The notes beneath the pieces are model-generated. The model searched no databases. It was not told the DNA's origin and was given only the letters and a program-made list of their open reading frames with translations. A program made the position numbers and the translations under genes. From Sphingobium quisquiliarum P25 (lineage in GTDB: Bacteria; Pseudomonadota; Alphaproteobacteria; Sphingomonadales; Sphingomonadaceae), in assembly GCF_000445065.1 (NCBI RefSeq), contig NZ_ATHO01000045.1, positions 1 through 64,000 on the forward strand: a DNA stretch of 64,000 nt, written 5' to 3'. This document shows positions 1 to 64,000 of this stretch, piece by piece (position 1 is the stretch's first letter; each line of letters begins with the position of its first letter).

Positions 1-1048
1 CGCGCAGCTGGGGCGCGCCAGCGATGTGCAGGTCCTCTGCCTCGATCCGGTCGCCTTCGCGCAGGACGATGGCGCGCTGGAGGACGTTGCCAAGTTCGCG
101 GGCATTGCCGGGCCAGGCATGGGCGGCCAGCTTGTCCAGAGCGGCGGCGGTCGGCCAGACGAAATCCTGATGGCGCAGCAGCATGGCCGCCGTGATCGCG
201 GTGATGTCGCCAGCGCGCTCGCTGAGCGGGCGCAGTTCCAGCGGCATGACGTTGAGACGCCAGTAAAGGTCTTCGCGGAAGCGCCCGGCGGCGACTTCGG
301 CGGCAAGGTTGCGGTTGCAGGCGGCGATGATGCGGACGTTGACCGGCACCGGATGGGTCGCGCCCACGGGCAGGATTTCGCCTTCCTGCAACGCGCGGAG
401 CAGCTTCGCCTGCAACGTCAGCGGCAGTTCGGCGATTTCATCCAGGAACAGGGTGCCGCCATCGGCCGCCAGAAACAGGCCGTCCGAAGCGGCGGCCGCG
501 CCGGTGAAGCTGCCCTTCTTGTGCCCGAACAGCATCGCTTCCATCATCGTTTCGGGAAGCGCGGCGCAGTTGACGGCGATGAAATCATGGCTGATGCGGC
601 CCGACTGGGCATGGAGGAAGCGGGCCATGCCTTCCTTGCCCGTGCCGGTGTCGCCCTGGATCAGCACGGTGGCGTCGCTGCGCGCGACCCGGCCCGCCAG
701 CGTCATCAGGCGGGTGCTGGCGGCGTCGCCCACGGCAGGAATGCTCGCCGGGCGGGCCAGTTCAGCGATCAGGGCGAAGGCGAAGGCCATATCCTCAAGG
801 GCGAAAGCGACGCGGGCGGGCAGGCCGTTGGCGGCCGGGACCAGCGAAGGCTTGCCCTCGATCAGGTTGATCAGGATGTCTCGATGGGTCGCATGGCCGA
901 TCTCGGTCGCCAGCAGGATGCGGCGGTCGTCGCGCTCACGCGGGCTCTGCGCATCGACGATGCGCACCATGTAGAAGGCGTTTTCCAGCCAGTGCTGCAA
1001 ACCCGGAACGAGCGCGCAGACAGCTCGGCTCACGTCAAGCGATGACAT
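1..1048 (-). CDS. Sigma-54-dependent flagellar activator (FlbD-like), 3' end cut by window
   Basis: Bacterial enhancer-binding protein that would remodel sigma-54 RNA polymerase at flagellar promoters. About 349 codons are visible; the C-terminal DNA-binding part lies off the left edge. Residues 1-110 show no clear receiver-domain signature. The AAA+ domain follows, with Walker A GDTGTGKE (about 132-139), the sigma-54 contact loop as GSFTGA (about 179-184, usually GAFTGA), Walker B GTLFLDE (about 199-205) and an arginine-finger region RFREDLYWRLNV. The ATG is at 1048-1046. It is divergent from flagellin and lies in a flagellar cluster, which supports an FlbD-like role; the exact orthology is inferred. 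Confidence 0.85.
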   Translation of the reverse strand, partial: MSSLDVSRAVCALVPGLQHWLENAFYMVRIVDAQSPRERDDRRILLATEIGHATHRDILINLIEGKPSLVPAANGLPARVAFALEDMAFAFALIAELARPASIPAVGDAASTRLMTLAGRVARSDATVLIQGDTGTGKEGMARFLHAQSGRISHDFIAVNCAALPETMMEAMLFGHKKGSFTGAAAASDGLFLAADGGTLFLDEIAELPLTLQAKLLRALQEGEILPVGATHPVPVNVRIIAACNRNLAAEVAAGRFREDLYWRLNVMPLELRPLSERAGDITAITAAMLLRHQDFVWPTAAALDKLAAHAWPGNARELGNVLQRAIVLREGDRIEAEDLHIAGAPQLR

Positions 1049-1146
1049 GACAGTCCCCAATCATTTCGGCCGGATTGTGCCCCCGCACGTTCCAACCCCC
1101 TTCGATGGTTCTGAAAATGCCTTCGCATGGTTATCATCCGGTTAAT

Positions 1147-1194
1147 GCGGCAATAACCTTGCCGGTGGGCGGCAATTTTCTTCCGCTTTGCCGG
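1147..1194. promoter_or_regulatory. Candidate activator-binding palindromes between regulator and flagellin
   Basis: Two palindromic pairs of the half-site GCGGCAA / TTGCCGG: GCGGCAA at 1147-1153 with TTGCCGG at 1159-1165, and GCGGCAA at 1169-1175 with TTGCCGG at 1188-1194. The same half-site recurs upstream of flgB (12251-12289). The first pair also has GG-N10-GC spacing on both strands, so it could be read as a sigma-54 promoter for the reverse-strand regulator. I favour an operator for the neighbouring activator. The role is inferred. Confidence 0.5.
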
Positions 1195-1285
1195 TGGCGT
1201 GGAAGGGCTCAATAAGACGCGCGCGCGTGAAAGCGGCTGATTTGAGCGGCTTTTGGGACTTTCCTCAAAAAAATCGCGGGCGGGG

Positions 1286-1313
1286 CTAAAAGCTTTTTTC
1301 GCGCCGCCGTTAT
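1286..1313 (+). promoter_or_regulatory. Sigma-28 (FliA) promoter of flagellin
   Basis: TAAA at 1287-1290, a spacer of exactly 15 nt, then GCCGTTAT at 1306-1313. This closely matches the known sigma-28 consensus (TAAA-N15-GCCGATAA). Transcription would start near 1320, giving a leader of about 55 nt. The cognate sigma factor gene fliA is at 5866-6597. Confidence 0.8.
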
Positions 1314-1376
1314 CCCCTTTCGAGGCCGCAAGCAGCCTGATGGCAGCGACCTGATAGGACATAGAAAGGGAATATC

Positions 1377-2198
1377 ATGACTGTTATCGGAACCAACTCT
1401 TCTGCTCTGCGGGCCATGAACGCTTCGGCTTCGGCCAGCAAGTCGCTGAGCACCGCGATGGAGCGCCTGTCGACCGGCAAGCGCATCAACAGCGCCAAGG
1501 ACGACGCGGCGGGCCTCGCCATCAGCTCGAAGATGACGGCCCAGATCCGCGGCATGACCCAGGCGATCCGCAACGCCAATGACGGCATCTCGATGGCTCA
1601 GACGGCGGAAGGCGCGCTCGGCGAAGTCGCCAACATGATCCAGCGCATGCGTGAGCTGACGGTCCAGGCGGTGAACGGCACCAACGACACCGATGCCAAG
1701 ACCAACATCAACTCGGAACTCACCGAACTGGCGAAGCAGGTGAACAACATCATGACGACCACCGAATTCAACGGTGTCGCCCTGTTCCCGACCACCGCCG
1801 CCACCGTCAACATCCAGTCCGGCGCCAACAACGGCGACACAACGACCCTGTCGCTGGGCGGCATCGCCCTGACCGGCGTCGTCACCGCCGCTGGCGCCCC
1901 GGCGATCACGGCGGCGGCCGCCACCACGGCTTCGCTCAATGCTTATGACACTGCGCTGACCAACATCTCCACCGCCCGCGCTTCGCTGGGTGCTGCGCAG
2001 AGCGGTCTGGAAGCGACGATCAACAATCTGACCGCGAACGTCACCAACCTCTCCGACGCCCGCAGCCGCATCGAGGACGCCGACTTCTCGGCGGAAACGA
2101 CCGCGCTCGCCAAGTCGCAGATCCTGAGCCAGGCTTCCACGGCGATGCTCGCCCAGGCGAACCAGAGCCAGCAGAATGTCCTCAAGCTGATCCAGTAA
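1377..2198 (+). CDS. fliC: Flagellin
   Basis: Structural subunit of the flagellar filament, exported by the flagellar type III system. At 273 aa it is a short flagellin. The conserved N-terminal D0/D1 region (about residues 1-140, including [15 protein letters not shown] and [20 protein letters not shown]) and C-terminal D1/D0 region ([12 protein letters not shown], then [14 protein letters not shown] at the end) are intact. The middle is a brief Ala/Thr-rich linker instead of a surface D2/D3 domain. AAAGGGA precedes the ATG. It has its own sigma-28 promoter and a strong terminator downstream, so it is probably monocistronic. Confidence 0.95.
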
Positions 2199-2323
2199 TC
2201 CGGACCGGCTGACCTGAATTGACTGGCTGAGGTATTGGTCACCGCCAGCCAGCCAAGCGAACCCGGCGCATCAACAGTCCCCACCGCGCCGGGCAAGCAC
2301 CTTCGATCGAACGGCCAAAAATA

Positions 2324-2360
2324 GAAGCCTCCGTCCCCCCGGGCGGAGGCTTCATCGCAT
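2324..2360 (+). terminator. Intrinsic terminator after flagellin
   Basis: A perfect 10-bp stem, GAAGCCTCCG (2324-2333) with CGGAGGCTTC (2344-2353), closes a C/G-rich 10-nt loop about 125 nt after the flagellin stop. The downstream tract (ATCGCATTT) is only moderately T-rich. Confidence 0.65.
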
Positions 2361-2410
2361 TTCCGGGCTGCCGGACTTGCATTATGTCGTTTCGATCCCA
2401 TCATGAGCGC

Positions 2411-3895
2411 ATGACGAAGATCGACCGCCGCGCCATGATCGCCGCTTCCGGCGCGGCGCTGCTCCTCCCCCGCCCCCTCCTCGCCCAGGCGCAGGCCGAA
2501 CGCTTTTCCTGGGAAGGGCTGGTGACAAGAGCCCAGCGCCTGGCGCGCGCGCCCTACCGGGAAACGCCGCATCATCCGGGCGCGAAGAAGGTCGATTATG
2601 AGGCGCTCTACCGCGCCCGCTTCCGCGAGGACCGCACCATCTGGGGCGACCTGCCGGGCGCTACGGGCGTGCAGCTTTTCCCCTTGAGCGCATCGGCGGA
2701 ACAGCCGGTGGAGATCGCGCTGGTGGAGCGCGGACGCGCCACGCCATTGCGTTACGATCCCGCCATGTTCGACGCGCCTGCGGACAATGCCGTGCGCCAG
2801 CTGGGCCCGGACGCGGGCTATGCGGGGTTTCGGGTCATGAACGCCGCCCGCGACGGCGACTGGCTATCCTTCCTGGGCGCGAGCTATTTCCGGTCGCCGG
2901 GCGCGACCAAGCAGTTCGGGCTGTCGGCGCGGGCCATCGCGATCAACACCAGCATGCAGGGGAAGGAGGAATTCCCCCGCTTCACTCATTTCTGGCTGGA
3001 GCGCACGGGGCCGAGCGGCCTTATCATCTGCGCCCTGCTGGACGGCGCATCGATCACCGGCGCCTACCGCTTTGCCAGCGAACTGACGCCGCAGGGCGTG
3101 CGGCAGGATGTCGATGCAGCGCTTTTCCCGCGCCGGGCGATCGCCGAACTGGGGTTGATGCCGATGACCAGCATGTTCTGGTATGATCAGGCGAGCCGCG
3201 CCACCCGCACCGACTGGCGGCCCGAAATCCACGATTCCGATCTGCTGGCCTTCGCCAGCGCCGACGGGACAAGCCATGCCCGGCCCCTGATCAATCCCTC
3301 CGTCCCGCGCGTGGATGCCTTTGCCGAGCGGAACCCGCGCGGCTTCGGCCTGATGCAGCGGGACCGGAATTTCGACCATTATCAGGATGACGGGGTTTTC
3401 TACGAGCGCCGCCCGTCACTATGGGCCAGCCCGCGCAAGCCTTGGGGCGCGGGGCAGGTGCGCCTGTATGAATTCCCGACAACATCCGAATATGTCGATA
3501 ATGTCTGCGCTTACTGGACCCCCTCCGCCCCCGTCCGCGCGGGCGGCAGGATCGATGCCAGCTACCGGCTCGACTGGTCGTCCTCCGGCGGCCCGGCAAA
3601 GGGGCTGGCGGTGCTGGAGAATGTCTGGACGGGCCAGGCGGACGGCCCCGGCACAGACCGGCTGATCCTGGATTTTTCCGGCGTCCCGCAGAGCATGCGC
3701 CCGGAAATCTGGACGGATGTGGACGGTGGCGCGATGGTCAAGAAGGGCGGATATCCCGTGCTGCACCAGAAGGGACTGTTCCGCGTCGCGCTCGATATCC
3801 GGCGGGACAGCGGCAGGGCGACGGATATTCGCGTTCAACTTCGCGACGGCAATCGCCCGTTCAGCGAGTATATGCATTATCCGCTCGGCGCTTGA
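2411..3895 (+). CDS. mdoG: Glucan biosynthesis protein, MdoG/OpgG-OpgD family
   Basis: Periplasmic protein of osmoregulated periplasmic glucan (OPG) synthesis, expected to act on the glucan backbone made by MdoH. It has 494 aa. The N-terminus has paired arginines (KIDRRAMIAASGAALLL) and a cleavage-type site after LLAQA, so export may be by the Tat route, as known for OpgD. Typical family segments follow: KVDYEALYRARFRED, GLSARAIAINT, then PRFTHFWLER and a C-terminal Ig-like region. The ATG at 2411 was chosen because the signal peptide begins there; an in-frame ATG at 2384 would add nine residues. mdoH follows on the same strand. Confidence 0.9.
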   Translation: MTKIDRRAMIAASGAALLLPRPLLAQAQAERFSWEGLVTRAQRLARAPYRETPHHPGAKKVDYEALYRARFREDRTIWGDLPGATGVQLFPLSASAEQPVEIALVERGRATPLRYDPAMFDAPADNAVRQLGPDAGYAGFRVMNAARDGDWLSFLGASYFRSPGATKQFGLSARAIAINTSMQGKEEFPRFTHFWLERTGPSGLIICALLDGASITGAYRFASELTPQGVRQDVDAALFPRRAIAELGLMPMTSMFWYDQASRATRTDWRPEIHDSDLLAFASADGTSHARPLINPSVPRVDAFAERNPRGFGLMQRDRNFDHYQDDGVFYERRPSLWASPRKPWGAGQVRLYEFPTTSEYVDNVCAYWTPSAPVRAGGRIDASYRLDWSSSGGPAKGLAVLENVWTGQADGPGTDRLILDFSGVPQSMRPEIWTDVDGGAMVKKGGYPVLHQKGLFRVALDIRRDSGRATDIRVQLRDGNRPFSEYMHYPLGA

Positions 3896-3950
3896 TGGGT
3901 CCGCCGCTATGGGAGCGGCGCGCGGCTTTTCACGGCAGGTTGGGAATGAG

Positions 3951-5846
3951 ATGAAAGCAAGCGGTGGCATGCAGGCAGGCGGGAAGGCAGGCGAAACAGC
4001 GCCGGTGCGCGGGTTCGAGATGGTGCCCGCGGAAATGCCGCTTGCCATGCCGGAGCAGGATTTCAGCGCCACGCCGCGCGATTTCCCGCCCCGTCCGCTG
4101 AATATCGATCAATGGGCGCGGCGCATTCTGGTCGTGCTGCTGGCCTTGCTGCCCGCCTCCATGGCCGCGCATGAGATGCGGCGGTCGATCGGACTGGACG
4201 GCATTTCGGCGTGGGAGGGCGTCTACCTCGCCCTGTTCATCCCGCTGTTCGCATGGATCGCCTTCGGCTTTGCGACCAGCCTGATCGGCTTCCTGATCCT
4301 GTCCATGGGCAAGGGCGCGGGCGTGCGCCGCCATCGGGTGCAGTTCGCGACGCCGCTCAAGGGGCGGACGGCGGTGCTGCTGCCGGTCTGCAACGAGGAT
4401 TTTCAGGAGGTTCTGGGCCGCCTGTCGGTCATGGAGCGCTCCCTGACCAGGGTCATGGGCGGCGAGCGGTTCGAATTCTTCATCCTGAGCGATTCCAACC
4501 CGGCCAATGGCGAGATCGAGCGGCAAGCCTATCTCGACATCCGCAAGAGTTTCTCCCGCCCCGTCCATTACCGCCGCCGCGCGCTGAACACCGGGCGCAA
4601 GCCGGGCAACATCGCCGAATGGGTGCAGCGCTTCGGCGGCGGCTATGATTATATGATCGTGCTGGACGCGGACAGCGTGATGAGCGGGCAGACCATGGCC
4701 CGGCTGGCCGCCGACATGGAAAGGCATCCGCATGTCGGGCTGATCCAGACCGTCCCCACGGTGGTCGGCGCATCGACATTCTTCGCCCGCTGGCAGCAAT
4801 TCGCCAGCCGCCTGTTCGGCCCGATTTCCGCCGCCGGCATGATCTGGTGGGCGGGTTCGGAAGGCATGTTCTGGGGCCATAACGCAATCCTGCGGACGAA
4901 GGCCTTCGCCCAGAGCTGCGGCCTGCCCGAACTGCCCGGCCGCGCGCCCTTCGGCGGGCACATCATGAGCCATGACATGATAGAGGCGGCGCTGCTGCGG
5001 CGGCGCGGATGGGACGTGCACATGGTCATGGCGGACGACAGTTTCGAGGAATTTCCCCCTTCCCTGCCCGACCTTGCCACCCGCGACCGGCGCTGGTGCC
5101 AGGGCAATATCCAGCATGTGCCGCTGATATCGCGGATCAAGGGCATGCATCCGGTCAGCCGTTTCCAGCTGCTGGTGGGCGCGTCGGCCTATTGCACGTC
5201 ACCGCTCTGGCTGGCGCTGATGCTGGTGGTGCTGGGCGGCGCGCTGGCAGGCGTATGGCCGCCTAGCGCCATCCTGCCGTCAGGCGGGCTGCTGGCGCTG
5301 ACGGCGGTGCTGCTGTTCGGGCCGAAGCTGCTGGCGATGCTGTGGGCGATGGCCGATCCCGCCCGCCGCATCGGCTTTGGCGGCGCGGCGCGGATGAGCC
5401 GGGGGCTGGCCGCCGACATCCTGCTGTCCATCCTGATGGCGCCGGTCAGCATGTTGACGCAGACCATCAACCTGTTCGGCATATTGATGGGCCGCAAGAG
5501 CGCGTGGAACGGGCAGACGCGCGACCGCGACGGCATGGCGATGGCGAGCGCCGTCTGGCTGTTCAAATATCATATCATGCTGGGCGGCGCGCTGACCGCC
5601 CTTGCGCTGAAGGCGGGCACGTCGATCGGGTGGATGATCCCGGTCGTGGCGGGACTGCTGCTGGCCCCCTTCCTCGCGGCGCTGACGGCGCGCAAGGATC
5701 TGGGGCAGAAAGCCGCGCAGAGCGGGCTGTTCCAGGTCGCCGAGCCATGGTGGCGCACGCAAAGCTACAGGGCGAGCCGCTATCGCCAGCTATCGCTGGA
5801 CAATGCGCCGATCCGGCCTTCTTCCAATATTGCGAACGATCGATAG
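3951..5846 (+). CDS. mdoH: Glucans biosynthesis glucosyltransferase H
   Basis: Inner-membrane family-2 glycosyltransferase that builds the OPG beta-glucan backbone from UDP-glucose. It has 631 aa, shorter than the E. coli enzyme (about 850), as in many alphaproteobacteria. Two membrane segments lie in the first 180 residues. The cytoplasmic catalytic domain has VLPVCNED, the metal-binding motif VLDADS and the processive motif RRWCQGN. Several membrane helices follow. GGGA lies just before the ATG at 3951; an in-frame ATG at 3909 is the alternative. It follows mdoG by about 55 nt and is probably cotranscribed with it. Confidence 0.9.
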   Translation: MKASGGMQAGGKAGETAPVRGFEMVPAEMPLAMPEQDFSATPRDFPPRPLNIDQWARRILVVLLALLPASMAAHEMRRSIGLDGISAWEGVYLALFIPLFAWIAFGFATSLIGFLILSMGKGAGVRRHRVQFATPLKGRTAVLLPVCNEDFQEVLGRLSVMERSLTRVMGGERFEFFILSDSNPANGEIERQAYLDIRKSFSRPVHYRRRALNTGRKPGNIAEWVQRFGGGYDYMIVLDADSVMSGQTMARLAADMERHPHVGLIQTVPTVVGASTFFARWQQFASRLFGPISAAGMIWWAGSEGMFWGHNAILRTKAFAQSCGLPELPGRAPFGGHIMSHDMIEAALLRRRGWDVHMVMADDSFEEFPPSLPDLATRDRRWCQGNIQHVPLISRIKGMHPVSRFQLLVGASAYCTSPLWLALMLVVLGGALAGVWPPSAILPSGGLLALTAVLLFGPKLLAMLWAMADPARRIGFGGAARMSRGLAADILLSILMAPVSMLTQTINLFGILMGRKSAWNGQTRDRDGMAMASAVWLFKYHIMLGGALTALALKAGTSIGWMIPVVAGLLLAPFLAALTARKDLGQKAAQSGLFQVAEPWWRTQSYRASRYRQLSLDNAPIRPSSNIANDR

Positions 5847-5865
5847 TTGCACGCCGGGGATAAGC

Positions 5866-6597
5866 TCAATCCCATTCCCGCAGCTTTTCACGAAGCTTGT
5901 CGAGCGCAGCCTTCTTGATCTGGCACACCCGTGCCGCGCCAATGTCCAGCGCCTGGCCGATTTCCTCCAGGTTCAGTTCCTCAACGAAATAGAGTTGCAG
6001 CACCAACGCCTCGCGCTGCGGCAGTTCGCCGATGCATTTGGCGAGCGCGGCCTTGAGCGATTCGCGCTCCATCACGTCGTCCGCGCGGTCTTCGACATCG
6101 GCGAACCACATGGACTGGTCGGAATAGACCTCATCCATGCTACTATGCTGGACCATTTCGCAGCCATCCGCCAATTCGCGATAGCTGGCCGCGTCCAACC
6201 CCATTTCGGCCGCCATCTCCGCTTCCAGCGGCGCGCGGCGGAGTTGCTGTTCGAGCCTGCCGCGGATCGCCGCAAGCTGCTTGCGGTTGGCCATGGCGGA
6301 GCGGGCGAGCGTCGCGCCCCGGCGCAGATGGTCAATCATCGCCCCGCGCACGCGCAACTGCGCGTAGGAGGCAAAGCCCAGGCCCCGGTCCTCAAACCCA
6401 TTGGCGGCCTCGACCAGCGCCACCATGCCGATCTGTAGCAGGTCCTCGATCTCGACCGCGCTCGACACGCGGCCATGCACATGCCAGGCGATCTTGCGCA
6501 CCAGCGGCATGTAGCGCCGTGCAAGCTGTTCGGGGCTGTTGTTCGACCGGCCGTAAGTGTTGGCATCGGAACCGGCGGCGACCTTCTTCATGAACAT
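5866..6597 (-). CDS. fliA: RNA polymerase sigma factor FliA (sigma-28)
   Basis: Flagellar sigma factor of 243 aa that directs late genes such as flagellin. Region 2 is visible as PLVRKIAWHV, then IEDLLQIGMVALVEAANGFE and FASYAQLRVRGAMIDHLRR. Region 4 is LPQREALVLQLYFVEELNLEEIG with a helix-turn-helix ending CQIKKAALDKLREKL. It is the last gene of the transglycosylase-flhA-fliA operon, 13 nt after flhA. An in-frame ATG two codons in is an alternative start. Its antagonist FlgM is encoded at 10122-10400. Confidence 0.95.
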   Translation of the reverse strand: MFMKKVAAGSDANTYGRSNNSPEQLARRYMPLVRKIAWHVHGRVSSAVEIEDLLQIGMVALVEAANGFEDRGLGFASYAQLRVRGAMIDHLRRGATLARSAMANRKQLAAIRGRLEQQLRRAPLEAEMAAEMGLDAASYRELADGCEMVQHSSMDEVYSDQSMWFADVEDRADDVMERESLKAALAKCIGELPQREALVLQLYFVEELNLEEIGQALDIGAARVCQIKKAALDKLREKLREWD

Positions 6598-6610
6598 GGG
6601 TCAGTTGTCC

Positions 6611-8731
6611 TCAAGCGACGCGTTCGCGAGTGGGAAGCGGATCGTGGCGCGGCGCGGGCCGCTGCTCGCCGCCGACCACGGCGACGACTTCCACGCCCTT
6701 GCCATCGGGAATTTCCAGGAAGGACAGCACCGGCGTTTCGGGCAGGTGCGGCTTGAACAGGCGGGCGAGCGCGCGGCGGGCGACCGGCGACGTCACGATG
6801 GCGAAGTTGCGCGCCTGACCCATAATCGGGCGCGCCGCCTGCACCACTGCTTCGATGATGCGGTTGGCAAGCGCCGGTTCGATCGGATGCTTGGCATCGC
6901 CAGCAACGCGCATCGCCTGGGCCAGCAGCGCTTCGAGATCGCCGTCCAGCGTGATGACGGGCAGCGGCATCTTCACCGGGACGAGGCCCTGAATGATGAG
7001 CGCGCCGATGCGCTGGCGGACGGCCTCGACAAGCTGCTCATGGCTCATGTCGGGCCGCGCGGCGTCGACCATCGCCTCGCAGATGCGGCGGAAGTCCTTG
7101 AGCGCGATGCCTTCGGCCAGCAGCGCGCGGCAGAGCGCGGAGATCTGCGTCAGACTGAGCGTTCCGGGCGTGAGGCCATCGACCAGTTGCGGCGCGGCTT
7201 CCTTGAGGTTGTCGAGCAGCTTGCGAGCCTCGTCGAGGCCGAACATCTCGCTGGCGTTCATGGCGATCAGCTGGTTGAGATGGGTGGCGACCACCGTCGG
7301 CGGATCGACCACGGTATAGCCCGCAACTACCGCTTCGCTGCGCTTGGCAGGCGAAATCCATACGGCGTCCAGGCCGAAGGTCGGGTCCTTTGCCTCACGG
7401 CCGGACACCACGCCTTCCAGCGCGCCGCTGTCGAGCGCCAGCAGATCGTCGGGGAAAATCTCATCCTCGCCGACGACCACGCCTGCGATGGTGATGCGGT
7501 ACTGGTTGGGTTCCAGCGCCAGATTGTCCTTCACACGGACCATCGGCACGACGAAGCCCAGTTCCTTGGAAAGCTGGCGGCGGATGCCGGTGATCCGCGC
7601 CATCAGCGGCGCGCCCTTGCGCTCATCCACCAGCGAAATCAGGCCATAGCCGATCTCCAGCCCCAGGATCGCGCCGTCCGAAACGTCATTCCATTCGATG
7701 AGAGCGGGATTGGCAGGCTCCGGCGCCGGGGCGGGCGCGGCGGCCTTCGCCTTGGCGGTCTTGCGCAGGTGCCAGGCGATATAGCCCGCCACGCCAGCGG
7801 CGGGCAGGATGATCATGTGCGGCATGCCGGGCAGGATGCCGAGGAAGGTCAGGATGGCGGCGACCGGGGTCCATGCCTTGCCCGAACCGAACTGGCTGGT
7901 GATCTGGTTGGACAGATCGTCCTCGCTGCCGACGCGCGTCACGATGGCGGCGGCGGCGATCGACAGCAGCAGCGCGGGAACCTGCGCCACCAGCGCGTCG
8001 CCGATGGCAAGGATGATATAGGTCTGCGCGGCCTCGCCCATGGACAGGCCATGGCTGACCACGCCCAGGATGATGCCGCCGACGATGTTGATGGCGAGGA
8101 TCAGGATGCCCGCGACCGCGTCACCCTTCACGAACTTGGACGCACCGTCCATCGAACCATAGAAGTCCGCCTCGGTCGCGACTTCGCGGCGGCGGATCTT
8201 GGCTTCTTCCGGCGTCAGCAGGCCAGCATTGAGGTCGGCGTCGATCGCCATCTGCTTGCCGGGCAAGGCGTCCAGGGTGAAGCGGGCGGACACTTCCGAA
8301 ACGCGGCCTGCGCCCTTGGTGATCACGACCAGATTGATGATCATCAGGATCGCGAAGACGAAGATGCCGACGACATAATCGCCGCCGATCAGGAAGTGGC
8401 CAAAGGCTTCGATGACATGGCCTGCCGCGTCGGAGCCTTCGTGCCCGCTGACCAGCACGACACGGGTCGATGCGACGTTCAGCGCCAGCCGGAGCAGGGT
8501 GGCGAACAGCAGCACGGTTGGGAAGCTGGAAAAGTCGAGCGGCTTGGCGGCATTGAGCGCCACCATCAGCACCGCCAGCGAAATCATGATGTTGGTGATG
8601 AAACCAACGTCCAGCATGAACGCGGGCACCGGCACCATCATGAACAGCACGACCATCAGCGTCGCGATGGGCAGCACGGCCCCCTTGGCGGCGCTCATCC
8701 AGATCTTCGCTTTGACTTGGGCGGGAGTCAT
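6611..8731 (-). CDS. flhA: Flagellar biosynthesis protein FlhA
   Basis: Integral membrane component of the flagellar type III export gate. It has 706 aa, normal for the family. Seven to eight hydrophobic helices fill about residues 15-320, including LDVGFITNIMISLAVLMV and the cytoplasmic loop FTLDALPGKQMAIDADLNAG, which is diagnostic for FlhA. The soluble C-terminal domain (about 350-706) docks export chaperones and substrates. Its ATG lies 9 nt after the end of the transglycosylase gene, so both depend on the sigma-54 promoter near 9600. Confidence 0.96.
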   Translation of the reverse strand: MTPAQVKAKIWMSAAKGAVLPIATLMVVLFMMVPVPAFMLDVGFITNIMISLAVLMVALNAAKPLDFSSFPTVLLFATLLRLALNVASTRVVLVSGHEGSDAAGHVIEAFGHFLIGGDYVVGIFVFAILMIINLVVITKGAGRVSEVSARFTLDALPGKQMAIDADLNAGLLTPEEAKIRRREVATEADFYGSMDGASKFVKGDAVAGILILAINIVGGIILGVVSHGLSMGEAAQTYIILAIGDALVAQVPALLLSIAAAAIVTRVGSEDDLSNQITSQFGSGKAWTPVAAILTFLGILPGMPHMIILPAAGVAGYIAWHLRKTAKAKAAAPAPAPEPANPALIEWNDVSDGAILGLEIGYGLISLVDERKGAPLMARITGIRRQLSKELGFVVPMVRVKDNLALEPNQYRITIAGVVVGEDEIFPDDLLALDSGALEGVVSGREAKDPTFGLDAVWISPAKRSEAVVAGYTVVDPPTVVATHLNQLIAMNASEMFGLDEARKLLDNLKEAAPQLVDGLTPGTLSLTQISALCRALLAEGIALKDFRRICEAMVDAARPDMSHEQLVEAVRQRIGALIIQGLVPVKMPLPVITLDGDLEALLAQAMRVAGDAKHPIEPALANRIIEAVVQAARPIMGQARNFAIVTSPVARRALARLFKPHLPETPVLSFLEIPDGKGVEVVAVVGGEQRPAPRHDPLPTRERVA

Positions 8732-8740
8732 AGGTGGCCG

Positions 8741-9562
8741 TTACCTTCCGAGGGTGGCGAGCATGAGATAGGCGAGGCGCGCGGTCTGCGGGTCTGGCCG
8801 GACGGAGACGTCCGCCGCATTCGCGAGGCGCTGGGTTTCGATCCGCACATAGTCGGCGGGCTGCACCGTCTTCGCGCCTTCGGGCAGCGAAGCGGCGGCA
8901 TATTGAATGGGGCCGGTGTCGATCGAATCGACGCCCTTTTGCAACTTGGCGGCGAAGCGGTCGCGGATTTCGGCGAAGCTGCGCGGATTGCCGGAGCGGT
9001 CGTAGAAGATGGAGCGGTTCGCCCGCGCCGCCGCCGGGAACATCGACGCGGCGGCCGCGCCCGGCGCGCGATCATGCACGGACAGGAACTTGCTCGCCCC
9101 GCCGACGCCGAGGAAATGGGCGAGGTAAAGGTCAACCGGCTCAGCCTCCCGGCCGAGGCGCTGTTCCAGATAGGCCTTGTTGTCCGCGGCATGCTGCGCG
9201 GCCATGACCGATGCGGTTTCGGGATGATTGCGCAGGTCGAGGATCTGCTGACGCATTTCGGGGTCAGCGACATAATAGCGGCCGTTCTGGCCCCGGCTGA
9301 TCATGTCGGCGGCCCAGCCCAGCCCATATTCGCTGCCATGCTTGTCGATGACGGCGAGCCAGCTCTGATCCACGAATTGATAAAGGCCCCGCGCCGACGA
9401 AGTGGTCGCGCGCGCCGTGGGATTGAGGCTGCTTTCGATCTTCGCCTGGCCGAGCAGATAGGCGAAGTCCACGCCTGTCCTGCGGCTCGCCATGGCGATC
9501 GCGTTGGTGACGCGGTTGCCGGTCGATGCGCCTGTCGCCGATATGTCTGCAAAAGCCGACAA
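8741..9562 (-). CDS. Lytic transglycosylase, probably flagellum-linked
   Basis: Peptidoglycan-cleaving enzyme (SLT fold), 273 aa. The catalytic glutamate is in GQAKIESSLNPTA, followed by SSARGLYQFVDQSW and LYLAHFLGVGGASKFL, all typical of the domain. The start is the TTG at 9562 (GGGGA upstream); the nearest ATG is 23 codons further in. No clear signal peptide is visible, so export may be by the flagellar route. It is the first gene of the flhA-fliA operon and could supply the muramidase function that the short FlgJ (18601-18912) lacks. The functional pairing is inferred. Confidence 0.8.
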   Translation of the reverse strand: MSAFADISATGASTGNRVTNAIAMASRRTGVDFAYLLGQAKIESSLNPTARATTSSARGLYQFVDQSWLAVIDKHGSEYGLGWAADMISRGQNGRYYVADPEMRQQILDLRNHPETASVMAAQHAADNKAYLEQRLGREAEPVDLYLAHFLGVGGASKFLSVHDRAPGAAAASMFPAAARANRSIFYDRSGNPRSFAEIRDRFAAKLQKGVDSIDTGPIQYAAASLPEGAKTVQPADYVRIETQRLANAADVSVRPDPQTARLAYLMLATLGR

Positions 9563-9596
9563 TGAAAAAATCCCCGTTGGTACCGGGGAGCATTAG

Positions 9597-9613
9597 AGCA
9601 AGGCTTATGCCAA
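9597..9613 (-). promoter_or_regulatory. Sigma-54 promoter of the transglycosylase-flhA-fliA operon
   Basis: On the reverse strand the site reads TTGGCATAAGCCTTGCT: GG and GC are separated by exactly 10 nt and the flanks match the TGGCAC-N5-TTGC consensus. It lies about 35 nt before the TTG start at 9562. A small inverted repeat (TCCCC...GGGGA, 9571-9589) falls within the leader. Confidence 0.75.
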
Positions 9614-9665
9614 GATTTGGTTAACGCGCGCTCCATAAATGTTGATGGCGCGTTCAGCATGCAAA

Positions 9666-9690
9666 GAAAAAGGCGCCTCGCGGGCGCCCT
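9666..9690 (-). terminator. Intrinsic terminator downstream of flgA-flgM-flgN
   Basis: On the reverse strand a GGCGCC...GGCGCC stem is followed by TTTTTC. It lies about 110 nt beyond the flgN stop and just before the divergently used repeat element, closing the flgA-flgM-flgN unit. Confidence 0.6.
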
Positions 9691-9715
9691 GTTTCCCTGA
9701 CAAAATCTGTTTGAT

Positions 9716-9793
9716 CCGTTCGGCTTTGCTCAGGCGAAGCTGCGGCACTTCGCTTTGCTCAGCGGAGGGCTTCGACAGGCTCAGCCCGAACGG
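9716..9793. repeat. Sphingomonad palindromic repeat (family A, inverted pair)
   Basis: The left arm CCGTTCGGCTTTGCTCAGG and right arm CTTCGACAGGCTCAGCCCGAA (ending CGG) face each other as an imperfect inverted pair of about 24 nt each. The same arms recur at 14838-14933, 16593-16689, 38093-38116 and 63003-63094. It lies between flgN and the terminator at 9666-9690. Confidence 0.8.
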
Positions 9794-9803
9794 AGGAGAG
9801 GGA

Positions 9804-10112
9804 TTACCGGCCGTAGACCAGCGGGGCCTGGGTCGATCCGTGCGCGGCGAGGAGCGCGAGGCGCTGTCCGGCGTGGTCGGACAATATGTTGATCCGCACG
9901 CGCGCCGCTTCGATCAGGGGCAGCAGAGCCGTCACGCGCTCGCGAATCGCATCGTCGGCGCGCCAGACGCCGATAGAGCGCACGGCGGAGGCGCAGTGGC
10001 TGACCTGACTGGCGGCGGCATCGATCGTCGCGACGTCCGTGCCGTCAAGCGCGACTCGCAACTCCTCGAAGGCGGAGAAGAGGTCATCCAGCGCTGCAAG
10101 GCCGAGCGGCAT
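9804..10112 (-). CDS. FlgN-like flagellar protein
   Basis: Small mostly helical protein, 102 aa, directly after flgM (9-nt gap). The position is where flgN, the export chaperone for FlgK and FlgL, is usually found. The sequence itself (LFSAFEELRVALDGTD, IRERVTALLPLIEAARVRINILSDHAGQRLALL) fits a helical FlgN-type chaperone but has no diagnostic motif I can name. The assignment rests mainly on context. Confidence 0.6.
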   Translation of the reverse strand: MPLGLAALDDLFSAFEELRVALDGTDVATIDAAASQVSHCASAVRSIGVWRADDAIRERVTALLPLIEAARVRINILSDHAGQRLALLAAHGSTQAPLVYGR

Positions 10113-10121
10113 GGGGAAGGG

Positions 10122-10400
10122 TTATCCGTTCACCGGCAGGTCGAGCGCGAGCATCTTGTCGGCGATCGCGGCCGGATCGACCGGATAGTTGCCCGACGCG
10201 ATGGCGGCCTTGATGGCGGCGACGCGGTCCATATCCACCGGCGCGCCTTCCGCAGCCATGCGGGCGGCGGGGCTGGCCGACGCGGCAAATGACGACACGC
10301 CCGCCGGACCCTTGTCGGAAAAAGTCCGCGCCTTGCCGCTTTCGCGCAAACGGGAAGCCTCTATGGCGGCGCTCACATTCTGGCCGACAGATTTGATCAT
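10122..10400 (-). CDS. flgM: Anti-sigma-28 factor FlgM
   Basis: Binds FliA and holds late flagellar transcription until the hook-basal body is complete, when it is exported. It has 92 aa. The N-terminal half is low-complexity, as expected for a disordered protein, and the C-terminal FliA-binding segment VAAIKAAIASGNYPVDPAAIADKML is characteristic. It lies between flgA and flgN in the usual order. Confidence 0.9.
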   Translation of the reverse strand: MIKSVGQNVSAAIEASRLRESGKARTFSDKGPAGVSSFAASASPAARMAAEGAPVDMDRVAAIKAAIASGNYPVDPAAIADKMLALDLPVNG

Positions 10401-10445
10401 GGCTCGTTATCCTTCACTCGTCCCGCCTGTGTATAACGGCCGGGT

Positions 10446-10994
10446 TCAAAAATCATTAAATCCCGGAATGCGCACAGTGCCCATTTCTACCACCTGCGCC
10501 AGAATGGGCGCTGATTTCTTGTCCTCACGCACGCGGATGGTGTCGCCAACCGCGCCGTCTTCGTCCGCGATCATCACGCGCGAGACGCTGAAGCTCGCAT
10601 TGCCAGCGATCAGTTGCACCGGGTCGCCGCGCTTCACCACCATGTCGCGCTGGGCCGGACGGACAGCCGCCGCGCCATAGCGCGCCACAGGAGCAGCCGC
10701 GCCAGCCCCGCCGCCGGTCAACGGCACGCGGATGCGCCAGCCAAGCGCGTCGCACTTCACGATCGCCGCGCCGAACACGGGCCCCTCTACGCTGGGCGTG
10801 GACGGGCAAGCCGCCAGCCGCAGCCGCCGGTCGACAGGTGCGGCCGGACCGCCTGGTTCGCCGATATTGGCGCCCACGGTCATCGCGACCAAGCCATCGA
10901 GCCGATCCAGATTTTCGAACTTCTGCTGTGCCGTTGCAGGCTGAACACCGGCTGTTGCCAGCGCAAGGACGGCGATCAGGGGCAGCTTCTTCAC
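10446..10994 (-). CDS. flgA: Flagellar P-ring assembly chaperone FlgA
   Basis: Periplasmic chaperone for assembly of the FlgI P-ring, 182 aa from the chosen start. The signal peptide is KKLPLIAVLALATAGVQPATAQ, followed by a SAF-type C-terminal domain (VVKRGDPVQLIAGNASFSV ... GDTIRVREDKKSAPILAQVV). I chose the GTG at 10994 because GGAG sits 7 nt upstream; a second GTG at 11015 would add seven basic residues. flgM follows after 45 nt. Confidence 0.88.
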   Translation of the reverse strand: MKKLPLIAVLALATAGVQPATAQQKFENLDRLDGLVAMTVGANIGEPGGPAAPVDRRLRLAACPSTPSVEGPVFGAAIVKCDALGWRIRVPLTGGGAGAAAPVARYGAAAVRPAQRDMVVKRGDPVQLIAGNASFSVSRVMIADEDGAVGDTIRVREDKKSAPILAQVVEMGTVRIPGFNDF

Positions 10995-11059
10995 AGGACG
11001 TCTCCGAATGCGCACAGATTCATGCCACGCATTAAGCGCCGAAGATGGCTAACAAGCCG

Positions 11060-11551
11060 TTAACGCTGCGCAGGGCCCTGCCCGATGCGGATGATCTGGC
11101 CCTTGCCCGTGCCGCCGTCCATCTGATCGAGGCCCCGGATGCGCAGCCGCCCGCCGGGCAATCCCTGCGCCTTCAACTCACGCGCGACCGCGCCCAGCCG
11201 GGCCGCCGCGAGATCCCATGGATCGAAGCGGCGCCGCGCCGGATCGGTGCCCAGGCTGCTGATGTCGATCCTGCCGGAGCCGGAGCGCAGGCCTGCCGCC
11301 GCTTGCGCGATCAGGGCCCTGCCCTGATCCGACAGCATCGCCTCGTCAGGCAGGAAAAGCTCCGTCGCGCGCAGCTCCAGTTCCTTGGCGATGGCGCGGC
11401 CGCCAAATTGCTGACGCACCTGCGCCAGCATGGCGTCGCGCTTCTGCCCGCTCGCCTGCAAGAGGATGAAAAAGCCGAGCAGCAGCAGCAGCAGGTCGGC
11501 GAAACTCACCGCCCAGCGATTGCGCCGGGCCTGCGAGGCGGCAGCGGTCAT
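11060..11551 (-). CDS. Short MotB-like / OmpA-domain stator protein
   Basis: Likely partner of the MotA/ExbB-type protein just upstream; 163 aa, about half the length of the canonical MotB at 22192-23247. One N-terminal membrane helix carries the ion-binding aspartate in RWAVSFADLLLLLLGFFILL. A reduced OmpA-like region follows (GRIDISSLGTD, DLAAARLGAVARELKAQGL). The start overlaps the partner's stop (TGATG). It probably works in ion-driven torque or a related envelope function; which one cannot be told from sequence. Confidence 0.7.
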   Translation of the reverse strand: MTAAASQARRNRWAVSFADLLLLLLGFFILLQASGQKRDAMLAQVRQQFGGRAIAKELELRATELFLPDEAMLSDQGRALIAQAAAGLRSGSGRIDISSLGTDPARRRFDPWDLAAARLGAVARELKAQGLPGGRLRIRGLDQMDGGTGKGQIIRIGQGPAQR

Positions 11552-12219
11552 CACGCGACCTCGCGGATCGACGCGCGCCGTGCAGGCACATTTTCCCGCC
11601 GGGCGATCGCGAGCATGCGGCCTGCCGCTTCCTTCTGCCAGGCGAGTTCGCGTTCGGAAAGGTCGCCAAGGCGGCTGGCGATGGGGGCAGCAATCAGGTT
11701 GGCGATCACCACGCCATAAAGGGTGGTCAGCAGCGCCAGCGCCATGGACGGGCCGAGGGCGGCGGGATCGTCCATCGCGGCGAACATGCCGATCAGGCCC
11801 AATATCGTGCCCGCCATGCCCAGCGCGGGCGCGGCGTCGGCGATCGACAGCCAGACGTTGCGCGCGCTGGCATGACGGCGTGCGCGGTCGGCGAGCGCCT
11901 GCGCCACCCAGATTTCGAACTGCTCGACCTTGTCGCTGTTGGCGAGGCGGCGGGCCGCTTCGGCAAGGAAGGGGTTGGCCGTCCTGACCCGGTCGGTGCA
12001 GGCAAGGCCGCGCAGCTGCGCGACCTGATCAATCTTGAGCAATGCCGCGCGCGCCGCCGCCTGATCCTTGTCCGGGTCGGCCCGGAACAGCGGCAGCAGC
12101 GCCAACAGCGCCCGGCCGATCGCCGGGCCGCCATTCTGGAACAGCGCGACCGCCCCTACGCCCGCGATCATGACCGCCAGCGTCAGGGGATCAAAGAGTT
12201 GCGTCACTATCCCGATCAT
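11551..12219 (-). CDS. MotA/TolQ/ExbB-family proton channel protein
   Basis: Membrane channel subunit of 222 aa. Hydrophobic segments are LTLAVMIAGVGAVALF near the N-terminus and, in the C-terminal half, IADAAPALGMAGTILGLIGMFAAM and MALALLTTLYGVVIANLIAAPI. The pattern ALGMAGTILGLI...LLTTLYGVVIANL is diagnostic for the MotA/TolQ/ExbB family. The ATG at 12219 has GGGGGA upstream; an in-frame TTG at 12234 is possible. It is divergent from flgB, with activator-type palindromes between. It is distinct from the canonical motA at 21325. Confidence 0.75.
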   Translation of the reverse strand: MIGIVTQLFDPLTLAVMIAGVGAVALFQNGGPAIGRALLALLPLFRADPDKDQAAARAALLKIDQVAQLRGLACTDRVRTANPFLAEAARRLANSDKVEQFEIWVAQALADRARRHASARNVWLSIADAAPALGMAGTILGLIGMFAAMDDPAALGPSMALALLTTLYGVVIANLIAAPIASRLGDLSERELAWQKEAAGRMLAIARRENVPARRASIREVA

Positions 12220-12250
12220 CAACACGTCCCCCAACTCACCCGCGGCGGCA

Positions 12251-12289
12251 GCGGCAAAATCCTGCCAGAGGGCGGCAAAAACTTGCCGC
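12251..12289. promoter_or_regulatory. Candidate enhancer palindromes upstream of flgB
   Basis: GCGGCAA (12251-12257) pairs with an imperfect CCTGCC (12261-12266), and a perfect palindrome GCGGCAA-AAAC-TTGCCGC lies at 12272-12289. The sites are about 75-115 nt upstream of the sigma-54 promoter at 12364, the normal distance for an enhancer-binding protein site. The half-sites match those next to the sigma-54 activator gene (1147-1194). The binding protein is inferred. Confidence 0.6.
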
Positions 12290-12363
12290 TCCTGCCGCGT
12301 CCTTCACCCGCACCCGCGGATTTCCGCCATTTCCATGCCCATTGATGCGTCACCCACGCAAAT

Positions 12364-12379
12364 TGGCACGGCTCTTGCG
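12364..12379 (+). promoter_or_regulatory. Sigma-54 promoter of the flgB operon
   Basis: TTGGCACGGCTCTTGC has the full TGGCACG and TTGC elements with GG and GC exactly 10 nt apart, an essentially consensus sigma-54 promoter about 105 nt before the flgB ATG. Confidence 0.88.
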
Positions 12380-12481
12380 AATACCCGTTCGGATCACCCG
12401 CGGTTCACGCCATCAGGCCTTAGAACGGCGGAGTGGCCGCAACTTTTAGTCCCTCGGGGAAGAAAAGACGGAAGAGAGACA

Positions 12482-12853
12482 ATGTCGCTGGAAGATGGAC
12501 TGTTCGGGATACATGGAAAGGCGCTGGCGCTTCGCTCGCAACGCCTGTCCCTGCTCGCGTCCAACATCGCGAACGCCTCAACCCCCGGCTACAAGGCGCG
12601 CGACATCGATTTCGAGTCAGCGCTCAAGGAAGCGACGACGCGCCAGAAGGGCAGCTCGATCGCGGACGTGTCCAAGGCCGTGGACGACAGCATGGGCTAT
12701 CGCGTGCCGCTTCAACCAAGCCTTGACGGCAACACGGTCGAACTCAGCACCGAACAGACGCTGTTCGCTGAAAATGCCGTCAAATACCGCACGACCCTGT
12801 CCTTCCTGGAAGGGCGCATCAACACCATCACGCGCGCATTGAAGGGAGAATGA
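12482..12853 (+). CDS. flgB: Flagellar basal-body rod protein FlgB
   Basis: Proximal rod subunit, 123 aa. It has the rod-family N-terminal motif LLASNIANASTPGYKARDIDF and a C-terminal helix ENAVKYRTTLSFLEGRINTI. The ATG at 12482 has GGAAGAGAG upstream. It is first in the operon flgBCDEFGHIJKL, most of whose genes overlap by a few bases. Confidence 0.93.
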   Translation: MSLEDGLFGIHGKALALRSQRLSLLASNIANASTPGYKARDIDFESALKEATTRQKGSSIADVSKAVDDSMGYRVPLQPSLDGNTVELSTEQTLFAENAVKYRTTLSFLEGRINTITRALKGE

Positions 12854-13266
12854 GCATGAGCGGCTCGAGTCCCATGAACGTCTTCGACATCGCCGGGCGC
12901 GCCATGAGCGCGCAGCTGGTGCGATTGAACGCCACCGCATCCAACATGGCCAATGCGGGCAATGTCACCGGCAGCGAAGCGGAAGCCTATCGCGCGATCA
13001 AGCCCGTCTTCCAGTCGGTCACCGACAAGCCCGGCGTTTCCACGGTGAAGGTCGCCAATGTCCTCACCACCGACGCCAAGCCGACCAAGCGCCACGATCC
13101 CAACCATCCGCTGGCCGACGCCAATGGCGATGTGTGGGAAGCGGCCGTGGATAGCAGCGCGGAGCTGGTCGACATGATCGAAACCGCCCGCATGTACCAG
13201 AACAACGTGCAGGTGCTGAACACCGCCAAGTCGCTGATGCTCGAAACCATAAGGATCGGCAAATGA
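12850..13266 (+). CDS. flgC: Flagellar basal-body rod protein FlgC
   Basis: Proximal rod subunit, 138 aa. N-terminal MNVFDIAGRAMSAQLVRLNATASNMANAG and C-terminal ELVDMIETARMYQNNVQVLNTAKSLM are the family hallmarks. The ATG overlaps the flgB stop (ATGA); a second ATG at 12856 has better spacing from the GGGAGA site. Confidence 0.94.
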   Translation: MSMSGSSPMNVFDIAGRAMSAQLVRLNATASNMANAGNVTGSEAEAYRAIKPVFQSVTDKPGVSTVKVANVLTTDAKPTKRHDPNHPLADANGDVWEAAVDSSAELVDMIETARMYQNNVQVLNTAKSLMLETIRIGK

Positions 13267-13922
13267 GCACGACCTCCACCGTCACCGACAGCGCAGGGCT
13301 TTCGGTCTATAATCCCTACAAGAATGTCGGCACCGGCAAGTCGGAAATGGGCCAGGCGGACTTCCTGCGCCTGCTCACCGCGCAGATGCAGACGCAGGAC
13401 CCGTTCGAGCCGATGGACAATTCGCAGATGGTCGCCCAGATGGCGACCATCACCAATTCCAGCGGCATCGCGGAAATGAACGCCACGCTCAAGGGCATGG
13501 CGTCGCAGCTTAGCGGAACCCGCCTGGGCGATGCGGCGAGCTGGATCGGCAAGTCGATGCTGGTGCAGAGCAACATCGTCGCGCCGGACGCCTATGGCCA
13601 ATATACCGGCCAGGTGACGTTCGCGGACGCGACCAGCGGCGCCACCATCGACCTGATGGACGGCAACGGCAATGTGCTGAAAACCATCGAGCTGGGCGAC
13701 CGGCCCGCCGGTGACGTCAATTTCTACTGGGACGGAAAGGACGAGGCGGGGAACACCGTCGCTACCGACGCCCTCAAGATCCGCGTCAACGGCGCTTCCC
13801 CCTCGCGCGTCGCCAGCTGGGCGGCGATCGCCGCCGTCCAGTCACCCGCAGACGGCAGCGCATCCAAACTCATCACGCCGCTGGGCACCTTCAGCCCTTC
13901 GGACGCCCTTTCACTCGCCTGA
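13263..13922 (+). CDS. flgD: Flagellar hook assembly (capping) protein FlgD
   Basis: Scaffold at the growing hook tip, 219 aa. The N-terminal segment GQADFLRLLTAQMQTQDPFEPMDN is diagnostic. The C-terminal half carries a FlgD Ig-like/tudor region with RPAGDVNFYWDGKDEAGN. The start overlaps the flgC stop by four bases. Confidence 0.93.
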   Translation: MSTTSTVTDSAGLSVYNPYKNVGTGKSEMGQADFLRLLTAQMQTQDPFEPMDNSQMVAQMATITNSSGIAEMNATLKGMASQLSGTRLGDAASWIGKSMLVQSNIVAPDAYGQYTGQVTFADATSGATIDLMDGNGNVLKTIELGDRPAGDVNFYWDGKDEAGNTVATDALKIRVNGASPSRVASWAAIAAVQSPADGSASKLITPLGTFSPSDALSLA

Positions 13923-13964
13923 CCCACCCATCCACCAGATCCTTTTCACCCAAGGAGCAACGCC

Positions 13965-14828
13965 ATGTCCTTCTACATCTCGCTTTCCGGCCTGAAGGCC
14001 GCCCAGACCGATCTGGCGACCATCGCCAACAATGTGTCGAACGTGAATTCCACCGCCTTCAAGAAGAGCAAGGCCGTGTTCGGCGACATCTTCGCCGCCG
14101 CGCCGATGCAAACGACCACCCAGGTGGCAGGCCAGGGCGCGCGCGTGCAGGGCATCACCCAGCAGTTCACGCAAGGAACGATCGAAGGCACCGACAAGAC
14201 GCTGGACCTTGCCATTACCGGCGAAGGCTTCTTCACGGTCAAGCGTACTGGCGATAGCCAGGTCAGCTTCACGCGGAATGGCGCGCTTTCGCTGACCGAA
14301 GATCGCTTCGTCGTGGATACGACCGGCGCGCGCGTTCAGGTCATCCCCGTTGACCCCGCGACGGGCCAGCCAAGCGCCGCGATCGCTGCCGGTCTGGCCG
14401 CCGGTACACTGACCTCCGCTGACCTTACCGATCTACAGGTTCCGACCAACTGGCCTGCGGGCGGCACCGGCAATCAGCTGAACAGCGTCGGCGTCGGCAA
14501 GGACGGACAGATCACAGGCGTCTATGCGGACGGCTCGACCGTTTATCTCGGCACCACCGCCATGGCCGCCTTCAACAGCCAGGATGGCCTGCGCCAGATG
14601 GGCGACGCGCACTGGACATCAACCTCGGCGAGCGGCGAGCCGCGCTTCGGCACCGGCAACAGCGGCCTCTATGGCTCGGTGCGCTCCGGCGCGCTGGAAC
14701 GTGCGAATGTCGACATCACCGAGGAACTGGTCGCACTGATCTCGGCCCAGCGCAACTTCCAGGCGAACTCGAAGGCGATCGAAGCGGCCAACACGCTGTC
14801 GACCACCATCGTGAATATGCGGACCTGA
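13965..14828 (+). CDS. flgE: Flagellar hook protein FlgE, short form
   Basis: Hook subunit, 287 aa, shorter than the roughly 400 aa of enterobacterial FlgE, so the central surface domains are reduced. N-terminal SLSGLKAAQTDLATIANNVSNVNSTAFKKS, internal AITGEGFFTVKR and C-terminal ISAQRNFQANSKAIEAAN are typical of hook/rod proteins. AAGGAG lies upstream of the ATG. Position between flgD and flgF supports FlgE over another rod protein. Confidence 0.88.
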   Translation: MSFYISLSGLKAAQTDLATIANNVSNVNSTAFKKSKAVFGDIFAAAPMQTTTQVAGQGARVQGITQQFTQGTIEGTDKTLDLAITGEGFFTVKRTGDSQVSFTRNGALSLTEDRFVVDTTGARVQVIPVDPATGQPSAAIAAGLAAGTLTSADLTDLQVPTNWPAGGTGNQLNSVGVGKDGQITGVYADGSTVYLGTTAMAAFNSQDGLRQMGDAHWTSTSASGEPRFGTGNSGLYGSVRSGALERANVDITEELVALISAQRNFQANSKAIEAANTLSTTIVNMRT

Positions 14829-14837
14829 TAAGACATA

Positions 14838-14933
14838 CCGTTCGGGCTGAGCGAAATCGAAGCCTTCTGCTGAGCGAAGCGAAGTGCTTCGGCTTCGCTC
14901 GGCTGGGCACTTCGACAAGCTCAGGGCGAACGG
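14838..14933. repeat. Family A palindromic repeat between flgE and flgF
   Basis: Left arm CCGTTCGGGCTGAGCGAAAT, right arm CTTCGACAAGCTCAGGGCGA (ending ACGG), with a GAAGC-rich core that can also fold. It fills most of the 135-nt gap between flgE and flgF, in an operon where other gaps are minimal. Confidence 0.8.
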
Positions 14934-14963
14934 ATTTGGTCAAGGCAAACACAGGACTCACCC

Positions 14964-15707
14964 ATGGACCGGCTCGTCAACACGGCACTCACCGCGATGC
15001 GCGGCGCGATGGCGCGGCAGGCGGCGATTTCCAACAATCTTGCGAACGTCAACACCGTCGGCTTCCGGGCGGAGATCGCCAATGCCGAAACGCGCTGGAT
15101 CAAGGGCGACGGGTTCGACACGCGGGCGCAGCAGTCCGAACAGGTGATTGCCGCCGACATGGCGCAAGGCGCGGTCGTCGAAACCGGCAATCCGCTGGAC
15201 GTCGCCATGAACGGCGATGCGCTGCTCGCCGTTCAGGCCGCTGATGGCAGCGAAGCCTATACACGGCGCGGCGACCTCAAGCTGTCGGATAGCGGCCTCC
15301 TCACGACCGGCGACGGGCTTCCCGTGCTGGGCGAAGGCGGTCCCATCACCCTGCCGCAAATGGACAGCGTTTCCATCTCGCAGGACGGCAGCATCTGGGG
15401 CGTGCCGCAGGGCGGCGACCCGGCGAACCCGCAGCGCATCGACGGGCTGAAACTCGTCCGCGCGGTCGGCTCCAGCATCGCCAAGGGCACGGACGGCCTG
15501 TTCCGCGAAACCAATGGCGGCGCGCTGCCGCAGGACCCGCTGGCGACCGTCACCGGCGGTTCGGTCGAAGGGTCCAACGTCAACGCGACATCCGCGCTGG
15601 TCGACATGATCGAGGCAAGCCGGGCGTGGGAGACGCAGGTGAAGCTGATCGACACGGCCAAGCAGCTCGACGATGGCGGCGCATCGCTCATGCGGCTTGA
15701 TGGTTAA
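14964..15707 (+). CDS. flgF: Flagellar basal-body rod protein FlgF
   Basis: Proximal rod subunit, 247 aa. N-terminal MDRLVNTALTAMRGAMARQAAISNNLANVNT, internal NPLDVAMNGDALLAVQ and C-terminal ATSALVDMIEASRAWETQVKLI match the family. A sigma-54 promoter for flgG begins three bases after its stop codon. Confidence 0.92.
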   Translation: MDRLVNTALTAMRGAMARQAAISNNLANVNTVGFRAEIANAETRWIKGDGFDTRAQQSEQVIAADMAQGAVVETGNPLDVAMNGDALLAVQAADGSEAYTRRGDLKLSDSGLLTTGDGLPVLGEGGPITLPQMDSVSISQDGSIWGVPQGGDPANPQRIDGLKLVRAVGSSIAKGTDGLFRETNGGALPQDPLATVTGGSVEGSNVNATSALVDMIEASRAWETQVKLIDTAKQLDDGGASLMRLDG

Positions 15708-15709
15708 TT

Positions 15710-15725
15710 TGGCACGAACCTTGCT
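15710..15725 (+). promoter_or_regulatory. Internal sigma-54 promoter before flgG
   Basis: TGGCACGAACCTTGCT matches the sigma-54 consensus, with GG (15711-15712) and GC (15723-15724) 10 nt apart. It lies about 53 nt before the flgG ATG, so flgG to flgL can be transcribed independently of flgB. Confidence 0.85.
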
Positions 15726-15777
15726 TTTCCCAGAGCATAGCCATTGGGCAAGCCTGACGGCATCACGGAGTTAGACC

Positions 15778-16566
15778 ATGAGCAACGCAGCCCTTCACGT
15801 CGCCCGCACCGGCCTCGACGCGCAGAACACGAAGATGCGCGTGATCGCCAACAACCTGGCGAACGTCAACACGACCGCCTTCAAGCGCGACCGCGCCGAT
15901 TTCGAAACGCTCGCCTATCAGCAGATGATCGCGGCGGGCGCCAATTCGGATGCGGAAAACAAGTTCGCGACCGGCCTCAACCTGGGTTCGGGCGTCGCGA
16001 TGCAGGGCACCAGCAAGATCAACACGCAGGGCACGTTGCAGCAGACCGGCAATGCGCTCGACATGGCGATCGAGGGATCGGGCTTTTTCCAGGTGCAGCG
16101 GACGGACGGCACCATCGCCTATACCCGCGCGGGCAATTTCAGCACCACGGCCGAAGGCGTGATCGTCACCAGCGACGGGCTGCCGCTGATCCCCCAGATC
16201 ACCGTCCCCGAAGGCGCGACCGGCGTCACCATCGGCAATGACGGCACGGTCACCGCGACCTTGCAGGGGCAGAGCGAACCCACGCAGCTGGGCCAGGTCG
16301 AACTGGCGAGCTTCATGAACCCGGCCGGGCTCCAGCCGATCGGCGGCAACCTGCTCGTCGAAAGCGCCGCCAGCGGCACGCCGCAGGTGGGCGTCGCCGG
16401 GCTGGACGGGCGCGGCGTGATCCGATCGGGCAATCTTGAAACCTCCAACGTCAATGTCGTCGAGGAACTGGTCGACATGATCGAAACGCAGCGCGCCTAT
16501 GAGGTGAACAGCAAGATGATCAAGGCGACGGACGAAATGCTCCAGTACGTCAACCAGCAGCTGTGA
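15778..16566 (+). CDS. flgG: Flagellar distal rod protein FlgG
   Basis: Distal rod subunit, 262 aa, the usual FlgG length. N-terminal HVARTGLDAQNTKMRVIANNLANVNTTAFKRDRADF and C-terminal NVNVVEELVDMIETQRAYEVNSKMI are diagnostic. GGAG lies upstream of the ATG. The stop overlaps the flgH GTG start. Confidence 0.96.
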   Translation: MSNAALHVARTGLDAQNTKMRVIANNLANVNTTAFKRDRADFETLAYQQMIAAGANSDAENKFATGLNLGSGVAMQGTSKINTQGTLQQTGNALDMAIEGSGFFQVQRTDGTIAYTRAGNFSTTAEGVIVTSDGLPLIPQITVPEGATGVTIGNDGTVTATLQGQSEPTQLGQVELASFMNPAGLQPIGGNLLVESAASGTPQVGVAGLDGRGVIRSGNLETSNVNVVEELVDMIETQRAYEVNSKMIKATDEMLQYVNQQL

Positions 16567-17348
16567 GCGGATTGATGGGACACTCCACGAAACCGTTCAC
16601 GCTGAGCTTGTCGAAGCGCCCGGCAGAGCGGAGCGAAGCGGCTTCGCTGCCGCTCAGCTATGTCCTTCGACTTCGCTCAGGGCGAACGGTGGTCCTTGGC
16701 CTGGCGATGGCAGCCCTTGCCGCTACCCCGGCAACGGCCGGCAAGAAGCGCGATGCCGAGCGGCAATTTTTTGCCCCCACCGTCGTTGCCGCTCCTGCCG
16801 CTCCGGTGGCGAACGGGTCGATCTTTCAGGCGTCGATGGGCTACACTCCGCTCACCAGCGGCGCGCGGGCGCAGAGCGTCGGCGACATCATCACCATCGT
16901 GCTGGTCGAACGCACCCAGGCGACCAAGAGCAACAGCGCCGATACCAGCCGCAACGGCAGCATCGGCCTGACGCCGCCCAGCACCGGCCCGCTGTCAAAG
17001 CTGTTCTCCGCCAGCGATATCGGCGCGAGCGGCGATCAGGGCTTCACCGGCAAGGGCAATGCGACCCAGTCGAACGCGCTAAATGGCGAGATCACGGTGA
17101 CGGTCGCGGCGGTCTACCCCAACGGCACGATGCTGGTAAAGGGCGAGAAGGCGCTGACGCTCAACCGGGGTGACGAGTTCATCCAGATCAGCGGCCTCGT
17201 CCGCCAGGCCGACATCAGCCCGGACAACCGCATCGCCTCCACGCGGGTGGCCGACGCCAAGATCATCTACACCGGCAAGGGCGAAATCGCCCGCGCGAGC
17301 CGCCAGGGCTGGTTGCAGCGCTTCTTCTCGATGATCAGCCCCTTCTGA
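16563..17348 (+). CDS. flgH: Flagellar L-ring protein FlgH with repeat-derived N-terminus
   Basis: Outer-membrane L-ring subunit, 261 aa. The family core runs from about residue 95: SVGDIITIVLVERTQATKSNS, NGEITVTVAAVYPNGTMLVKGEKAL and VRQADISPDNRIASTRVADAKI. The GTG start overlaps the flgG stop (GTGA); an ATG at 16575 is possible. A family A repeat (16593-16689) is translated as about residues 11-43, ahead of a hydrophobic segment TVVLGLAMAALAATPATA. No lipobox cysteine is visible, though FlgH is usually a lipoprotein. How the N-terminus is processed is unclear. Confidence 0.9.
   Translation: MSGLMGHSTKPFTLSLSKRPAERSEAASLPLSYVLRLRSGRTVVLGLAMAALAATPATAGKKRDAERQFFAPTVVAAPAAPVANGSIFQASMGYTPLTSGARAQSVGDIITIVLVERTQATKSNSADTSRNGSIGLTPPSTGPLSKLFSASDIGASGDQGFTGKGNATQSNALNGEITVTVAAVYPNGTMLVKGEKALTLNRGDEFIQISGLVRQADISPDNRIASTRVADAKIIYTGKGEIARASRQGWLQRFFSMISPF
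16593..16689. repeat. Family A palindromic repeat inside flgH
   Basis: Left arm CCGTTCACGCTGAGCTTGTC and right arm starting CCTTCGACTTCGCTCAGG and ending CGAACGG. The element is within the reading frame of flgH and contains no in-frame stop. Confidence 0.85.
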
Positions 17349-18601
17349 TGGAACGGACCCAGCACATGGCCGCCTTCATTCGCTTTCTTTCATCCGTCGT
17401 CCTCGCGAAGGCGGGGACCCATCTCGCCGCAACGCGCGCCGTTGAAGGAGGCACGATCGATTCCCGCCTTCGCGGGAATGACGAAGGTGGTTTGGGCAAG
17501 CGCCGCTTCCATCACGCGATCCTCGCCCTGGCCGCGATCCTTTGCTTCGCCGCTCCCGCGCATGCCGAACGGATCAAGGACCTGGGAACGTTCCAGGGCG
17601 TGCGCCCCAACCAGCTGACCGGCTACGGCATCGTCGTCGGCCTCGCTGGCACGGGCGACGACAGCCTCGATTATGCGACGCAGGGCGTCAAAGGCATGGT
17701 TTCGCGCTTTGGCCTTACGCTGCCGCAGGGCATCAATCCCTCGCTCAAGAACGCAGCGGCGGTGCTGGTCACCGCCGACCTGCCTGCCTTCTCCAAGCCC
17801 GGCCAGCGGCTAGACGTCACCGTCTCCGCGCTCGGCAAGGCGAAGTCGCTGCGCGGCGGCACGCTGATCATGACGCCCCTGCGCGGCGCGGATAACGAGA
17901 TTTACGCCATGGCGCAGGGCAACCTTGCCGTCGGCGGCCTGGGCGTGTCCGGCGCGGACGGCAGCCAGGTTTCGGTCAACATCCCCTCGGCCGGACGCAT
18001 TCCCGGCGGCGCGACGGTCGAGCGCGCGGTCGCGACCGGCTTCGACACGGCGCCCACCCTCACCTTCAACCTTGCCGAAGCTGACCTGACCACCGCGCTG
18101 CGCGTGGCGGACGGCATCAATCGTACGTTCGGCGACAATCGCGCGCGCGCGACGGACGCCGTATCGGTGAACATCACCGCAGCGCCCGGCGCTGAAAGCC
18201 GCATCATGATGATGGGCATGATCGAGAATATCGAGATCAAGCCAGCCGACGCGCCCGCCAAGGTGATCGTCAACGCCCGCACCGGCACCGTTGTCATCAA
18301 CGGCGCGGTGAAGATCCATCCGGCGGCCGTGGCCCATGGCAAGCTGACCGTCAGCGTCAACGAAAGCCCCCGCATCGTCCAGCCCGCCCCCTTCTCCCAA
18401 GGGCGCACCGCCATGGAGCCTTCCAGCTCGATTTCGATCGATCAGGAAAAGAAACCAATGGTTAATTTTAAAGGTGGAGCATCGCTGGCCGATATAGTGA
18501 AGGCGGTGAATGCCATCGGGGCATCCCCCGCCGACATGGTCGCGATCCTGGAAGCGTTGAAGCAGGCAGGCGCGATGAAGGCTGAACTGGTGGTGTTGTG
18601 A
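17348..18601 (+). CDS. flgI: Flagellar P-ring protein FlgI with repeat-derived N-terminal extension
   Basis: Periplasmic P-ring subunit, 417 aa against a usual length near 365. The mature protein starts at about residue 75 with ERIKDLGTFQGVRPNQL followed by YGIVVGLAGTGD; KGGASLADIVKAVNAIGASP near the end is typical. The true signal peptide appears to be RRFHHAILALAAILCFAAPAHA. It is preceded by about 50 extra residues, most of them encoded by a palindromic repeat (17396-17483). The ATG overlaps the flgH stop (TGATG). Nearer alternative starts are not obvious. Confidence 0.92.
   Translation: MERTQHMAAFIRFLSSVVLAKAGTHLAATRAVEGGTIDSRLRGNDEGGLGKRRFHHAILALAAILCFAAPAHAERIKDLGTFQGVRPNQLTGYGIVVGLAGTGDDSLDYATQGVKGMVSRFGLTLPQGINPSLKNAAAVLVTADLPAFSKPGQRLDVTVSALGKAKSLRGGTLIMTPLRGADNEIYAMAQGNLAVGGLGVSGADGSQVSVNIPSAGRIPGGATVERAVATGFDTAPTLTFNLAEADLTTALRVADGINRTFGDNRARATDAVSVNITAAPGAESRIMMMGMIENIEIKPADAPAKVIVNARTGTVVINGAVKIHPAAVAHGKLTVSVNESPRIVQPAPFSQGRTAMEPSSSISIDQEKKPMVNFKGGASLADIVKAVNAIGASPADMVAILEALKQAGAMKAELVVL
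17396..17483. repeat. Family B palindromic repeat inside flgI
   Basis: Left arm GTCCTCGCGAAGGCGGGGAC (17399-17418), right arm GATTCCCGCCTTCGCGGGAA followed by TGACGA (17458-17483), forming an imperfect inverted pair. It is translated in frame as part of the FlgI N-terminus. Confidence 0.8.
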
Positions 18602-18912
18602 TGCAGATTTCAGGGGTTACAGCAGGGCCGCAGCCCGCCGGAGCGGCGCAGAAGGCGCAGCTTGAAAAGGCCGCGAAGCAGTTCGAGGCGATTTTCCTGC
18701 GCCAGATGATCGGCACCATGCGCCAGTCAGGCATGGGCGAAGGCCTGCTGGATTCCAGCGCCAGCGACCAGTTCCGCGACATGGCCGATGCGCGCACCGC
18801 CGACAGCATGGCGGAAAAAGGCACGCTGGGCATCGCGGAAATGCTGCTGCGCCAATATGAAAGCCGCGTTCCGGCTGCTTCGGCCACGCCCGCGCAGGAC
18901 AAGAGCGCGTGA
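18601..18912 (+). CDS. flgJ: FlgJ-type rod-binding protein, N-terminal domain only
   Basis: Rod-capping scaffold, 103 aa. The rod-binding domain is visible as LEKAAKQFEAIFLRQMIGTMRQS and MAEKGTLGIAEMLLRQYE. The C-terminal glucosaminidase domain of enterobacterial FlgJ is absent, as known in many alphaproteobacteria, so a separate enzyme must open the cell wall. The ATG overlaps the flgI stop (TGATG). Confidence 0.88.
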   Translation: MQISGVTAGPQPAGAAQKAQLEKAAKQFEAIFLRQMIGTMRQSGMGEGLLDSSASDQFRDMADARTADSMAEKGTLGIAEMLLRQYESRVPAASATPAQDKSA

Positions 18913-20246
18913 GCGACCTTTTCATCATCGGCGCTTCGGGCACCCGCGCCTACCGGCAGGCGATGGCGGCGATTTCAGAGAATATCGCCAACGCCAGCAC
19001 CGAAGGCTATTCGCGCCGATCGCTGACGACGATCGAGTCGGGCTCCTCCACCGCGACGATGTCCACTTACATCCCGCGCGCCAATTTCGGCGGGACCGAG
19101 GTGAAAGGCGTCAATCGCGCCGCCGACCCCTATCTGGACGCGGCGGTGCGCTACACCGGCACGGCGCTCAGCAATTCGACCGCACGGCTGCGGTGGATGA
19201 CCGATCTGGAAGGCGCGCTCAACGATACCGACACTGGCGTCGGCAAGCTGATGACGGCGATGTTCCAGAATTTCGAGAAGCTGGCCGCCAGCCCCAGCGA
19301 CACGTCGCTGCGCGTGACGGCGCTGGACAGCGTCAGCCGCGTCGCCGAAGCGTTTCAGCGCACGTCCGCCGACCTCGCTCAGGTATCGAGCGGCATCGCC
19401 ACCGAAGCGTCGGCGTCGGTCGAAACCATCAACCGTTCGCTGTCCCAGCTTGCGGACATCAACAACAGCCTGCTGCGGGCACAGCCGGGAACATCGGCCT
19501 ATGCGCAACTGCTGGATAGCCGCGACGCCGCGCTGAACACCCTTTCGGCCAATCTGAACGTCGATATCAGCTTCGGCGCGCATGACGTGGCGACGATCAG
19601 CTATAACGGCACCACCATCGTGCAGGGCCAGAATGCCACGTCCCTGGCGCTGACCGTCAATGGCAACGGGACAATGGCGCTGGCCACCAGCGGCGGGGCG
19701 GCGCTTGCGGCCCCCTCCAACGGCACGCTGGGCGGCCTCTTCTCCGCCGCCAACACGACCGCGCAGCGCCGCACCAGCCTGGACACGCTGGCCCAGCAAT
19801 TCGTGGCGAACATGAACGCCTGGCATGCGCAGGGCCTGACGAACGCCAATGCGGCGGGCGCGCCCCTGCTGTCCTATGGCGGAGGCGCGGCAAGCGTGAC
19901 CGCGCTCATCACCGATCCCGCCGCTCTGGCCGCCAAGTCGGCCGATGGCACGCTGAATGGCAATCTGCTGACCGTTTCGACGGTGCTGCGGGGCAATGGC
20001 AGCGCCGAACAGGGCTGGACATCGATCATCGCGACGCAGGCCAATCTGCTTGCCTCCATCAAGGCGGAATATACGACCGCCCAGGGCCGCAGCGACCAGG
20101 CGATAGCCGCCCGCGAGGCGGTGAGCGGCGTCGACCTCGACATGGAGGCGGCGGAACTGCTGCGGCTGCAACAGGCCTATTCAGGTTCCGCGAAAATCCT
20201 TCAGGTGGCGAAGGAGACCGTCGACGCCATCCTGCAAATCATCTGA
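18909..20246 (+). CDS. flgK: Flagellar hook-associated protein FlgK
   Basis: First hook-filament junction protein, 445 aa. N-terminal GASGTRAYRQAMAAISENIANASTEGYSRRS and C-terminal GVDLDMEAAELLRLQQAYSGSAKILQVAKETVDAIL are characteristic. The start is GTG, overlapping the flgJ stop (GTGA). Confidence 0.93.
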   Translation: MSDLFIIGASGTRAYRQAMAAISENIANASTEGYSRRSLTTIESGSSTATMSTYIPRANFGGTEVKGVNRAADPYLDAAVRYTGTALSNSTARLRWMTDLEGALNDTDTGVGKLMTAMFQNFEKLAASPSDTSLRVTALDSVSRVAEAFQRTSADLAQVSSGIATEASASVETINRSLSQLADINNSLLRAQPGTSAYAQLLDSRDAALNTLSANLNVDISFGAHDVATISYNGTTIVQGQNATSLALTVNGNGTMALATSGGAALAAPSNGTLGGLFSAANTTAQRRTSLDTLAQQFVANMNAWHAQGLTNANAAGAPLLSYGGGAASVTALITDPAALAAKSADGTLNGNLLTVSTVLRGNGSAEQGWTSIIATQANLLASIKAEYTTAQGRSDQAIAAREAVSGVDLDMEAAELLRLQQAYSGSAKILQVAKETVDAILQII

Positions 20247-20258
20247 AAGGGCTGACCC

Positions 20259-21104
20259 ATGGTAGGCATCACCAACAAGACGCTGATCGCCGAAATCCGC
20301 CGGCAGCAGCAGCTTTCCCAGGCCATTGTCGAAGGGCAGACCGCTATTTCGACCGGCGTCACCCTGACGAAGCCATCGGACAATGCGCTCGCCTGGGTGC
20401 AGGTGTCGGAAATCGGCAAGGCGCAGGCGCAGCAGTCCGCCTGGCAGGCCAATGTCAGCTACGGCACGAGCCGCGCCGCCAATGCGGAAGCCAATCTGGA
20501 AGAGATCAACAATCTGCTCGTCCGGGCGCAGGAACTGGTGACAAAGGCCCGCAACGGATCGCTCAACGATACGAACCGCGCCGCGATCGTCGAGGAAATA
20601 AAGACGATCCGCACGAGCGTCGCTTCCATGCTGAACCAGACGGACTATCAGGGCGTGCCCATATTCGACGATACGCAGAGCGTGCTCGTCCCCGTCAGCC
20701 GTGGCCTCAACCTTGCCGTGACCGGCACCCGGCAGGAAGTGTCCGAGGGGATCGATGTCGGCGGGACACCGATGTCGCTGGACGATATTCTGGGCCAGAG
20801 CGTGGCGGCGCTGCAAAGCGGGACCGATGCGGACCTTGCATCCGCGCTCGAAAGCATCAAGGCTGGGCAGGGCCACATCACCATCGAGCAGGCCAAGCAG
20901 GGCGTGCGGGGCGACCGGCTTGACGTGGTGAGCGAGCGCCTGACCAGCGTCGACCTGGACCTGACGGAACGGCGGCAGGGTCTGGAATCAACGGACCTCG
21001 CCGAAGTCATCTCTTCGGTGAAAAGCAAGCTGCTCCAGCTCGAAGCCGCGCAGTCGGCCTTCGCGCGCATTAACCAGCAGACGCTGTTCGACCTGATCCG
21101 CTAA
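20259..21104 (+). CDS. flgL: Flagellar hook-associated protein FlgL
   Basis: Second hook-filament junction protein, a flagellin homologue, 281 aa. N-terminal AIVEGQTAISTGVTLTKPSDNALAWVQ and C-terminal SKLLQLEAAQSAFARINQQTLFDLIR fit FlgL. AAAGGG precedes the ATG. It is the last gene of the flgB operon; about 220 nt without a gene follow. Confidence 0.9.
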   Translation: MVGITNKTLIAEIRRQQQLSQAIVEGQTAISTGVTLTKPSDNALAWVQVSEIGKAQAQQSAWQANVSYGTSRAANAEANLEEINNLLVRAQELVTKARNGSLNDTNRAAIVEEIKTIRTSVASMLNQTDYQGVPIFDDTQSVLVPVSRGLNLAVTGTRQEVSEGIDVGGTPMSLDDILGQSVAALQSGTDADLASALESIKAGQGHITIEQAKQGVRGDRLDVVSERLTSVDLDLTERRQGLESTDLAEVISSVKSKLLQLEAAQSAFARINQQTLFDLIR

Positions 21105-21130
21105 ACTTCGTAAAGTATGAACCGCGCCGC

Positions 21131-21150
21131 GCTCCTGCGGAGGCAGGAGC
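21131..21150. repeat. Short family C palindrome after flgL
   Basis: GCTCCTGCGGAGGCAGGAGC is an inverted repeat with 8-bp arms. Similar CTCCTGC/GCAGGAG palindromes occur at 42973-42990, 47288-47309 and 52627-52688. It may act as an RNA hairpin at the 3' end of the flgB operon. Confidence 0.6.
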
Positions 21151-21228
21151 CTGGTCCGATGCGCAGAACTGGGCTGCGCGCGTCATCCTTACAGCGCAAG
21201 CGGACCGGACAACAAAATTCCGCCGTCC

Positions 21229-21255
21229 TAAACCTCCCGATAACCAATCCGTATT
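21229..21255 (+). promoter_or_regulatory. Possible sigma-28 promoter of motAB
   Basis: TAAA at 21229-21232 and TCCGTATT at 21248-21255 are 15 nt apart. The -35 half is good, but the -10 half matches GCCGATAA only in its CCG core, so the call is tentative. It lies about 70 nt before the motA ATG. Confidence 0.4.
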
Positions 21256-21324
21256 AACCATCTGACGAAAGCGCTGCGGCGCTGCCGGATGCAAGCCCAC
21301 GGGCGGAATTTTTCAGGGGTACTC

Positions 21325-22188
21325 ATGTTCGCAATCATCGGCCTGGTCGTGCTGCTCGCCATGGTGTTCGGCGGCTTCATCTTCACCGGCGGCGACATCG
21401 GCCCTGTCCTTCACGCCCTGCCGCACGAAATGATCATCATCGGCGGCGCGGCCGTCGGCGCGCTCATCATCGGCAATTCGGGCGCGGACCTGAAGGCGCT
21501 GGGTGGCGGGCTGGCCAAGGTGTTCAAGGGGCCGAAATACAAGAAGCAGGATTTTCTCGACTGCATCTTCCTCGTCTCGCGCCTGATGAAGACGCTGCGG
21601 GTGGAAGGTCCGGTGGCGCTGGAACCGCATATCGAGGACCCCGCCAGTTCCACCATCTTTTCCGAATATCCGCGCCTGATGGCTGACAAGACGCTGATCC
21701 ACCTGATCAGCGATACGCTGCGTCTGGTGGTCGTCTCCTCCGGCACGCTCGATCCCCATGCGGTTGAGGAAGTCATGGATAATGCGCTCAAGACGCACCA
21801 TCATGAAGCGCTGAAGCCCGCCGACAATCTGCAAGGGCTGGCGGATGCGCTTCCCGCGCTCGGCATCGTCGCGGCGGTTCTGGGCGTGGTGAAGACCATG
21901 GGCTCGATCGACCAGCCGCCCGCGGTGCTGGGCGGCATGATCGGTTCGGCGCTGGTCGGCACCTTCCTGGGCGTGCTGCTCGCCTATGGCATGGTCAATC
22001 CCTTCGCCAACCGCTGCCGCGCGGTGATCGAGGCGGACGGGTCCATGTATCATGTCGTGAAGCAGATCATCATCGCCTCGCTGCACGGCCATCCGCAGCC
22101 GCTGGTGATCGAAGCGGCGCGCTCCAGCCTCACCCACGCGAATCAGCCGGCCTTTGCCGAAGTGTTCGACGGCATGCGGGGCAAATAA
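21325..22188 (+). CDS. motA: Flagellar motor stator protein MotA
   Basis: Proton-channel stator subunit, 287 aa, four membrane helices: FAIIGLVVLLAMVFGGFIFTG, MIIIGGAAVGALIIG, LADALPALGIVAAVLGVVKTM and MIGSALVGTFLGVLLAYGMV. The cytoplasmic loop has YPRLMADKTLIHLISDTLRL. The ATG at 21325 has AGGGG 7 nt upstream; a start at 21289 would add 12 residues. motB follows after three bases. Confidence 0.93.
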   Translation: MFAIIGLVVLLAMVFGGFIFTGGDIGPVLHALPHEMIIIGGAAVGALIIGNSGADLKALGGGLAKVFKGPKYKKQDFLDCIFLVSRLMKTLRVEGPVALEPHIEDPASSTIFSEYPRLMADKTLIHLISDTLRLVVVSSGTLDPHAVEEVMDNALKTHHHEALKPADNLQGLADALPALGIVAAVLGVVKTMGSIDQPPAVLGGMIGSALVGTFLGVLLAYGMVNPFANRCRAVIEADGSMYHVVKQIIIASLHGHPQPLVIEAARSSLTHANQPAFAEVFDGMRGK

Positions 22189-22191
22189 GCC

Positions 22192-23247
22192 ATGGCGGAA
22201 AAGAAACGCGGCGGGAACGAGCCTGAACCACGGCCTATCATCGTCAAGAAGATCATCGTCGATGGCCATGGCGGCCATCATGGCGGCGCGTGGAAGGTCG
22301 CCTATGCCGACTTCGTGACGGCGATGATGGCCTTCTTCCTGCTGATGTGGCTGCTGGGCGCGACCACGGAAAAGCAGCGAAAGGGCCTGGCCGACTATTT
22401 CACGCCGACGCTGGTGGAATTGAAGATGGCTTCGGCCGGTTCAAGCGGCCTGTTCGGCGGCGACTCCATGGTTAGCAAGGAAAATTATCCGACCACCGGC
22501 GGCCAGGGCAATCTCGCCATCACCATCCCGCGTGACGCGACCGGGACCAAGGATCAGGGCGGCAAGGCCACGCGCGCCGCAGACCGCGCCAAGTTCGAAG
22601 CGGTGAAGAAGGAACTGGAGGCGCGCATGGCCCGCAAGAAGGGCCTCGACAAGCTGCGCCGCAACGTCCGCTTCACCGAAACGCGCGAGGGGCTGCGCAT
22701 CGACCTGATCGACGAAGCCAATTTCGCCATGTTCGCCATGGGCACCGATCGCCTGCTGCCCGAGGCCCGCGCCTTGGTCAGCGAAGTGGCGGGCGTCGTG
22801 CGCGGCATGCCCAATCCGCTGATCGTGCGCGGCCATACCGACGGCCTGCCCTATAGCGCGGGTCAGAGCATGAACAACTGGATGCTCTCCTCCGCCCGCG
22901 CGGAAGCCACGCGCAAGACGCTGGCGGCGAGCGGCATCGGCAACGACCGCTTCGCCCGCATAGAAGGCGTCGCCGACCGCGAACCCTTCGCCAAGGGCAA
23001 TGTCTACGATCCGCGCAACCGGCGCATGTCGATCATCCTGGGCTGGACCCATGGCGGCGGTTCCGGCACGGACGATGAGGCGCTGGACGAGGAGACCAAG
23101 GCGGCCATCCGCGAACGGGACGATCCGAAGACGGTGGCGCGAACCGAAGCCACCAAGATCGACATGGGCGGCACGGGCCTTCCCTCCGGCGTGGAACTGA
23201 TCAACCCGGCAGCGGCGGGAACGTCGAGCAAGCCGGGCAAGCATTGA
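22192..23247 (+). CDS. motB: Flagellar motor stator protein MotB
   Basis: Peptidoglycan-anchored stator subunit, 351 aa. The single membrane helix carries the proton-binding aspartate in WKVAYADFVTAMMAFFLLMWLLG. The OmpA-type domain (about 170-290) has RGHTDGLPYS, NWMLSSARAEATRKTL and NRRMSIILGW. The N-terminus is basic with a His/Gly-rich stretch. It pairs with motA. Confidence 0.95.
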   Translation: MAEKKRGGNEPEPRPIIVKKIIVDGHGGHHGGAWKVAYADFVTAMMAFFLLMWLLGATTEKQRKGLADYFTPTLVELKMASAGSSGLFGGDSMVSKENYPTTGGQGNLAITIPRDATGTKDQGGKATRAADRAKFEAVKKELEARMARKKGLDKLRRNVRFTETREGLRIDLIDEANFAMFAMGTDRLLPEARALVSEVAGVVRGMPNPLIVRGHTDGLPYSAGQSMNNWMLSSARAEATRKTLAASGIGNDRFARIEGVADREPFAKGNVYDPRNRRMSIILGWTHGGGSGTDDEALDEETKAAIRERDDPKTVARTEATKIDMGGTGLPSGVELINPAAAGTSSKPGKH

Positions 23248-23301
23248 TGATTTTTCGGAGGGCGCAGGGCAAGCGCTGACGGGAGGGGGCCATTCCCCTC
23301 C

Positions 23302-23347
23302 ACCGCCTTGCGGCGGTCCCCCTCCCCATCGTTGATGGGGGGATTTT
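23302..23347 (+). terminator. Terminator region after motB
   Basis: Two palindromes in series, ACCGCCTTGCGGCGGT (23302-23317) and CCCCATC-GTT-GATGGGG (23324-23340), the second followed by GGATTTT. It separates motB from the convergent histidine kinase gene and ends at that gene's stop codon. Confidence 0.5.
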
Positions 23348-24695
23348 ATGATGCGGGCAGCACCAGGCTTGCTTCCAGTCCGCCGCCGGGCCGGTTCGCG
23401 AGTTTCAGCGCGCCGCCATGCTCCGCCATGATCGCGCGCACCAGCGCGAGGCCAAGGCCTGCGCCGCCGGTCTCGCGGTTGCGCGAGCCTTCCATGCGGG
23501 TGAAGGGCTCCATCATCTCCTCCATCCGGTCTTCGGCGATCCCCGGCCCATCGTCGGCAACGGCCAGCCGGATCGCGCCATCTTCCCGCACCACCGACAC
23601 ATGCGCGCGGTCGCCATAGACGATCGCATTTTCGATGAGGTTGCGCAGCGCCCGGCGAATCTGCTGGGGTCGCACCGACGCCACGGCGCGATCGCTGTCG
23701 GCCATGGTGGCGGGCGAGCCAAGTTCGACAAAATCCTCAACCACCGCATCGGCCAGCGCGGCAAGATCGACCTTCTGCGCCGCCTCGGTGCTCCGCCCGG
23801 CGCGCGCCAGCGAGAGGATATCCTCCAGCATCCGGTTCATCTCGTCGATGGTTTGCGACATGCGGGCCCGTTCGCCTTCATCCTCCACCGATTCGGCGCG
23901 CACCCGCAGCGACGCGAGCGGCGTGCGCAGGTCATGGCCGATCGCGCCGAGCATCCGGTCCTTCTCGTCCAGCATGGCGAAGATGCGGCTGCGCATTGCG
24001 TTGAAAGCGGTGGTCAGTTGCCGCACGTCGCCGGGCCCGCGCTCCTCCACCGGGTCAGCCGATCCGGTACGCGCGAACTGTTGCGCCGACCGCGTCAACT
24101 GGCCCAGCGGTCTCGCGAGCCGCCGCCCGACCCACAATAGTGGCAGCAGCACGATGGCATAAAGGATCAGCGTCTGCCATATCAGCCATCCGCCAAAGCG
24201 CGGCGGCCGGTCGCCCATGCGCGACTGAGTGACCACCCATTTGCCGGGCGCATATTCCGCCGCCATCGTCAGCCGCGCGACTCGCGGGCCGTCACGCAGA
24301 TCGCCCATCGCGCGCATCCGCACCCGTTCCCAGCGGCGCAGCGGCATGGCGTGGTCCTGCTCGACCACCTGTACCGATCGCACAGGCAACCCGACATCGG
24401 CGAACATCACCATGGCACGGCGTTCCACATCCGGCCGATGCTCGCCCGTCAGGACCGGCGCCCTGTCAAGGAAGCGCGCGCGCGGCGGGCGGTCGCGCTC
24501 AGGCGGCTCGCCCCGGCTGTCCAGCGCATCGACGATGCGATAGACGCCCGGCGCGGTCTGCGCCGTCAGCGTCAACCGGTTACGCTCCCGCAGCAGCAGG
24601 CCGAAGTTGATCGCCTGCGCCACGAACAGCGCGATCGCAACCAGAATGATGATCTGGCCGACAAGGCTTTGCGGCCAGAGGCGGAGACGCTTCAC
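23346..24695 (-). CDS. Sensor histidine kinase (EnvZ-like architecture)
   Basis: Membrane sensor kinase, 449 aa. Helices at about 14-36 (QIIILVAIALFVAQAINFGLLL) and 175-195 flank a periplasmic domain rich in Arg and Pro. A HAMP segment, the phosphoacceptor box IGHDLRTPLASLR, and N, G1 and G2 boxes (NLIENAIVYG, ADDGPGI, GAGLGLALVRAIM) follow. The GTG start overlaps the response-regulator stop (GTGA). The signal is unknown. Confidence 0.92.
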   Translation of the reverse strand: MKRLRLWPQSLVGQIIILVAIALFVAQAINFGLLLRERNRLTLTAQTAPGVYRIVDALDSRGEPPERDRPPRARFLDRAPVLTGEHRPDVERRAMVMFADVGLPVRSVQVVEQDHAMPLRRWERVRMRAMGDLRDGPRVARLTMAAEYAPGKWVVTQSRMGDRPPRFGGWLIWQTLILYAIVLLPLLWVGRRLARPLGQLTRSAQQFARTGSADPVEERGPGDVRQLTTAFNAMRSRIFAMLDEKDRMLGAIGHDLRTPLASLRVRAESVEDEGERARMSQTIDEMNRMLEDILSLARAGRSTEAAQKVDLAALADAVVEDFVELGSPATMADSDRAVASVRPQQIRRALRNLIENAIVYGDRAHVSVVREDGAIRLAVADDGPGIAEDRMEEMMEPFTRMEGSRNRETGGAGLGLALVRAIMAEHGGALKLANRPGGGLEASLVLPAS

Positions 24696-25411
24696 AGCTT
24701 CCTCACATCAGCGGACAGCGTATAGCCGCCGCCCCATACGGTCTTGATCAGCGTCGGATTCTTGGGATCGGGCTCGATCTTCTTGCGCAGGCGGCTGATC
24801 TGATTGTCGATCGCCCGGTCGAAGGCATTGGCCTCACGCCCCTGGGTGATGTCGAGCAACTGGTCCCGGCTCAGCACCTGATTGGGCCGCGTGGCAAAGG
24901 CGAGCATGAGATTATATTCCGCCGTGGACAGCGGCAGCGCCACGCCTTCCTGATCCACCAGCACCCGCTCCTGCGTCTTCAAAAGCCAGCCCGCAAAGGC
25001 GTAGGTCGATCCGTCCGGGGCCGTCACCCGCTGGCCGCCGGTCGCCACGCGGCGGAAGATGACCTTTATGCGCGCCACCAGTTCGCGCGGCGAAAAGGGT
25101 TTCAGCACATAATCGTCCGCCCCCATCTCCAGCCCGACGATGCGGTCGGTCTCCTCCGACCTGGCGGTCAGCAGGATGACGGGAATCTCGCTCGTCTCAC
25201 GGATATGGCGGCAGAGCGACAGCCCGTCCTCCCCCGGCATCATGATGTCGAGGATCACGAGGTCGATCGCATTGGCGTTGAGCCGCACCCGCGCCTCCGC
25301 GGCGCTTTCGACGGCGGTCACGCGAAAGCCGTTGCGCGAGAGATATTGCGCCAGCGGTTCGCGGATCGAACGCTCATCGTCGACGAGCAGCAGGTGGGGT
25401 TTTTCACTCAT
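24692..25411 (-). CDS. OmpR-family response regulator
   Basis: DNA-binding response regulator, 239 aa. The receiver domain has VDDERSIREPL, phosphoacceptor LVILDIMMPGEDG and conserved Thr/Lys in LLTARSEE and YVLKPFSPREL. The C-terminal winged helix has AEYNLMLAFATRPNQVLSRDQLLDITQG and AIDNQISRLRKKIEPDPKNPTLIKTVWGGGY. It is cotranscribed with and upstream of the sensor kinase. Confidence 0.95.
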   Translation of the reverse strand: MSEKPHLLLVDDERSIREPLAQYLSRNGFRVTAVESAAEARVRLNANAIDLVILDIMMPGEDGLSLCRHIRETSEIPVILLTARSEETDRIVGLEMGADDYVLKPFSPRELVARIKVIFRRVATGGQRVTAPDGSTYAFAGWLLKTQERVLVDQEGVALPLSTAEYNLMLAFATRPNQVLSRDQLLDITQGREANAFDRAIDNQISRLRKKIEPDPKNPTLIKTVWGGGYTLSADVRKL

Positions 25412-25444
25412 GGGGGATATCTGTCATGACTATCTGCGGGTTGG

Positions 25445-25472
25445 AAGGGTGAAGGACGCCGCCTTCACCCTT
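25445..25472 (-). terminator. Hairpin downstream of the EF-hand gene
   Basis: A perfect 11-bp stem, AAGGGTGAAGG with CCTTCACCCTT, closes a 6-nt loop 10 nt after the EF-hand gene's stop and before the response regulator. No T-tract follows, so it may be a processing or Rho-linked hairpin. Confidence 0.45.
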
Positions 25473-25481
25473 CCCCGGCTG

Positions 25482-26123
25482 TCAGTTCTTCGGCGCGGCG
25501 TCCGCACCACGGCGGGCCTGCCATTCACTGCGCATCGCGGCGCGGGCGGCCTTCATCTCGTCAGCGGTGACGAAGCCGTCCTTGTTGCTGTCGGCCTTGT
25601 CGAACATGGCGAGCGGCCCGGCCAGGAATTCGGCCCGCGTCAGCGCGCCGTCCTTCATCGCCTCGCCGCGGCCGGGGCCGCCGAACATCATGCCGCCGCC
25701 ACGGCCATGATGGCCGCCGCGCCCGAAGCGCTTGCCTTCACTATTCCGGCTATCACCATCGCGCCGGTCGAACCGCGCCTGATGCCCGGCGGTGAACTCG
25801 GCCTTGCTGATCTGGCCATTGCGGTCGGTGTCCAGCGCCGCAAAGCGCTGGTCAAGCCGCGCCTGACGGCTGATTTCCCGGTCTTCCTTCGTCAGCTTGC
25901 CGTCGCGATTGGCGTCCATCTTCACGAAGCGCGCGTCGATAGCGGCGGTCAGTTCAGCCTTGCTGATCTTGCCGTCCTTGTTCGTGTCGGCCATTGCCAT
26001 CATGCCGCCATGGCGGCCGACAGGGCCACCGGGGCCCGGCTGCGCCAGGGCCATGTGCGAAGCCGCGAGACCGCCGACGAACAGCGATCCAACCGCGACC
26101 GTGCCAAAAAATTTGCGGATCAT
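25482..26123 (-). CDS. Secreted EF-hand calcium-binding protein
   Basis: Periplasmic or secreted protein of 213 aa with a signal peptide (MIRKFFGTVAVGSLFVGGLAA) and four EF-hand loops: DTNKDGKISKAE, DANRDGKLTKED, DTDRNGQISKAE and DSNKDGFVTADE, separated by a Gly/His/Arg-rich stretch. The ATG at 26123 has a strong GAGGAAGAG upstream and starts the signal peptide directly. It lies upstream of the two-component operon on the same strand; a link in function is not shown. Confidence 0.85.
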   Translation of the reverse strand: MIRKFFGTVAVGSLFVGGLAASHMALAQPGPGGPVGRHGGMMAMADTNKDGKISKAELTAAIDARFVKMDANRDGKLTKEDREISRQARLDQRFAALDTDRNGQISKAEFTAGHQARFDRRDGDSRNSEGKRFGRGGHHGRGGGMMFGGPGRGEAMKDGALTRAEFLAGPLAMFDKADSNKDGFVTADEMKAARAAMRSEWQARRGADAAPKN

Positions 26124-26300
26124 TTTCTTCTCTTCCTCATAAAGGGTGTGACGAACGGCCATCGCCGTTCCTGAAACCCCTTATGAGCAAGACTTGTCCC
26201 GCAAACTTGTCATGTCACGGCGGAAATTGTCGTAATTTGTAACGCGCATGATGATGGAATGAAGGGGGGCGCGCATCACCCCTCCCCTGCCATTCTCCCG

Positions 26301-27518
26301 TCAGCCGTCCCGCCGTCCCAGCAGCCGCAGGCGCAGCGCGTTGAGCTTGATGAAGCCTGCCGCGTCGCGCTGATCATAGGCGCCCGCGTCATCCTCGAAC
26401 GTCACCACCTTTTCGCTGTAGAGCGAATAAGGCGATTTGCGCCCGACGACCTGCACGCCGCCCTTGTAGAGTTTCAGCCGGACGGTGCCGGTCACCTTTT
26501 CCTGGCTGTGGTCGATCGCTGCCTGGAGCATCTCGCGTTCGGGCGAGAACCAGAAGCCGTTATAGATGAGTTCGGCGTAGCGGGGCGCGAGTTCGTCCTT
26601 CAGATGCGCGGCGCCACGGTCCAGCGTCAACTGCTCGATGCCACGGTGGGCCAGATGATAGATGGTGCCGCCCGGCGTTTCATACATGCCGCGCGACTTC
26701 ATGCCGACGAAGCGGTTCTCGACCAGATCGAGACGGCCGATGCCATGCTTGCGGCCATATTCGTTCAGCGTTTCGAGCAGCGTCGCCGGACTCATGCCCT
26801 CGCCATTAATCGCCACGCCATCGCCGCGCTCGAAATCGATAGTGATATATTCCGGCGCGTCGGGCGCATCCTCCGGGTTGACGGTGCGCGAATAGACATA
26901 GTCGGGCACTTCTTCCCACGGATCTTCCAGCACCTTGCCCTCGGACGAGGTGTGCAGCATGTTCGCGTCGGTCGAAAACGGGCTTTCGCCGCGCTTGTCC
27001 CGCGGGATCGGGATCTGGTGCTGCTCGGCGAATTCGATCAGCCTGGTGCGGCTGGTAAGGTCCCATTCCCGCCACGGCGCGATCACCTTGATATCGGGCT
27101 GGAGCGCGTAATAGCCCAGTTCAAAGCGGACCTGGTCATTGCCCTTGCCCGTCGCGCCATGGCTGACGGCGTCAGCGCCGACCTGCCGCGCAATCTCGAT
27201 CTGCCGCTTGGCGATCAGCGGGCGCGCGATCGAGGTGCCCAGCAGATACAGACCCTCATAAAGGGCATTGCCGCGCATCATCGGGAAAACATAGTCCCTG
27301 ACGAACTCTTCGCGCAGATCGTCGATGAAGATATGTTCGTCGCGCACGCCCATCAGCTTGGCCTTTTGCCGCGCAGGCTCCAGTTCCTCGCCCTGTCCCA
27401 GGTCGGCGGTGAAGGTCACCACTTCGCAACCATAGGTCTGCTGCAACCATTTCAGGATCACGCTGGTGTCGAGCCCTCCCGAGAAGGCCAGGACAATGCG
27501 GTTGATCTTATCGGACAT
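26301..27518 (-). CDS. argG: Argininosuccinate synthase
   Basis: Joins citrulline and aspartate using ATP in arginine synthesis. It has 405 aa, the standard length. The ATP loop is [13 protein letters not shown] near the N-terminus; [29 protein letters not shown] and [17 protein letters not shown] are conserved. The ATG at 27518 is preferred because homologues begin MSDK; an upstream ATG at 27539 would add seven residues. Confidence 0.96.
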
Positions 27519-27666
27519 GGTGGAGCGGCCTTCCTTCAAACTGGCGCGAAATTACCGGCGCGCCGGTATCAGGGGTCGGCCCTGAGTGCAACCGAATCGA
27601 AGGCGAATGCGCATGCGGAGGGGCGACGGCAATCGCCATCGCCCCTTTCCTGGGTGATCGAACAGC

Positions 27667-28590
27667 TTAGCGCGTCTGCGGCCTGAAGCTCATCCGGCGG
27701 CTGCGATCGCCACCCATGCGATAGACGGTCTGCATCTGCGGTTCGGTATGGATGGTCTGCGGCGGGACCGGAGCGATTTGCGCTGGCCTGTGCATATTTG
27801 CCCTGTTTTCCTGCTGGGCAAGAAGGAACCGCGCCCGGCGCATGCGATTGTGACGGGTGCGGAAGGGATTTTCCGCGCTTGGCGGAGCGGCCACCATGGC
27901 GGCGAGATCGCCATGAGCGGTGGCCGATGGCATCGGCTGGGCGAGCGGAGACCGGACGGCGGGTGCCGCGGGTGCCACGACAGGCTCCGGCGCATGGAGC
28001 GGCAGGTCCGCTTCGGGCTCGCTCACTGCTGCACGGCGGCGGCGCATGAAGGCGGCCGCGCCCAAACCCAGCAACAAGAGCGCGCCCGCGCCAAGCGCGG
28101 CGGGAAGCGTCCAATCGGTCGTGACGGCGCTTTCTTCCGCCACGCGATCGGTGGCAGCGGGGGGCACTACAGCAGGAGCCGGTTCGGCTGCGCTTACGCT
28201 GCGGACAGGTACAGTGGTGGCGGGCGCAGGCGCAGGCGGTGTCGCGCGCTGCTCGGCCACGGGAGCAGCGGCGGGCGTTTGAACCGGCGTGGCGCGGCTG
28301 ACCCGGCTTTCACGCGTAGCGGCTGGGGCTGGAGCGCTCTCGGCCGCTTCCTGTTCGGCAGCGGCGCGGGCCGCGGCGATTCGCTCCTCGACCGGAGCGG
28401 TCGGCTGCACCATCGGCTGGGCCTCCGCCGGGGCGGGCACGGGCGCGACCGGGGGCGGCACGATCACCGCCGCTGGCGGAGGCGCAACTGGAGCAGGCGC
28501 TTCCTGCGCAAAGGCATAAGTGGAACCAAGGGCCAGAACAGCGGCAATCGCGGAGCCAGCGGGGCGAATTTTCTGAATATATCCTCTCAT
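27667..28590 (-). CDS. Ala/Pro-rich membrane-anchored protein of unknown function
   Basis: 307 aa with a signal peptide (SAIAAVLALGSTYAFAQ), a long Ala/Pro/Val-rich stretch (about 30-155), one membrane helix (LGAGALLLLGLGAAAFM, about 170-187) followed by RRRR, and a basic C-terminal tail. The reading frame is supported by the signal peptide and membrane helix. I do not recognise a family. It follows hemW and DUF4169 divergently and has no obvious partner. Confidence 0.6.
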   Translation of the reverse strand: MRGYIQKIRPAGSAIAAVLALGSTYAFAQEAPAPVAPPPAAVIVPPPVAPVPAPAEAQPMVQPTAPVEERIAAARAAAEQEAAESAPAPAATRESRVSRATPVQTPAAAPVAEQRATPPAPAPATTVPVRSVSAAEPAPAVVPPAATDRVAEESAVTTDWTLPAALGAGALLLLGLGAAAFMRRRRAAVSEPEADLPLHAPEPVVAPAAPAVRSPLAQPMPSATAHGDLAAMVAAPPSAENPFRTRHNRMRRARFLLAQQENRANMHRPAQIAPVPPQTIHTEPQMQTVYRMGGDRSRRMSFRPQTR

Positions 28591-28735
28591 AGTGCAAGAA
28601 GAACTCTCATCCCGATCAATTTAGCACATGAGAACCTTCAGATTTTGGACCAGATGATCCTTTAGGCCGGTGAACCGTTCTTCATTAAGTCGATGTGAAC
28701 AGATATTCATCGTGAACCCATAGAAAAGGCGCGAT

Positions 28736-28939
28736 CTATTCCTTGCCATCATCGCCAGAGTCCTGGGGATCACGCTTGCTCTGTTCAAGCTGATTGGATT
28801 GGCGCTTTGCCTCGCGCTGCTCAAGCTCGCGCTCGCTTTTGGTGCGGCCGAACTTGGCGCGGTTCGCCTGCGCCGTGCGTTCCTTTTCGGCGCGGGCTTT
28901 TGCCTTGCGAGCCTGCCGCAGATTGATGACCTCGCCCAT
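28736..28939 (-). CDS. DUF4169 family small basic protein
   Basis: 67 aa, highly charged, starting MGEVINLRQARKAKARAEKE and containing KFGRTKSERELEQREAKRQ, a signature of the DUF4169 family. AAGGAGG lies 4 nt before the ATG. Function unknown. It is divergent from hemW; the 160 nt between the two genes holds no feature I can call. Confidence 0.8.
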   Translation of the reverse strand: MGEVINLRQARKAKARAEKERTAQANRAKFGRTKSERELEQREAKRQSNQLEQSKRDPQDSGDDGKE

Positions 28940-29103
28940 CCTGCCTCCTTAAAGCCGATGCGCCGCCTTCCATGGAAACAAGCGAATCAGATAATTGGAC
29001 CGAGGTAACCGGAGCCTGACCCTTCCGCCAGATGGTGATCCGCAAGCGCCTCGCCGCTATCGCTGGCCGCGCGGCACAAAGCGGTCTAAGAGCGCCCTCG
29101 CCC

Positions 29104-30276
29104 ATGTCCTCGCCCCCATCCCGTTCTGCGCCCTCCTCCGAACCGATGGCGCTTTATGTGCATTGGCCATTTTGCGTTTCGAAATGTCCTTATTGCGACT
29201 TTAACAGCCATGTCCGGGCGGAGATCGATAACGCTGCGTGGCGCGATGCGCTGCTGAGCGACCTCGCCCATGAGGCAGCGCTGAACGAAAGGCGGGTTCT
29301 GGGGTCCATCTTCTTTGGCGGAGGGACACCTTCGCTAATGCCGCCCGCGATCGTGAGCGCGCTGATCGATGCGGCGGCGCGCCGCTGGACGCTGGCGCCC
29401 GGAATAGAGATCACGCTGGAGGCGAACCCCAGTTCGGTGGAGGCAGCGCGTTTCGCAGACCTTGCCGCCGCGGGGGTGAACCGCGTGTCGCTGGGGCTGC
29501 AATCGCTGGAGGACGAGGCGCTGCATTTCCTCGGCCGGGCGCATGATGTGCGGGAGGGGTTGGCGGCGCTGGACGTAGCGCAATCCGTGTTCGATCGCGT
29601 CAATTTCGACCTCATCTATGCGCGGCCGGGACAGAGCGAGACGGATTGGGAAGCGGAACTGGCGCGCGGCCTGTCTCTGGGCACCGGGCACCTGTCGCTC
29701 TACCAGCTCACGATTGAGCCGGGGACGCGATTTGCAACGCTGGCGGCGCAGGGCAAGCTGACGCCCGCCGATCCCGACCATGGTGCGACGCTCTATGAGA
29801 TGACGCAGGCGATGACGCAGGCTGCGGGCCTTCCCGCCTATGAGATCAGCAATCATGCGCGGCCGGGCGAGGAGAGCCGCCATAACCTCACTTATTGGCG
29901 CTATGGCGATTATGCGGGCATCGGCCCCGGTGCGCATGGCAGGCGGGCGGGCATGGCGACGCTGCGGCACAGGAAACCGGAAAACTGGATCAGCGCGGTG
30001 AGCCGCAACGGCCATGGGTTGCAGAGCGAAGAGGTGCTGGACGCCGCCAGCAAGGGGCGCGAGGCGCTGCTGATGGGCCTGCGCCTCGCCGAAGGGGTCG
30101 ATCTCGACCGGATCGCGCGGCTGGCGGAACGGCAGGTCGAACAGTTGGTGGATGAAGGCGCGATCGCCCGGCTGGCGGCGCTGGGCCTGCTCCGCCGGGA
30201 AGGCCCCCGGCTGCGCGTGACGCCTGCCGGGATGCTGTTGCTGGATGCGATCCTGCCCGAAATCGTCACAGTCTGA
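29104..30276 (+). CDS. hemW: Radical SAM heme chaperone HemW
   Basis: Radical SAM protein that handles heme delivery, formerly annotated as oxygen-independent coproporphyrinogen oxidase. It has 390 aa. The HemW-type motif CVSKCPYCDF appears in ALYVHWPFCVSKCPYCDFNS. GGGTPSLMP, NPSSVEAARFADLAAAGVNRVSLGLQS and LTYWRYGDYAGIGPGAHGR are typical. The start is uncertain: ATG at 29104 is used, and ATG at 29146 begins exactly at the conserved MALYVHWPF. Confidence 0.92.
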   Translation: MSSPPSRSAPSSEPMALYVHWPFCVSKCPYCDFNSHVRAEIDNAAWRDALLSDLAHEAALNERRVLGSIFFGGGTPSLMPPAIVSALIDAAARRWTLAPGIEITLEANPSSVEAARFADLAAAGVNRVSLGLQSLEDEALHFLGRAHDVREGLAALDVAQSVFDRVNFDLIYARPGQSETDWEAELARGLSLGTGHLSLYQLTIEPGTRFATLAAQGKLTPADPDHGATLYEMTQAMTQAAGLPAYEISNHARPGEESRHNLTYWRYGDYAGIGPGAHGRRAGMATLRHRKPENWISAVSRNGHGLQSEEVLDAASKGREALLMGLRLAEGVDLDRIARLAERQVEQLVDEGAIARLAALGLLRREGPRLRVTPAGMLLLDAILPEIVTV

Positions 30277-30294
30277 CGATCGCGGGCGAGAGAA

Positions 30295-30627
30295 TCAGTT
30301 GGCGGAGGCGACGCCGCCTTCGGACAGAAGCTGCTGAAGCTCGCCAGCCTCATACATTTCCATCATGATGTCGCTGCCGCCGACAAATTCACCCTTCACA
30401 TAAAGCTGGGGGATGGTCGGCCAGTCGGAAAAGCTCTTGATCCCCTGACGGATCAGCTGGTCCTGGAGAACGTCGACGGTTTCATAGGCGACGCCCAGAT
30501 GATCGAGGATGGCGATGGCGCGGCTGGAAAAGCCGCATTGCGGGAACAGGGGCGTTCCCTTCATGAACAGCACCACATCATTGCTGTTCACGATGTCGGC
30601 GATCCGCTGGTGGACGGCGTCGGTCAT
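30295..30627 (-). CDS. grxD: Monothiol glutaredoxin (Grx4 type)
   Basis: Iron-sulfur cluster carrier, 110 aa. The CGFS active site is in [14 protein letters not shown], with glutathione-binding [19 protein letters not shown]. The ATG at 30627 (MTDAVHQR) is preferred; an in-frame upstream start at 30672 would add 15 basic residues. It follows bolA, its usual partner. Confidence 0.93.
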
Positions 30628-30686
30628 GGGTCGATCCATTCTTGTCACGCGCCGGTCCAGCCGGACGCTCATGAAAATATAGGGCG

Positions 30687-30920
30687 TTAGTTGGGAACGG
30701 CCGTAGTCAGTTGCAAGGCGTGGAGCACGCCCCCCATCCGCCCGCCCAGCGCCGCATAGACGGCGCGCTGCTGGGCAACGCGGCTCATGCCCCGGAAGCT
30801 TTCCGCCACGACGCGCGCCGCATAATGATCGCCGTCACCGGCAAGGTCGGTGATTTCGACCTCCGCATCCGGGATGGCGGCCCGGATCATGTCGGCGATT
30901 TCGTCAGCGGCCATCGGCAT
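30687..30920 (-). CDS. bolA: BolA family protein
   Basis: Forms [2Fe-2S]-bridged complexes with monothiol glutaredoxins. It has 77 aa with the family's histidine-bearing segment [34 protein letters not shown] lies 9 nt before the ATG. It lies between the DUF1476 gene and grxD on the same strand. Confidence 0.92.
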
Positions 30921-30940
30921 CGCGGAAGGCTCCTGCTGCT

Positions 30941-31264
30941 TTACTGCGCTTCGATGAACTGGCGGCGGGCGGCGACCTGCTTTTCCTCAAGCGCGGCGCG
31001 CACGTCCGCTTCGACGATGTCGAGCCCGGCCTGGGTCATGTCGCCCAGCAGCTTGCGGATCACGTCCTCGTCGCCCGCTTCCTCGAAATCGGCCTGCACC
31101 ACCGCCTTGGCATAGGCGTCGGTTTCTTCCGGCGTCAGCCCCATTTTGGCGGCGGCCCATTCGCCCAGCAGCCGGTTGCGCCGCGCCTGGATGCGGAACT
31201 GCATCTCCTGATCATGGGCGAACATGTTTTCAAAGGCTTTTTCACGGTCATCGAAAGTCGTCAT
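30941..31264 (-). CDS. DUF1476 / F1-ATPase zeta-subunit-like protein
   Basis: 107 aa, largely helical. It matches the alphaproteobacterial DUF1476 family (TTFDDREKAFENMFAHDQEMQFRIQARRNRLLGEWAA), whose Paracoccus member inhibits the F1-ATPase. It is first in the order DUF1476-bolA-grxD, which is common in alphaproteobacteria. Confidence 0.9.
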   Translation of the reverse strand: MTTFDDREKAFENMFAHDQEMQFRIQARRNRLLGEWAAAKMGLTPEETDAYAKAVVQADFEEAGDEDVIRKLLGDMTQAGLDIVEADVRAALEEKQVAARRQFIEAQ

Positions 31265-31321
31265 GCTGTGCCCTGCAAGAATGAGGATAAACTAAAGAGC
31301 GAAATAGGAAGCTCGCGGCGC

Positions 31322-31915
31322 TTAGGCAACGGCGGGAACGAGCCAGGGCCGTTCCCCGGCCGCCCTGGCTTCATAGGCGCCGATCGTGTCCGCCTGACCC
31401 AAGGTGAGGCCGATTTCATCCAGCCCGCCCAGCAGGCAATGCTTGCGGAAGGGATCGATTTCGAACTGAAAACGATCCTGAAACTGCGTCGTCACCGTCT
31501 GCTGCTCCAGATCGACATGGATGGGGTCGGTCTGCGCCACCTCCATCAGCCGGTCGATCGCTTCCTGCGGCAGGACCACGGTCAGGATGCCGTTCTTGAA
31601 GGCGTTGCCGGAGAAAATGTCCGAAAAGCTGGGCGCGATCACGACCTTGATGCCCAGGTCAGCCAGCGCCCAGGCGGCATGTTCGCGGCTGGACCCGCAA
31701 CCGAAATTATCGCCCGCGATCAGGATCGGGCTGCCTGCATATTCCGGGTCGTCGAACACATTGCCCGGTTCCTTGCGCAGCACCTCGAACGCGCCCTTGC
31801 CAAGGCCGGAGCGCGAGATGGTCTTGAGCCAATGCGCAGGGATGACGATGTCGGTGTCGACATTCTTCATCCCGAACGGATAGGCGCGGCCTTCAACGAC
31901 AGTCAGCTTGTCCAT
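31322..31915 (-). CDS. leuD: 3-isopropylmalate dehydratase small subunit
   Basis: Swivelling-domain subunit of isopropylmalate isomerase in leucine synthesis, 197 aa. [18 protein letters not shown] and [17 protein letters not shown] are diagnostic. The ATG overlaps the stop of the 37-codon gene upstream (TGATG). Confidence 0.96.
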
Positions 31916-32028
31916 CAGTGCGCCTGCCCCGCCTGCTGGTCCGCCCGGTCTTCCGCGCGCCCCAGACTTGCGGCCATGGCGGCGCTGGCCAGCGCGCCCA
32001 GCGCCAGCAGCCAGAATACCTTCTTCAT
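31915..32028 (-). CDS. 37-aa small membrane or exported protein between leuC and leuD
   Basis: Encodes a 37-residue protein starting [20 protein letters not shown], then a charged tail [17 protein letters not shown]. The first 20 residues look like a signal peptide or single membrane helix. Its ATG overlaps the leuC stop by four bases (ATGA) and its stop overlaps the leuD start (TGATG), so translation appears coupled across all three genes. No family recognised. Confidence 0.6.
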
Positions 32029-33479
32029 GCGACCACCTCTCCCCTCTTTTCTTCCAGCAGTTCCCGCACGTCGGTCAGATGTCCGGTGATGGCGGCGGCG
32101 GCGGCCATGGCGGGCGAGACGAGATGCGTCCGCGATCCGGGCCCCTGCCGCCCCATGAAGTTGCGATTGCTGGTCGAGGCGCAGCGTTCGCCCGCGGGCA
32201 CCTTGTCCGGGTTCATGCCAAGGCATGCGGAGCAGCCCGGCTCGCGCCATTCGAACCCGGCCTCGGTAAAGACGCGGTCCAGCCCTTCGGCCTCCGCCTG
32301 CTGCTTGACCAGTCCCGATCCGGGAACGACCAGCGCCTGCTTGATGCCGCTGGCGATATGCTTGCCCTTGAGCAGGGCGGCGGCGGCGCGCAGATCCTCG
32401 ATCCGGCTGTTGGTGCAACTGCCGATGAAGATATGCTCGACCGTCACATCCTCCATCCGCTGCCCGGCGGTGAGGCCCATATAGTCGAGCGACTTCTGCG
32501 CGGCGGCCCGCTTGGACGCGTCGGCGAAGCTTTCCGGGTCAGGCACGACGCCGGTGACCGGCACCACATCTTCGGGGCTGGTGCCCCAGGTGACGTTGGG
32601 CACGATATCGGCCGCGTCGATGACGATGCTCTTGTCGAAGACGGCGCCCTCATCGGTGTGCAGCGTCTTCCAATAGGCGACGGCGGCATCCCATGCAGCG
32701 CCCTTGGGAGCGAGCGGACGGCCCTTGAGATAGGAGAAGGTCTTTTCATCCGGCGCGAACAGACCAGAGCGCGCGCCCGCCTCGATCGACATATTCGCGA
32801 CGGTCAGCCGCCCCTCGATCGACATATCGCGGAAGACGGAGCCGCGATATTCCATGACATAGCCGGTGCCCCCCGCCGTACCGATGCGGCCGCAGATGGC
32901 GAGCGCCACATCCTTGGGCGTGACGCCGAAGCCCAGTTCGCCTTCGACCACGACTTCCATCGTCTTCGACTGTTTCAGCAGCAGCGTCTGGGTGGCGAGC
33001 ACATGCTCCACCTCCGACGTGCCGATGCCGAATGCCAGCGCGCCCAGCGCGCCATGCGAACTGGTGTGGCTGTCGCCGCAGACCAGCGTGGTGCCCGGCA
33101 GGGTAAAGCCCTGTTCGGGACCTACGACATGGACGATGCCCTGTTCCAGGTCCGCGTCGCCGATGAGGCGCACGCCGAATTCAGGCGCGTTCCTTTCCAG
33201 CGCCGCAAGCTGCTGCGCGCTTTCGGGATCGGCGATCGGGATACGATTGCCCTGCGCATCGCGGCGCGGCGTCGTGGGCAGATTATGATCCGGCACCGCG
33301 AGCGTCAGGTCGGGACGGCGCACCTTGCGCCCGGCAAGGCGAAGGCCTTCGAACGCCTGGGGACTCGTCACCTCATGAACGAGGTGGCGATCGATATAGA
33401 TGAGGCAGGTTCCATCCGGGCGGCGTTCAACGACATGCGCGTCCCAGATCTTTTCATACAGCGTGCGGGGCTTGACCAT
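32025..33479 (-). CDS. leuC: 3-isopropylmalate dehydratase large subunit
   Basis: [4Fe-4S] subunit of isopropylmalate isomerase, 484 aa. Cluster ligands are in [14 protein letters not shown] and [41 protein letters not shown] is the aconitase-family signature. It pairs with leuD, separated by a small coupled gene. Confidence 0.96.
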
Positions 33480-33561
33480 AACAACATCCCCCTAGACCCA
33501 GAGCGGGCCGGGCGGAAGAGGCAATATTGCTGTGACGGCTGCCCCTGCGCGTCATAGCAGC

Positions 33562-33600
33562 CAGAAGCCCGCCGCCCGGAATAGCGGCAGCGGGCTTCTG
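33562..33600. terminator. Hairpin between the 50-aa gene and leuC
   Basis: A perfect 10-bp stem, CAGAAGCCCG (33562-33571) with CGGGCTTCTG (33591-33600), and a partly paired loop. It lies between the end of the aceA unit and leuC, all on the reverse strand. No T-tract is evident. Confidence 0.5.
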
Positions 33601-33618
33601 TCACCGGCAAGGGGGCAA

Positions 33619-33771
33619 TCAGCGCAGGCGGCCGAGCCGATGATAGAGATTGGCGAACTTCACCGATTCCGGCGTATCCTTCACCTTCTGCATATAATCG
33701 GCCACCGCCGCCTTGAGCAGCGAGAAATCCTCGGTCGAGAAGACCGCGCGCGTCCGTGCAGGTTCAGTCAT
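33619..33771 (-). CDS. Conserved-looking 50-aa protein downstream of aceA
   Basis: 50 aa: starts MTEPARTRAVFSTEDFSLL, continues KAAVADYMQKVKDTPESVKF and ends LYHRLGRLR. GGAGGACG lies upstream of the ATG. It starts 22 nt after the aceA stop and ends before a hairpin, so it is likely the last gene of the aceA transcript. I do not recognise a family. Confidence 0.65.
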   Translation of the reverse strand: MTEPARTRAVFSTEDFSLLKAAVADYMQKVKDTPESVKFANLYHRLGRLR

Positions 33772-33793
33772 TTCGTCCTCCTTCTTTCGTGCT

Positions 33794-35386
33794 TCATGCC
33801 GCGAACTGGTTCATGGTGTTGTGCGCGCCGCCCGCCTTGAGCGCCGCTTCGCCAGCGAAATATTCCTTATGGTCATCGCCAAGGTCGCTGCCCGCCATAT
33901 TCTGATGCTTCACGCAGGCGATGCCCTGTCGGATTTCCTTGCGCTGGACGCCTTCGACATAGCCCAGCATTCCCGCTTCGCCGAAATATTCGCGGGCGAG
34001 ATTGTCCGTGCTGAGCGCCGCCGTGTGGTAGGTCGGCAGGGTGATGAGGTGATGGAAGATGCCAGCGCGCGCTGACGCGTCCCGTTGGAAGGTACGGATC
34101 TTCTCATCGGCTTCCCGCCCCAGGTCGGTCGCGTCATAATCCGCGCTCATCAGCTTCGCGCGATCATAGGCGCTGACGTCCCGGCCCTCCGCCTGCCAGC
34201 GGTCGAAAACCTGCTGACGGAAATTCAGCGTCCAGTTGAAGCTGGGCGAATTATTATAGACCAGCTTGGCGTCGGGGATGACCGCGCGGATGCGGTCCAC
34301 CATGCCGGCGATCTGGTCGATATGCGGTTTTTCCGTTTCGATCCACAGCAGGTCGGCCCCATTTTGCAGCGAGGCGATGCAGTCCAGGACAACCCGGTCC
34401 TCGCCAGTGCCGCTGCGGAACTGGTAGAGGTTGGACGGCAGGCGTTTGGGGCGGAACAGCTTGCCGCCGCGCGCCAGCACGACATCGCCGCGCAGGCTGG
34501 AAAGGTCGGTCACCTCCTCGACATCGAGGAAGCTGTTATACTGGTCGCCCAGATCACCTTCCTCGCGGCTGTAAGCGATCTGCTTGGTGAGCCCAGCGCC
34601 CAGCGAGTCGGTGCGCGCGACGATGATGCCGTCATCGACCCCAAGTTCAAGGAAGGCGTAGCGGACCGCGCGGATCTTCGCCAGGAAATCCTCGTGCGGG
34701 ACGGTGACCTTGCCGTCCTGATGGCCGCACTGCTTTTCGTCCGAGACCTGATTTTCGATCTGGATGCAGCAGGCGCCCGCCTCGATGAACTTCTTCGCGA
34801 GCAGATAGGTCGCCTCCGCATTGCCGAAGCCCGCGTCTATGTCAGCGATGATGGGCACTATGTGCGTTTCATACTGGTCGATCGCATTGGCAAGGCGCTG
34901 GACCTCGACGTCGTTGCCGTCCTCCCGCGCCTTGTCGAGATCGCGGAACATCATGCCCAGTTCGCGGGCGTCGGCCTGACGCAGGAAGGTGTAAAGCTCC
35001 TCGATCAGCGCGGGCACGCTGGTCTTTTCATGCATCGACTGATCGGGCAGCGGCCCAAATTCGCTGCGCAGCGCGGCGACCATCCAGCCCGACAAATAGA
35101 GATATCTGCCCTTCGTCGTGCCGAAATGCTTCTTGATGCTGATCATCTTCTGCTGGCCGATGAAGCCGTGCCAGCAGCCCAGCGACTGGGTGTAGTTGGC
35201 GGGATCGGCATCATAGGCCGCCATGTCGCGGCGCATGATGGCGGCGGTATAGCGCGCGATGTCGAGCCCGGTGCGGAAGCGGTTTTGCAGGCGCATGCGC
35301 GCGACCGGCTCGGCGGCGATGCCCTGCCAATGCGCCTGTCCGCCGATGATGCCGTCCGCCTTCGCGATTTCCTGTATGTAGGTCAT
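33794..35386 (-). CDS. aceA: Isocitrate lyase
   Basis: Glyoxylate-shunt enzyme that cleaves isocitrate to glyoxylate and succinate. At 530 aa it is a long-form enzyme. The catalytic cysteine loop reads VSDEKQCGHQDGK; IADIDAGFGNAEATYLLAKKFIEAGACCIQIEN and the C-terminal YNNSPSFNW are conserved. It is divergent from a RamB-type regulator, with palindromic sites between. Confidence 0.95.
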   Translation of the reverse strand: MTYIQEIAKADGIIGGQAHWQGIAAEPVARMRLQNRFRTGLDIARYTAAIMRRDMAAYDADPANYTQSLGCWHGFIGQQKMISIKKHFGTTKGRYLYLSGWMVAALRSEFGPLPDQSMHEKTSVPALIEELYTFLRQADARELGMMFRDLDKAREDGNDVEVQRLANAIDQYETHIVPIIADIDAGFGNAEATYLLAKKFIEAGACCIQIENQVSDEKQCGHQDGKVTVPHEDFLAKIRAVRYAFLELGVDDGIIVARTDSLGAGLTKQIAYSREEGDLGDQYNSFLDVEEVTDLSSLRGDVVLARGGKLFRPKRLPSNLYQFRSGTGEDRVVLDCIASLQNGADLLWIETEKPHIDQIAGMVDRIRAVIPDAKLVYNNSPSFNWTLNFRQQVFDRWQAEGRDVSAYDRAKLMSADYDATDLGREADEKIRTFQRDASARAGIFHHLITLPTYHTAALSTDNLAREYFGEAGMLGYVEGVQRKEIRQGIACVKHQNMAGSDLGDDHKEYFAGEAALKAGGAHNTMNQFAA

Positions 35387-35467
35387 GGTCCCTCATTCCC
35401 TGATTGGATGGAATGGGCGTAACGCCTCCTTTCCCGCGGCGTCAGGGTGCGTGAGGTTCAGTTGTGG

Positions 35468-35509
35468 AACTTTACAAGCATACTGTGTAAAGTTGTACAG
35501 CTTTGCACA
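35468..35509. promoter_or_regulatory. Candidate RamB-type operator between aceA and its regulator
   Basis: Perfect 9-bp inverted repeat AACTTTACA (35468-35476) and TGTAAAGTT (35486-35494), 9-nt spacer, then a related AGCTTTGCACA (35499-35509). The half-sites resemble the ACTTTGCA core known for corynebacterial RamB. The sites lie in the 136-nt divergent gap, close to the start of the regulator gene. Confidence 0.6.
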
Positions 35510-35522
35510 GGAACGGTGGGAC

Positions 35523-36920
35523 ATGGCCAAGGACAGACCCGTTTACATGGGACCGCGCCTGCGGAGGCTGCGGCGCGAACTGGGACTGACTCAGGCGGAC
35601 ATGGCGGCTGACCTGGAAATATCCCCTTCCTATGTCGCGCTGCTGGAGCGGAACCAGCGGCCTCTGACCGCCGATATGCTGCTGCGGCTGGCGCGCACCT
35701 ATCGCATGGACATGAGCGAACTGGCAGGGGATGGTGGTGCCGAGCAGACGGCGCGGCTGCAAGCGGCGCTGAAGGAGCCGATGTTCGCCGATATCGACCT
35801 GCCCGCGCTGGCGATGCAGGATGTGGCGGTCAACTATCCCGGCTTTGCCGAAGCGCTGCTGCGGCTGCACACCGCCTATCGCGAGGAGCAGCTGACCCTG
35901 GCGGATCGCGGCGGCGTGGCGAGCGGCGATGCGGCCGCGCCCGATCCGGTGGCCGAAGCGCGGCGCTTCATCGCGGCGCGGCGCAACAGCTTCCCGCTGC
36001 TGGACGATGCGGGCGAGAGGCTGGCGGCGGAAGTCGCCCAGGCCGGGGGCATGCCCCAATGGCTCAAGACGAGGCATGGGCTGCGGGTCAGGCGGCTGCC
36101 TTCGGAGGTGATGGCGGGATCGATGCGCCGCCTGGACCGGCATCGCGACGCGGTGCTGATCGACGACACGCTGGACGAGGCAAGCGGCAACTTTCAACTG
36201 GCGCAGCAGGTCGCCTATCTGGAGATGCGGGGCGAGATCGATGCACTGTTGAAAGAGGGGCAGTTCGTCAGCGATGGCGGGCGGCGGCTCACGCGGCGCG
36301 CGCTGGCGAGCTATGGCGCGGCGGCCATCCTTATGCCCTATGCCGCCTTCGCCAAGGCGGTGGAGGCGCGGCGCTACGATGTGGAAGCGCTGGCGCGGCA
36401 GTTCGGCGCGAGTTTCGAGCAGGTGGCGCACCGCCTGACCAGCCTGCAAAAACCGGGGCAGGAGCGCGTGCCCTTCTTCTTCCTGAGGGTCGATCCGGCG
36501 GGCAATATCAGCAAGCTGCTGGACGGCGCGGGTTTTCCCTTTGCGCGGCATGGCGGTTCATGCCCCCTCTGGTCGGTGCACCAACTGTTCGGCCGCCCGC
36601 GCGAGGTGGTGACGCAATGGCTGGAGCTGCCCGATGGCCAGCGCTTCTTCTCGATCGCGCGCACGGTGAGCGCAGGCGGCGGCGGATGGGGCATGCCGCG
36701 CGTCGAACGGGCGGTGGCGCTGCTGTGCGCTGCCGAACATGCGCACCGGCTGATCTATGCGCAGGGCCTGCCGCCGTCCGAGCCCACGCCGGTGGGGGTG
36801 ACGTGCCGCCTGTGCCACCGCAGCCGGTGCCTCGCACGGTCCGCGCCGCCCATCGGACGCGACCTGCTGCCCGAGGATTTCCGTCGCGGCCATGCGCCCT
36901 TCGGCTTTTCGGACGGATAA
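35523..36920 (+). CDS. RamB/ScfR-type XRE-family transcriptional regulator
   Basis: 465 aa. An N-terminal helix-turn-helix (GPRLRRLRRELGLTQADMAADLEISPSYVALLERNQRPLT) is followed by an ImmA/IrrE-like domain in which no HExxH zinc site is visible (QLAQQVAYLEMR at that position), and a Cys-rich C-terminal region (CPLWSVHQLF, CRLCHRSRC). This architecture is known for regulators of acetate and propionate metabolism. Divergence from aceA suggests control of the glyoxylate shunt. The ATG at 35523 precedes the HTH directly. Confidence 0.88.
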   Translation: MAKDRPVYMGPRLRRLRRELGLTQADMAADLEISPSYVALLERNQRPLTADMLLRLARTYRMDMSELAGDGGAEQTARLQAALKEPMFADIDLPALAMQDVAVNYPGFAEALLRLHTAYREEQLTLADRGGVASGDAAAPDPVAEARRFIAARRNSFPLLDDAGERLAAEVAQAGGMPQWLKTRHGLRVRRLPSEVMAGSMRRLDRHRDAVLIDDTLDEASGNFQLAQQVAYLEMRGEIDALLKEGQFVSDGGRRLTRRALASYGAAAILMPYAAFAKAVEARRYDVEALARQFGASFEQVAHRLTSLQKPGQERVPFFFLRVDPAGNISKLLDGAGFPFARHGGSCPLWSVHQLFGRPREVVTQWLELPDGQRFFSIARTVSAGGGGWGMPRVERAVALLCAAEHAHRLIYAQGLPPSEPTPVGVTCRLCHRSRCLARSAPPIGRDLLPEDFRRGHAPFGFSDG

Positions 36921-37155
36921 GACCAATACATTTTTTGCGCTGTAAGGCCCTTTCCAAGGCAGGGAAAAATCGCTGATTCCTGCGGGAAAAGGGTAGCCTT
37001 GGAACGTGGCATGCACATTTCAAGACTGGTGCAAGATTGCCACAGCCATTTGTGCAAATGCATTAAGATCTTGTTTCTTCGCCTTTACGGGACGCCGGAA
37101 ACGACTCTAAACCGCGCCCGTTCGTGGGAAAACGAACTCAGGAGGAGAACCCACT

Positions 37156-37686
37156 ATGAAAAAGCTCATCGCTTCCGCGCTGCTGCTCGCCAGCGTCACC
37201 GCCCCTGCCATGGCGCAGGACGCCGTCCCCTTTTCGGGCCCCTATATCGGTGGCGTCGTCGGTCTCGACCATTTCGACTTCAATGCCGACGATCATGACA
37301 GCGGCCTGCTCTATGGCGGCGTGATCGGTTATGACATCAACGTCAACGGCGCCGTGTTCGGTCTCGAAGGCGAATATTCCGACTCCGACGTGAAGGAAGG
37401 CCTCGCCCGCACGGACCGCGACCTGTACGCAGGCGTCCGCGTCGGCGGCGAAGTCGTCCCCAACGTGCTGCTGTACGCCAAGGGCGGCTACACCAACGCG
37501 CGTCTGGAAAGCCGCGTGGATGACGACAGCGTCAAGCTGGACGGCTACCGTCTGGGCGCAGGCGTGGAAACCACCATCCAGGGTTTCATCGCTCGCGCCG
37601 AATATCGCTATTCGAGCTATGAGCGCATTGCCGGCACCAAGCCGGAGCGCCATCAGGCTGCCCTGATCCTGGGCTACCGCTTCTGA
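37156..37686 (+). CDS. Outer-membrane beta-barrel protein
   Basis: 176 aa with a signal peptide (MKKLIASALLLASVTAPAMAQ) and alternating beta strands ending in the aromatic terminus ALILGYRF, the signal for outer-membrane insertion. The size suits an eight-stranded barrel (OmpW/OmpA-N or Omp25-like). AGGAGGAG precedes the ATG. The 235 nt upstream hold no gene; I see no clear promoter there. Confidence 0.82.
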   Translation: MKKLIASALLLASVTAPAMAQDAVPFSGPYIGGVVGLDHFDFNADDHDSGLLYGGVIGYDINVNGAVFGLEGEYSDSDVKEGLARTDRDLYAGVRVGGEVVPNVLLYAKGGYTNARLESRVDDDSVKLDGYRLGAGVETTIQGFIARAEYRYSSYERIAGTKPERHQAALILGYRF

Positions 37687-37712
37687 TCGGAAGCCTAGCG
37701 CTTTGAAAAAGG

Positions 37713-37742
37713 AAGGGGCGTCCTCATCGGCGCCCCTTTTTT
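37713..37742 (+). terminator. Intrinsic terminator after the outer-membrane protein gene
   Basis: AAGGGGCG (37713-37720) pairs with CGCCCCTT (37731-37738) and runs into TTTTTT (37737-37742), a standard Rho-independent terminator 26 nt after the stop. Confidence 0.88.
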
Positions 37743-37751
37743 GTGCGTGGA

Positions 37752-37955
37752 TCAGTCGCCGATCAGGTCGAGATAGGCGATCACGTCATTGTCGGTGGCA
37801 AGGAACAGGCCGTCCTGCACATCCTCCGGCTGCTGAGCGGCGATGCGCATCGCCTCGTCGAGAGAGCCGTAGAATAATGTGGTGGCGGCGCCGCCTTCCT
37901 GAGCATCGCTGAGATGATAGAGGCGGACGGTCGCCGATCCGTAGGTGGTGTGCAT
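37752..37955 (-). CDS. Small protein of unknown function
   Basis: 67 aa, acidic, no membrane segment: starts MHTTYGSATVRLYHLSDAQE and includes SLDEAMRIAAQQPEDVQDGLFLATDNDVIAYLDL. The composition and lack of a convincing competing frame suggest a real gene. It converges on the outer-membrane protein gene. No family recognised. Confidence 0.55.
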   Translation of the reverse strand: MHTTYGSATVRLYHLSDAQEGGAATTLFYGSLDEAMRIAAQQPEDVQDGLFLATDNDVIAYLDLIGD

Positions 37956-38092
37956 GGGGCCGAGCTATAGCATGGCGACGGGAATTGGCATTGCCTTACC
38001 TGAGGTTCCGAGCAGGCTGACACAGGCACGGCCTGCTTATTGCAGAAGAATGGGCTTTAGACTGCCTGCTTGCAGCAGGCGCTCAGGACAGG

Positions 38093-38116
38093 CTTCGACA
38101 AGCTCAGCCCGAACGG
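38093..38116. repeat. Single arm of family A repeat
   Basis: CTTCGACAAGCTCAGCCCGA followed by ACGG, one arm only, in the 260-nt gap between the 67-aa gene and the beta-helix gene. The rest of that gap shows no gene. Confidence 0.7.
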
Positions 38117-38218
38117 GGAGAGGTGGTGCCGATTACGGCGTGATGCCGAAAAGGGAATGGTGAGGCAAGTGACTGGTTCAGGCGGTCCGAACCGGGCGGA
38201 CATCCAGCCGGACGCCCC

Positions 38219-39169
38219 TCAGCGCCGATCCGAAACCTTGATGCCGCTGGCCAGCTTATTGGGACCGATCCGCACCGCATCATCGGTGAAGTTGGCAACG
38301 AAGCTGCTGTTGCGGTCCAGACCCGGCACGAAGGAGGCGCTGTTGTTCAGGATCGACAGGCCCGCGCTGTCATTCTCCCGCCCTTCCGGCGCAACGGTGA
38401 TGAAGGCGCTGTGATTATCCTTGTCCTTACCCTGCACCATTTCATTGCGGCTGATCTCTCCGCTCGCGCCGTTGGACAGGTCGATCATATAGTTGGTGAG
38501 GTGGCCGCCGCTGTCGTCGAAGCTGTTGTCGGTGATGGTGACGCGGGGCGTGCGGGTTTTCAGATAATGGCCGCCATCGCCCTGGTCGAAGCGCGATCGC
38601 GTCACCTTCAGGCTGCCATAGCGGCCGATATAGACGCCGTGGGCGCAGTCCAGGTCGCGGTCGCACCGGCCAAGATGGCGGAAGGTCGAACGGTCGATGG
38701 TGACGCTGGCCTGCGGGCCGTCGCCGCTCAATATGCCTTGCTCGCTGTTGCGGAACAGGCTGTTGGTGACGGTGAGATTGCCGTTTTCCAGCCGGATGCC
38801 AGCGCCATTGCCATCTGGCACGCGCAGATTCTGGAAGACGATGCCGTCGACGACGCTGGCCCGGCCGCGCAGGACGAGCGCCGCCTTGCCCTCGCATGGT
38901 ACGCCATCGAGGATCACGGTGCCGGGCGTCCGCGCGCGGAAGGTGACTTCGCCCGCTTCCTGCACGGCACACTGCGCATAGGTGCCGGGCGCGATCAGCA
39001 CGGTTCCCCTACCCCCGCCGATCGCCGCGACCGCTTCCCCAAGCGAGGCATAGCCCCTGCCGCTTTCCTCGATAGTGAAGGGCGTCGGCCTGCCTTGCGC
39101 AAGAGCGGTGGCGCCAGCGGCGGCGAAGACGAGCAGGGTCGTGGAGAGGATACGCATGAGGGATGGCAT
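38219..39169 (-). CDS. Exported right-handed beta-helix repeat protein
   Basis: 316 aa, signal peptide RILSTTLLVFAAAGATALAQ, then a parallel beta-helix region with repeated short turns (RLENGNLTVTNSLFRNSEQGI, SVTIDRSTFRHLGRC, RVTITDNSFDDSGG, GLSILNNSASFV). Such folds occur in polysaccharide lyases and surface proteins; no catalytic motif is evident. The ATG at 39169 is chosen for its upstream AGGGG; ATG at 39157 is the alternative. Confidence 0.8.
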   Translation of the reverse strand: MPSLMRILSTTLLVFAAAGATALAQGRPTPFTIEESGRGYASLGEAVAAIGGGRGTVLIAPGTYAQCAVQEAGEVTFRARTPGTVILDGVPCEGKAALVLRGRASVVDGIVFQNLRVPDGNGAGIRLENGNLTVTNSLFRNSEQGILSGDGPQASVTIDRSTFRHLGRCDRDLDCAHGVYIGRYGSLKVTRSRFDQGDGGHYLKTRTPRVTITDNSFDDSGGHLTNYMIDLSNGASGEISRNEMVQGKDKDNHSAFITVAPEGRENDSAGLSILNNSASFVPGLDRNSSFVANFTDDAVRIGPNKLASGIKVSDRR

Positions 39170-39330
39170 AGGCCCCTGAACTGGCCCGGCCAATGCAGAC
39201 TCATGGTTAACAAAATGCTGTTCCGCGATGGGACAGCTTTGGGCGTGATGATGAAAATGGCAGCGGGCGGCTTTACCGCGCCGCACCGGGTTGGCGGCGG
39301 CGCGCGGGCGGGTTACTCCTACGGCGCGTC

Positions 39331-40827
39331 ATGACCCTGCCTGCATCCCTGCCCCGTCCGATCCTGACCTGCCTGGCCGCTGGCGCCGCGGCGGCCGGAG
39401 CGGCGATGCTGGGTTCCTGTTCGGAAAAGGCGAGCGGGCCGGTGGCCGTCAGCGTGATCGGCACGCCAGCGGAACTGGCCAAGCCTCTGAACCATCTGCC
39501 CGCGCCCGCGGCGAAGCTGATGCTGGAGGCGACGGCGCAAGGGCTGGTGGCGTTCGACGCCAGCGGTGACATCTTGCCCGCGCTGGCGCAGCGCTGGATC
39601 GTGGAGGATGACGGCCGCAGCTACATCTTCCGCCTGCGCCGCGCGCTATGGGCCAATGGCGACAAGGTGACCGCCAGCGACGTGGCGCGGCTCTTGACGG
39701 CGCGGATCGATGCGCTGCGGCGGCTGGACCCCGAAGGGCCGCTGGACGTGGTGGAAGCGGTAGTGCCGATGACCGGCGAGGTGATCGAGATCAGGCTGGG
39801 AGCACCCCGCCCCTTCCTGCTGCAAATGCTGGCGCAGCCGCAAATGGCGATACTGTCCCGCGACGGGGGCACCGGCCCCTATCGTTCAAAACGCTGGGGC
39901 AAGGCGCTGCTGCTGACCCCGATCGAGCCCGAATCCGGCGACGAGGATGAAGAAGGCGCGCCTGCGCCGTGGCGCACGCGCATCCTGCAGGCGGAGCGGG
40001 CGGCGATGGCCGTCATCCGCTTTCGCCAGGGCGCGGCGGACATGGTGCTGGGCGGGCGCTTCACCGACCTGCCGCTGCTGGTGCCAGCGGGCGTCGACCG
40101 CGACGCCGTGCGGGTAGATCCGGTGCAGGGGCTGATGGGGCTGGCCGTGACGGGCAAGGGCAAGCTGCTGGACGATGACGATGTGCGGCTGGCGATCAAC
40201 ATGGCGATCGACCGCAGCCAGTTGCCCAAGCTGTTCCCGCTGGGCGGATGGGCGGTGACGGAGCAGATCGTGCCAGCCCAGATCGACCTGCCCGCTCCAC
40301 CTGCGCGGCCCGCCTGGGCGGGGATGCCGCTGGAGGAGCGGCGGACACGGGCGCGGGCGGCCGTCGCCCGCTGGCGCGGCGAAAATGGCGATCCGCCCGT
40401 GCTGAAAATAGCCCTGCCCAAGGGACCGGGCGCGACCACCCTGTTCGCGCTGCTGCGCCATGATCTGGGGCTGATCGGGCTGGCGGCGGAGCGGGTGGAG
40501 TTGAAGGACGAGGCCGACCTGCGGCTGGTGGACGAAGTCGCCGCTTATGACAGCGCGCTCTGGTATCTTGGCCGCATTGGCTGCGCGCGCAAGGTGCATT
40601 GCTCCGCGCAGGCCGACGCGCAGTTGCAAGCGGCCAGCCTGGCGACGAGCACGGCGGAGCGGATGGCGCGGGTGGCGCAGGCCGAAGCGCTGATGCAGGC
40701 GCATAACGGCTATATCGCGCTCGGCGCGCCAGTGCGTTGGTCGCTGGTGGCGCGCCGCCTGACGGGCTTCACCCCTTCCCCCCGCGCGCGGCACCCATTG
40801 AACCACCTGTTCCCCAGCCCCAATTAG
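39331..40827 (+). CDS. Peptide-type ABC transporter substrate-binding lipoprotein (family 5)
   Basis: 498 aa. The lipoprotein signal ends at LGSC (residues about 27-30). The family-5 binding-protein fold is shown by LVAFDASGDILPALAQRWIVEDDGRSYIFRLRRALWANGDKVTASDV and DDDVRLAINMAIDRSQ. No transporter permease or ATPase gene adjoins it, so it may work with a system elsewhere. Confidence 0.82.
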   Translation: MTLPASLPRPILTCLAAGAAAAGAAMLGSCSEKASGPVAVSVIGTPAELAKPLNHLPAPAAKLMLEATAQGLVAFDASGDILPALAQRWIVEDDGRSYIFRLRRALWANGDKVTASDVARLLTARIDALRRLDPEGPLDVVEAVVPMTGEVIEIRLGAPRPFLLQMLAQPQMAILSRDGGTGPYRSKRWGKALLLTPIEPESGDEDEEGAPAPWRTRILQAERAAMAVIRFRQGAADMVLGGRFTDLPLLVPAGVDRDAVRVDPVQGLMGLAVTGKGKLLDDDDVRLAINMAIDRSQLPKLFPLGGWAVTEQIVPAQIDLPAPPARPAWAGMPLEERRTRARAAVARWRGENGDPPVLKIALPKGPGATTLFALLRHDLGLIGLAAERVELKDEADLRLVDEVAAYDSALWYLGRIGCARKVHCSAQADAQLQAASLATSTAERMARVAQAEALMQAHNGYIALGAPVRWSLVARRLTGFTPSPRARHPLNHLFPSPN

Positions 40828-40845
40828 GGTTCAGGAGGAACGGGC

Positions 40846-41268
40846 ATGGCTTTGTCGCAAGATCAGTTCGACCGGATGGTGCGCGACCTTCCCGGCTTTG
40901 GCCGCGACGCCGCATCCGTGCGGCGGCGGATCGAGGCTATGGAAGCGATGCTGGAGGGCCTGTTCGTCATCCCCGGCACCAACCGGCGCGTGGGGCTGGA
41001 CAGTCTGGTGGGCCTGATCCCCGTCGTGGGCGATGTGGCGACCGCCGCGATGGGCGCATGGATCGTGTGGGAAGCGCGCAATCTGGGCATGCCCAAATGG
41101 CAATTGGCGCGCATGGCGGCTAATGTCGGCTTCGACACTGTGGTGGGCGCCATTCCCTTCGCTGGCGATGTGTTCGACTTTCTGTTCAAGTCCAACACGA
41201 AGAATTTGCGGATCATCCGCAGGCATCTGGACAAGCATCATCCCTCCACCGTGACGATCGAGGGTTGA
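40846..41268 (+). CDS. DUF4112 domain membrane protein
   Basis: 140 aa. The family signature GLDSLVGLIPVVGDVATAAMGAWIVWEA and NVGFDTVVGAIPFAGDVFDFLFKSNTKNLRII form two hydrophobic hairpins with a GD motif in each. AGGAGG lies upstream of the ATG. It follows the substrate-binding lipoprotein by 18 nt. Function unknown. Confidence 0.85.
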   Translation: MALSQDQFDRMVRDLPGFGRDAASVRRRIEAMEAMLEGLFVIPGTNRRVGLDSLVGLIPVVGDVATAAMGAWIVWEARNLGMPKWQLARMAANVGFDTVVGAIPFAGDVFDFLFKSNTKNLRIIRRHLDKHHPSTVTIEG

Positions 41269-41277
41269 GGTCCGTTG

Positions 41278-42075
41278 TCAGTCCGCCGGAACCCTGGCGT
41301 TCGGATCAAGGTCCAGCTTCAGGGACGGGCGCGGCGCGGGCGCGGCGCGGCTTCTGACTGGCAGGATGTTGGGGCCGGGCTGAATGCGCAGCCTTGCGCC
41401 TGCGGGCGCGCCGCGCTGATGGACGGGGCAGCGGGCATATTCCATCGCCCGGTCCATGCAGAGCCACACTTCGCTGAGCCAATCGCCGCGCGTGGTCCTG
41501 ACGCGGATCATGTCAGCTTTCAACCCCTTGTTCGCGCGGGCGAATTCAGCGGCGAACTGGCCCACGGTCAAACTCTTGCGCCGGGTGAGCAGCGTCATGT
41601 TCGGATAGCGTATCGCGTCGTGGAAGGCGCGGGCGAGGTTGAAATATAGTTCTGGCCGCGTCGTCATGCAGGTGCCGTGCTTGGCCCATTCATGCTGGAG
41701 CAGCTGGGCGGAAGGCGTGGTGCACAGATTTTGGCGGATGATCTGGCGGGGCAGGAGATCGGCAGGTCGGCAATATTGCGGCCAATCCCTCCCCTTACCC
41801 TCCGGCCAGAGACCATGCAGGACGAAGCCGAACCTGCCGTTGCGGCCGCTGCATTGGAAGGCGCTGTCAGCCCCGCGCGCCGTGGCGCAATATTGCGGCG
41901 ACCAGCTGAGCGCGAGGGTATAGCCCGCGGCCGGGATCAGGCGGCGCGGCTCGCCCGCTGGCGGTGGTTCGGGCCGGGGGCGCGGCACCTGCTGCGGGAT
42001 GGAGCAATAGGCCGCCTGCGCCAGCGCGGGGACCGGCATTACGAGCAGCAGCAGGGCCAGCAGGCTCTTAGGCAA
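41278..42075 (-). CDS. Ribonuclease T2 family protein
   Basis: Secreted or periplasmic RNase, 265 aa. Both catalytic segments are present: CAS1 as FVLHGLWPEG and CAS2 as HEWAKHGTC, with paired cysteines. The start is probably the TTG at 42075, which gives a complete signal peptide (PKSLLALLLLVMPVPALAQA) and overlaps the nadC stop; the ATG at 42039 would cut the signal peptide short. It follows nadA and nadC in one transcriptional direction. Confidence 0.85.
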   Translation of the reverse strand: MPKSLLALLLLVMPVPALAQAAYCSIPQQVPRPRPEPPPAGEPRRLIPAAGYTLALSWSPQYCATARGADSAFQCSGRNGRFGFVLHGLWPEGKGRDWPQYCRPADLLPRQIIRQNLCTTPSAQLLQHEWAKHGTCMTTRPELYFNLARAFHDAIRYPNMTLLTRRKSLTVGQFAAEFARANKGLKADMIRVRTTRGDWLSEVWLCMDRAMEYARCPVHQRGAPAGARLRIQPGPNILPVRSRAAPAPRPSLKLDLDPNARVPAD

Positions 42076-42910
42076 AGTCCAGGCCGATGTCGGCGGCGGG
42101 GGCCGACTGGGTGAGGCGGCCGACGCTGATATAGGTGACGCCGGTTTCCGCCTTGGCACGGATGGTCTGGAGCGTGACGCCGCCTGACGCTTCGGTCGGC
42201 ACGCGTCCGCCGACCAGCGTGACCGCGCCGCGCAGGGTGGGCGCGTCCATATTGTCGAGCAGCAGGTGCGTGGCCCCGGCCGCCAGCGCCGGTTCGATCT
42301 GGTCGACCCGATCGACCTCCACGATGATGCGTTCGATCCCGGCAGCAGCGGCGCGGCGAACGGCTTCCCCGACGGAGCCCGCGACCGCGACATGATTGTC
42401 CTTGATCATCGCCGCATCCCACAAGCCCATGCGGTGATTGGTCGCACCGCCCTGACGCGTGGCATATTTTTCCAGCACGCGAAGGCCGGGGATCGTCTTG
42501 CGCGTGTCGAGCAAGGTCGCGCCCGTGCCCAGGATCGCGTCGGCATAGGCGCGCGTCATGGTGGCGATGCCGGTCAGGTGCTGGACGGTGTTGAGGGCCG
42601 AACGCTCCGCCGTCAGCATGGCGCGGGCCTTGCCACGGATGCGCATGATGTCGGTGCCAGCGGGCACGCGGTCGCCATCCTGACGCAGCAGCTCGATCTC
42701 CACCTGCGGGTCGAGCGCGCGGAAGAAGGCGGCGGCAATCGGCAGGCCCGCCAGAGTCACCGCGTCGCGGCTGTCCATCACGCCGTCGAAGACCGCGTCG
42801 GCGGGGATCACCGCCTCGCTGGTGACGTCGCGGCCATCAGGCCCCAGATCCTCGGCGAGGGTGGAGGCGACGAAGGCGTCGAGGTCGAAGCCGGGGAGGG
42901 AGAAGGTCAT
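42068..42910 (-). CDS. nadC: Nicotinate-nucleotide pyrophosphorylase (carboxylating)
   Basis: Converts quinolinate and PRPP to nicotinate mononucleotide in NAD synthesis. It has 280 aa. TRKTIPGLRVLEKYA, HRMGLWDAAMIKDNH and EVDRVDQIEPAL are active-site segments. The ATG at 42910 has AGGAAG upstream. It follows nadA after a short repeat-bearing gap. Confidence 0.95.
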   Translation of the reverse strand: MTFSLPGFDLDAFVASTLAEDLGPDGRDVTSEAVIPADAVFDGVMDSRDAVTLAGLPIAAAFFRALDPQVEIELLRQDGDRVPAGTDIMRIRGKARAMLTAERSALNTVQHLTGIATMTRAYADAILGTGATLLDTRKTIPGLRVLEKYATRQGGATNHRMGLWDAAMIKDNHVAVAGSVGEAVRRAAAAGIERIIVEVDRVDQIEPALAAGATHLLLDNMDAPTLRGAVTLVGGRVPTEASGGVTLQTIRAKAETGVTYISVGRLTQSAPAADIGLDFA

Positions 42911-42931
42911 GGCGCTTCCTGAAACTTGCCG

Positions 42932-42990
42932 TTCCCGCAAGGCGGGAATCCGGCTGGAATGGCTGAACTGGACTCCTGCCTTCGCAGGAG
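42932..42990. repeat. Family B/C palindromes between nadA and nadC
   Basis: TTCCCGCAAGGCGGGAA (42932-42948) and CTCCTGCCTTCGCAGGAG (42973-42990) are two adjacent short palindromes in the 88-nt gap between nadA and nadC. Confidence 0.65.
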
Positions 42991-42998
42991 CATGCGGC

Positions 42999-43985
42999 TC
43001 AACGGTTGCCTACGTCGCCCTTGCCAACGGTGCCGCTGGCGAGTTCCAGCATACGGTCGAGGCTTTTCCTGGCGGCGAGGCGCAGATCCTCGTCCATCTC
43101 GATCCGGGGCTGGAGGTCGCGCAGCGCCAGATAGAGCTTCTCCATCGTGTTGAGCGCCATATAGGGGCAGACATTGCAGTTGCAGTTGCCGTCCGCGCCC
43201 GGCGCGCCGATGAAATTCTTTTCCGGCACCGCCTTGCGCATCTGGTGGATGATGTGCGGTTCGGTCGCGACGATCAGCGTGTCGCCGGGCATCGTCTTGG
43301 CATATTGCAGGATGCCGCTGGTCGATCCCACATAGTCCGCATGGTCGACGATATAGGGCGGGCATTCGGGATGCGCGGCGATCGGCGCATCGGGATGCTG
43401 CGCCTTGAGCTTGAGCAATTCGGTCTCGCTGAACGCTTCATGCACGATGCAGACGCCCGGCCACAGCAGCATGTCGCGGTTGAACTTGCGCTTGAGATAG
43501 CCGCCCAGATGCTTGTCGGGGCCGAAGATGATCTTCTGTTCGCGCGGGATCTGGCTCAGAATCGTTTCGGCGGACGAGCTGGTGACGATGATGTCGCTGA
43601 GCGCCTTCACCTCGGCCGAACAGTTGATGTAGCTGAGCGCGATATGGTCGGGATGGGCTTCGCGGAACGCCTTGAACTGAGCGGGCGGGCAACTGTCCTC
43701 CAGGCTGCATCCGGCGTCCATGTCAGGCAGCACCACGATCTTTTCGGGGCTGAGGATTTTCGCCGTTTCCGCCATGAAGCGGACGCCGCAGAAGGCGATG
43801 ACATCCGCATCCGTTTCCGCCGCCTTGCGCGAGAGTTCCAGGCTGTCGCCCACGAAATCGGACAGGTCCTGGATTTCGGGCTTCTGATAATAATGGCCAA
43901 GGATGACGGCATTGCGTTCCTTGCGCAGCCGGTCGATCTCTGCGCGCAGGTCAGTCCCCTGCGGGATTCCGGTGATGGCGTTCAT
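42999..43985 (-). CDS. nadA: Quinolinate synthase
   Basis: [4Fe-4S] enzyme that condenses iminoaspartate with dihydroxyacetone phosphate, 328 aa. NAVILGHYYQKPEIQDLSDFVGDSLELSRKA, IVLPDMDAGCSLEDSC and CNCNVCPYMALNTMEK carry the characteristic residues and cluster cysteines. No nadB is seen in this window. Confidence 0.95.
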   Translation of the reverse strand: MNAITGIPQGTDLRAEIDRLRKERNAVILGHYYQKPEIQDLSDFVGDSLELSRKAAETDADVIAFCGVRFMAETAKILSPEKIVVLPDMDAGCSLEDSCPPAQFKAFREAHPDHIALSYINCSAEVKALSDIIVTSSSAETILSQIPREQKIIFGPDKHLGGYLKRKFNRDMLLWPGVCIVHEAFSETELLKLKAQHPDAPIAAHPECPPYIVDHADYVGSTSGILQYAKTMPGDTLIVATEPHIIHQMRKAVPEKNFIGAPGADGNCNCNVCPYMALNTMEKLYLALRDLQPRIEMDEDLRLAARKSLDRMLELASGTVGKGDVGNR

Positions 43986-44026
43986 GTCCCTAACTCCTCG
44001 GTGCCATTCAGGGCTTGCGGCGCGCC

Positions 44027-44746
44027 CTAACGCTCCTGCCGCTTATTGGCCAGTACCTCGTTGATCGGCGTGGTGACGTCCCACTGCTCGCGATTGCCGT
44101 TCTTGCGTTCGGGCGGGAAGGTGACGAGCACCCGCGCCCCATCATAGCCCATGGCGCTAAGCGGCGCAGCCATCAGCCTGGCTATCGCCGCGCGGCCATA
44201 TTCGCGCGCTTGCGCCATGCGCTCAGGCGATCGCGCTGAAGCCTGGGCGCGCACCTCTGCATGGGCCGACGCCTGACGGCTCAGCGCCTCGCCGGCCTCC
44301 CGCGTCACAAACAGGCCGCTGGTGCGCACCAGCGTGCGGCGCGCTTCATCCAGATTGGGTTTGCCCGGCTTCACATCAGGCGCGTTGACGATCAGCGTGC
44401 GGCTGCCTTCGTCCCATTCCAGATCGCTTGCGGACAGCCCCGACAGGTCGACGAAATAATCGACCGAATAGGGCATCTTCACCACCTGGTCGGATTTCAG
44501 CCAGCCAAAACCGCGCACGTCGCGCGCCGTGCTCTGGATCGTGCCGTTCAGTTGCGACACGCGCAGGCTCGCTGCGCCGGAAATCTTTTCCGCAATGATC
44601 CTTGTCACCGCCGATCCATCATCCTCGACGCTGACCACATAGTCGCGATTATAACGCTGCCATCCCGCCAGCATCGCCCCGCCCAGCAGCAGGATCAGCA
44701 GCGCGGCAGCGGCCGGACCGGCATAGCGTTTCAGGCTGTCCGCCAC
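44027..44746 (-). CDS. DUF4230 family membrane-anchored protein
   Basis: 239 aa with one N-terminal membrane helix (AAAALLILLLGGAMLAGW) and a conserved DUF4230 extracytoplasmic domain (LNGTIQSTARDVRGFGWLKSDQVVKMPYSVDYFVDLSGL). The start is GTG, overlapping the end of the upstream metallo-hydrolase gene by 16 nt. Function unknown. Confidence 0.8.
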   Translation of the reverse strand: MADSLKRYAGPAAAALLILLLGGAMLAGWQRYNRDYVVSVEDDGSAVTRIIAEKISGAASLRVSQLNGTIQSTARDVRGFGWLKSDQVVKMPYSVDYFVDLSGLSASDLEWDEGSRTLIVNAPDVKPGKPNLDEARRTLVRTSGLFVTREAGEALSRQASAHAEVRAQASARSPERMAQAREYGRAAIARLMAAPLSAMGYDGARVLVTFPPERKNGNREQWDVTTPINEVLANKRQER

Positions 44747-45618
44747 AGCCCATCCCCAGCGGACGCGGCAAGCCCGCGTCCGTCCAGATCGATCAAATGC
44801 GCCAGCACGGATCGCCCGGCGGCGGAATGAAGCCGCGGGTCGATGCCCTTGTACATCTCCGCCACCATGTCCGGGATCGTGCTGGCCCCGTTGCGCTCCA
44901 GAAAGCGCATTATCTGCCCTTCGCGCTGCTTGCGATGGCCCATCATGCCGCGCACCAGACGGCGCGGATTTTCGACCGGATCGCCGTGGGCGGGATAGTA
45001 GATCGCGTCGTCGCGGTCGAGCAGCCGCTGCATCGAGCGCATATAGTCAGCCATGTCACCATCGGGCGGCGAGATGACGCTGGTGGACCAGCCCATTACA
45101 TGGTCGCCGGTGAACAGGGCATTCTCCTCCGCCAGAGCGAAACAGAGATGGTTGGACGTATGGCCGGGCGTCGCCAGCGCTTCCAGCGTCCAGCCTTCGC
45201 CCCTCACCTGCTCGCCATCGGCGAGGACACGGTCGGGCCGGTAGGAGGGGTCGAAGGCGGCGTCGGCGCGCGGGCCGTCATCGTCCAGAACCAGGGGCGC
45301 GCAGCCAGTGACGCGCGCGCCGGTCTGCGCCGAAAGCGGCCGGGCCGCCGGGCTGTGATCACGATGGGTATGGGTGCACAGGATCGCGCGGACAGGGCGG
45401 CCCCCGATTGCGGCGAGCAGCGCGTCGAGATGGTCCGCATCGTCCGGGCCGGGATCGATGACGGCGAGATCGCTGGTGCCCACCAGATAGGTCTGCGTTC
45501 CCGTATAGGTGAAGGGCGACGGATTGGGCGCGAGGACGCGGCCGATGCGCGGAGACATCTGGAGCAGCGTGCCGGTGGGCATTCCGGCAGGATCGGGAGC
45601 AGTTGCCATGCGCTCCAT
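44731..45618 (-). CDS. Metallo-beta-lactamase fold hydrolase (LACTB2-like)
   Basis: 295 aa. Zinc ligands are in CTHTHRDHSPAA, ATPGHTSNHLCF, FTGDHVMGW and YYPAHGDP. The C-terminal winged helix (VRGMMGHRKQREGQIMRFLERNGASTIPDMV) matches the LACTB2-like subfamily, which includes endoribonucleases. A second ATG at 45609 is possible. It overlaps the DUF4230 gene and is divergent from xerC. Confidence 0.85.
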   Translation of the reverse strand: MERMATAPDPAGMPTGTLLQMSPRIGRVLAPNPSPFTYTGTQTYLVGTSDLAVIDPGPDDADHLDALLAAIGGRPVRAILCTHTHRDHSPAARPLSAQTGARVTGCAPLVLDDDGPRADAAFDPSYRPDRVLADGEQVRGEGWTLEALATPGHTSNHLCFALAEENALFTGDHVMGWSTSVISPPDGDMADYMRSMQRLLDRDDAIYYPAHGDPVENPRRLVRGMMGHRKQREGQIMRFLERNGASTIPDMVAEMYKGIDPRLHSAAGRSVLAHLIDLDGRGLAASAGDGLWRTA

Positions 45619-45725
45619 GTGCCCATCTGACGGGGATTTTCAAGGCCCGGAAGCATCGGGGATTCCGTTTGGGGCGGCGCTGGCTTACTGTCTTTGCCTC
45701 CGCTCGACACGAACGGACGTGGAGA

Positions 45726-46619
45726 ATGGACGTGCGGGATCTTGTGGAAGCATGGCGAAGTCATCTGGCGCTAGACCGGCGGCGGTCAACGCACACGGTG
45801 CGCGCCTATGTGGCGACGGCGGAGCGGCTGATCGCTTTCCTGGAGGAGCATCGCGGGGAAACGGTAACGGCGGCAAGCATCGCGGGCATTGGTCAGGCGG
45901 ACCTGCGCGCTTTCCTAGCGGCGCGGCGCATGGACGGGATCGGCAATGTGTCGGCGGCGCGGGAATTGTCGGCGGTGCGCGGTTTCCTGAAGTTCATCGG
46001 CGGCGCGGATGCGCAGGTGCCGCTGCTGAAGGGGCCGAAGGTCAAGCGCGGGCTGCCCCGGCCGGTGTCGCCCGATGAAGCGGTGGCGCTGGCGAGCGAT
46101 ATCGCTGAAACGGCGCGGGAGGGATGGATCGGCGCGCGCGATTGGGCGGTGCTGCTGCTGCTCTACGGCGCGGGGCTGCGCATCGGCGAGGCGATGGGGC
46201 TGATGGGCGATGTCCTGCCCCTGGGCGACACGCTGCGGGTGACGGGCAAGCGCGGCAAGACGCGGATGGTGCCGCTGCTGCCGCAGGTGCGCGCAGCGAT
46301 CGAGGCCTATGTCGCGGCCTGCCCCTATCCGGTGGCGCGGCAGGAGCCGCTGTTCCGGGGGGCGCGGGGCGGTCCGCTATCGGCTGCGATCATCCGGCGG
46401 GCGGTGCAGGGCGCGCGGGGACGGCTGGGGCTGGCGGAACGCACGACGCCGCATGCGCTGCGCCACAGCTTCGCGACGCACCTGCTGGGGCGCGGAGCGG
46501 ACTTACGATCGTTGCAGGAACTGTTGGGGCATGCCAGCCTGTCGTCGACGCAAATCTATACGCAGGTGGATGCGGCGCATCTGCTGGATGTGTACCGGCA
46601 TGCGCATCCCCGGGCGTGA
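45726..46619 (+). CDS. xerC: Tyrosine recombinase XerC
   Basis: Site-specific recombinase for chromosome dimer resolution at dif, 297 aa. The N-terminal SAM-like domain has LALDRRRSTHTVRAYVATAERL. The catalytic set is visible: R in YGAGLRIGEAMGL, K in GKRGKTRMVPL, HALRHSFATHLL, LLGHASLSSTQIYTQ with the nucleophilic tyrosine. GGAG precedes the ATG. XerD cannot be ruled out, but the length and context suit XerC. Confidence 0.88.
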   Translation: MDVRDLVEAWRSHLALDRRRSTHTVRAYVATAERLIAFLEEHRGETVTAASIAGIGQADLRAFLAARRMDGIGNVSAARELSAVRGFLKFIGGADAQVPLLKGPKVKRGLPRPVSPDEAVALASDIAETAREGWIGARDWAVLLLLYGAGLRIGEAMGLMGDVLPLGDTLRVTGKRGKTRMVPLLPQVRAAIEAYVAACPYPVARQEPLFRGARGGPLSAAIIRRAVQGARGRLGLAERTTPHALRHSFATHLLGRGADLRSLQELLGHASLSSTQIYTQVDAAHLLDVYRHAHPRA

Positions 46620-46661
46620 TCGGATGATGCCATAGATAACAAAGGCGGGAGAGCGTTTGGC

Positions 46662-47261
46662 TCACCCCCTCGGTTTCCATGTCGCGAGGCGCCACAGATA
46701 TAGCGCGATAGCCCCCACCACGCAGGCGGTGGCGACGGGACCAACATATTTGTCGATATCGCGGAAATTCTGGCCCAGCACATAGCCCGCATAGGCAAGG
46801 ATGATGTTCCAGATCAGCGCGCCGCCCGCCGTCCAGGCGAGAAACCTGACATGGCCCATGCGGAACAGCCCCGCCGGTAGCGAGATCATGGTGCGGAAGG
46901 CGGGCAGGAAGCGGAAGACGAAGACGACGATCTGGCCATATTTGCCGAAAATATGGTCAAGCCTTTCGACATCCCTCCATTCCAGCGTGGCCCAGCGGCC
47001 ATAGCGATCGACCAAGGGTTTGAGCCGGTGAAAGCCCAGGATATGGCCCACCAGATACCAGAAATAGTTGCCGACGGTGGTTCCCACGGTCCCGGCGAGC
47101 AGCAGCCATTCCATCGCCATGCGCCCCTGGCCGACCCGGATGCCGCCGATGCCCATGATCAGTTCGGACGGGATCGGCGGAAAGACATTTTCCAGGATCA
47201 TCAGGACGAAGATGCCCCAGTAGCCGCCCGCGTCGATGAGGTGCAGGACCCATTGGGTCAT
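46662..47261 (-). CDS. DedA family membrane protein
   Basis: 199 aa, about five hydrophobic segments. ENVFPPIPSELIMGIGG, GTTVGNYFWYLVGHILG and FRFLPAFRTMISLPAGLFRMGHVRF are DedA/SNARE-associated signatures. The family acts in undecaprenyl-phosphate or phospholipid translocation. It converges on xerC. Confidence 0.9.
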   Translation of the reverse strand: MTQWVLHLIDAGGYWGIFVLMILENVFPPIPSELIMGIGGIRVGQGRMAMEWLLLAGTVGTTVGNYFWYLVGHILGFHRLKPLVDRYGRWATLEWRDVERLDHIFGKYGQIVVFVFRFLPAFRTMISLPAGLFRMGHVRFLAWTAGGALIWNIILAYAGYVLGQNFRDIDKYVGPVATACVVGAIALYLWRLATWKPRG

Positions 47262-47287
47262 CCTTCACGCCGCCCGGCGCTGCCCTG

Positions 47288-47309
47288 CGCTCCTGCCTTC
47301 GCGGGAGCG
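47288..47309. repeat. Short family C palindrome between gshB and dedA
   Basis: CGCTCCTGCC-TT-CGCGGGAGCG forms an imperfect 10-bp palindrome between the gshB stop and the dedA start on the reverse strand. Confidence 0.5.
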
Positions 47310-47325
47310 TGATGCGCCGTTCCAG

Positions 47326-48300
47326 TCAGGCGGCCACCCGTGCGGCCAGGCGGGCGTCTATGGCATCCCAGATCATGCCGCCGGTATCAGTGCCGTTGAA
47401 CGCGTCGATCGATACGATGCCGGTGGGCGAGGTCACGTTGATTTCGGTCAGCCATTCGCCGCCGATCACGTCGATGCCGACGAACAGCAGGCCGCGCCGC
47501 TTGAGTTCCGGGCCCATGGCGGCACAGATTTCCAGTTCGCGGTCGGTGAGTTCCGTCCGCGCGGCCGATCCGCCGACCGCAAGGTTGGAGCGGATTTCGC
47601 CAGCGCCGGGAATGCGGTTGATCGCGCCCGCGACCTCCCCATCCACCAGCACGATGCGCTTGTCGCCCTGCGCGACACCGGGGATGAAGGCCTGAACCAT
47701 GAAGGGTTCGACCCATGAGGCGTTGAACAGTTCCACCAGCGCCGACAGGTTCGCGCCGGATTGCCCGACATGAAAGACGGCGTTGCCCGCATTGCCATAG
47801 AGCGGCTTGACGACGATCTCGCCATGTTCGGCAAGGAAGCTCCTGACCTCCGCCAGATCGCGGGTGATCATGGTCGGCGGCATGAAACGGGCATAGTCGA
47901 GCACGAACAGCTTTTCGGGCGCGTTGCGGACGGAGGCGGGGTCGTTCACCACCAGCGTTTCGGGCTGCACCCGCTCCAGCAGATGGGTGGCGGTGATGTA
48001 GCTGAGGTCAAAGGGCGGGTCCTGCCGCATGAGGACCACGTCCACATCGCGGCCAAGGTCGAGCAGTTCCGGCTCCCCGAAGGCATAATGGTCGCCCTCC
48101 ACCTTCTGCACCTTCACCGGATGCGCCTTCGCCAGCACGCGGCCGTCGCGATAGGTTAGGTCCGGCGCGAGATAATGGTAGAGGCGATGCCCCCTCGCCC
48201 GCGCCGCCAGCATGATGTGGAAGGTGGAATCGCCCTTGATGTTGATCCCTTCCATCGGGTCCATCTGCACGGCGACGGTGAGAGGGTTGAGTTGGGTCAT
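47326..48300 (-). CDS. gshB: Glutathione synthetase
   Basis: ATP-grasp ligase that joins gamma-glutamylcysteine and glycine, 324 aa. MDPMEGINIKGDSTFHIMLAA, MRQDPPFDLSYITATHLLE, KPLYGNAGNAVFHV and FVGIDVIGGEWLTEINVTSPTGI match prokaryotic GshB. Confidence 0.96.
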   Translation of the reverse strand: MTQLNPLTVAVQMDPMEGINIKGDSTFHIMLAARARGHRLYHYLAPDLTYRDGRVLAKAHPVKVQKVEGDHYAFGEPELLDLGRDVDVVLMRQDPPFDLSYITATHLLERVQPETLVVNDPASVRNAPEKLFVLDYARFMPPTMITRDLAEVRSFLAEHGEIVVKPLYGNAGNAVFHVGQSGANLSALVELFNASWVEPFMVQAFIPGVAQGDKRIVLVDGEVAGAINRIPGAGEIRSNLAVGGSAARTELTDRELEICAAMGPELKRRGLLFVGIDVIGGEWLTEINVTSPTGIVSIDAFNGTDTGGMIWDAIDARLAARVAA

Positions 48301-48322
48301 CCAAAAAGCCTTCTTACAAGCT

Positions 48323-48394
48323 CCGTTCGTTTCGAGCGCAGTCGAGAAACGCGTGTTGCGCTATCTGCTTCTCGACTTCGCTCGAAGCGAACGG
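48323..48394. repeat. Palindromic repeat between gshB and yraN
   Basis: CCGTTCGTTTCGAGCGCAG (left) and CTCGACTTCGCTCGAAGCG followed by AACGG (right) form an inverted pair related to, but distinct from, family A. It sits in the gap upstream of gshB. Confidence 0.7.
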
Positions 48395-48416
48395 GAGGTG
48401 GAGCCTTGGGCAGAGG

Positions 48417-48770
48417 TCAGCCCCCATGCCAGACATTCGCCAGATGGCGCGGCGGGCGGCCCGGCGCAAGGAGGATCACGTCGATCCGCATGTCATCGCC
48501 CGGCTCGGCAAGCTGATGGAAGAGGATTTCCGCCGCCGAAGCGACGCGGGAGAGGCGGCGCTCGTCGATGGCGAGGTCAAGATCGGCGGCGGTGGCGCGG
48601 GCCTTCACCTCGACAAAGGCGAGCATCGCGCCGCGCCGCGCGACAAGGTCCACCTCCCCCGCCGGCGTGCGCAGGCGGCGGCCGACGATGCGCCAGCCCT
48701 TGAGGCGCAGCCACCATCCGGCGATGCGCTCCGCCTGACGGCCGCGCTTTTCGGCCTGCTGCCGCTTCAC
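48417..48770 (-). CDS. yraN: YraN / UPF0102 family nuclease-like protein
   Basis: 117 aa. The nuclease-fold core is GEVDLVARRGAMLAFVEVKARA, with AERIAGWWLRLKGWRIVGRRLRT before it. The GTG start overlaps the rsmI stop (GTGA), a classic rsmI-yraN pair. Confidence 0.92.
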   Translation of the reverse strand: MKRQQAEKRGRQAERIAGWWLRLKGWRIVGRRLRTPAGEVDLVARRGAMLAFVEVKARATAADLDLAIDERRLSRVASAAEILFHQLAEPGDDMRIDVILLAPGRPPRHLANVWHGG

Positions 48771-49609
48771 CCCTTGAGTTCCATGGCGCGCGCGTAGAGG
48801 GCGCGGCGGTCGAGGCCGAGCTTTTTGGCCACCTTCCCGGCGGCCTTGGACACGGGCAGGCGTTCCATCGCTTCGATGAGCGCGGCGTCGGCGTCTTCGG
48901 CGCTTGGCGGCGGGGCTTCGCCGGGCGGACCGGCTATGACGACGATTTCGCCCTTGGGCGGGGCGTCGGCGTACAGGGCGGAAAGTCCGGTGAGGGTGCC
49001 GGTGCGGGTCTCCTCGAACGCCTTGCTGATTTCGCGGCTGACGGCGGCGTCGCGATCGCCCAGCGCTTCGGCCATGGCGGCAAGGCTTTCGGACAGGCGC
49101 GGGCCGCTTTCGTAGAAGATCAGCGTGGCGCGCAGGGCGGCGACCTCGGCAAGGGCGTCGGCGCGGGCTTTCTGCTTGGCGGGCAGGAAGCCCATGAAGA
49201 GGAAGCGGTCGGTGGGAAGGCCCGAGAGCGTCAGCGCGGCGATGGCGGCGCTGGGGCCGGGCAGCGTGGTGATGTTCCGCCCCGCCGCGCGCGCGTCGCG
49301 GACAAGCTTGTAGCCGGGATCGGAAATGAGCGGCGTCCCCGCGTCGGAAAGGAGCGCGACCGATTCGCTGGCCATACTCTCGATCAGGCGCTGCCGCACC
49401 CCTTCGGCGCTGTGATCGTGATAGGGGATCATGGGACGATCCGATCCGGCATGGCGCAGAAGCCGTGCGCTCACCCGTGTATCTTCCACGGCGATCACAT
49501 CGGCGCGGCGCAGGACATCGGCCGCGCGGGGGCTAAGGTCTCCGAGGTTGCCGATCGGCCCCGCAACGATGTAAAGCCCCGGTTCCAGACCAGACGTTGT
49601 AGTTTCCAT
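48767..49609 (-). CDS. rsmI: 16S rRNA (cytidine-1402-2'-O)-methyltransferase
   Basis: 280 aa. AGPIGNLGDLSPRAADVLRRADVIAVEDTRVSARLL, ALLSDAGTPLISDPGYKLV and LPGPSAAIAALTLSGLPTDRFLFMGFLP are the RsmI tetrapyrrole-methylase-fold motifs. The ATG at 49609 is chosen because the family motif begins 15 residues in; the open frame continues far upstream without similarity. Confidence 0.95.
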   Translation of the reverse strand: METTTSGLEPGLYIVAGPIGNLGDLSPRAADVLRRADVIAVEDTRVSARLLRHAGSDRPMIPYHDHSAEGVRQRLIESMASESVALLSDAGTPLISDPGYKLVRDARAAGRNITTLPGPSAAIAALTLSGLPTDRFLFMGFLPAKQKARADALAEVAALRATLIFYESGPRLSESLAAMAEALGDRDAAVSREISKAFEETRTGTLTGLSALYADAPPKGEIVVIAGPPGEAPPPSAEDADAALIEAMERLPVSKAAGKVAKKLGLDRRALYARAMELKG

Positions 49610-49620
49610 AAGGACGCCAG

Positions 49621-50823
49621 ATGACAGAGACGGATGCCCTCCGGCAAGCGGCCATGTTCGCGGCAATGAAGCGCGGTGCGCGTATTTTGTTCGCCGCCAG
49701 CGCGCTGCTGGTGGCCGCCTGTCAGTCGATCGTCCCGCGCGGGCCGGGGCCGGTGCGCCCCACCGAGCCCGTGTCCACTGCCCCGGACGTGACGCAGGGC
49801 CTGCCCACCGATACGCAGCGCCACCGCGTCGCGCTGCTGGTGCCGATGAGCGGCCCAAATGCGGGCGTGGGCCAGTCGATCGCCAATGCGACGACGCTGG
49901 CGCTGCTGGACACCAAGGCGGACAAGGTGCGCATCACCACCTATGACACCAGCATGGGCGCGGCGGCGGCGGCGAACCGGGCGCTGGCGGAAGGCAACCG
50001 GCTGATCCTGGGCCCGCTATTGGCGGAGGACGCGCGGATCGTGGGGCCGATCGCGGCCAAGGCCGATGTGCCGGTGATCAGCTTTTCCAACGATGTGAGC
50101 ATCGCCGGGAACGGCGTCTACATCATGGGCTATAATCCGGGCCAGTCGATCGAGCGCGTGGTCGAGTTCGCCAAGGGCAAGGGGCTGTCGAAATTCGCGG
50201 CGCTGGTGCCCAAGGGCGTCTATGGCGAGCGGTCGGGCACGTCGCTGCTGCGCGCGGTCGAGCAGGAAGGCGGCACGGTCGTATCGATGCAGACCTTCGA
50301 CCGGTCGCCCGCTTCGATGACGGCGGCGGTGAAGAAATTGCAGGCATCGTCCAGCTATGACGCGCTGCTGATCGCGGACAGCGGGCGAGTGGCGCTGCAA
50401 CTTGCGCCCATCGTGCGGAAGAATGGCGGCGCGACGGCGCGCCTGCTGGGGACGGAATTGTGGAATACCGACCGCAGCATCGCCTCCAGCCCGGCGCTGC
50501 GCGGCGCGTGGTTCGCGAGCGTTTCGGACGGGCTCTATGGCCAGTTGGCGAGCAAATACCGCGCCCGCTATGGCAGCGCGCCCTTCCGCCTGTCGGCGCT
50601 GGGCTATGACGCCGTGCTGCTGACCGTGCGAATCGCGCGCGACTGGAAGCCGGGGACGCCCTTCCCCGCGTCGAGGCTGCGCGATTCGGGGGGCTTTTCC
50701 GGGATCGACGGAGCGTTCCGCTTCGGGCGCAGCGGGGTTGCCGAACGGGCTCTGGAAGTGTCGGAGGTGGGTGCGGGCACCTATACGGTGGTGGCGGCAG
50801 CGCCGCGGGCTTTCGCGGAGTAA
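49621..50823 (+). CDS. Penicillin-binding protein activator (LpoA-like) lipoprotein
   Basis: 400 aa. The lipobox is LLVAAC (about residue 34), followed by a Pro-rich linker and a type-1 periplasmic-binding fold (VALLVPMSGPNAGVGQSIANATTLAL, LILGPLLAEDARIVGPIA, VISFSNDVSIAGNGVYIMG). The fold is shared by LpoA, which activates PBP1A. AAGGA lies 6 nt before the ATG; in-frame ATGs at 49654 and 49666 are alternatives. It is divergent from rsmI with only 11 nt between, an arrangement common for LpoA homologues. Confidence 0.85.
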   Translation: MTETDALRQAAMFAAMKRGARILFAASALLVAACQSIVPRGPGPVRPTEPVSTAPDVTQGLPTDTQRHRVALLVPMSGPNAGVGQSIANATTLALLDTKADKVRITTYDTSMGAAAAANRALAEGNRLILGPLLAEDARIVGPIAAKADVPVISFSNDVSIAGNGVYIMGYNPGQSIERVVEFAKGKGLSKFAALVPKGVYGERSGTSLLRAVEQEGGTVVSMQTFDRSPASMTAAVKKLQASSSYDALLIADSGRVALQLAPIVRKNGGATARLLGTELWNTDRSIASSPALRGAWFASVSDGLYGQLASKYRARYGSAPFRLSALGYDAVLLTVRIARDWKPGTPFPASRLRDSGGFSGIDGAFRFGRSGVAERALEVSEVGAGTYTVVAAAPRAFAE

Positions 50824-50828
50824 GGCGG

Positions 50829-51602
50829 CTAGACGCGCCCCAGAGGAACGATCACCGGCCAATCACCATCCGCTTCGATACGGACGGCGATGCCATAGAC
50901 CCGCGCGAGGTTCTGTTCAGTCAGGACCTGCATGGGAGGACCGTCAGCCACCAGCCTGCCGCTGTCCATCAACAGCAGGCGATCGCAATAGCGCGCGGCC
51001 ATGCTGAGGTCGTGGAGGACGGTGACCACCAGCGACCCGGCGCGCGATTCGGCGCGCAGCAGGTCCATGACGTCGATCTGATGGCCAGGATCGAGCGCCG
51101 CGAGCGGTTCGTCGGCGATCAGGGCTGGCGCGCCGACCGCCAAAGCGCGCGCCAGCAGGACACGGGCGCGTTCACCGCCTGACAATTCGGTCGCGATCCG
51201 CCCTTTCAGGTGAATAACGTCCGCGCGGGCCAGCGCTGCGTCGACCAGCGCCTCGTCCTGCGGGGAGAGACGGGAGAGCGGGCCCAGATGCGGCATGCGG
51301 CCCAGCGCCACCAGCCGTTCGACCAGCAGCGGCCAATGGAGCGTCTGGCCCTGAGGCAGATAGGCGGCGCGGCGCGCCACGTCCTTCCGGCCGAGGCTGG
51401 CGATCGGAATGCCGTCGATCGACACGACGCCCCTTTCGGGACGGACGAGGCCCAGCAGCGCGCGGATCAGGGTGGACTTGCCCGCGCCGTTGGGACCGAT
51501 AATACCGGCAAGCTGCCCCGGCTCCAGCATCGTGGAGACGCTCGTCACGGCGGCATGACGGCCGAGGCGCACGGAAAGGTCCTGGGCACGAAGGGTCACC
51601 AT
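50829..51602 (-). CDS. btuD: Vitamin B12-type ABC transporter ATP-binding protein
   Basis: 257 aa. Walker A is IGPNGAGKSTLI, signature ELSGGERARVLLARALA and Walker B ALIADEPLAALD. It overlaps the permease gene by seven bases. The substrate assignment rests on the adjacent btuF and the riboswitch-controlled btuB; by sequence alone it could also serve iron chelates or heme. Confidence 0.85.
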   Translation of the reverse strand: MVTLRAQDLSVRLGRHAAVTSVSTMLEPGQLAGIIGPNGAGKSTLIRALLGLVRPERGVVSIDGIPIASLGRKDVARRAAYLPQGQTLHWPLLVERLVALGRMPHLGPLSRLSPQDEALVDAALARADVIHLKGRIATELSGGERARVLLARALAVGAPALIADEPLAALDPGHQIDVMDLLRAESRAGSLVVTVLHDLSMAARYCDRLLLMDSGRLVADGPPMQVLTEQNLARVYGIAVRIEADGDWPVIVPLGRV

Positions 51603-52591
51603 AGCCGCCGCTCCCGCATCAGATGGACGAGGAAGACGGGGACGCCCAGCAAGGCGGTCAGGACTCCCAGCTTGAGTTCGCTGCTGGTCGGGATAAGGCG
51701 CACGCCGATGTCGGCAAAGGTGAGCAGCGCCGCGCCGCCCAGCAGCGATGGCAGCAGGACGGCGGAAGGAGAGCGATCCGTCAGCGGGCGGACCAGATGG
51801 GGTACGATCAGGCCGACGAAGCCGATCGCGCCCGACACCGCGACGGCGCCGCCTACGCCGATCGCGACGCCCAGCATCATGCGCAACCGCGCCTTGCCAA
51901 GGTCGACGCCCAGCGCCTGCGCGCCTTCCTCACCCAGTGTCAACGCATCAAGGCTGCTGCCGTCGGCGATCAGCAGCGCCGCGCCGATGAGAACGCAAGG
52001 GAAGGCGATCCAGACATGGGCGTAACTGCGGTTTTCGAGACTGCCCATCAGCCAGTTCATGATCTCCATCGCGGCGAAGGGATTGGGCGACAGGTTGAGC
52101 GACAGGCTGATCCCCGCGCCCGTCAGCGTCGCCACGGCAATCCCCGCCAGGATCAGCGTCAGCGGGCTTTCAGAAGGGCCAGCGAGCAGGAACAGCGCGG
52201 CGATGGCGATGAGGCTGGTGATGATGGCGAGGATGGGAAGGACGATCGGGTGAAGCTGCGCCAACCCGAAATAGAGGGCGCAGACGGCCCCCAGCGCGGC
52301 GGCGTTGGACGCGCCCAGCACTGACGGTTCGGCGAGCGGGTTGCGAAGATAGCCCTGCAACGCCGCTCCGGCGAGGCCGAGCATGCCGCCGACGATGAGG
52401 CCAAGGAGCATGCGCGGCAGGCGCAGATCAAGGAGGATGGCGCGCGCGACCTCGTCACCCCCGCCGGTGAGCACGGCGACCATGCGGGCGGGCGAGAGCG
52501 GGACCGCGCCCAGGGTGATGGAGCCCAAGGCGGCGGCGAATGTGAGCGCCATGAGGATGGGGAGCAGCAGCGGGTGGCGGCGAATGCTCAT
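51596..52591 (-). CDS. btuC: Vitamin B12-type ABC transporter permease
   Basis: FecCD-family permease, 331 aa, about ten membrane helices. LRLPRMLLGLIVGGMLGLAGAALQGYLRNPLAEPSVLGASNAAALGAV and GAIGFVGLIVPHLVRPL are the family motifs. It is divergent from btuF with a repeat pair between. Confidence 0.88.
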   Translation of the reverse strand: MSIRRHPLLLPILMALTFAAALGSITLGAVPLSPARMVAVLTGGGDEVARAILLDLRLPRMLLGLIVGGMLGLAGAALQGYLRNPLAEPSVLGASNAAALGAVCALYFGLAQLHPIVLPILAIITSLIAIAALFLLAGPSESPLTLILAGIAVATLTGAGISLSLNLSPNPFAAMEIMNWLMGSLENRSYAHVWIAFPCVLIGAALLIADGSSLDALTLGEEGAQALGVDLGKARLRMMLGVAIGVGGAVAVSGAIGFVGLIVPHLVRPLTDRSPSAVLLPSLLGGAALLTFADIGVRLIPTSSELKLGVLTALLGVPVFLVHLMRERRLW

Positions 52592-52626
52592 GGCTTGCTT
52601 CCCCGCTGCCTGTGAGTAGACGACAT

Positions 52627-52688
52627 GCTCCTGCGCAGGCAGGAGTCCAGTCCCACCGCATCAACTGGGCTCCTGCCTGCGCAGGAGC
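52627..52688. repeat. Family C inverted pair between btuC and btuF
   Basis: GCTCCTGCGCAGGCAGGAG (left) and GCTCCTGCCTGCGCAGGAGC (right, ending 52688) are facing palindromic arms in the 122-nt divergent gap, leaving little room for separate promoters. Confidence 0.7.
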
Positions 52689-52713
52689 AGGGCGCGTTTT
52701 GAAGGCAGGCTTT

Positions 52714-53523
52714 ATGCACAAAAGGATCATCGCGGCATTGTGCCTGCTCAGCCTGACAGCCGCTGCGCCAACGCCGCCGAAGCGAATCGTGTCGCTCAAC
52801 ACCTGCGCCGATCAATATGTGCTGGCGCTTGCCGATCCGGGGCAGATCGCGGCCTTGAGCCCTTATGGCCACGACCCGGAATTGTCCGCCGCCGTCGCCA
52901 AGGCGCGGCAGATCCGCGTGCTCAAGCGCCCCGCCGAGGAAGTGCTGGCGATCGGGCCGGACCTGGTGGTGGGCTTTCCTGATGGCGCGGGTGGCGTGGT
53001 GGGTGCGCCACAAGGGCGGTGGCGCAAGCTGGGGCTGGCGAGCGCGGACGGTTTCGCGGCCATCCGCGGCCAGATCCGTCAGGTGGCGGCAGCGGTCGGC
53101 CATCCGGCGCGCGGGCAGGCTCTGATCGCGCGCATGGAGCGCGACCTTGCGGCCCTGCCCCGTCCCCGGCGCGGCGGCGTGGCGGCCTATTATCAGAGGC
53201 GCGGCTATATGACGGGCACCGGCACGCTGGTGGATGATCTGATCCAGCGGGCGGGACTGACAAATCTGGCCGCGAAGCTGGGCAAGCCCGCGCTGGCGCA
53301 GGTGTCGCTGGAGGAGATGATCGCTGCCCGTCCCGACTATCTGATCGTGGAGGAAGGCAGCGAGAAGATCGTCGACCAGGGGACGGAGATGCTGCACCAT
53401 CCGGTCCTGCGATCCATCCCGCGCATCCGCGTGCCGCAGGCGTGGACCGTCTGCGGCGGCCCGGCCTATGTACAGGCCGCGCGCAGCATCATTGCGCAGA
53501 TCAACGCCGCGCCGGAGCGTTGA
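52714..53523 (+). CDS. btuF: Vitamin B12-type ABC transporter substrate-binding protein
   Basis: Periplasmic binding protein, 269 aa, signal peptide HKRIIAALCLLSLTAAAPT. The cobalamin/siderophore-binding fold starts with PKRIVSLNTCADQYVLALADPGQIAALSPY. The ATG at 52714 has GAAGG upstream and starts the signal peptide; the frame is open further upstream through the repeat. Confidence 0.85.
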   Translation: MHKRIIAALCLLSLTAAAPTPPKRIVSLNTCADQYVLALADPGQIAALSPYGHDPELSAAVAKARQIRVLKRPAEEVLAIGPDLVVGFPDGAGGVVGAPQGRWRKLGLASADGFAAIRGQIRQVAAAVGHPARGQALIARMERDLAALPRPRRGGVAAYYQRRGYMTGTGTLVDDLIQRAGLTNLAAKLGKPALAQVSLEEMIAARPDYLIVEEGSEKIVDQGTEMLHHPVLRSIPRIRVPQAWTVCGGPAYVQAARSIIAQINAAPER

Positions 53524-53559
53524 GGGGCGAGCGGTCACGCCCGCCCCCCTAGCCCTTCA

Positions 53560-55419
53560 TCAGAAGCGGACACGCACGCCGCCATAGGCCGAGCGGCCGT
53601 AAGTGCCATAGCCATAGGCGGTCGCATATTCCTGATCGAACAGATTGTCGATGCGGCCGTAGATTTCGAGATTTTCCGTGAGGGGGAAGGAAGCGCGCAG
53701 GTCGGCGACGGCATAGCCGTCCAGCTGGACCCGATTGCGGGTGACGGGATCGAGATCGATGCTGTCGCCGACCATGGTCACGGTCGCCCCCGTGGACAGG
53801 CCGAAGGACCAGACATAGTCCACGGACGTGCTGACGGCATTGGCGGCGCGGCGCAACAGGCGCTGGCCACGGGCCGTGCTGCCGGGCGAACGGTCCCGCG
53901 CATCGACATAGCTGTAGGCGGCGGTGAAGGTCAGCGCCTCCACGGGCCGCAGCGTCAGTTCCGCTTCCACGCCCTTGGCGCGGGTGCGGTCCAGATTTTC
54001 ATAAGTGGACGTCGCATTGTCGTAATTCAACTGATCCTGCGTGTCGCGCCAGAAGCCGGTGACGGACAGCACGGCCTTTTCGCTGCCCAGATTCTGGTCG
54101 AAGCCGATGTCATAGCTTTTGGAGCGTTCCGGCTTCAGGGCGGGATTGCCGCTGTAGGTGTCGTAAAGCTGATAGAGCGAAGGCGCCTTGAACCCTTCCC
54201 CATAGCTCAGGCGGAAATTGGTGACGCCGCCATTGGGCGAATAGTTGGCGTTGGCGCCGAAGGTGGTCGCCCCGCCGAACTGGCTATGATCGTCGCGGCG
54301 CACGCCAGCAGTCACTGACAGACCTGTGAGCGGCTTCACCACGGCGAGGCCATAAACGCTGTCGATGTTCGCCCTGTGGCTTTCGCGCGATCCGAAGCCG
54401 AAAAATTCATAGTCGGGCCGCTCATGCTCATAGCCGAGCAGCAGCTTCACTTCGTCGGCGGGCTGATAGACGGCTTCATATTCGAAGCGGAGATTGTTGC
54501 CGGAATAGCCGAAATCGGGATCAGTGCCGCGCAAATAATAATAATCGCGGTCCTGCCGATACCAGGTCACCGCCGCGCGGTTGGTCAGCGTGCCGTCGAG
54601 CAGTGCGAAGTTGAGGCCCGCATAGCCGATATACTGGTTCGACCGGGCGACGTCCGGGCTGTCGGCAGGCGCGCCGAAGAAGCTGTCATAGTCAAGATCG
54701 CCATGGATATAATAGCCGCGAAGATCCAGGCTGACATTATCGGTGAAGGCGATCTTCAACCGGGCGTTGCCGGTGACATTTTCATAACCGTCCTTTTCCG
54801 ATCCGCCGAAGCCGGGCGAGACGGCGGAAATACCGTCCGTCCTGAAATAGGCGACGCCGACGCCGCCGGAAACGATGCCGCTGGTGCCCGACACGTCCGC
54901 CTTCGCGTTCAGCGTGTCGGCATAGCCATAATCGACCGACGCCTTGCCGCCGAAGCCTTCACCCGGCACGCCGGTCATGACGTTGACGACACCGCCGATC
55001 GCCTGGCTGCCATAGGCGATGGAGTTGGAGCCGCGCAGCACCTCGATACGGCGGATATTGCCGACCAGCAGATTGCCGAAATCATATTGATCGCCGATGC
55101 CGCTGGGGTCGTTGACCTTGACCCCGTCGATCAGCACCAGCGTCTGCGTCGTTTCCGCGCCGCGCACCGACACGCTGGTGACATTGCCGAGGCTGCCCGT
55201 CCGGTTGAAGCGGATGCCCGGCGTGGTCGCCAGCAGATCGACGACGCTGACATTCTGGCGGGTTTCGATCGTCTTTTCATCAATGACGGTGACCGCTTGT
55301 CCGACCTCGTCCGTCGGCTGCTCAATGCCGAGCGCGGTGACGACGATCTCCCCCGATTCCTCCGCGACGGCGGGCGTTGCGGCGAGGAGCGCGATGAGCG
55401 AAATGCTTGTCTTCAACAT
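53560..55419 (-). CDS. btuB: TonB-dependent vitamin B12 receptor
   Basis: Outer-membrane receptor, 619 aa. Signal peptide LKTSISLIALLAATPAVA, TonB-box-like EIVVTAL, plug domain (VVDLLATTPGIRFNRTGSLGNVTSVSVRG, TLVLIDGVKVNDPSG, IRRIEVLRGSNSIAYGSQAIGGVVNV), then the beta barrel ending GGVRVRF. GGGAAGA lies before the ATG. B12 specificity is supported by the cobalamin riboswitch in its leader and the neighbouring btuFCD genes. Confidence 0.95.
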   Translation of the reverse strand: MLKTSISLIALLAATPAVAEESGEIVVTALGIEQPTDEVGQAVTVIDEKTIETRQNVSVVDLLATTPGIRFNRTGSLGNVTSVSVRGAETTQTLVLIDGVKVNDPSGIGDQYDFGNLLVGNIRRIEVLRGSNSIAYGSQAIGGVVNVMTGVPGEGFGGKASVDYGYADTLNAKADVSGTSGIVSGGVGVAYFRTDGISAVSPGFGGSEKDGYENVTGNARLKIAFTDNVSLDLRGYYIHGDLDYDSFFGAPADSPDVARSNQYIGYAGLNFALLDGTLTNRAAVTWYRQDRDYYYLRGTDPDFGYSGNNLRFEYEAVYQPADEVKLLLGYEHERPDYEFFGFGSRESHRANIDSVYGLAVVKPLTGLSVTAGVRRDDHSQFGGATTFGANANYSPNGGVTNFRLSYGEGFKAPSLYQLYDTYSGNPALKPERSKSYDIGFDQNLGSEKAVLSVTGFWRDTQDQLNYDNATSTYENLDRTRAKGVEAELTLRPVEALTFTAAYSYVDARDRSPGSTARGQRLLRRAANAVSTSVDYVWSFGLSTGATVTMVGDSIDLDPVTRNRVQLDGYAVADLRASFPLTENLEIYGRIDNLFDQEYATAYGYGTYGRSAYGGVRVRF

Positions 55420-55602
55420 GATTGTCTTCCCTGAGCGCCATGCGACATGAGGGCCAGGGCTTCCGCGCGAGCGGCCGGTGCGCGAGACAAGGAGACGCCA
55501 GCCCGCCCCGCGCACCGATGCGGCCCCCGCCGCTTCGTCGCTCAGACGGAAAAACACCGTGCCTGGGCCTGTCCCTGGACCCAAGGCAAGAGCGACCATG
55601 CG

Positions 55603-55792
55603 CCGGCAGGTCTCCTGGCTCGCGGGTCAGGGCAGCGATGCACGGGCCTTCCCGGACTCGCGTCCAGTGGCCGGTTCCCCGCGCCCTCCCCTTTCGAAAG
55701 CGTGAGTTACCAAGTGCATCGCGCTCGCCGCTTACAGTTGCAGGGACAGCCGCGGAATTGGGCGAAGGCTCGCCCGCACCGCATTCCCTTTC
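55603..55792 (-). ncRNA. Cobalamin riboswitch in the btuB leader
   Basis: On the reverse strand, in order: GAATGCGGTG (55779-55788), CGCGGCTGTCCCTGCAACTG (55735-55754), GCCACTGG (55664-55671), GGGAAGGC (55646-55653) and the B12 box AGCCAGGAGACCTGCC (55605-55620). These are the conserved elements of adenosylcobalamin-type riboswitches, with normal spacing. The element ends about 180 nt before the btuB ATG and would repress btuB when B12 is abundant. Confidence 0.95.
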
Positions 55793-55878
55793 CGGCGCGA
55801 TCTTCTTTCATGTGAGCGGTTGCCCGCCCACGCGGCGCGCCATAGGGGAAATGACGGGTTCTGCCAAGGAGTGGACGA

Positions 55879-56421
55879 ATGCGATTGCTGGGCGCGGTGC
55901 TGGCCGGTGGGCGTTCCAGCCGGTTCGGGAGCGACAAGGCGGCTGCGGTGCTGCCGGACGGGCGGACTCTGCTGGAGCATGCGGCGGCTGCGATCGGGGC
56001 GCATGTGGAGGCGGTGGTGGTCTGCGGCCGGACGGTCGAGGGGATGACGGGGCTGGCGGACCGGCCCGTGCCGGACATGGGGCCGCTGGGCGGGCTGAAC
56101 GCGGCGCTGCATCATGCGCGCGCCCAAGGATTTGACGCGGTGCTGACGACCGGGTGCGACATGCCGGTCTATCCGGCGGCGCTGGCGGACGCACTGATCG
56201 GCGAAAGCGCTGCGGTTTTGAAGGGGCAGCAACTGGCCGGGTTCTGGCCTGTTTCCCTGGCGGACGAACTGGATGCACATCTGGCGGAGAAGAATAGCCG
56301 CTCGATCTTCGGCTGGCTGGAGCGGATCGGCGCGCGGATCGTGGAGCGGGAAGATATCCTGCTGCCGAACATCAATCGGCCGGAGGATCTGGCGAAATTA
56401 GCCCTTCCCCATTCGCGCTGA
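55879..56421 (+). CDS. mobA: Molybdenum cofactor guanylyltransferase
   Basis: Adds GMP to molybdopterin to make the bis-MGD cofactor used by nitrate reductase. It has 180 aa. GAVLAGGRSSRFGSDKAAAVL is the nucleotide-binding loop; DRPVPDMGPLGGLNAAL and VLTTGCDMPVYP are conserved. AAGGAG lies upstream of the ATG. It converges on the nitrate-assimilation operon, whose NasA needs this cofactor. Confidence 0.9.
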   Translation: MRLLGAVLAGGRSSRFGSDKAAAVLPDGRTLLEHAAAAIGAHVEAVVVCGRTVEGMTGLADRPVPDMGPLGGLNAALHHARAQGFDAVLTTGCDMPVYPAALADALIGESAAVLKGQQLAGFWPVSLADELDAHLAEKNSRSIFGWLERIGARIVEREDILLPNINRPEDLAKLALPHSR

Positions 56422-56434
56422 GGTGAGGTTGCGG

Positions 56435-57217
56435 TCAAGCAGGAAGGGCAATGGTCTCCGCTATTTCGGCAGGCACGGCCGTGCCCGCAACCGCTTCGCC
56501 AATCAGAAGCAGGGTCGGGTCCTCGTCACTGATGGTCTGCACCAGGAATGCCAGCGCGGACAGCTTGCCGCGGATCAGGCGTTCATTGGGGAGCGAAACG
56601 TTAACCGCCACCATCACCGGGGTTTCGGGATCACGTCCGGCGGCGATCAACTGGCGGCTGATCTCTCCGGCGGCGGCGCGGCCCATGTAGATGCCGAGCG
56701 TGCCGCCGGGACGGGCGAGCGCTTCCCAGTCGAGCTTGAGCGGTTCGCCCGCCTTCAGATGCGCGGTGACGAGCGTCAGTCCGCGCGCCTTGCCGCGCAG
56801 GGTGAGGGAAGCGCTACCGCTCGCCGCAGCGGCGCTGGCGGTGGTGATGCCGGGGCAGATGCGGAAGCGGATGCCGTCCGCCGCCAGATGTTCCATCTCC
56901 TCCGCCGAGCGGCCGAAGATGGAGGGATCGCCGCCTTTGAGGCGGACGACGCGCTTGCCCGCCTTGGCGGCGGCGAGGAGCAGGTCGTTGATGCTCTCCT
57001 GCGCCTTGCTGTGGCGGCCAGAGCGTTTGCCCACGCTGACCCGCTCCACGCCTTGCGGGATGAGGTCGAGAACGCCGGGACCGACCAGCGCGTCGTAGAA
57101 GACAATCTCCGCCGCAGCGATCAGCTTTTCGGCCTTCCGGGTGAGCAGGTCCGGGTCGCCGGGGCCTGCGCCGACCAGCCAGACTTCACCGGGGGCGATA
57201 AGTTCATTCGGCTGCAT
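56435..57217 (-). CDS. cobA: Uroporphyrinogen-III C-methyltransferase
   Basis: SUMT, first step from uroporphyrinogen III to siroheme, the cofactor of NirB. It has 260 aa. VWLVGAGPGDPDLLT, VVRLKGGDPSIFGR and GIYMGRAAAGEISRQLIAAG are diagnostic. The ATG at 57217 has AGGAG upstream and overlaps the nasA end by 14 nt, so it is last in nirB-nirD-nasA-cobA. It is the single-domain form, not a CysG fusion. Confidence 0.94.
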   Translation of the reverse strand: MQPNELIAPGEVWLVGAGPGDPDLLTRKAEKLIAAAEIVFYDALVGPGVLDLIPQGVERVSVGKRSGRHSKAQESINDLLLAAAKAGKRVVRLKGGDPSIFGRSAEEMEHLAADGIRFRICPGITTASAAAASGSASLTLRGKARGLTLVTAHLKAGEPLKLDWEALARPGGTLGIYMGRAAAGEISRQLIAAGRDPETPVMVAVNVSLPNERLIRGKLSALAFLVQTISDEDPTLLLIGEAVAGTAVPAEIAETIALPA

Positions 57218-59816
57218 GGAGCGTCTCCTGCGGGATTTGGGCGAGGATGTTGGCGAGCGCGGGGCGGCAGGACCCGCAATTGGTGCCAGCGCCGATCGCC
57301 TTGCCGATGGCGGGCACATCGACCAGGCTCTGTTCGCGGATGGCGGTCATGATCTGATTGAGGCCGATGTCGAAGCAGACGCAGATGGTCGGCCCCTTGT
57401 CAGGCTGGTTGCCCGGCCCACGGGCGGCGAGGACGGAGGCCCCCACCCCTTCGACGGCAAGCTGGCTGATGAGCCAATCCCGCGAGGGGAGCAGGCCGGT
57501 GCGGGTGACGAAGAGGACGGCGGCGAGCTTGCCTTCGCTGATGATCGCGATACGGCGGGTGCCGCGCGTCATGTCGATGGCTTCGACCCGGTCGCCCTTG
57601 GGCAGGCTGGCTTCGAGCCTTATGGGATCGCCATTGCCCGCGACTTCGTAGAGCGCGCCGCCGGGAACGGTCACGCGGGTCGACCAGAGGCAGGGGAGCT
57701 TCGCGGGCTGATCACCGCGCAGGATCAGGAAGCCCTTCCATTCGGTGACGACCCTCTCGATGCTGGCGGGGGTCAGTTTGAAGCCGGGCTGGCCCGAATG
57801 CGGATCGACCAGCGGACGGGGCAGCAGGCCGGTGCGGCCGCCGGTCGAGACCTGATCGGTCCAGTGGATCGGCGTGAAGATCTCGCCCCGGCGCTGACCA
57901 TCGCTATGAGCAACGCGGAAGATGCTGTTGCCCTGCGCGGTCTGAACGCGGGCAAGGTCGCCATCGATAATGCCGAGGTCCTGCGCATCTTCGGGATGGA
58001 TTTCGACCAGCGGCTCCTCACGGTGACGGGCGAGTTTGGGCGCGAGGCCGGTGCGCGTCATCGTGTGCCACTGGTCGCGATAACGGCCGGTGTTGAGCGT
58101 CATCGGCCACTGTTTGAGCGGCTCCTGCAACTCCATCTGCTTCGTCAGGACCAGCCGCGCCTTGCCATCCGGCGTCGAGAAATGGCCATCGGCAAACGGC
58201 TTGTCGCCACCCCAGCGGAACGGCTCCATCGCCTCATAGGCGTCATTGCCGATGGTGGCGTGGCCGCGCAGGTTGAGCACGCGCTGGCCGTCATTTTGAT
58301 AGGCGGTCAGGCGCGCATGTTCGCGCCAGATGTCGGCGGGCCGGTCATAGGCGAAGGCATTGGCCCAGCCCATCCGCCTGGCGACTTCCTTGATGATCCA
58401 CCAGTCGGGCTTGGCCTCGCCGGGGAGCGCAAGGAAAGGACGCTGGCGGCTGATCGTGCGGTCCGAATTGGTGACCGTGCCGTCCTTCTCCCCCCAGCCA
58501 GCGGCGGGCAGGCGAACATCGGCATGAACGCTGCTGTCGGTGTCCGCGATGATGTCCGACACGACGAGGAAGGGAACCGCTTCCAGCGCCTCGCGCACGC
58601 GGTTGGCGTCGGGCAGCGAAACGGCGGGATTGGTCGCCATCACCCAAAGCGCCTTTATGCGGCCTTCATTGATGGCACGGAACAGATCGACGGCTTTCAG
58701 GCCCGGCTTGGCCGCCATGTTCGGCGCGGCCCAGAAGCGGCCTACCCGCTCCACATTTTCGGGCGCAAAGTCCATGTGGCTGGCAAGGGTTGATGCGAGG
58801 CCGCCCACCTCGCGGCCGCCCATGGCGTTGGGCTGGCCGGTGATCGAGAAAGGCGCCGCGCCCGGCTTGCCGATGCGGCCGGTGGCGAGGTGGACATTGA
58901 TGATCGCGTTCACCTGATCGGTGCCGCGGATCGACTGGTTGATGCCCTGGCTGAACAGGGTGACGGTACGCGGCGTGGCGGCGAACAGCTTGAAGAACTG
59001 TTCCAGCAGCGCGGGCGCGATGTCGCATGTCTTGGCCGTGGTCCACAGGTCATGGCCGGTGCGGATATGCTCCCAGAAGCCTTCGGGGGCGTTGACATGA
59101 TCGGCCATATAGGCGGGATCGGTGATGCCTTCCTGATCACACCAGGCGAGCAACCCATTCATCAACGCCACGTCGGTGCCGGGCTTCACCGGCAGATGCA
59201 GGTCGGCGCCTTCGCAGGTTTCGGTACGGCGCGGATCGATGACGACCAGCTTGGTGCCGCGAGCAGCACGGGCAGCTTGAATACGCTGGTAAACGATCGG
59301 GTGGCACCAGGCCGTGTTGGAGCCGACCAGCACGATCAGGTCCGCTTCCTCCAGATCGCCATAGTTCGCTGGCACCACATCCTCGCCAAAGGCGCGGTTG
59401 TGACCGGCGACCGCGCTCGACATGCAGAGGCGGCTGTTGGTGTCGATGTTGGAAGTGCCGATGAAGCCCTTCATCAGCTTGTTGGCGACATAATAATCTT
59501 CGGTCAGCAGCTGGCCCGAAACATAAAAGGCGACGCTGTCGGGTCCGTAGCGATCGACCGTCTCGCGAAATTTCTTCGCCACAAGGTCAAGCGCCTTGTC
59601 CCAGCTGGCGCGCTTGTTGCCGATCATGGGATGCAGCAGGCGCCCGGTCAGGCCAACGGTTTCGCCCAGATGCGTGCCCTTGGAGCAGAGACGCCCGCCA
59701 TTGGCCGGGTGCGCTTCATCGCCCCTGATCTTGACCGACCGGGGCCTGGTCTGCGTGGCCGAAATGCCGCAACCGACGCCGCAATAGGCGCAGGTGGTGC
59801 GGATGGCCTCTGTCAT
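57204..59816 (-). CDS. nasA: Assimilatory nitrate reductase, catalytic subunit
   Basis: Cytoplasmic molybdoenzyme reducing nitrate to nitrite, 870 aa. The N-terminal [4Fe-4S] site begins CAYCGVGCGI; the bis-MGD-binding region includes SSAVAGHNRAFGEDVVPANYGDLEEAD and NMAAKPGLKAVDLF. A C-terminal BFD-like [2Fe-2S] domain (CVCFDIGL, TNCGSCRPALANIL) is fused, as known for NasA without a separate reductase subunit. The ATG at 59816 directly precedes the conserved start; earlier in-frame codons are not conserved. Confidence 0.95.
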   Translation of the reverse strand: MTEAIRTTCAYCGVGCGISATQTRPRSVKIRGDEAHPANGGRLCSKGTHLGETVGLTGRLLHPMIGNKRASWDKALDLVAKKFRETVDRYGPDSVAFYVSGQLLTEDYYVANKLMKGFIGTSNIDTNSRLCMSSAVAGHNRAFGEDVVPANYGDLEEADLIVLVGSNTAWCHPIVYQRIQAARAARGTKLVVIDPRRTETCEGADLHLPVKPGTDVALMNGLLAWCDQEGITDPAYMADHVNAPEGFWEHIRTGHDLWTTAKTCDIAPALLEQFFKLFAATPRTVTLFSQGINQSIRGTDQVNAIINVHLATGRIGKPGAAPFSITGQPNAMGGREVGGLASTLASHMDFAPENVERVGRFWAAPNMAAKPGLKAVDLFRAINEGRIKALWVMATNPAVSLPDANRVREALEAVPFLVVSDIIADTDSSVHADVRLPAAGWGEKDGTVTNSDRTISRQRPFLALPGEAKPDWWIIKEVARRMGWANAFAYDRPADIWREHARLTAYQNDGQRVLNLRGHATIGNDAYEAMEPFRWGGDKPFADGHFSTPDGKARLVLTKQMELQEPLKQWPMTLNTGRYRDQWHTMTRTGLAPKLARHREEPLVEIHPEDAQDLGIIDGDLARVQTAQGNSIFRVAHSDGQRRGEIFTPIHWTDQVSTGGRTGLLPRPLVDPHSGQPGFKLTPASIERVVTEWKGFLILRGDQPAKLPCLWSTRVTVPGGALYEVAGNGDPIRLEASLPKGDRVEAIDMTRGTRRIAIISEGKLAAVLFVTRTGLLPSRDWLISQLAVEGVGASVLAARGPGNQPDKGPTICVCFDIGLNQIMTAIREQSLVDVPAIGKAIGAGTNCGSCRPALANILAQIPQETLHAAE

Positions 59817-59930
59817 GCTCTTACCTCTTCGTCCCGAGGAACAAGATTTGGGTGGAGGCGCATGCCGCAAGGGATGGCCAGCAGACCGCCCCCACCCAGA
59901 TCCCCGCCGCTATGGCTGGGGACCGGAAGC

Positions 59931-60266
59931 TCACGCGGCCGCCTTGAGCGCCGTGGGGCGGGCGATCAGGATGCGGCCGCCTTCCTCTTTCACGGCGATG
60001 GCCGGCGTGCAGCCTTCATCATTGCCCTGCGCCTCGCCCGTTTTCAGGGCGATGTTCCAGTTGTGCAGCGGGCAGGCGACGCTGTGGCCATGGACTATGC
60101 CCTGGCTCAGCGGCCCCTTCTTGTGCGGGCATTCATTGACCAGCGCGAAAACCTTGTCGTCGCTGGTGCGGAACACGGCGATTTCCTTTTCGCCAGCAAT
60201 CTGCACCGTGCGGGCGCCGCGCTGGGGAATGTCGGCCAGCGTTCCGATGTCGATCCATGTCGTCAT
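59931..60266 (-). CDS. nirD: Nitrite reductase small subunit
   Basis: Rieske-type partner of NirB, 111 aa. VNECPHKKGPLSQGIVHGHSVACPLHNWNIALKTGEA has the Rieske-like Cys-His pattern. It starts 5 nt after nirB and is followed, after about 114 nt with no gene, by nasA. Confidence 0.94.
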   Translation of the reverse strand: MTTWIDIGTLADIPQRGARTVQIAGEKEIAVFRTSDDKVFALVNECPHKKGPLSQGIVHGHSVACPLHNWNIALKTGEAQGNDEGCTPAIAVKEEGGRILIARPTALKAAA

Positions 60267-60271
60267 GTCGT

Positions 60272-62779
60272 TCACTCCGCAGCGATGGCGATGGGTTCGA
60301 GATGCTGGTGCAGTTCGGCATGTCGGCCCGCCGCACGCTCCGCCCATGGGTCGTCTTGAGAAAAGCTTTGCGAATAGAGGAAGCGGCTGCGCAGGGCCTC
60401 ACGGCCTGCTTCGTCTTCCACAATGCGCTGCTTCACATATTCGACGCCGACACGCTCGATCCACGGCGCGGTGCGCTCCAGATAGCGGGCTTCTTCGCGG
60501 TAGAGCTGGATGAAGGCAGCGCAATAATCCAGCGCCTCCTGCTCGGTCGCGACCTTGCACAGCAGGTCGGTGGCGCGGACATGGATACCGCCATTGCCGC
60601 CGACATGCAGTTCATAGCCCGAATCCACGCAGACCACGCCAAAGTCCTTGATCGTCGCCTCCGCGCAATTGCGGGGGCAGCCGGAGGCCGCGATCTTGAA
60701 TTTGTGGGGCATCCAGGAACCCCAGGTCATCCGCTCGATCTTGACGCCAAGGCCGGTCGAATCCTGCGTGCCGAAGCGGCACCATTCGCTACCGACGCAG
60801 GTCTTCACCGTGCGCAGCGACTTGCCATAGGCATGGCCCGACACCATGCCCGCGGCATTGAGGTCGGCCCAGACGGCGGGCAGGTCTTCCTTCTTGATGC
60901 CGAAGATGTCGAGACGCTGGCCGCCGGTGACCTTCACCATCGGCGCGTCATATTTCTCGACCACATCGGCGATGGCGCGCAATTCACGCGGGTTGGTCAG
61001 GCCACCCCACATGCGCGGAACGACCGAATAGGTGCCGTCCTTCTGAATGTTGGCGTGCATGCGCTCGTTGACGAAGCGGCTCTGCTGATCGTCCTGATAC
61101 TCGCCGGGCAGCGCGCAGAGCAGATAGTAATTCAGCGCAGGGCGGCAGGAGGAGCAACCATCGGGGGTCGACCAGTGCAGCAGTTGCATCACTTCCGGGA
61201 TCGAGCGCATATTCTGCGCCACGATCTCGCGGCGGACGTCATCATGGGTGAAGCTGGTGCATTTGCACATGGTCTTCGGACCCGAAGCCACATCGTCGCC
61301 AAGGGTGAGCGCCAGCAGATTTTCGACCAGACCGGTGCACTGGCCGCAACTTGCCGAAGCCTTGCAAGACCCACGCACCGCATCGAGGCTGCAATTGCCC
61401 GCTTCGATGCAAGCGACGACCTGGCCCTTGCTGACGCCGTTGCAGCCGCAAATCTCGGCATCGTCCGAGAGCGCCGCAACGGCCGCCTTAGGGTCCAGCG
61501 CGCCCCCTCCAGAGGCGAAGGCCTGGCCGAAGATCAGCAGGTCGCGAATGCCGCTGACGTCCTCGCCCTTCTTCAAAAGATCGAAATACCAGCCGCCATC
61601 AGCCGTATCGCCGTAGAGCACCGCGCCGATGATCCTGTCGTCCTTGACGATGACGCGCTTGTAAACGCCGCGCGAGGCGTCGCGCAGGACAATGTCCTCG
61701 CAGCCATCCCCGCCCGAAAAGTCACCCGCCGAAAAGACATCCAGACCCGCGACCTTGAGCTTGGTCGAGGTGACCGAACCCTTGTAACCCGTGTGCTGAT
61801 CGGTAAGGCCGTCGGCAAGGCTGCGGCACATATCCCACAGCGGCGCGACAAGGCCGTAGACATTGCCGTCATGCTCGACGCATTCGCCGACCGCGAGGAT
61901 GTCAGGGTCGCTGGTGACCATATGGTCATCGACCTTGATGCCGCGATTGACCTCCAGCCCGGCTTCGCGGGCCAGCGCGGTCGAAGGGCGGATGCCCACC
62001 GCCATGACGACGAGGCTGGCCGGGATTTCGCGGCCATCCTTCAGGCGCACGCCCTCCACCTTGCCGTCGCCATAAATGGCTTCGGTATTCGCGCCCGTCA
62101 GGATGGTCTGGCCCCGGCCTTCCAGCGCGGATTTCAGCAGCCAGCCCGCCGCCTCATCAAGCTGCCTTTCCATCAGCGTGTCCATGAGGTGGATGACGGT
62201 CACCTTCATGCCGCGCAGCGTGAGGCCGTGCGCTGCTTCCAGGCCCAGCAGGCCACCGCCGATCACCACCGCATTGCCGCCCTTTCCGGCGGCTTCCAGC
62301 ATTGTATCGACATCCTTCATGTCGCGGAAGCTGATGACGCCGGGCAGGTCCTTGCCGGGCACCGGAATGATGAACGGATCGGAGCCTGTCGCGATCAGCA
62401 GCTTGTCATAACCGACGGTGCGGCCCGATTCACTGGTGACGGTCTTGGCCGCGCGGTCGATCGCCGTCACCGGATCACCTGCGATCAGCTCGATATTGTT
62501 GTCGAGATACCATTCGCGATTGTTGATGACGATGTCATCGAAGCTCTTTTCACCCGCCAGAACGGGCGAGAGCATGATGCGGTTATAGTTCACATAGGGT
62601 TCTGCGCCGAAGATGGTGACGCGATAGCGCCCGGCGTCCCGCGCCAGCAGTTCCTCGACGGCGCGGCAACCAGCCATGCCGTTGCCCACAACCACCAGAT
62701 GTTCGCGAACATCTTCGGAGGGCACGAAGATTTCCTCTTCGTTGGCCGCTCCCGGTCCGGCGTTGTTCTGAAAATCCAT
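60272..62779 (-). CDS. nirB: NADH-dependent assimilatory nitrite reductase, large subunit
   Basis: Reduces nitrite to ammonium, 835 aa. In order: FAD/NADH oxidoreductase domain (LVVVGNGMAGCRAVEELLARD, NAVVIGGGLLGLEAAHGL), BFD-like [2Fe-2S] domains (ICGCNGVSKGQVV, SCGQCTGLVENLL, MCKCTSFTHDDV), and the siroheme/[4Fe-4S] sulfite-reductase-like domain with ASGCPRNCAEATIKDFG. The ATG at 62779 is preceded by AAGGG. A terminator lies in its leader, so expression depends on readthrough. Confidence 0.96.
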   Translation of the reverse strand: MDFQNNAGPGAANEEEIFVPSEDVREHLVVVGNGMAGCRAVEELLARDAGRYRVTIFGAEPYVNYNRIMLSPVLAGEKSFDDIVINNREWYLDNNIELIAGDPVTAIDRAAKTVTSESGRTVGYDKLLIATGSDPFIIPVPGKDLPGVISFRDMKDVDTMLEAAGKGGNAVVIGGGLLGLEAAHGLTLRGMKVTVIHLMDTLMERQLDEAAGWLLKSALEGRGQTILTGANTEAIYGDGKVEGVRLKDGREIPASLVVMAVGIRPSTALAREAGLEVNRGIKVDDHMVTSDPDILAVGECVEHDGNVYGLVAPLWDMCRSLADGLTDQHTGYKGSVTSTKLKVAGLDVFSAGDFSGGDGCEDIVLRDASRGVYKRVIVKDDRIIGAVLYGDTADGGWYFDLLKKGEDVSGIRDLLIFGQAFASGGGALDPKAAVAALSDDAEICGCNGVSKGQVVACIEAGNCSLDAVRGSCKASASCGQCTGLVENLLALTLGDDVASGPKTMCKCTSFTHDDVRREIVAQNMRSIPEVMQLLHWSTPDGCSSCRPALNYYLLCALPGEYQDDQQSRFVNERMHANIQKDGTYSVVPRMWGGLTNPRELRAIADVVEKYDAPMVKVTGGQRLDIFGIKKEDLPAVWADLNAAGMVSGHAYGKSLRTVKTCVGSEWCRFGTQDSTGLGVKIERMTWGSWMPHKFKIAASGCPRNCAEATIKDFGVVCVDSGYELHVGGNGGIHVRATDLLCKVATEQEALDYCAAFIQLYREEARYLERTAPWIERVGVEYVKQRIVEDEAGREALRSRFLYSQSFSQDDPWAERAAGRHAELHQHLEPIAIAAE

Positions 62780-62790
62780 CCCTTGACTCC

Positions 62791-62857
62791 AGAATAAAAA
62801 AAAAAGCCGCCATCCGGACGCTTGGGCTTTGAACCCAAAGGTCTGGATGGCGGCTTT
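62791..62857 (-). terminator. Leader terminator upstream of nirB
   Basis: On the reverse strand, GGAUGGCGGC-type arms (62806-62815 with 62845-62854, 10 bp, extended by flanking A-U pairs and an inner GAC/GTC helix) close a folded loop and run into ten consecutive T residues (A at 62796-62805). It is a strong intrinsic terminator ending about 12 nt before the nirB ribosome-binding region, so it must be overridden for nirB expression. Confidence 0.92.
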
Positions 62858-62895
62858 GCCATCATTCACGCGTCGCCAGTCCGTCCATGGACCAG
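62846..62895 (-). promoter_or_regulatory. Two-hairpin ANTAR-type antiterminator in the nirB leader
   Basis: Reverse strand. Hairpin 1 (62876-62895): stem CTGGTCC with GGACTGG, hexaloop ATGGAC. Hairpin 2 (62846-62863): perfect 6-bp stem GATGGC with GCCATC, hexaloop AAAGCC. Both loops have A at position 1 and G at position 4, the known ANTAR-protein target. The 3' arm and loop of hairpin 2 are also the 5' arm of the leader terminator, so the two folds exclude each other. A NasT-like ANTAR regulator is implied but not encoded in the window. Confidence 0.85.
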
Positions 62896-62913
62896 TTCAG
62901 CTATGTGAGTGGA

Positions 62914-62927
62914 GGACAACCTTGTCC
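62914..62927. promoter_or_regulatory. Small inverted repeat upstream of the nirB leader
   Basis: GGACAACCTTGTCC is a perfect 6-bp inverted repeat with a 2-nt spacer, just upstream of the antiterminator hairpins. It may be a binding site or part of the 5' end of the leader; no regulator can be named. Confidence 0.3.
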
Positions 62928-63002
62928 TTCGCAGTGCAGCATAGATGAACGGCGATCAGGGTCAAGGCGATTCGGAAGAAACTTTTCTTAAAGAACACCC
63001 CC

Positions 63003-63094
63003 CCGTTTGGGCTGAGCCTGTCCTGAGCTTGATAGAAGGGTCCTCTCCTTTCTTGAAGAGAAGTGAAGCCCTTCGACAAGCTCAGGGCGAACGG
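63003..63094. repeat. Family A repeat between nirB and the NarK gene
   Basis: Left arm CCGTTTGGGCTGAGCCTGTC and right arm CTTCGACAAGCTCAGGGCGA followed by ACGG, an imperfect inverted pair in the intergenic region between the nitrate transporter and the nirB leader. Confidence 0.75.
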
Positions 63095-63124
63095 AGGCAA
63101 GAAGTTCCCGGACACCAAAACAAG

Positions 63125-63155
63125 GGCGGCGGCTCCTCTTTCGAGGGCCGCCGCC
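63125..63155 (-). terminator. Terminator after the NarK-type gene
   Basis: GGCGGCGGC (63125-63133) pairs with GCCGCCGCC (63147-63155); on the reverse strand the stem is followed by CTTGTTTT. It lies about 20 nt after the stop of the nitrate transporter gene. Confidence 0.75.
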
Positions 63156-63175
63156 TCCTGTCCGGTTAACTTGCC

Positions 63176-64000
63176 TCAGATGCGGGCGCCGCTGCTCCAG
63201 GTCGCGCGCCAGCGGGCGCGGACCAGCGAGATGCCGAGGAAAGCCGCCACGGCCAGCCCCGCGAAGATCAGGAAGCCGGGCGCGAAGCTGCCGGTGAACT
63301 GCTTGGCAATGCCGAGCGATGAGGCGAGATAGAAGCCGCCAATGCCGCCCGCCATGCCGACGAGGCCGGTCATGACGCCGATTTCCTCCTGGAAACGCTG
63401 CGGCACCAGTTGGAACACCGCGCCGTTGCCGACGCCCAGCGCCAGCATCGCCGCGACGAAGAAGCCAAGGGCAGACACCAGCGTCGGCGCATAGGAGACG
63501 CCCGCCAAAGCCAGCGCGGCGGCGATATAGACCATCATCAGCGCCTTCACGCCGCCGATCCTGTCAGCCAGCGCGCCGCCCATCGGACGGACCAGCGATC
63601 CGGCGAAAACGCAGCCTGCCGTGCAGTAGCCCGCGACGATCGGCGTCAGGCCGAACTGGTCGGTGAAGTAGATCGGCAGCGATGCAGCAAGGCCGACAAA
63701 ACCGCCGAAGGTCACTGAATAAAAGCCCATCAGCCACCAGGCGTCAGCGCTCTTGAGCGGGTGAAAATAGTCGACCAGCTTCTTGGGCGCGGGCGCGTTG
63801 GGTGCGTTCTTCGCCATCAGCATATAAACGATGAAGACGATGGTGAGCGGGATGCAGGCAAGGCCCAGCACCGCGTTCCAGCCGAACAGCTTGGCCAGCA
63901 CCGGGGCGAAGAGAGACGCGAGCACCGTGCCCGAATTGCCCATTCCGGCGAGGCCCATGGCCTTGCCCTGATGCTCCGGCGGATACCAGCGGCTGGCGAG
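63176..64000 (-). CDS. NarK-type nitrate/nitrite MFS transporter, 5' end cut by window
   Basis: About 275 C-terminal codons are visible; the frame is open through the right edge. It has several membrane helices and NNP-family segments (GMGNSGTVLASLFAPVLA, WWLMGFYSVTFGGFVGLAASLPIYF, GVGNGAVFQLVPQRFQEEIGVMTGLVGMAGGIGGFYL). This is the nitrate/nitrite porter signature. It is upstream of and codirectional with nirB, but separated by its own terminator and a repeat. Confidence 0.9.
   Translation of the reverse strand, partial: LASRWYPPEHQGKAMGLAGMGNSGTVLASLFAPVLAKLFGWNAVLGLACIPLTIVFIVYMLMAKNAPNAPAPKKLVDYFHPLKSADAWWLMGFYSVTFGGFVGLAASLPIYFTDQFGLTPIVAGYCTAGCVFAGSLVRPMGGALADRIGGVKALMMVYIAAALALAGVSYAPTLVSALGFFVAAMLALGVGNGAVFQLVPQRFQEEIGVMTGLVGMAGGIGGFYLASSLGIAKQFTGSFAPGFLIFAGLAVAAFLGISLVRARWRATWSSGARI

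Follow-up and report, generated by a model that had tools for sequence, protein, structure and literature searches.

The DNA analysed here (the window) comprises positions 1-64000 of a 68,652-nt contig in the 4.17 Mb draft genome of Sphingobium quisquiliarum P25. Its minus strand carries the run nirB, nirD, a nasA-like gene and cobA, and the leader considered below lies on that strand, 5' of the nirB ATG at 62779. Read along the same strand, the order on the contig is nasT, nasS, narK and nirB. The coordinates of the genes and of the leader elements are given in Table 1. The window NirB reaches 94% identity with the NirB of Sphingobium and its relatives. The nasA-like gene is probably the assimilatory nitrate reductase; that name is taken from its gene position, and no NCBIfam model scored above its cut-off for this gene among the matches listed. 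Directly after the narK stop, at about 63155-63125 (minus strand), a long G+C hairpin is followed by CTTGTTTT and, judged by eye, is likely to be the narK terminator; it does not appear in the list from a simple terminator scan. A 20-nt interspersed repeat, CCCTGAGCTTGTCGAAGGGC, is present at 63068-63087 and 14907-14926, both on the minus strand, and occurs at 14 places in the genome with no more than one mismatch, 4 of them exact, against 0 for the reversed control. Further along, at 55588-55851 (minus strand), a cobalamin riboswitch (Rfam RF00174, 76.6 bits) lies just 5' of a large TonB-receptor-like frame at 53560-55599.

Table 1. Genes and leader elements of the nasT-nasS-narK-nirB region; nasT and nasS are given in contig coordinates.
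Feature	Position	Strand	Description
nasT	65914-66492	-	193 aa, Response_reg + ANTAR; about 3 kb upstream of the nirB leader
nasS (assigned)	64700-65914	-	NMT1_2 protein, 404 aa, overlaps nasT
narK-like transporter, 3' part (whole gene 63176-64417 on contig)	63176..64000	-	MFS_1 above cut-off; TIGR00886 276.2 bits, below cut-off of 311.7
Putative promoter TTGACC-16-TATGCT	62938..62965	-	consensus scan, 1 found vs 0.2 expected
Hairpin P0, AGGAC[AAGGTT]GTCCT	62913..62928	-	C-G closure, G at loop position 4
Hairpin P1, CTGGTCC[ATGGAC]GGACTGG	62876..62895	-	stem 62895-62889 / 62882-62876, loop 62888-62883, 7 pairs
Hairpin P2 (antiterminator), GATGGC[AAAGCC]GCCATC	62846..62863	-	stem 62863-62858 / 62851-62846, loop 62857-62852, 6 pairs
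Intrinsic terminator	62796..62857	-	hairpin core 62854-62806, T10 at 62805-62796
nirB, nitrite reductase large subunit	60272..62779	-	TIGR02374, 940.5 bits vs cut-off 578.35
nirD, nitrite reductase small subunit	59931..60347	-	TIGR02378, 94.3 bits vs cut-off 74.65
nasA-like molybdopterin oxidoreductase (start uncertain)	57204..59870	-	Pfam molybdopterin domains + Fer2_BFD
cobA, uroporphyrinogen-III C-methyltransferase	56435..57319	-	TIGR01469, 259.7 bits vs cut-off 185

The nirB leader had been predicted to carry two hairpins with six-nucleotide loops, ATGGAC and AAAGCC, each with A as the first and G as the fourth loop base, followed by a terminator with ten T residues. All of these were found on the minus strand between 62895 and 62796, and are referred to here as P1, P2 and the terminator. 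The switch had also been called complete, which is correct for these three elements, but a further hairpin, P0 (62928-62913), lies just outside the span considered and had been missed. The linkers are 12 nt between P1 and P2 (62875-62864) and 17 nt between P0 and P1. The putative promoter would place the start of the transcript at about 62931, and with that start P0 would be the first hairpin to form.

Folded alone, the 21 pairs of the terminator core give -36.0 kcal/mol and P2 gives -9.2 kcal/mol. The 5' arm of the terminator contains the 3' arm of P2 together with part of its loop, the AAA of which pairs with UUU in the full fold. The P2 and terminator folds are therefore mutually exclusive; this had been proposed from the shared arm, and both the sequence and the folding bear it out. 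The combination P0+P1+P2 amounts to -24.5 kcal/mol, compared to -51.3 kcal/mol for P0+P1+terminator. When the growing transcript was folded, P0, P1 and P2 formed first; P2 was present up to about 62814 and was lost at 62808. The fold of 116 nt has a z-score of -5.47, with none of 200 shuffles equally stable. Most of that signal comes from the terminator, because the 61 nt containing P1 and P2 alone give z = -1.91, with 8 of 200 shuffles equally stable. The simple scan did not pick up the nirB-leader terminator, the stem of which carries interior mismatches.

Conservation was followed in 80 named related nirB loci. A strict scan found P2 and a terminator 5' of nirB in 41 of them. In 39 of these 41 leaders, two C-G-closed hexaloop hairpins were present in the 100 nt before P2 (counted strictly, ie loops of 6 nt closed by C-G, with a purine at position 1 and G at 4, on stems of at least 4 pairs), and 0.29% of dinucleotide shuffles reach the same count, a comparison that is not a p-value since the leaders are related and not independent. 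With the window there are 42 leaders, of which 34 were placed in an alignment. Left out were L047, whose leader is identical to that of L048, and seven leaders with a long spacing (L059, L066, L067, L076, L077, L082 and L094). In those seven the P1 and P2 loops are 52-59 nt apart, compared to about 31 usually, and in some of them, for example L076, the extra sequence resembles a separate small hairpin. Paired cells make up 93.0% of the alignment against 87.6% in shuffles, none of 500 being as high. Pairs changed on both sides number 4 of 6 in P0, 6 of 7 in P1 and 0 of 6 in P2. The hairpins had been expected to covary in related leaders, and P1 does; P2 is invariant across the 34 leaders except for one G-U, and covariation thus neither supports nor counters it. 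RNAalifold adds GCC/GGC base pairing below P1. A loose -35/-10 pattern occurs at a similar place in 40 of the 42 leaders, a raw count without a chance control. Its distance from the P2 loop, on the 5' side, is about 108 nt, and 128-137 nt in the long-spacing leaders, in which P0 likewise lies further up; on these distances P0 comes out close to the 5' end of the RNA in each layout.

No Rfam family reached its gathering score in the leader, whether at the gathering threshold over the window or with E up to 1 over 62700-63180. Covariance model R1, run on the genome itself with E up to 10, returned 16 places; the nirB leader was the best and the next scored 26 bits (E 0.003). The four next-best places (L114-L117) have no P2 and terminator in the stretches examined, and L114 lies where an SDR-like gene begins. 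The genome's own narK leader, described below, scored just 13.5 bits (E 1.3), so R1 is too specific for listing a regulon. Run under stricter filters on 119 genomes of the same family, it gave 5 matches at E <= 1e-4, which is no measure of frequency.

The original prediction of an ANTAR-type switch before nirB stands, but a second one before narK had been missed. The gap between nasS and narK contains P0 cgcgc[GACGAA], P1 ccc[AAGGAT], P2 cagc[AAAGCC] and a terminator, the three loops starting at contig positions 64573, 64542 and 64502; narK has a switch of its own in addition to the nirB leader. Usable nasS-narK gaps number 65, ie 64 from the 80 loci and the window's own, and 64 of the 65 contain P2 and a terminator. 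Two upstream hairpins are found in 53 when stems of at least 4 pairs are demanded, compared to 0.31% of shuffles, and in 59 when 3-pair stems are allowed; the genome's own narK leader falls outside the first count, its P1 stem having 3 pairs. Both switches are present in all 35 loci that combine a nirB switch with a usable gap. Where the nirB switch is absent, narK either closely precedes nirB or lies about 1.2 kb farther upstream, and from that gene spacing a single switch may serve the whole run.

Outside the family, the sample consisted of 59 stretches, each lying 3' of nasS or 5' of nirB. P2 and a terminator were present in 35 of them, and among these 35 at least one upstream hexaloop hairpin was found in 29 and at least two in 8. 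That three hexaloops are general to NasT leaders was considered and rejected, both on the latter count, which is the strict one, and on 14 Pseudomonas-like leaders, in which the first hairpin is C-G-closed and P2 is present but, unlike here, the middle hairpin has G-C closure and is missing or changed in 2 of the 14. Set against 39 of 41 nirB leaders and 53 of 65 narK gaps, 8 of 35 elsewhere makes the three-hairpin form typical of the sphingomonad loci: it is the rule among those named and uncommon elsewhere in the sample. Another group of the same family, represented by 11 nirB leaders (L022-L032), has no third hairpin in any of them.

A search of the genome for a nasS-nasT pair had been proposed, and it succeeded. 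The draft genome contains one ANTAR match at E <= 0.001 (PF03861, E 1e-20), and 14 control genomes contain none; the match is in NasT, the gene for which is about 3 kb upstream and overlaps nasS. No NCBIfam model calls the NMT1_2 protein, the genome's nasS candidate, NasS. By sequence, NasT matches solved ANTAR proteins including the nitrate regulatory protein 4akk and AmiR, 1qo0. Another solved structure, 6wsh, is one which we take to be EutV; its letters at D54, K143, K147, Y164 and M172 agree with the numbering of the EutV paper, and at the EutV contact positions K143, K147, Y164 and M172 the residues of NasT are K, R, Y and M. In the NasT receiver (L002 5914-6492), VDG replaces the VKP of the aligned solved chains and the conserved lysine is thus absent, which is consistent with control by NasS binding and not by phosphorylation. 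In 75 of the 80 named loci the nasT-nasS pair shares the strand of nirB and lies 5' of it, and in the other 5 the contig ends before the place of nasT. Among the 119 same-family genomes, nasT (E <= 1e-20) is found in all 40 that have nirB (E <= 1e-100) and in 1 of the remaining 79. One record, L112, is titled Actinobacteria bacterium 21-64-8 and holds a sphingomonad-like nas cluster (NirB 83% and NasT 85% identical); its sequence looks as though the taxon label or the binning is wrong.

Several known systems resemble this one. Transcriptional antitermination by NasT is described for nirBD-PA1779-cobA of P. aeruginosa (Romeo et al. 2012, title in PMC6759348), which, going by that title, shares with the present locus the nitrate assimilation genes, their order and antitermination. 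In Paracoccus denitrificans NasT binds the nasA leader, and hairpin HI is needed for expression with nitrate (PMC3795266, PMC5424462). There too nasT-nasS lies beside the controlled genes, but the operon is a different one and two hairpins are named, HI and HII. NasS of that organism binds nitrate or nitrite and then frees NasT, and free NasT assembles into a larger oligomer that was described as "broadly consistent with a hexamer" (PMC3795266). In Klebsiella oxytoca, NasR likewise acts through ANTAR antitermination in response to nitrate, on the nitrate assimilation genes of nasF, but is one protein with sensor and ANTAR parts where a NasS-NasT pair is found here (PMC3795266, PMC5424462). The genome's nasS and nasT are adjacent genes, one sensor-like and the other receiver-ANTAR, linked to nitrate assimilation. 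The dual hexaloop antiterminator consists of two hairpins with 6-nt loops, A at position 1, G at position 4 and stems of at least 3 pairs, the second overlapping an intrinsic terminator; in the E. faecalis eut leaders the linker between them is 5-12 nt (PMC3369931). The nirB leader has such loops and stems, the terminator overlap and a linker within 5-12 nt, with an ANTAR gene in the genome. Enterococcus faecalis EutV/eutP thus shares with it the A1/G4 hexaloops, the overlap of P2 and terminator and a receiver-ANTAR protein, but has two hairpins and is activated by phosphorylation where three hairpins are found here (PMC3369931, PMC8934654). The sphingomonad relatives also differ from EutV/eutP in having a purine, and not strictly A, at position 1 of P0 and P1. 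Among the matches listed, the open-access literature, as far as its accessible text goes, contained no description of a third hexaloop hairpin or of sphingomonad NasT leaders. The leader therefore appears to be a known kind of NasT-type antiterminator, with the three-hairpin form as its apparently undescribed part within that literature.

The leader anatomy, the exclusive folds, the covariation of P0 and P1 and the single linked nasT-nasS pair lead us to conclude, with high confidence, that the leader of nirB-nirD-nasA-cobA is an ANTAR antitermination switch controlled by NasS-NasT. The course of events that we infer, including the promoter, the binding of NasT, the response to nitrate on the model of other species and the role of P0, would be as follows. 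Transcription would start at about 62931, and P0 would fold first, then P1, then P2. With no nitrate present NasS would keep NasT, the 3' half of the terminator would displace P2 and the polymerase would halt at about 62796; without NasT the terminator (-36.0 kcal/mol) would beat P2 (-9.2). Nitrate or nitrite would cause NasS to free NasT, whose ANTAR domains would dock on the hexaloop hairpins and keep P2 closed, blocking the terminator, and the operon would be read through. The lifetime of P2, which is lost between 62814 and 62808, would be the time window available to NasT. P0 would act as an extra, early loading or recruitment site, by analogy with the EutV model, in which a dimer binds a recruitment hairpin and then moves to the antiterminator hairpin (PMC8934654).

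The bases kept in the loops bear on what P0 does. The C-G closing pair and G at position 4 are present in all 34 aligned leaders for P0, P1 and P2 alike. Position 1 is A in 27 of 34 for P0, 26 for P1 and 34 for P2, the remainder being G apart from one T in P0. In 41 aligned narK leaders it is G in 35 for P0 and A in 38 for P1. (MAFFT misplaced P0 in the narK leaders L064, L069, L070 and L078, which depresses the narK counts for the loops and for 1/6 pairing.) The third base of the P2 loop and the terminator base that it pairs with are A-T in 25 of the 42 leaders, G-C in 14 and G-T in 3. Closure and G4 thus look strict, and A1 looks strict in P2 alone, whose loop also pairs with the 3' arm of the terminator. 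This rule agrees with the EutV structure, in which G4 makes the sole base-specific contact (PMC8934654), and fits less well with the weaker EutV binding caused by changes at position 1 (PMC3369931). We tentatively suggest, at a little under an even chance, that the three hairpins form a relay: P0 would load NasT as the RNA leaves the polymerase and pass it via P1 to P2, the docking loops needing just C-G closure and G4, with A1 fixed only in P2, where it would also serve the terminator.

A different reading, which we consider a serious possibility though short of probable, is that P1 and P2 alone work the switch, as in the dual-hairpin model, and that P0 is a 5'-end hairpin with some other role such as RNA protection. 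The P1-P2 linker fits the published range, that between P0 and P1 being 17 nt, and the 11 same-family leaders described above have no third hairpin. ViennaRNA and RNAalifold pair positions 1 and 6 of the P0 loop in nirB leaders, and the two are pairable in 33 of the 34 (once as T-A), so that P0 may be a tetraloop there. Against this reading, the closure and G4 of P0 are kept in all 34, and the hairpin is also kept where positions 1 and 6 are pairable in just 11 of 41 aligned narK leaders and 1 of 7 long-spacing nirB leaders.

It is very improbable that the structure is a constitutive, unregulated terminator ending narK transcripts. It is strong and lies downstream of narK, but the site is about 320 nt beyond the narK stop and 3' of the putative promoter, the hexaloops and the exclusivity of the folds are conserved in relatives, and the hairpin seen by eye at about 63155-63125 already follows narK. 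Less credible still is a riboswitch or leader-peptide attenuator: an open frame does run from GTG 62869 through the terminator, in frame with nirB, but conservation falls on the hairpin loops and closing pairs, gaps break the reading frame, no Rfam family attains its gathering score in the leader and an ANTAR gene is linked to it.

For the NasS-NasT switch itself, the three-hairpin form is relevant to timing: an ANTAR dimer contacts a single hexaloop at any moment and yet has to get to the antiterminator hairpin soon enough. If the relay is real, ANTAR RNAs would have a second architecture, one that might correspond to the larger oligomer reported for free NasT in P. denitrificans (PMC3795266). 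The natural exchanges of G for A at loop position 1 indicate where the loop rule is strict, and relatives whose leaders carry two or three docking hairpins at varied spacing offer ready-made test material. The sphingomonads thereby gain a concrete, testable nitrate switch, and with it its regulator.
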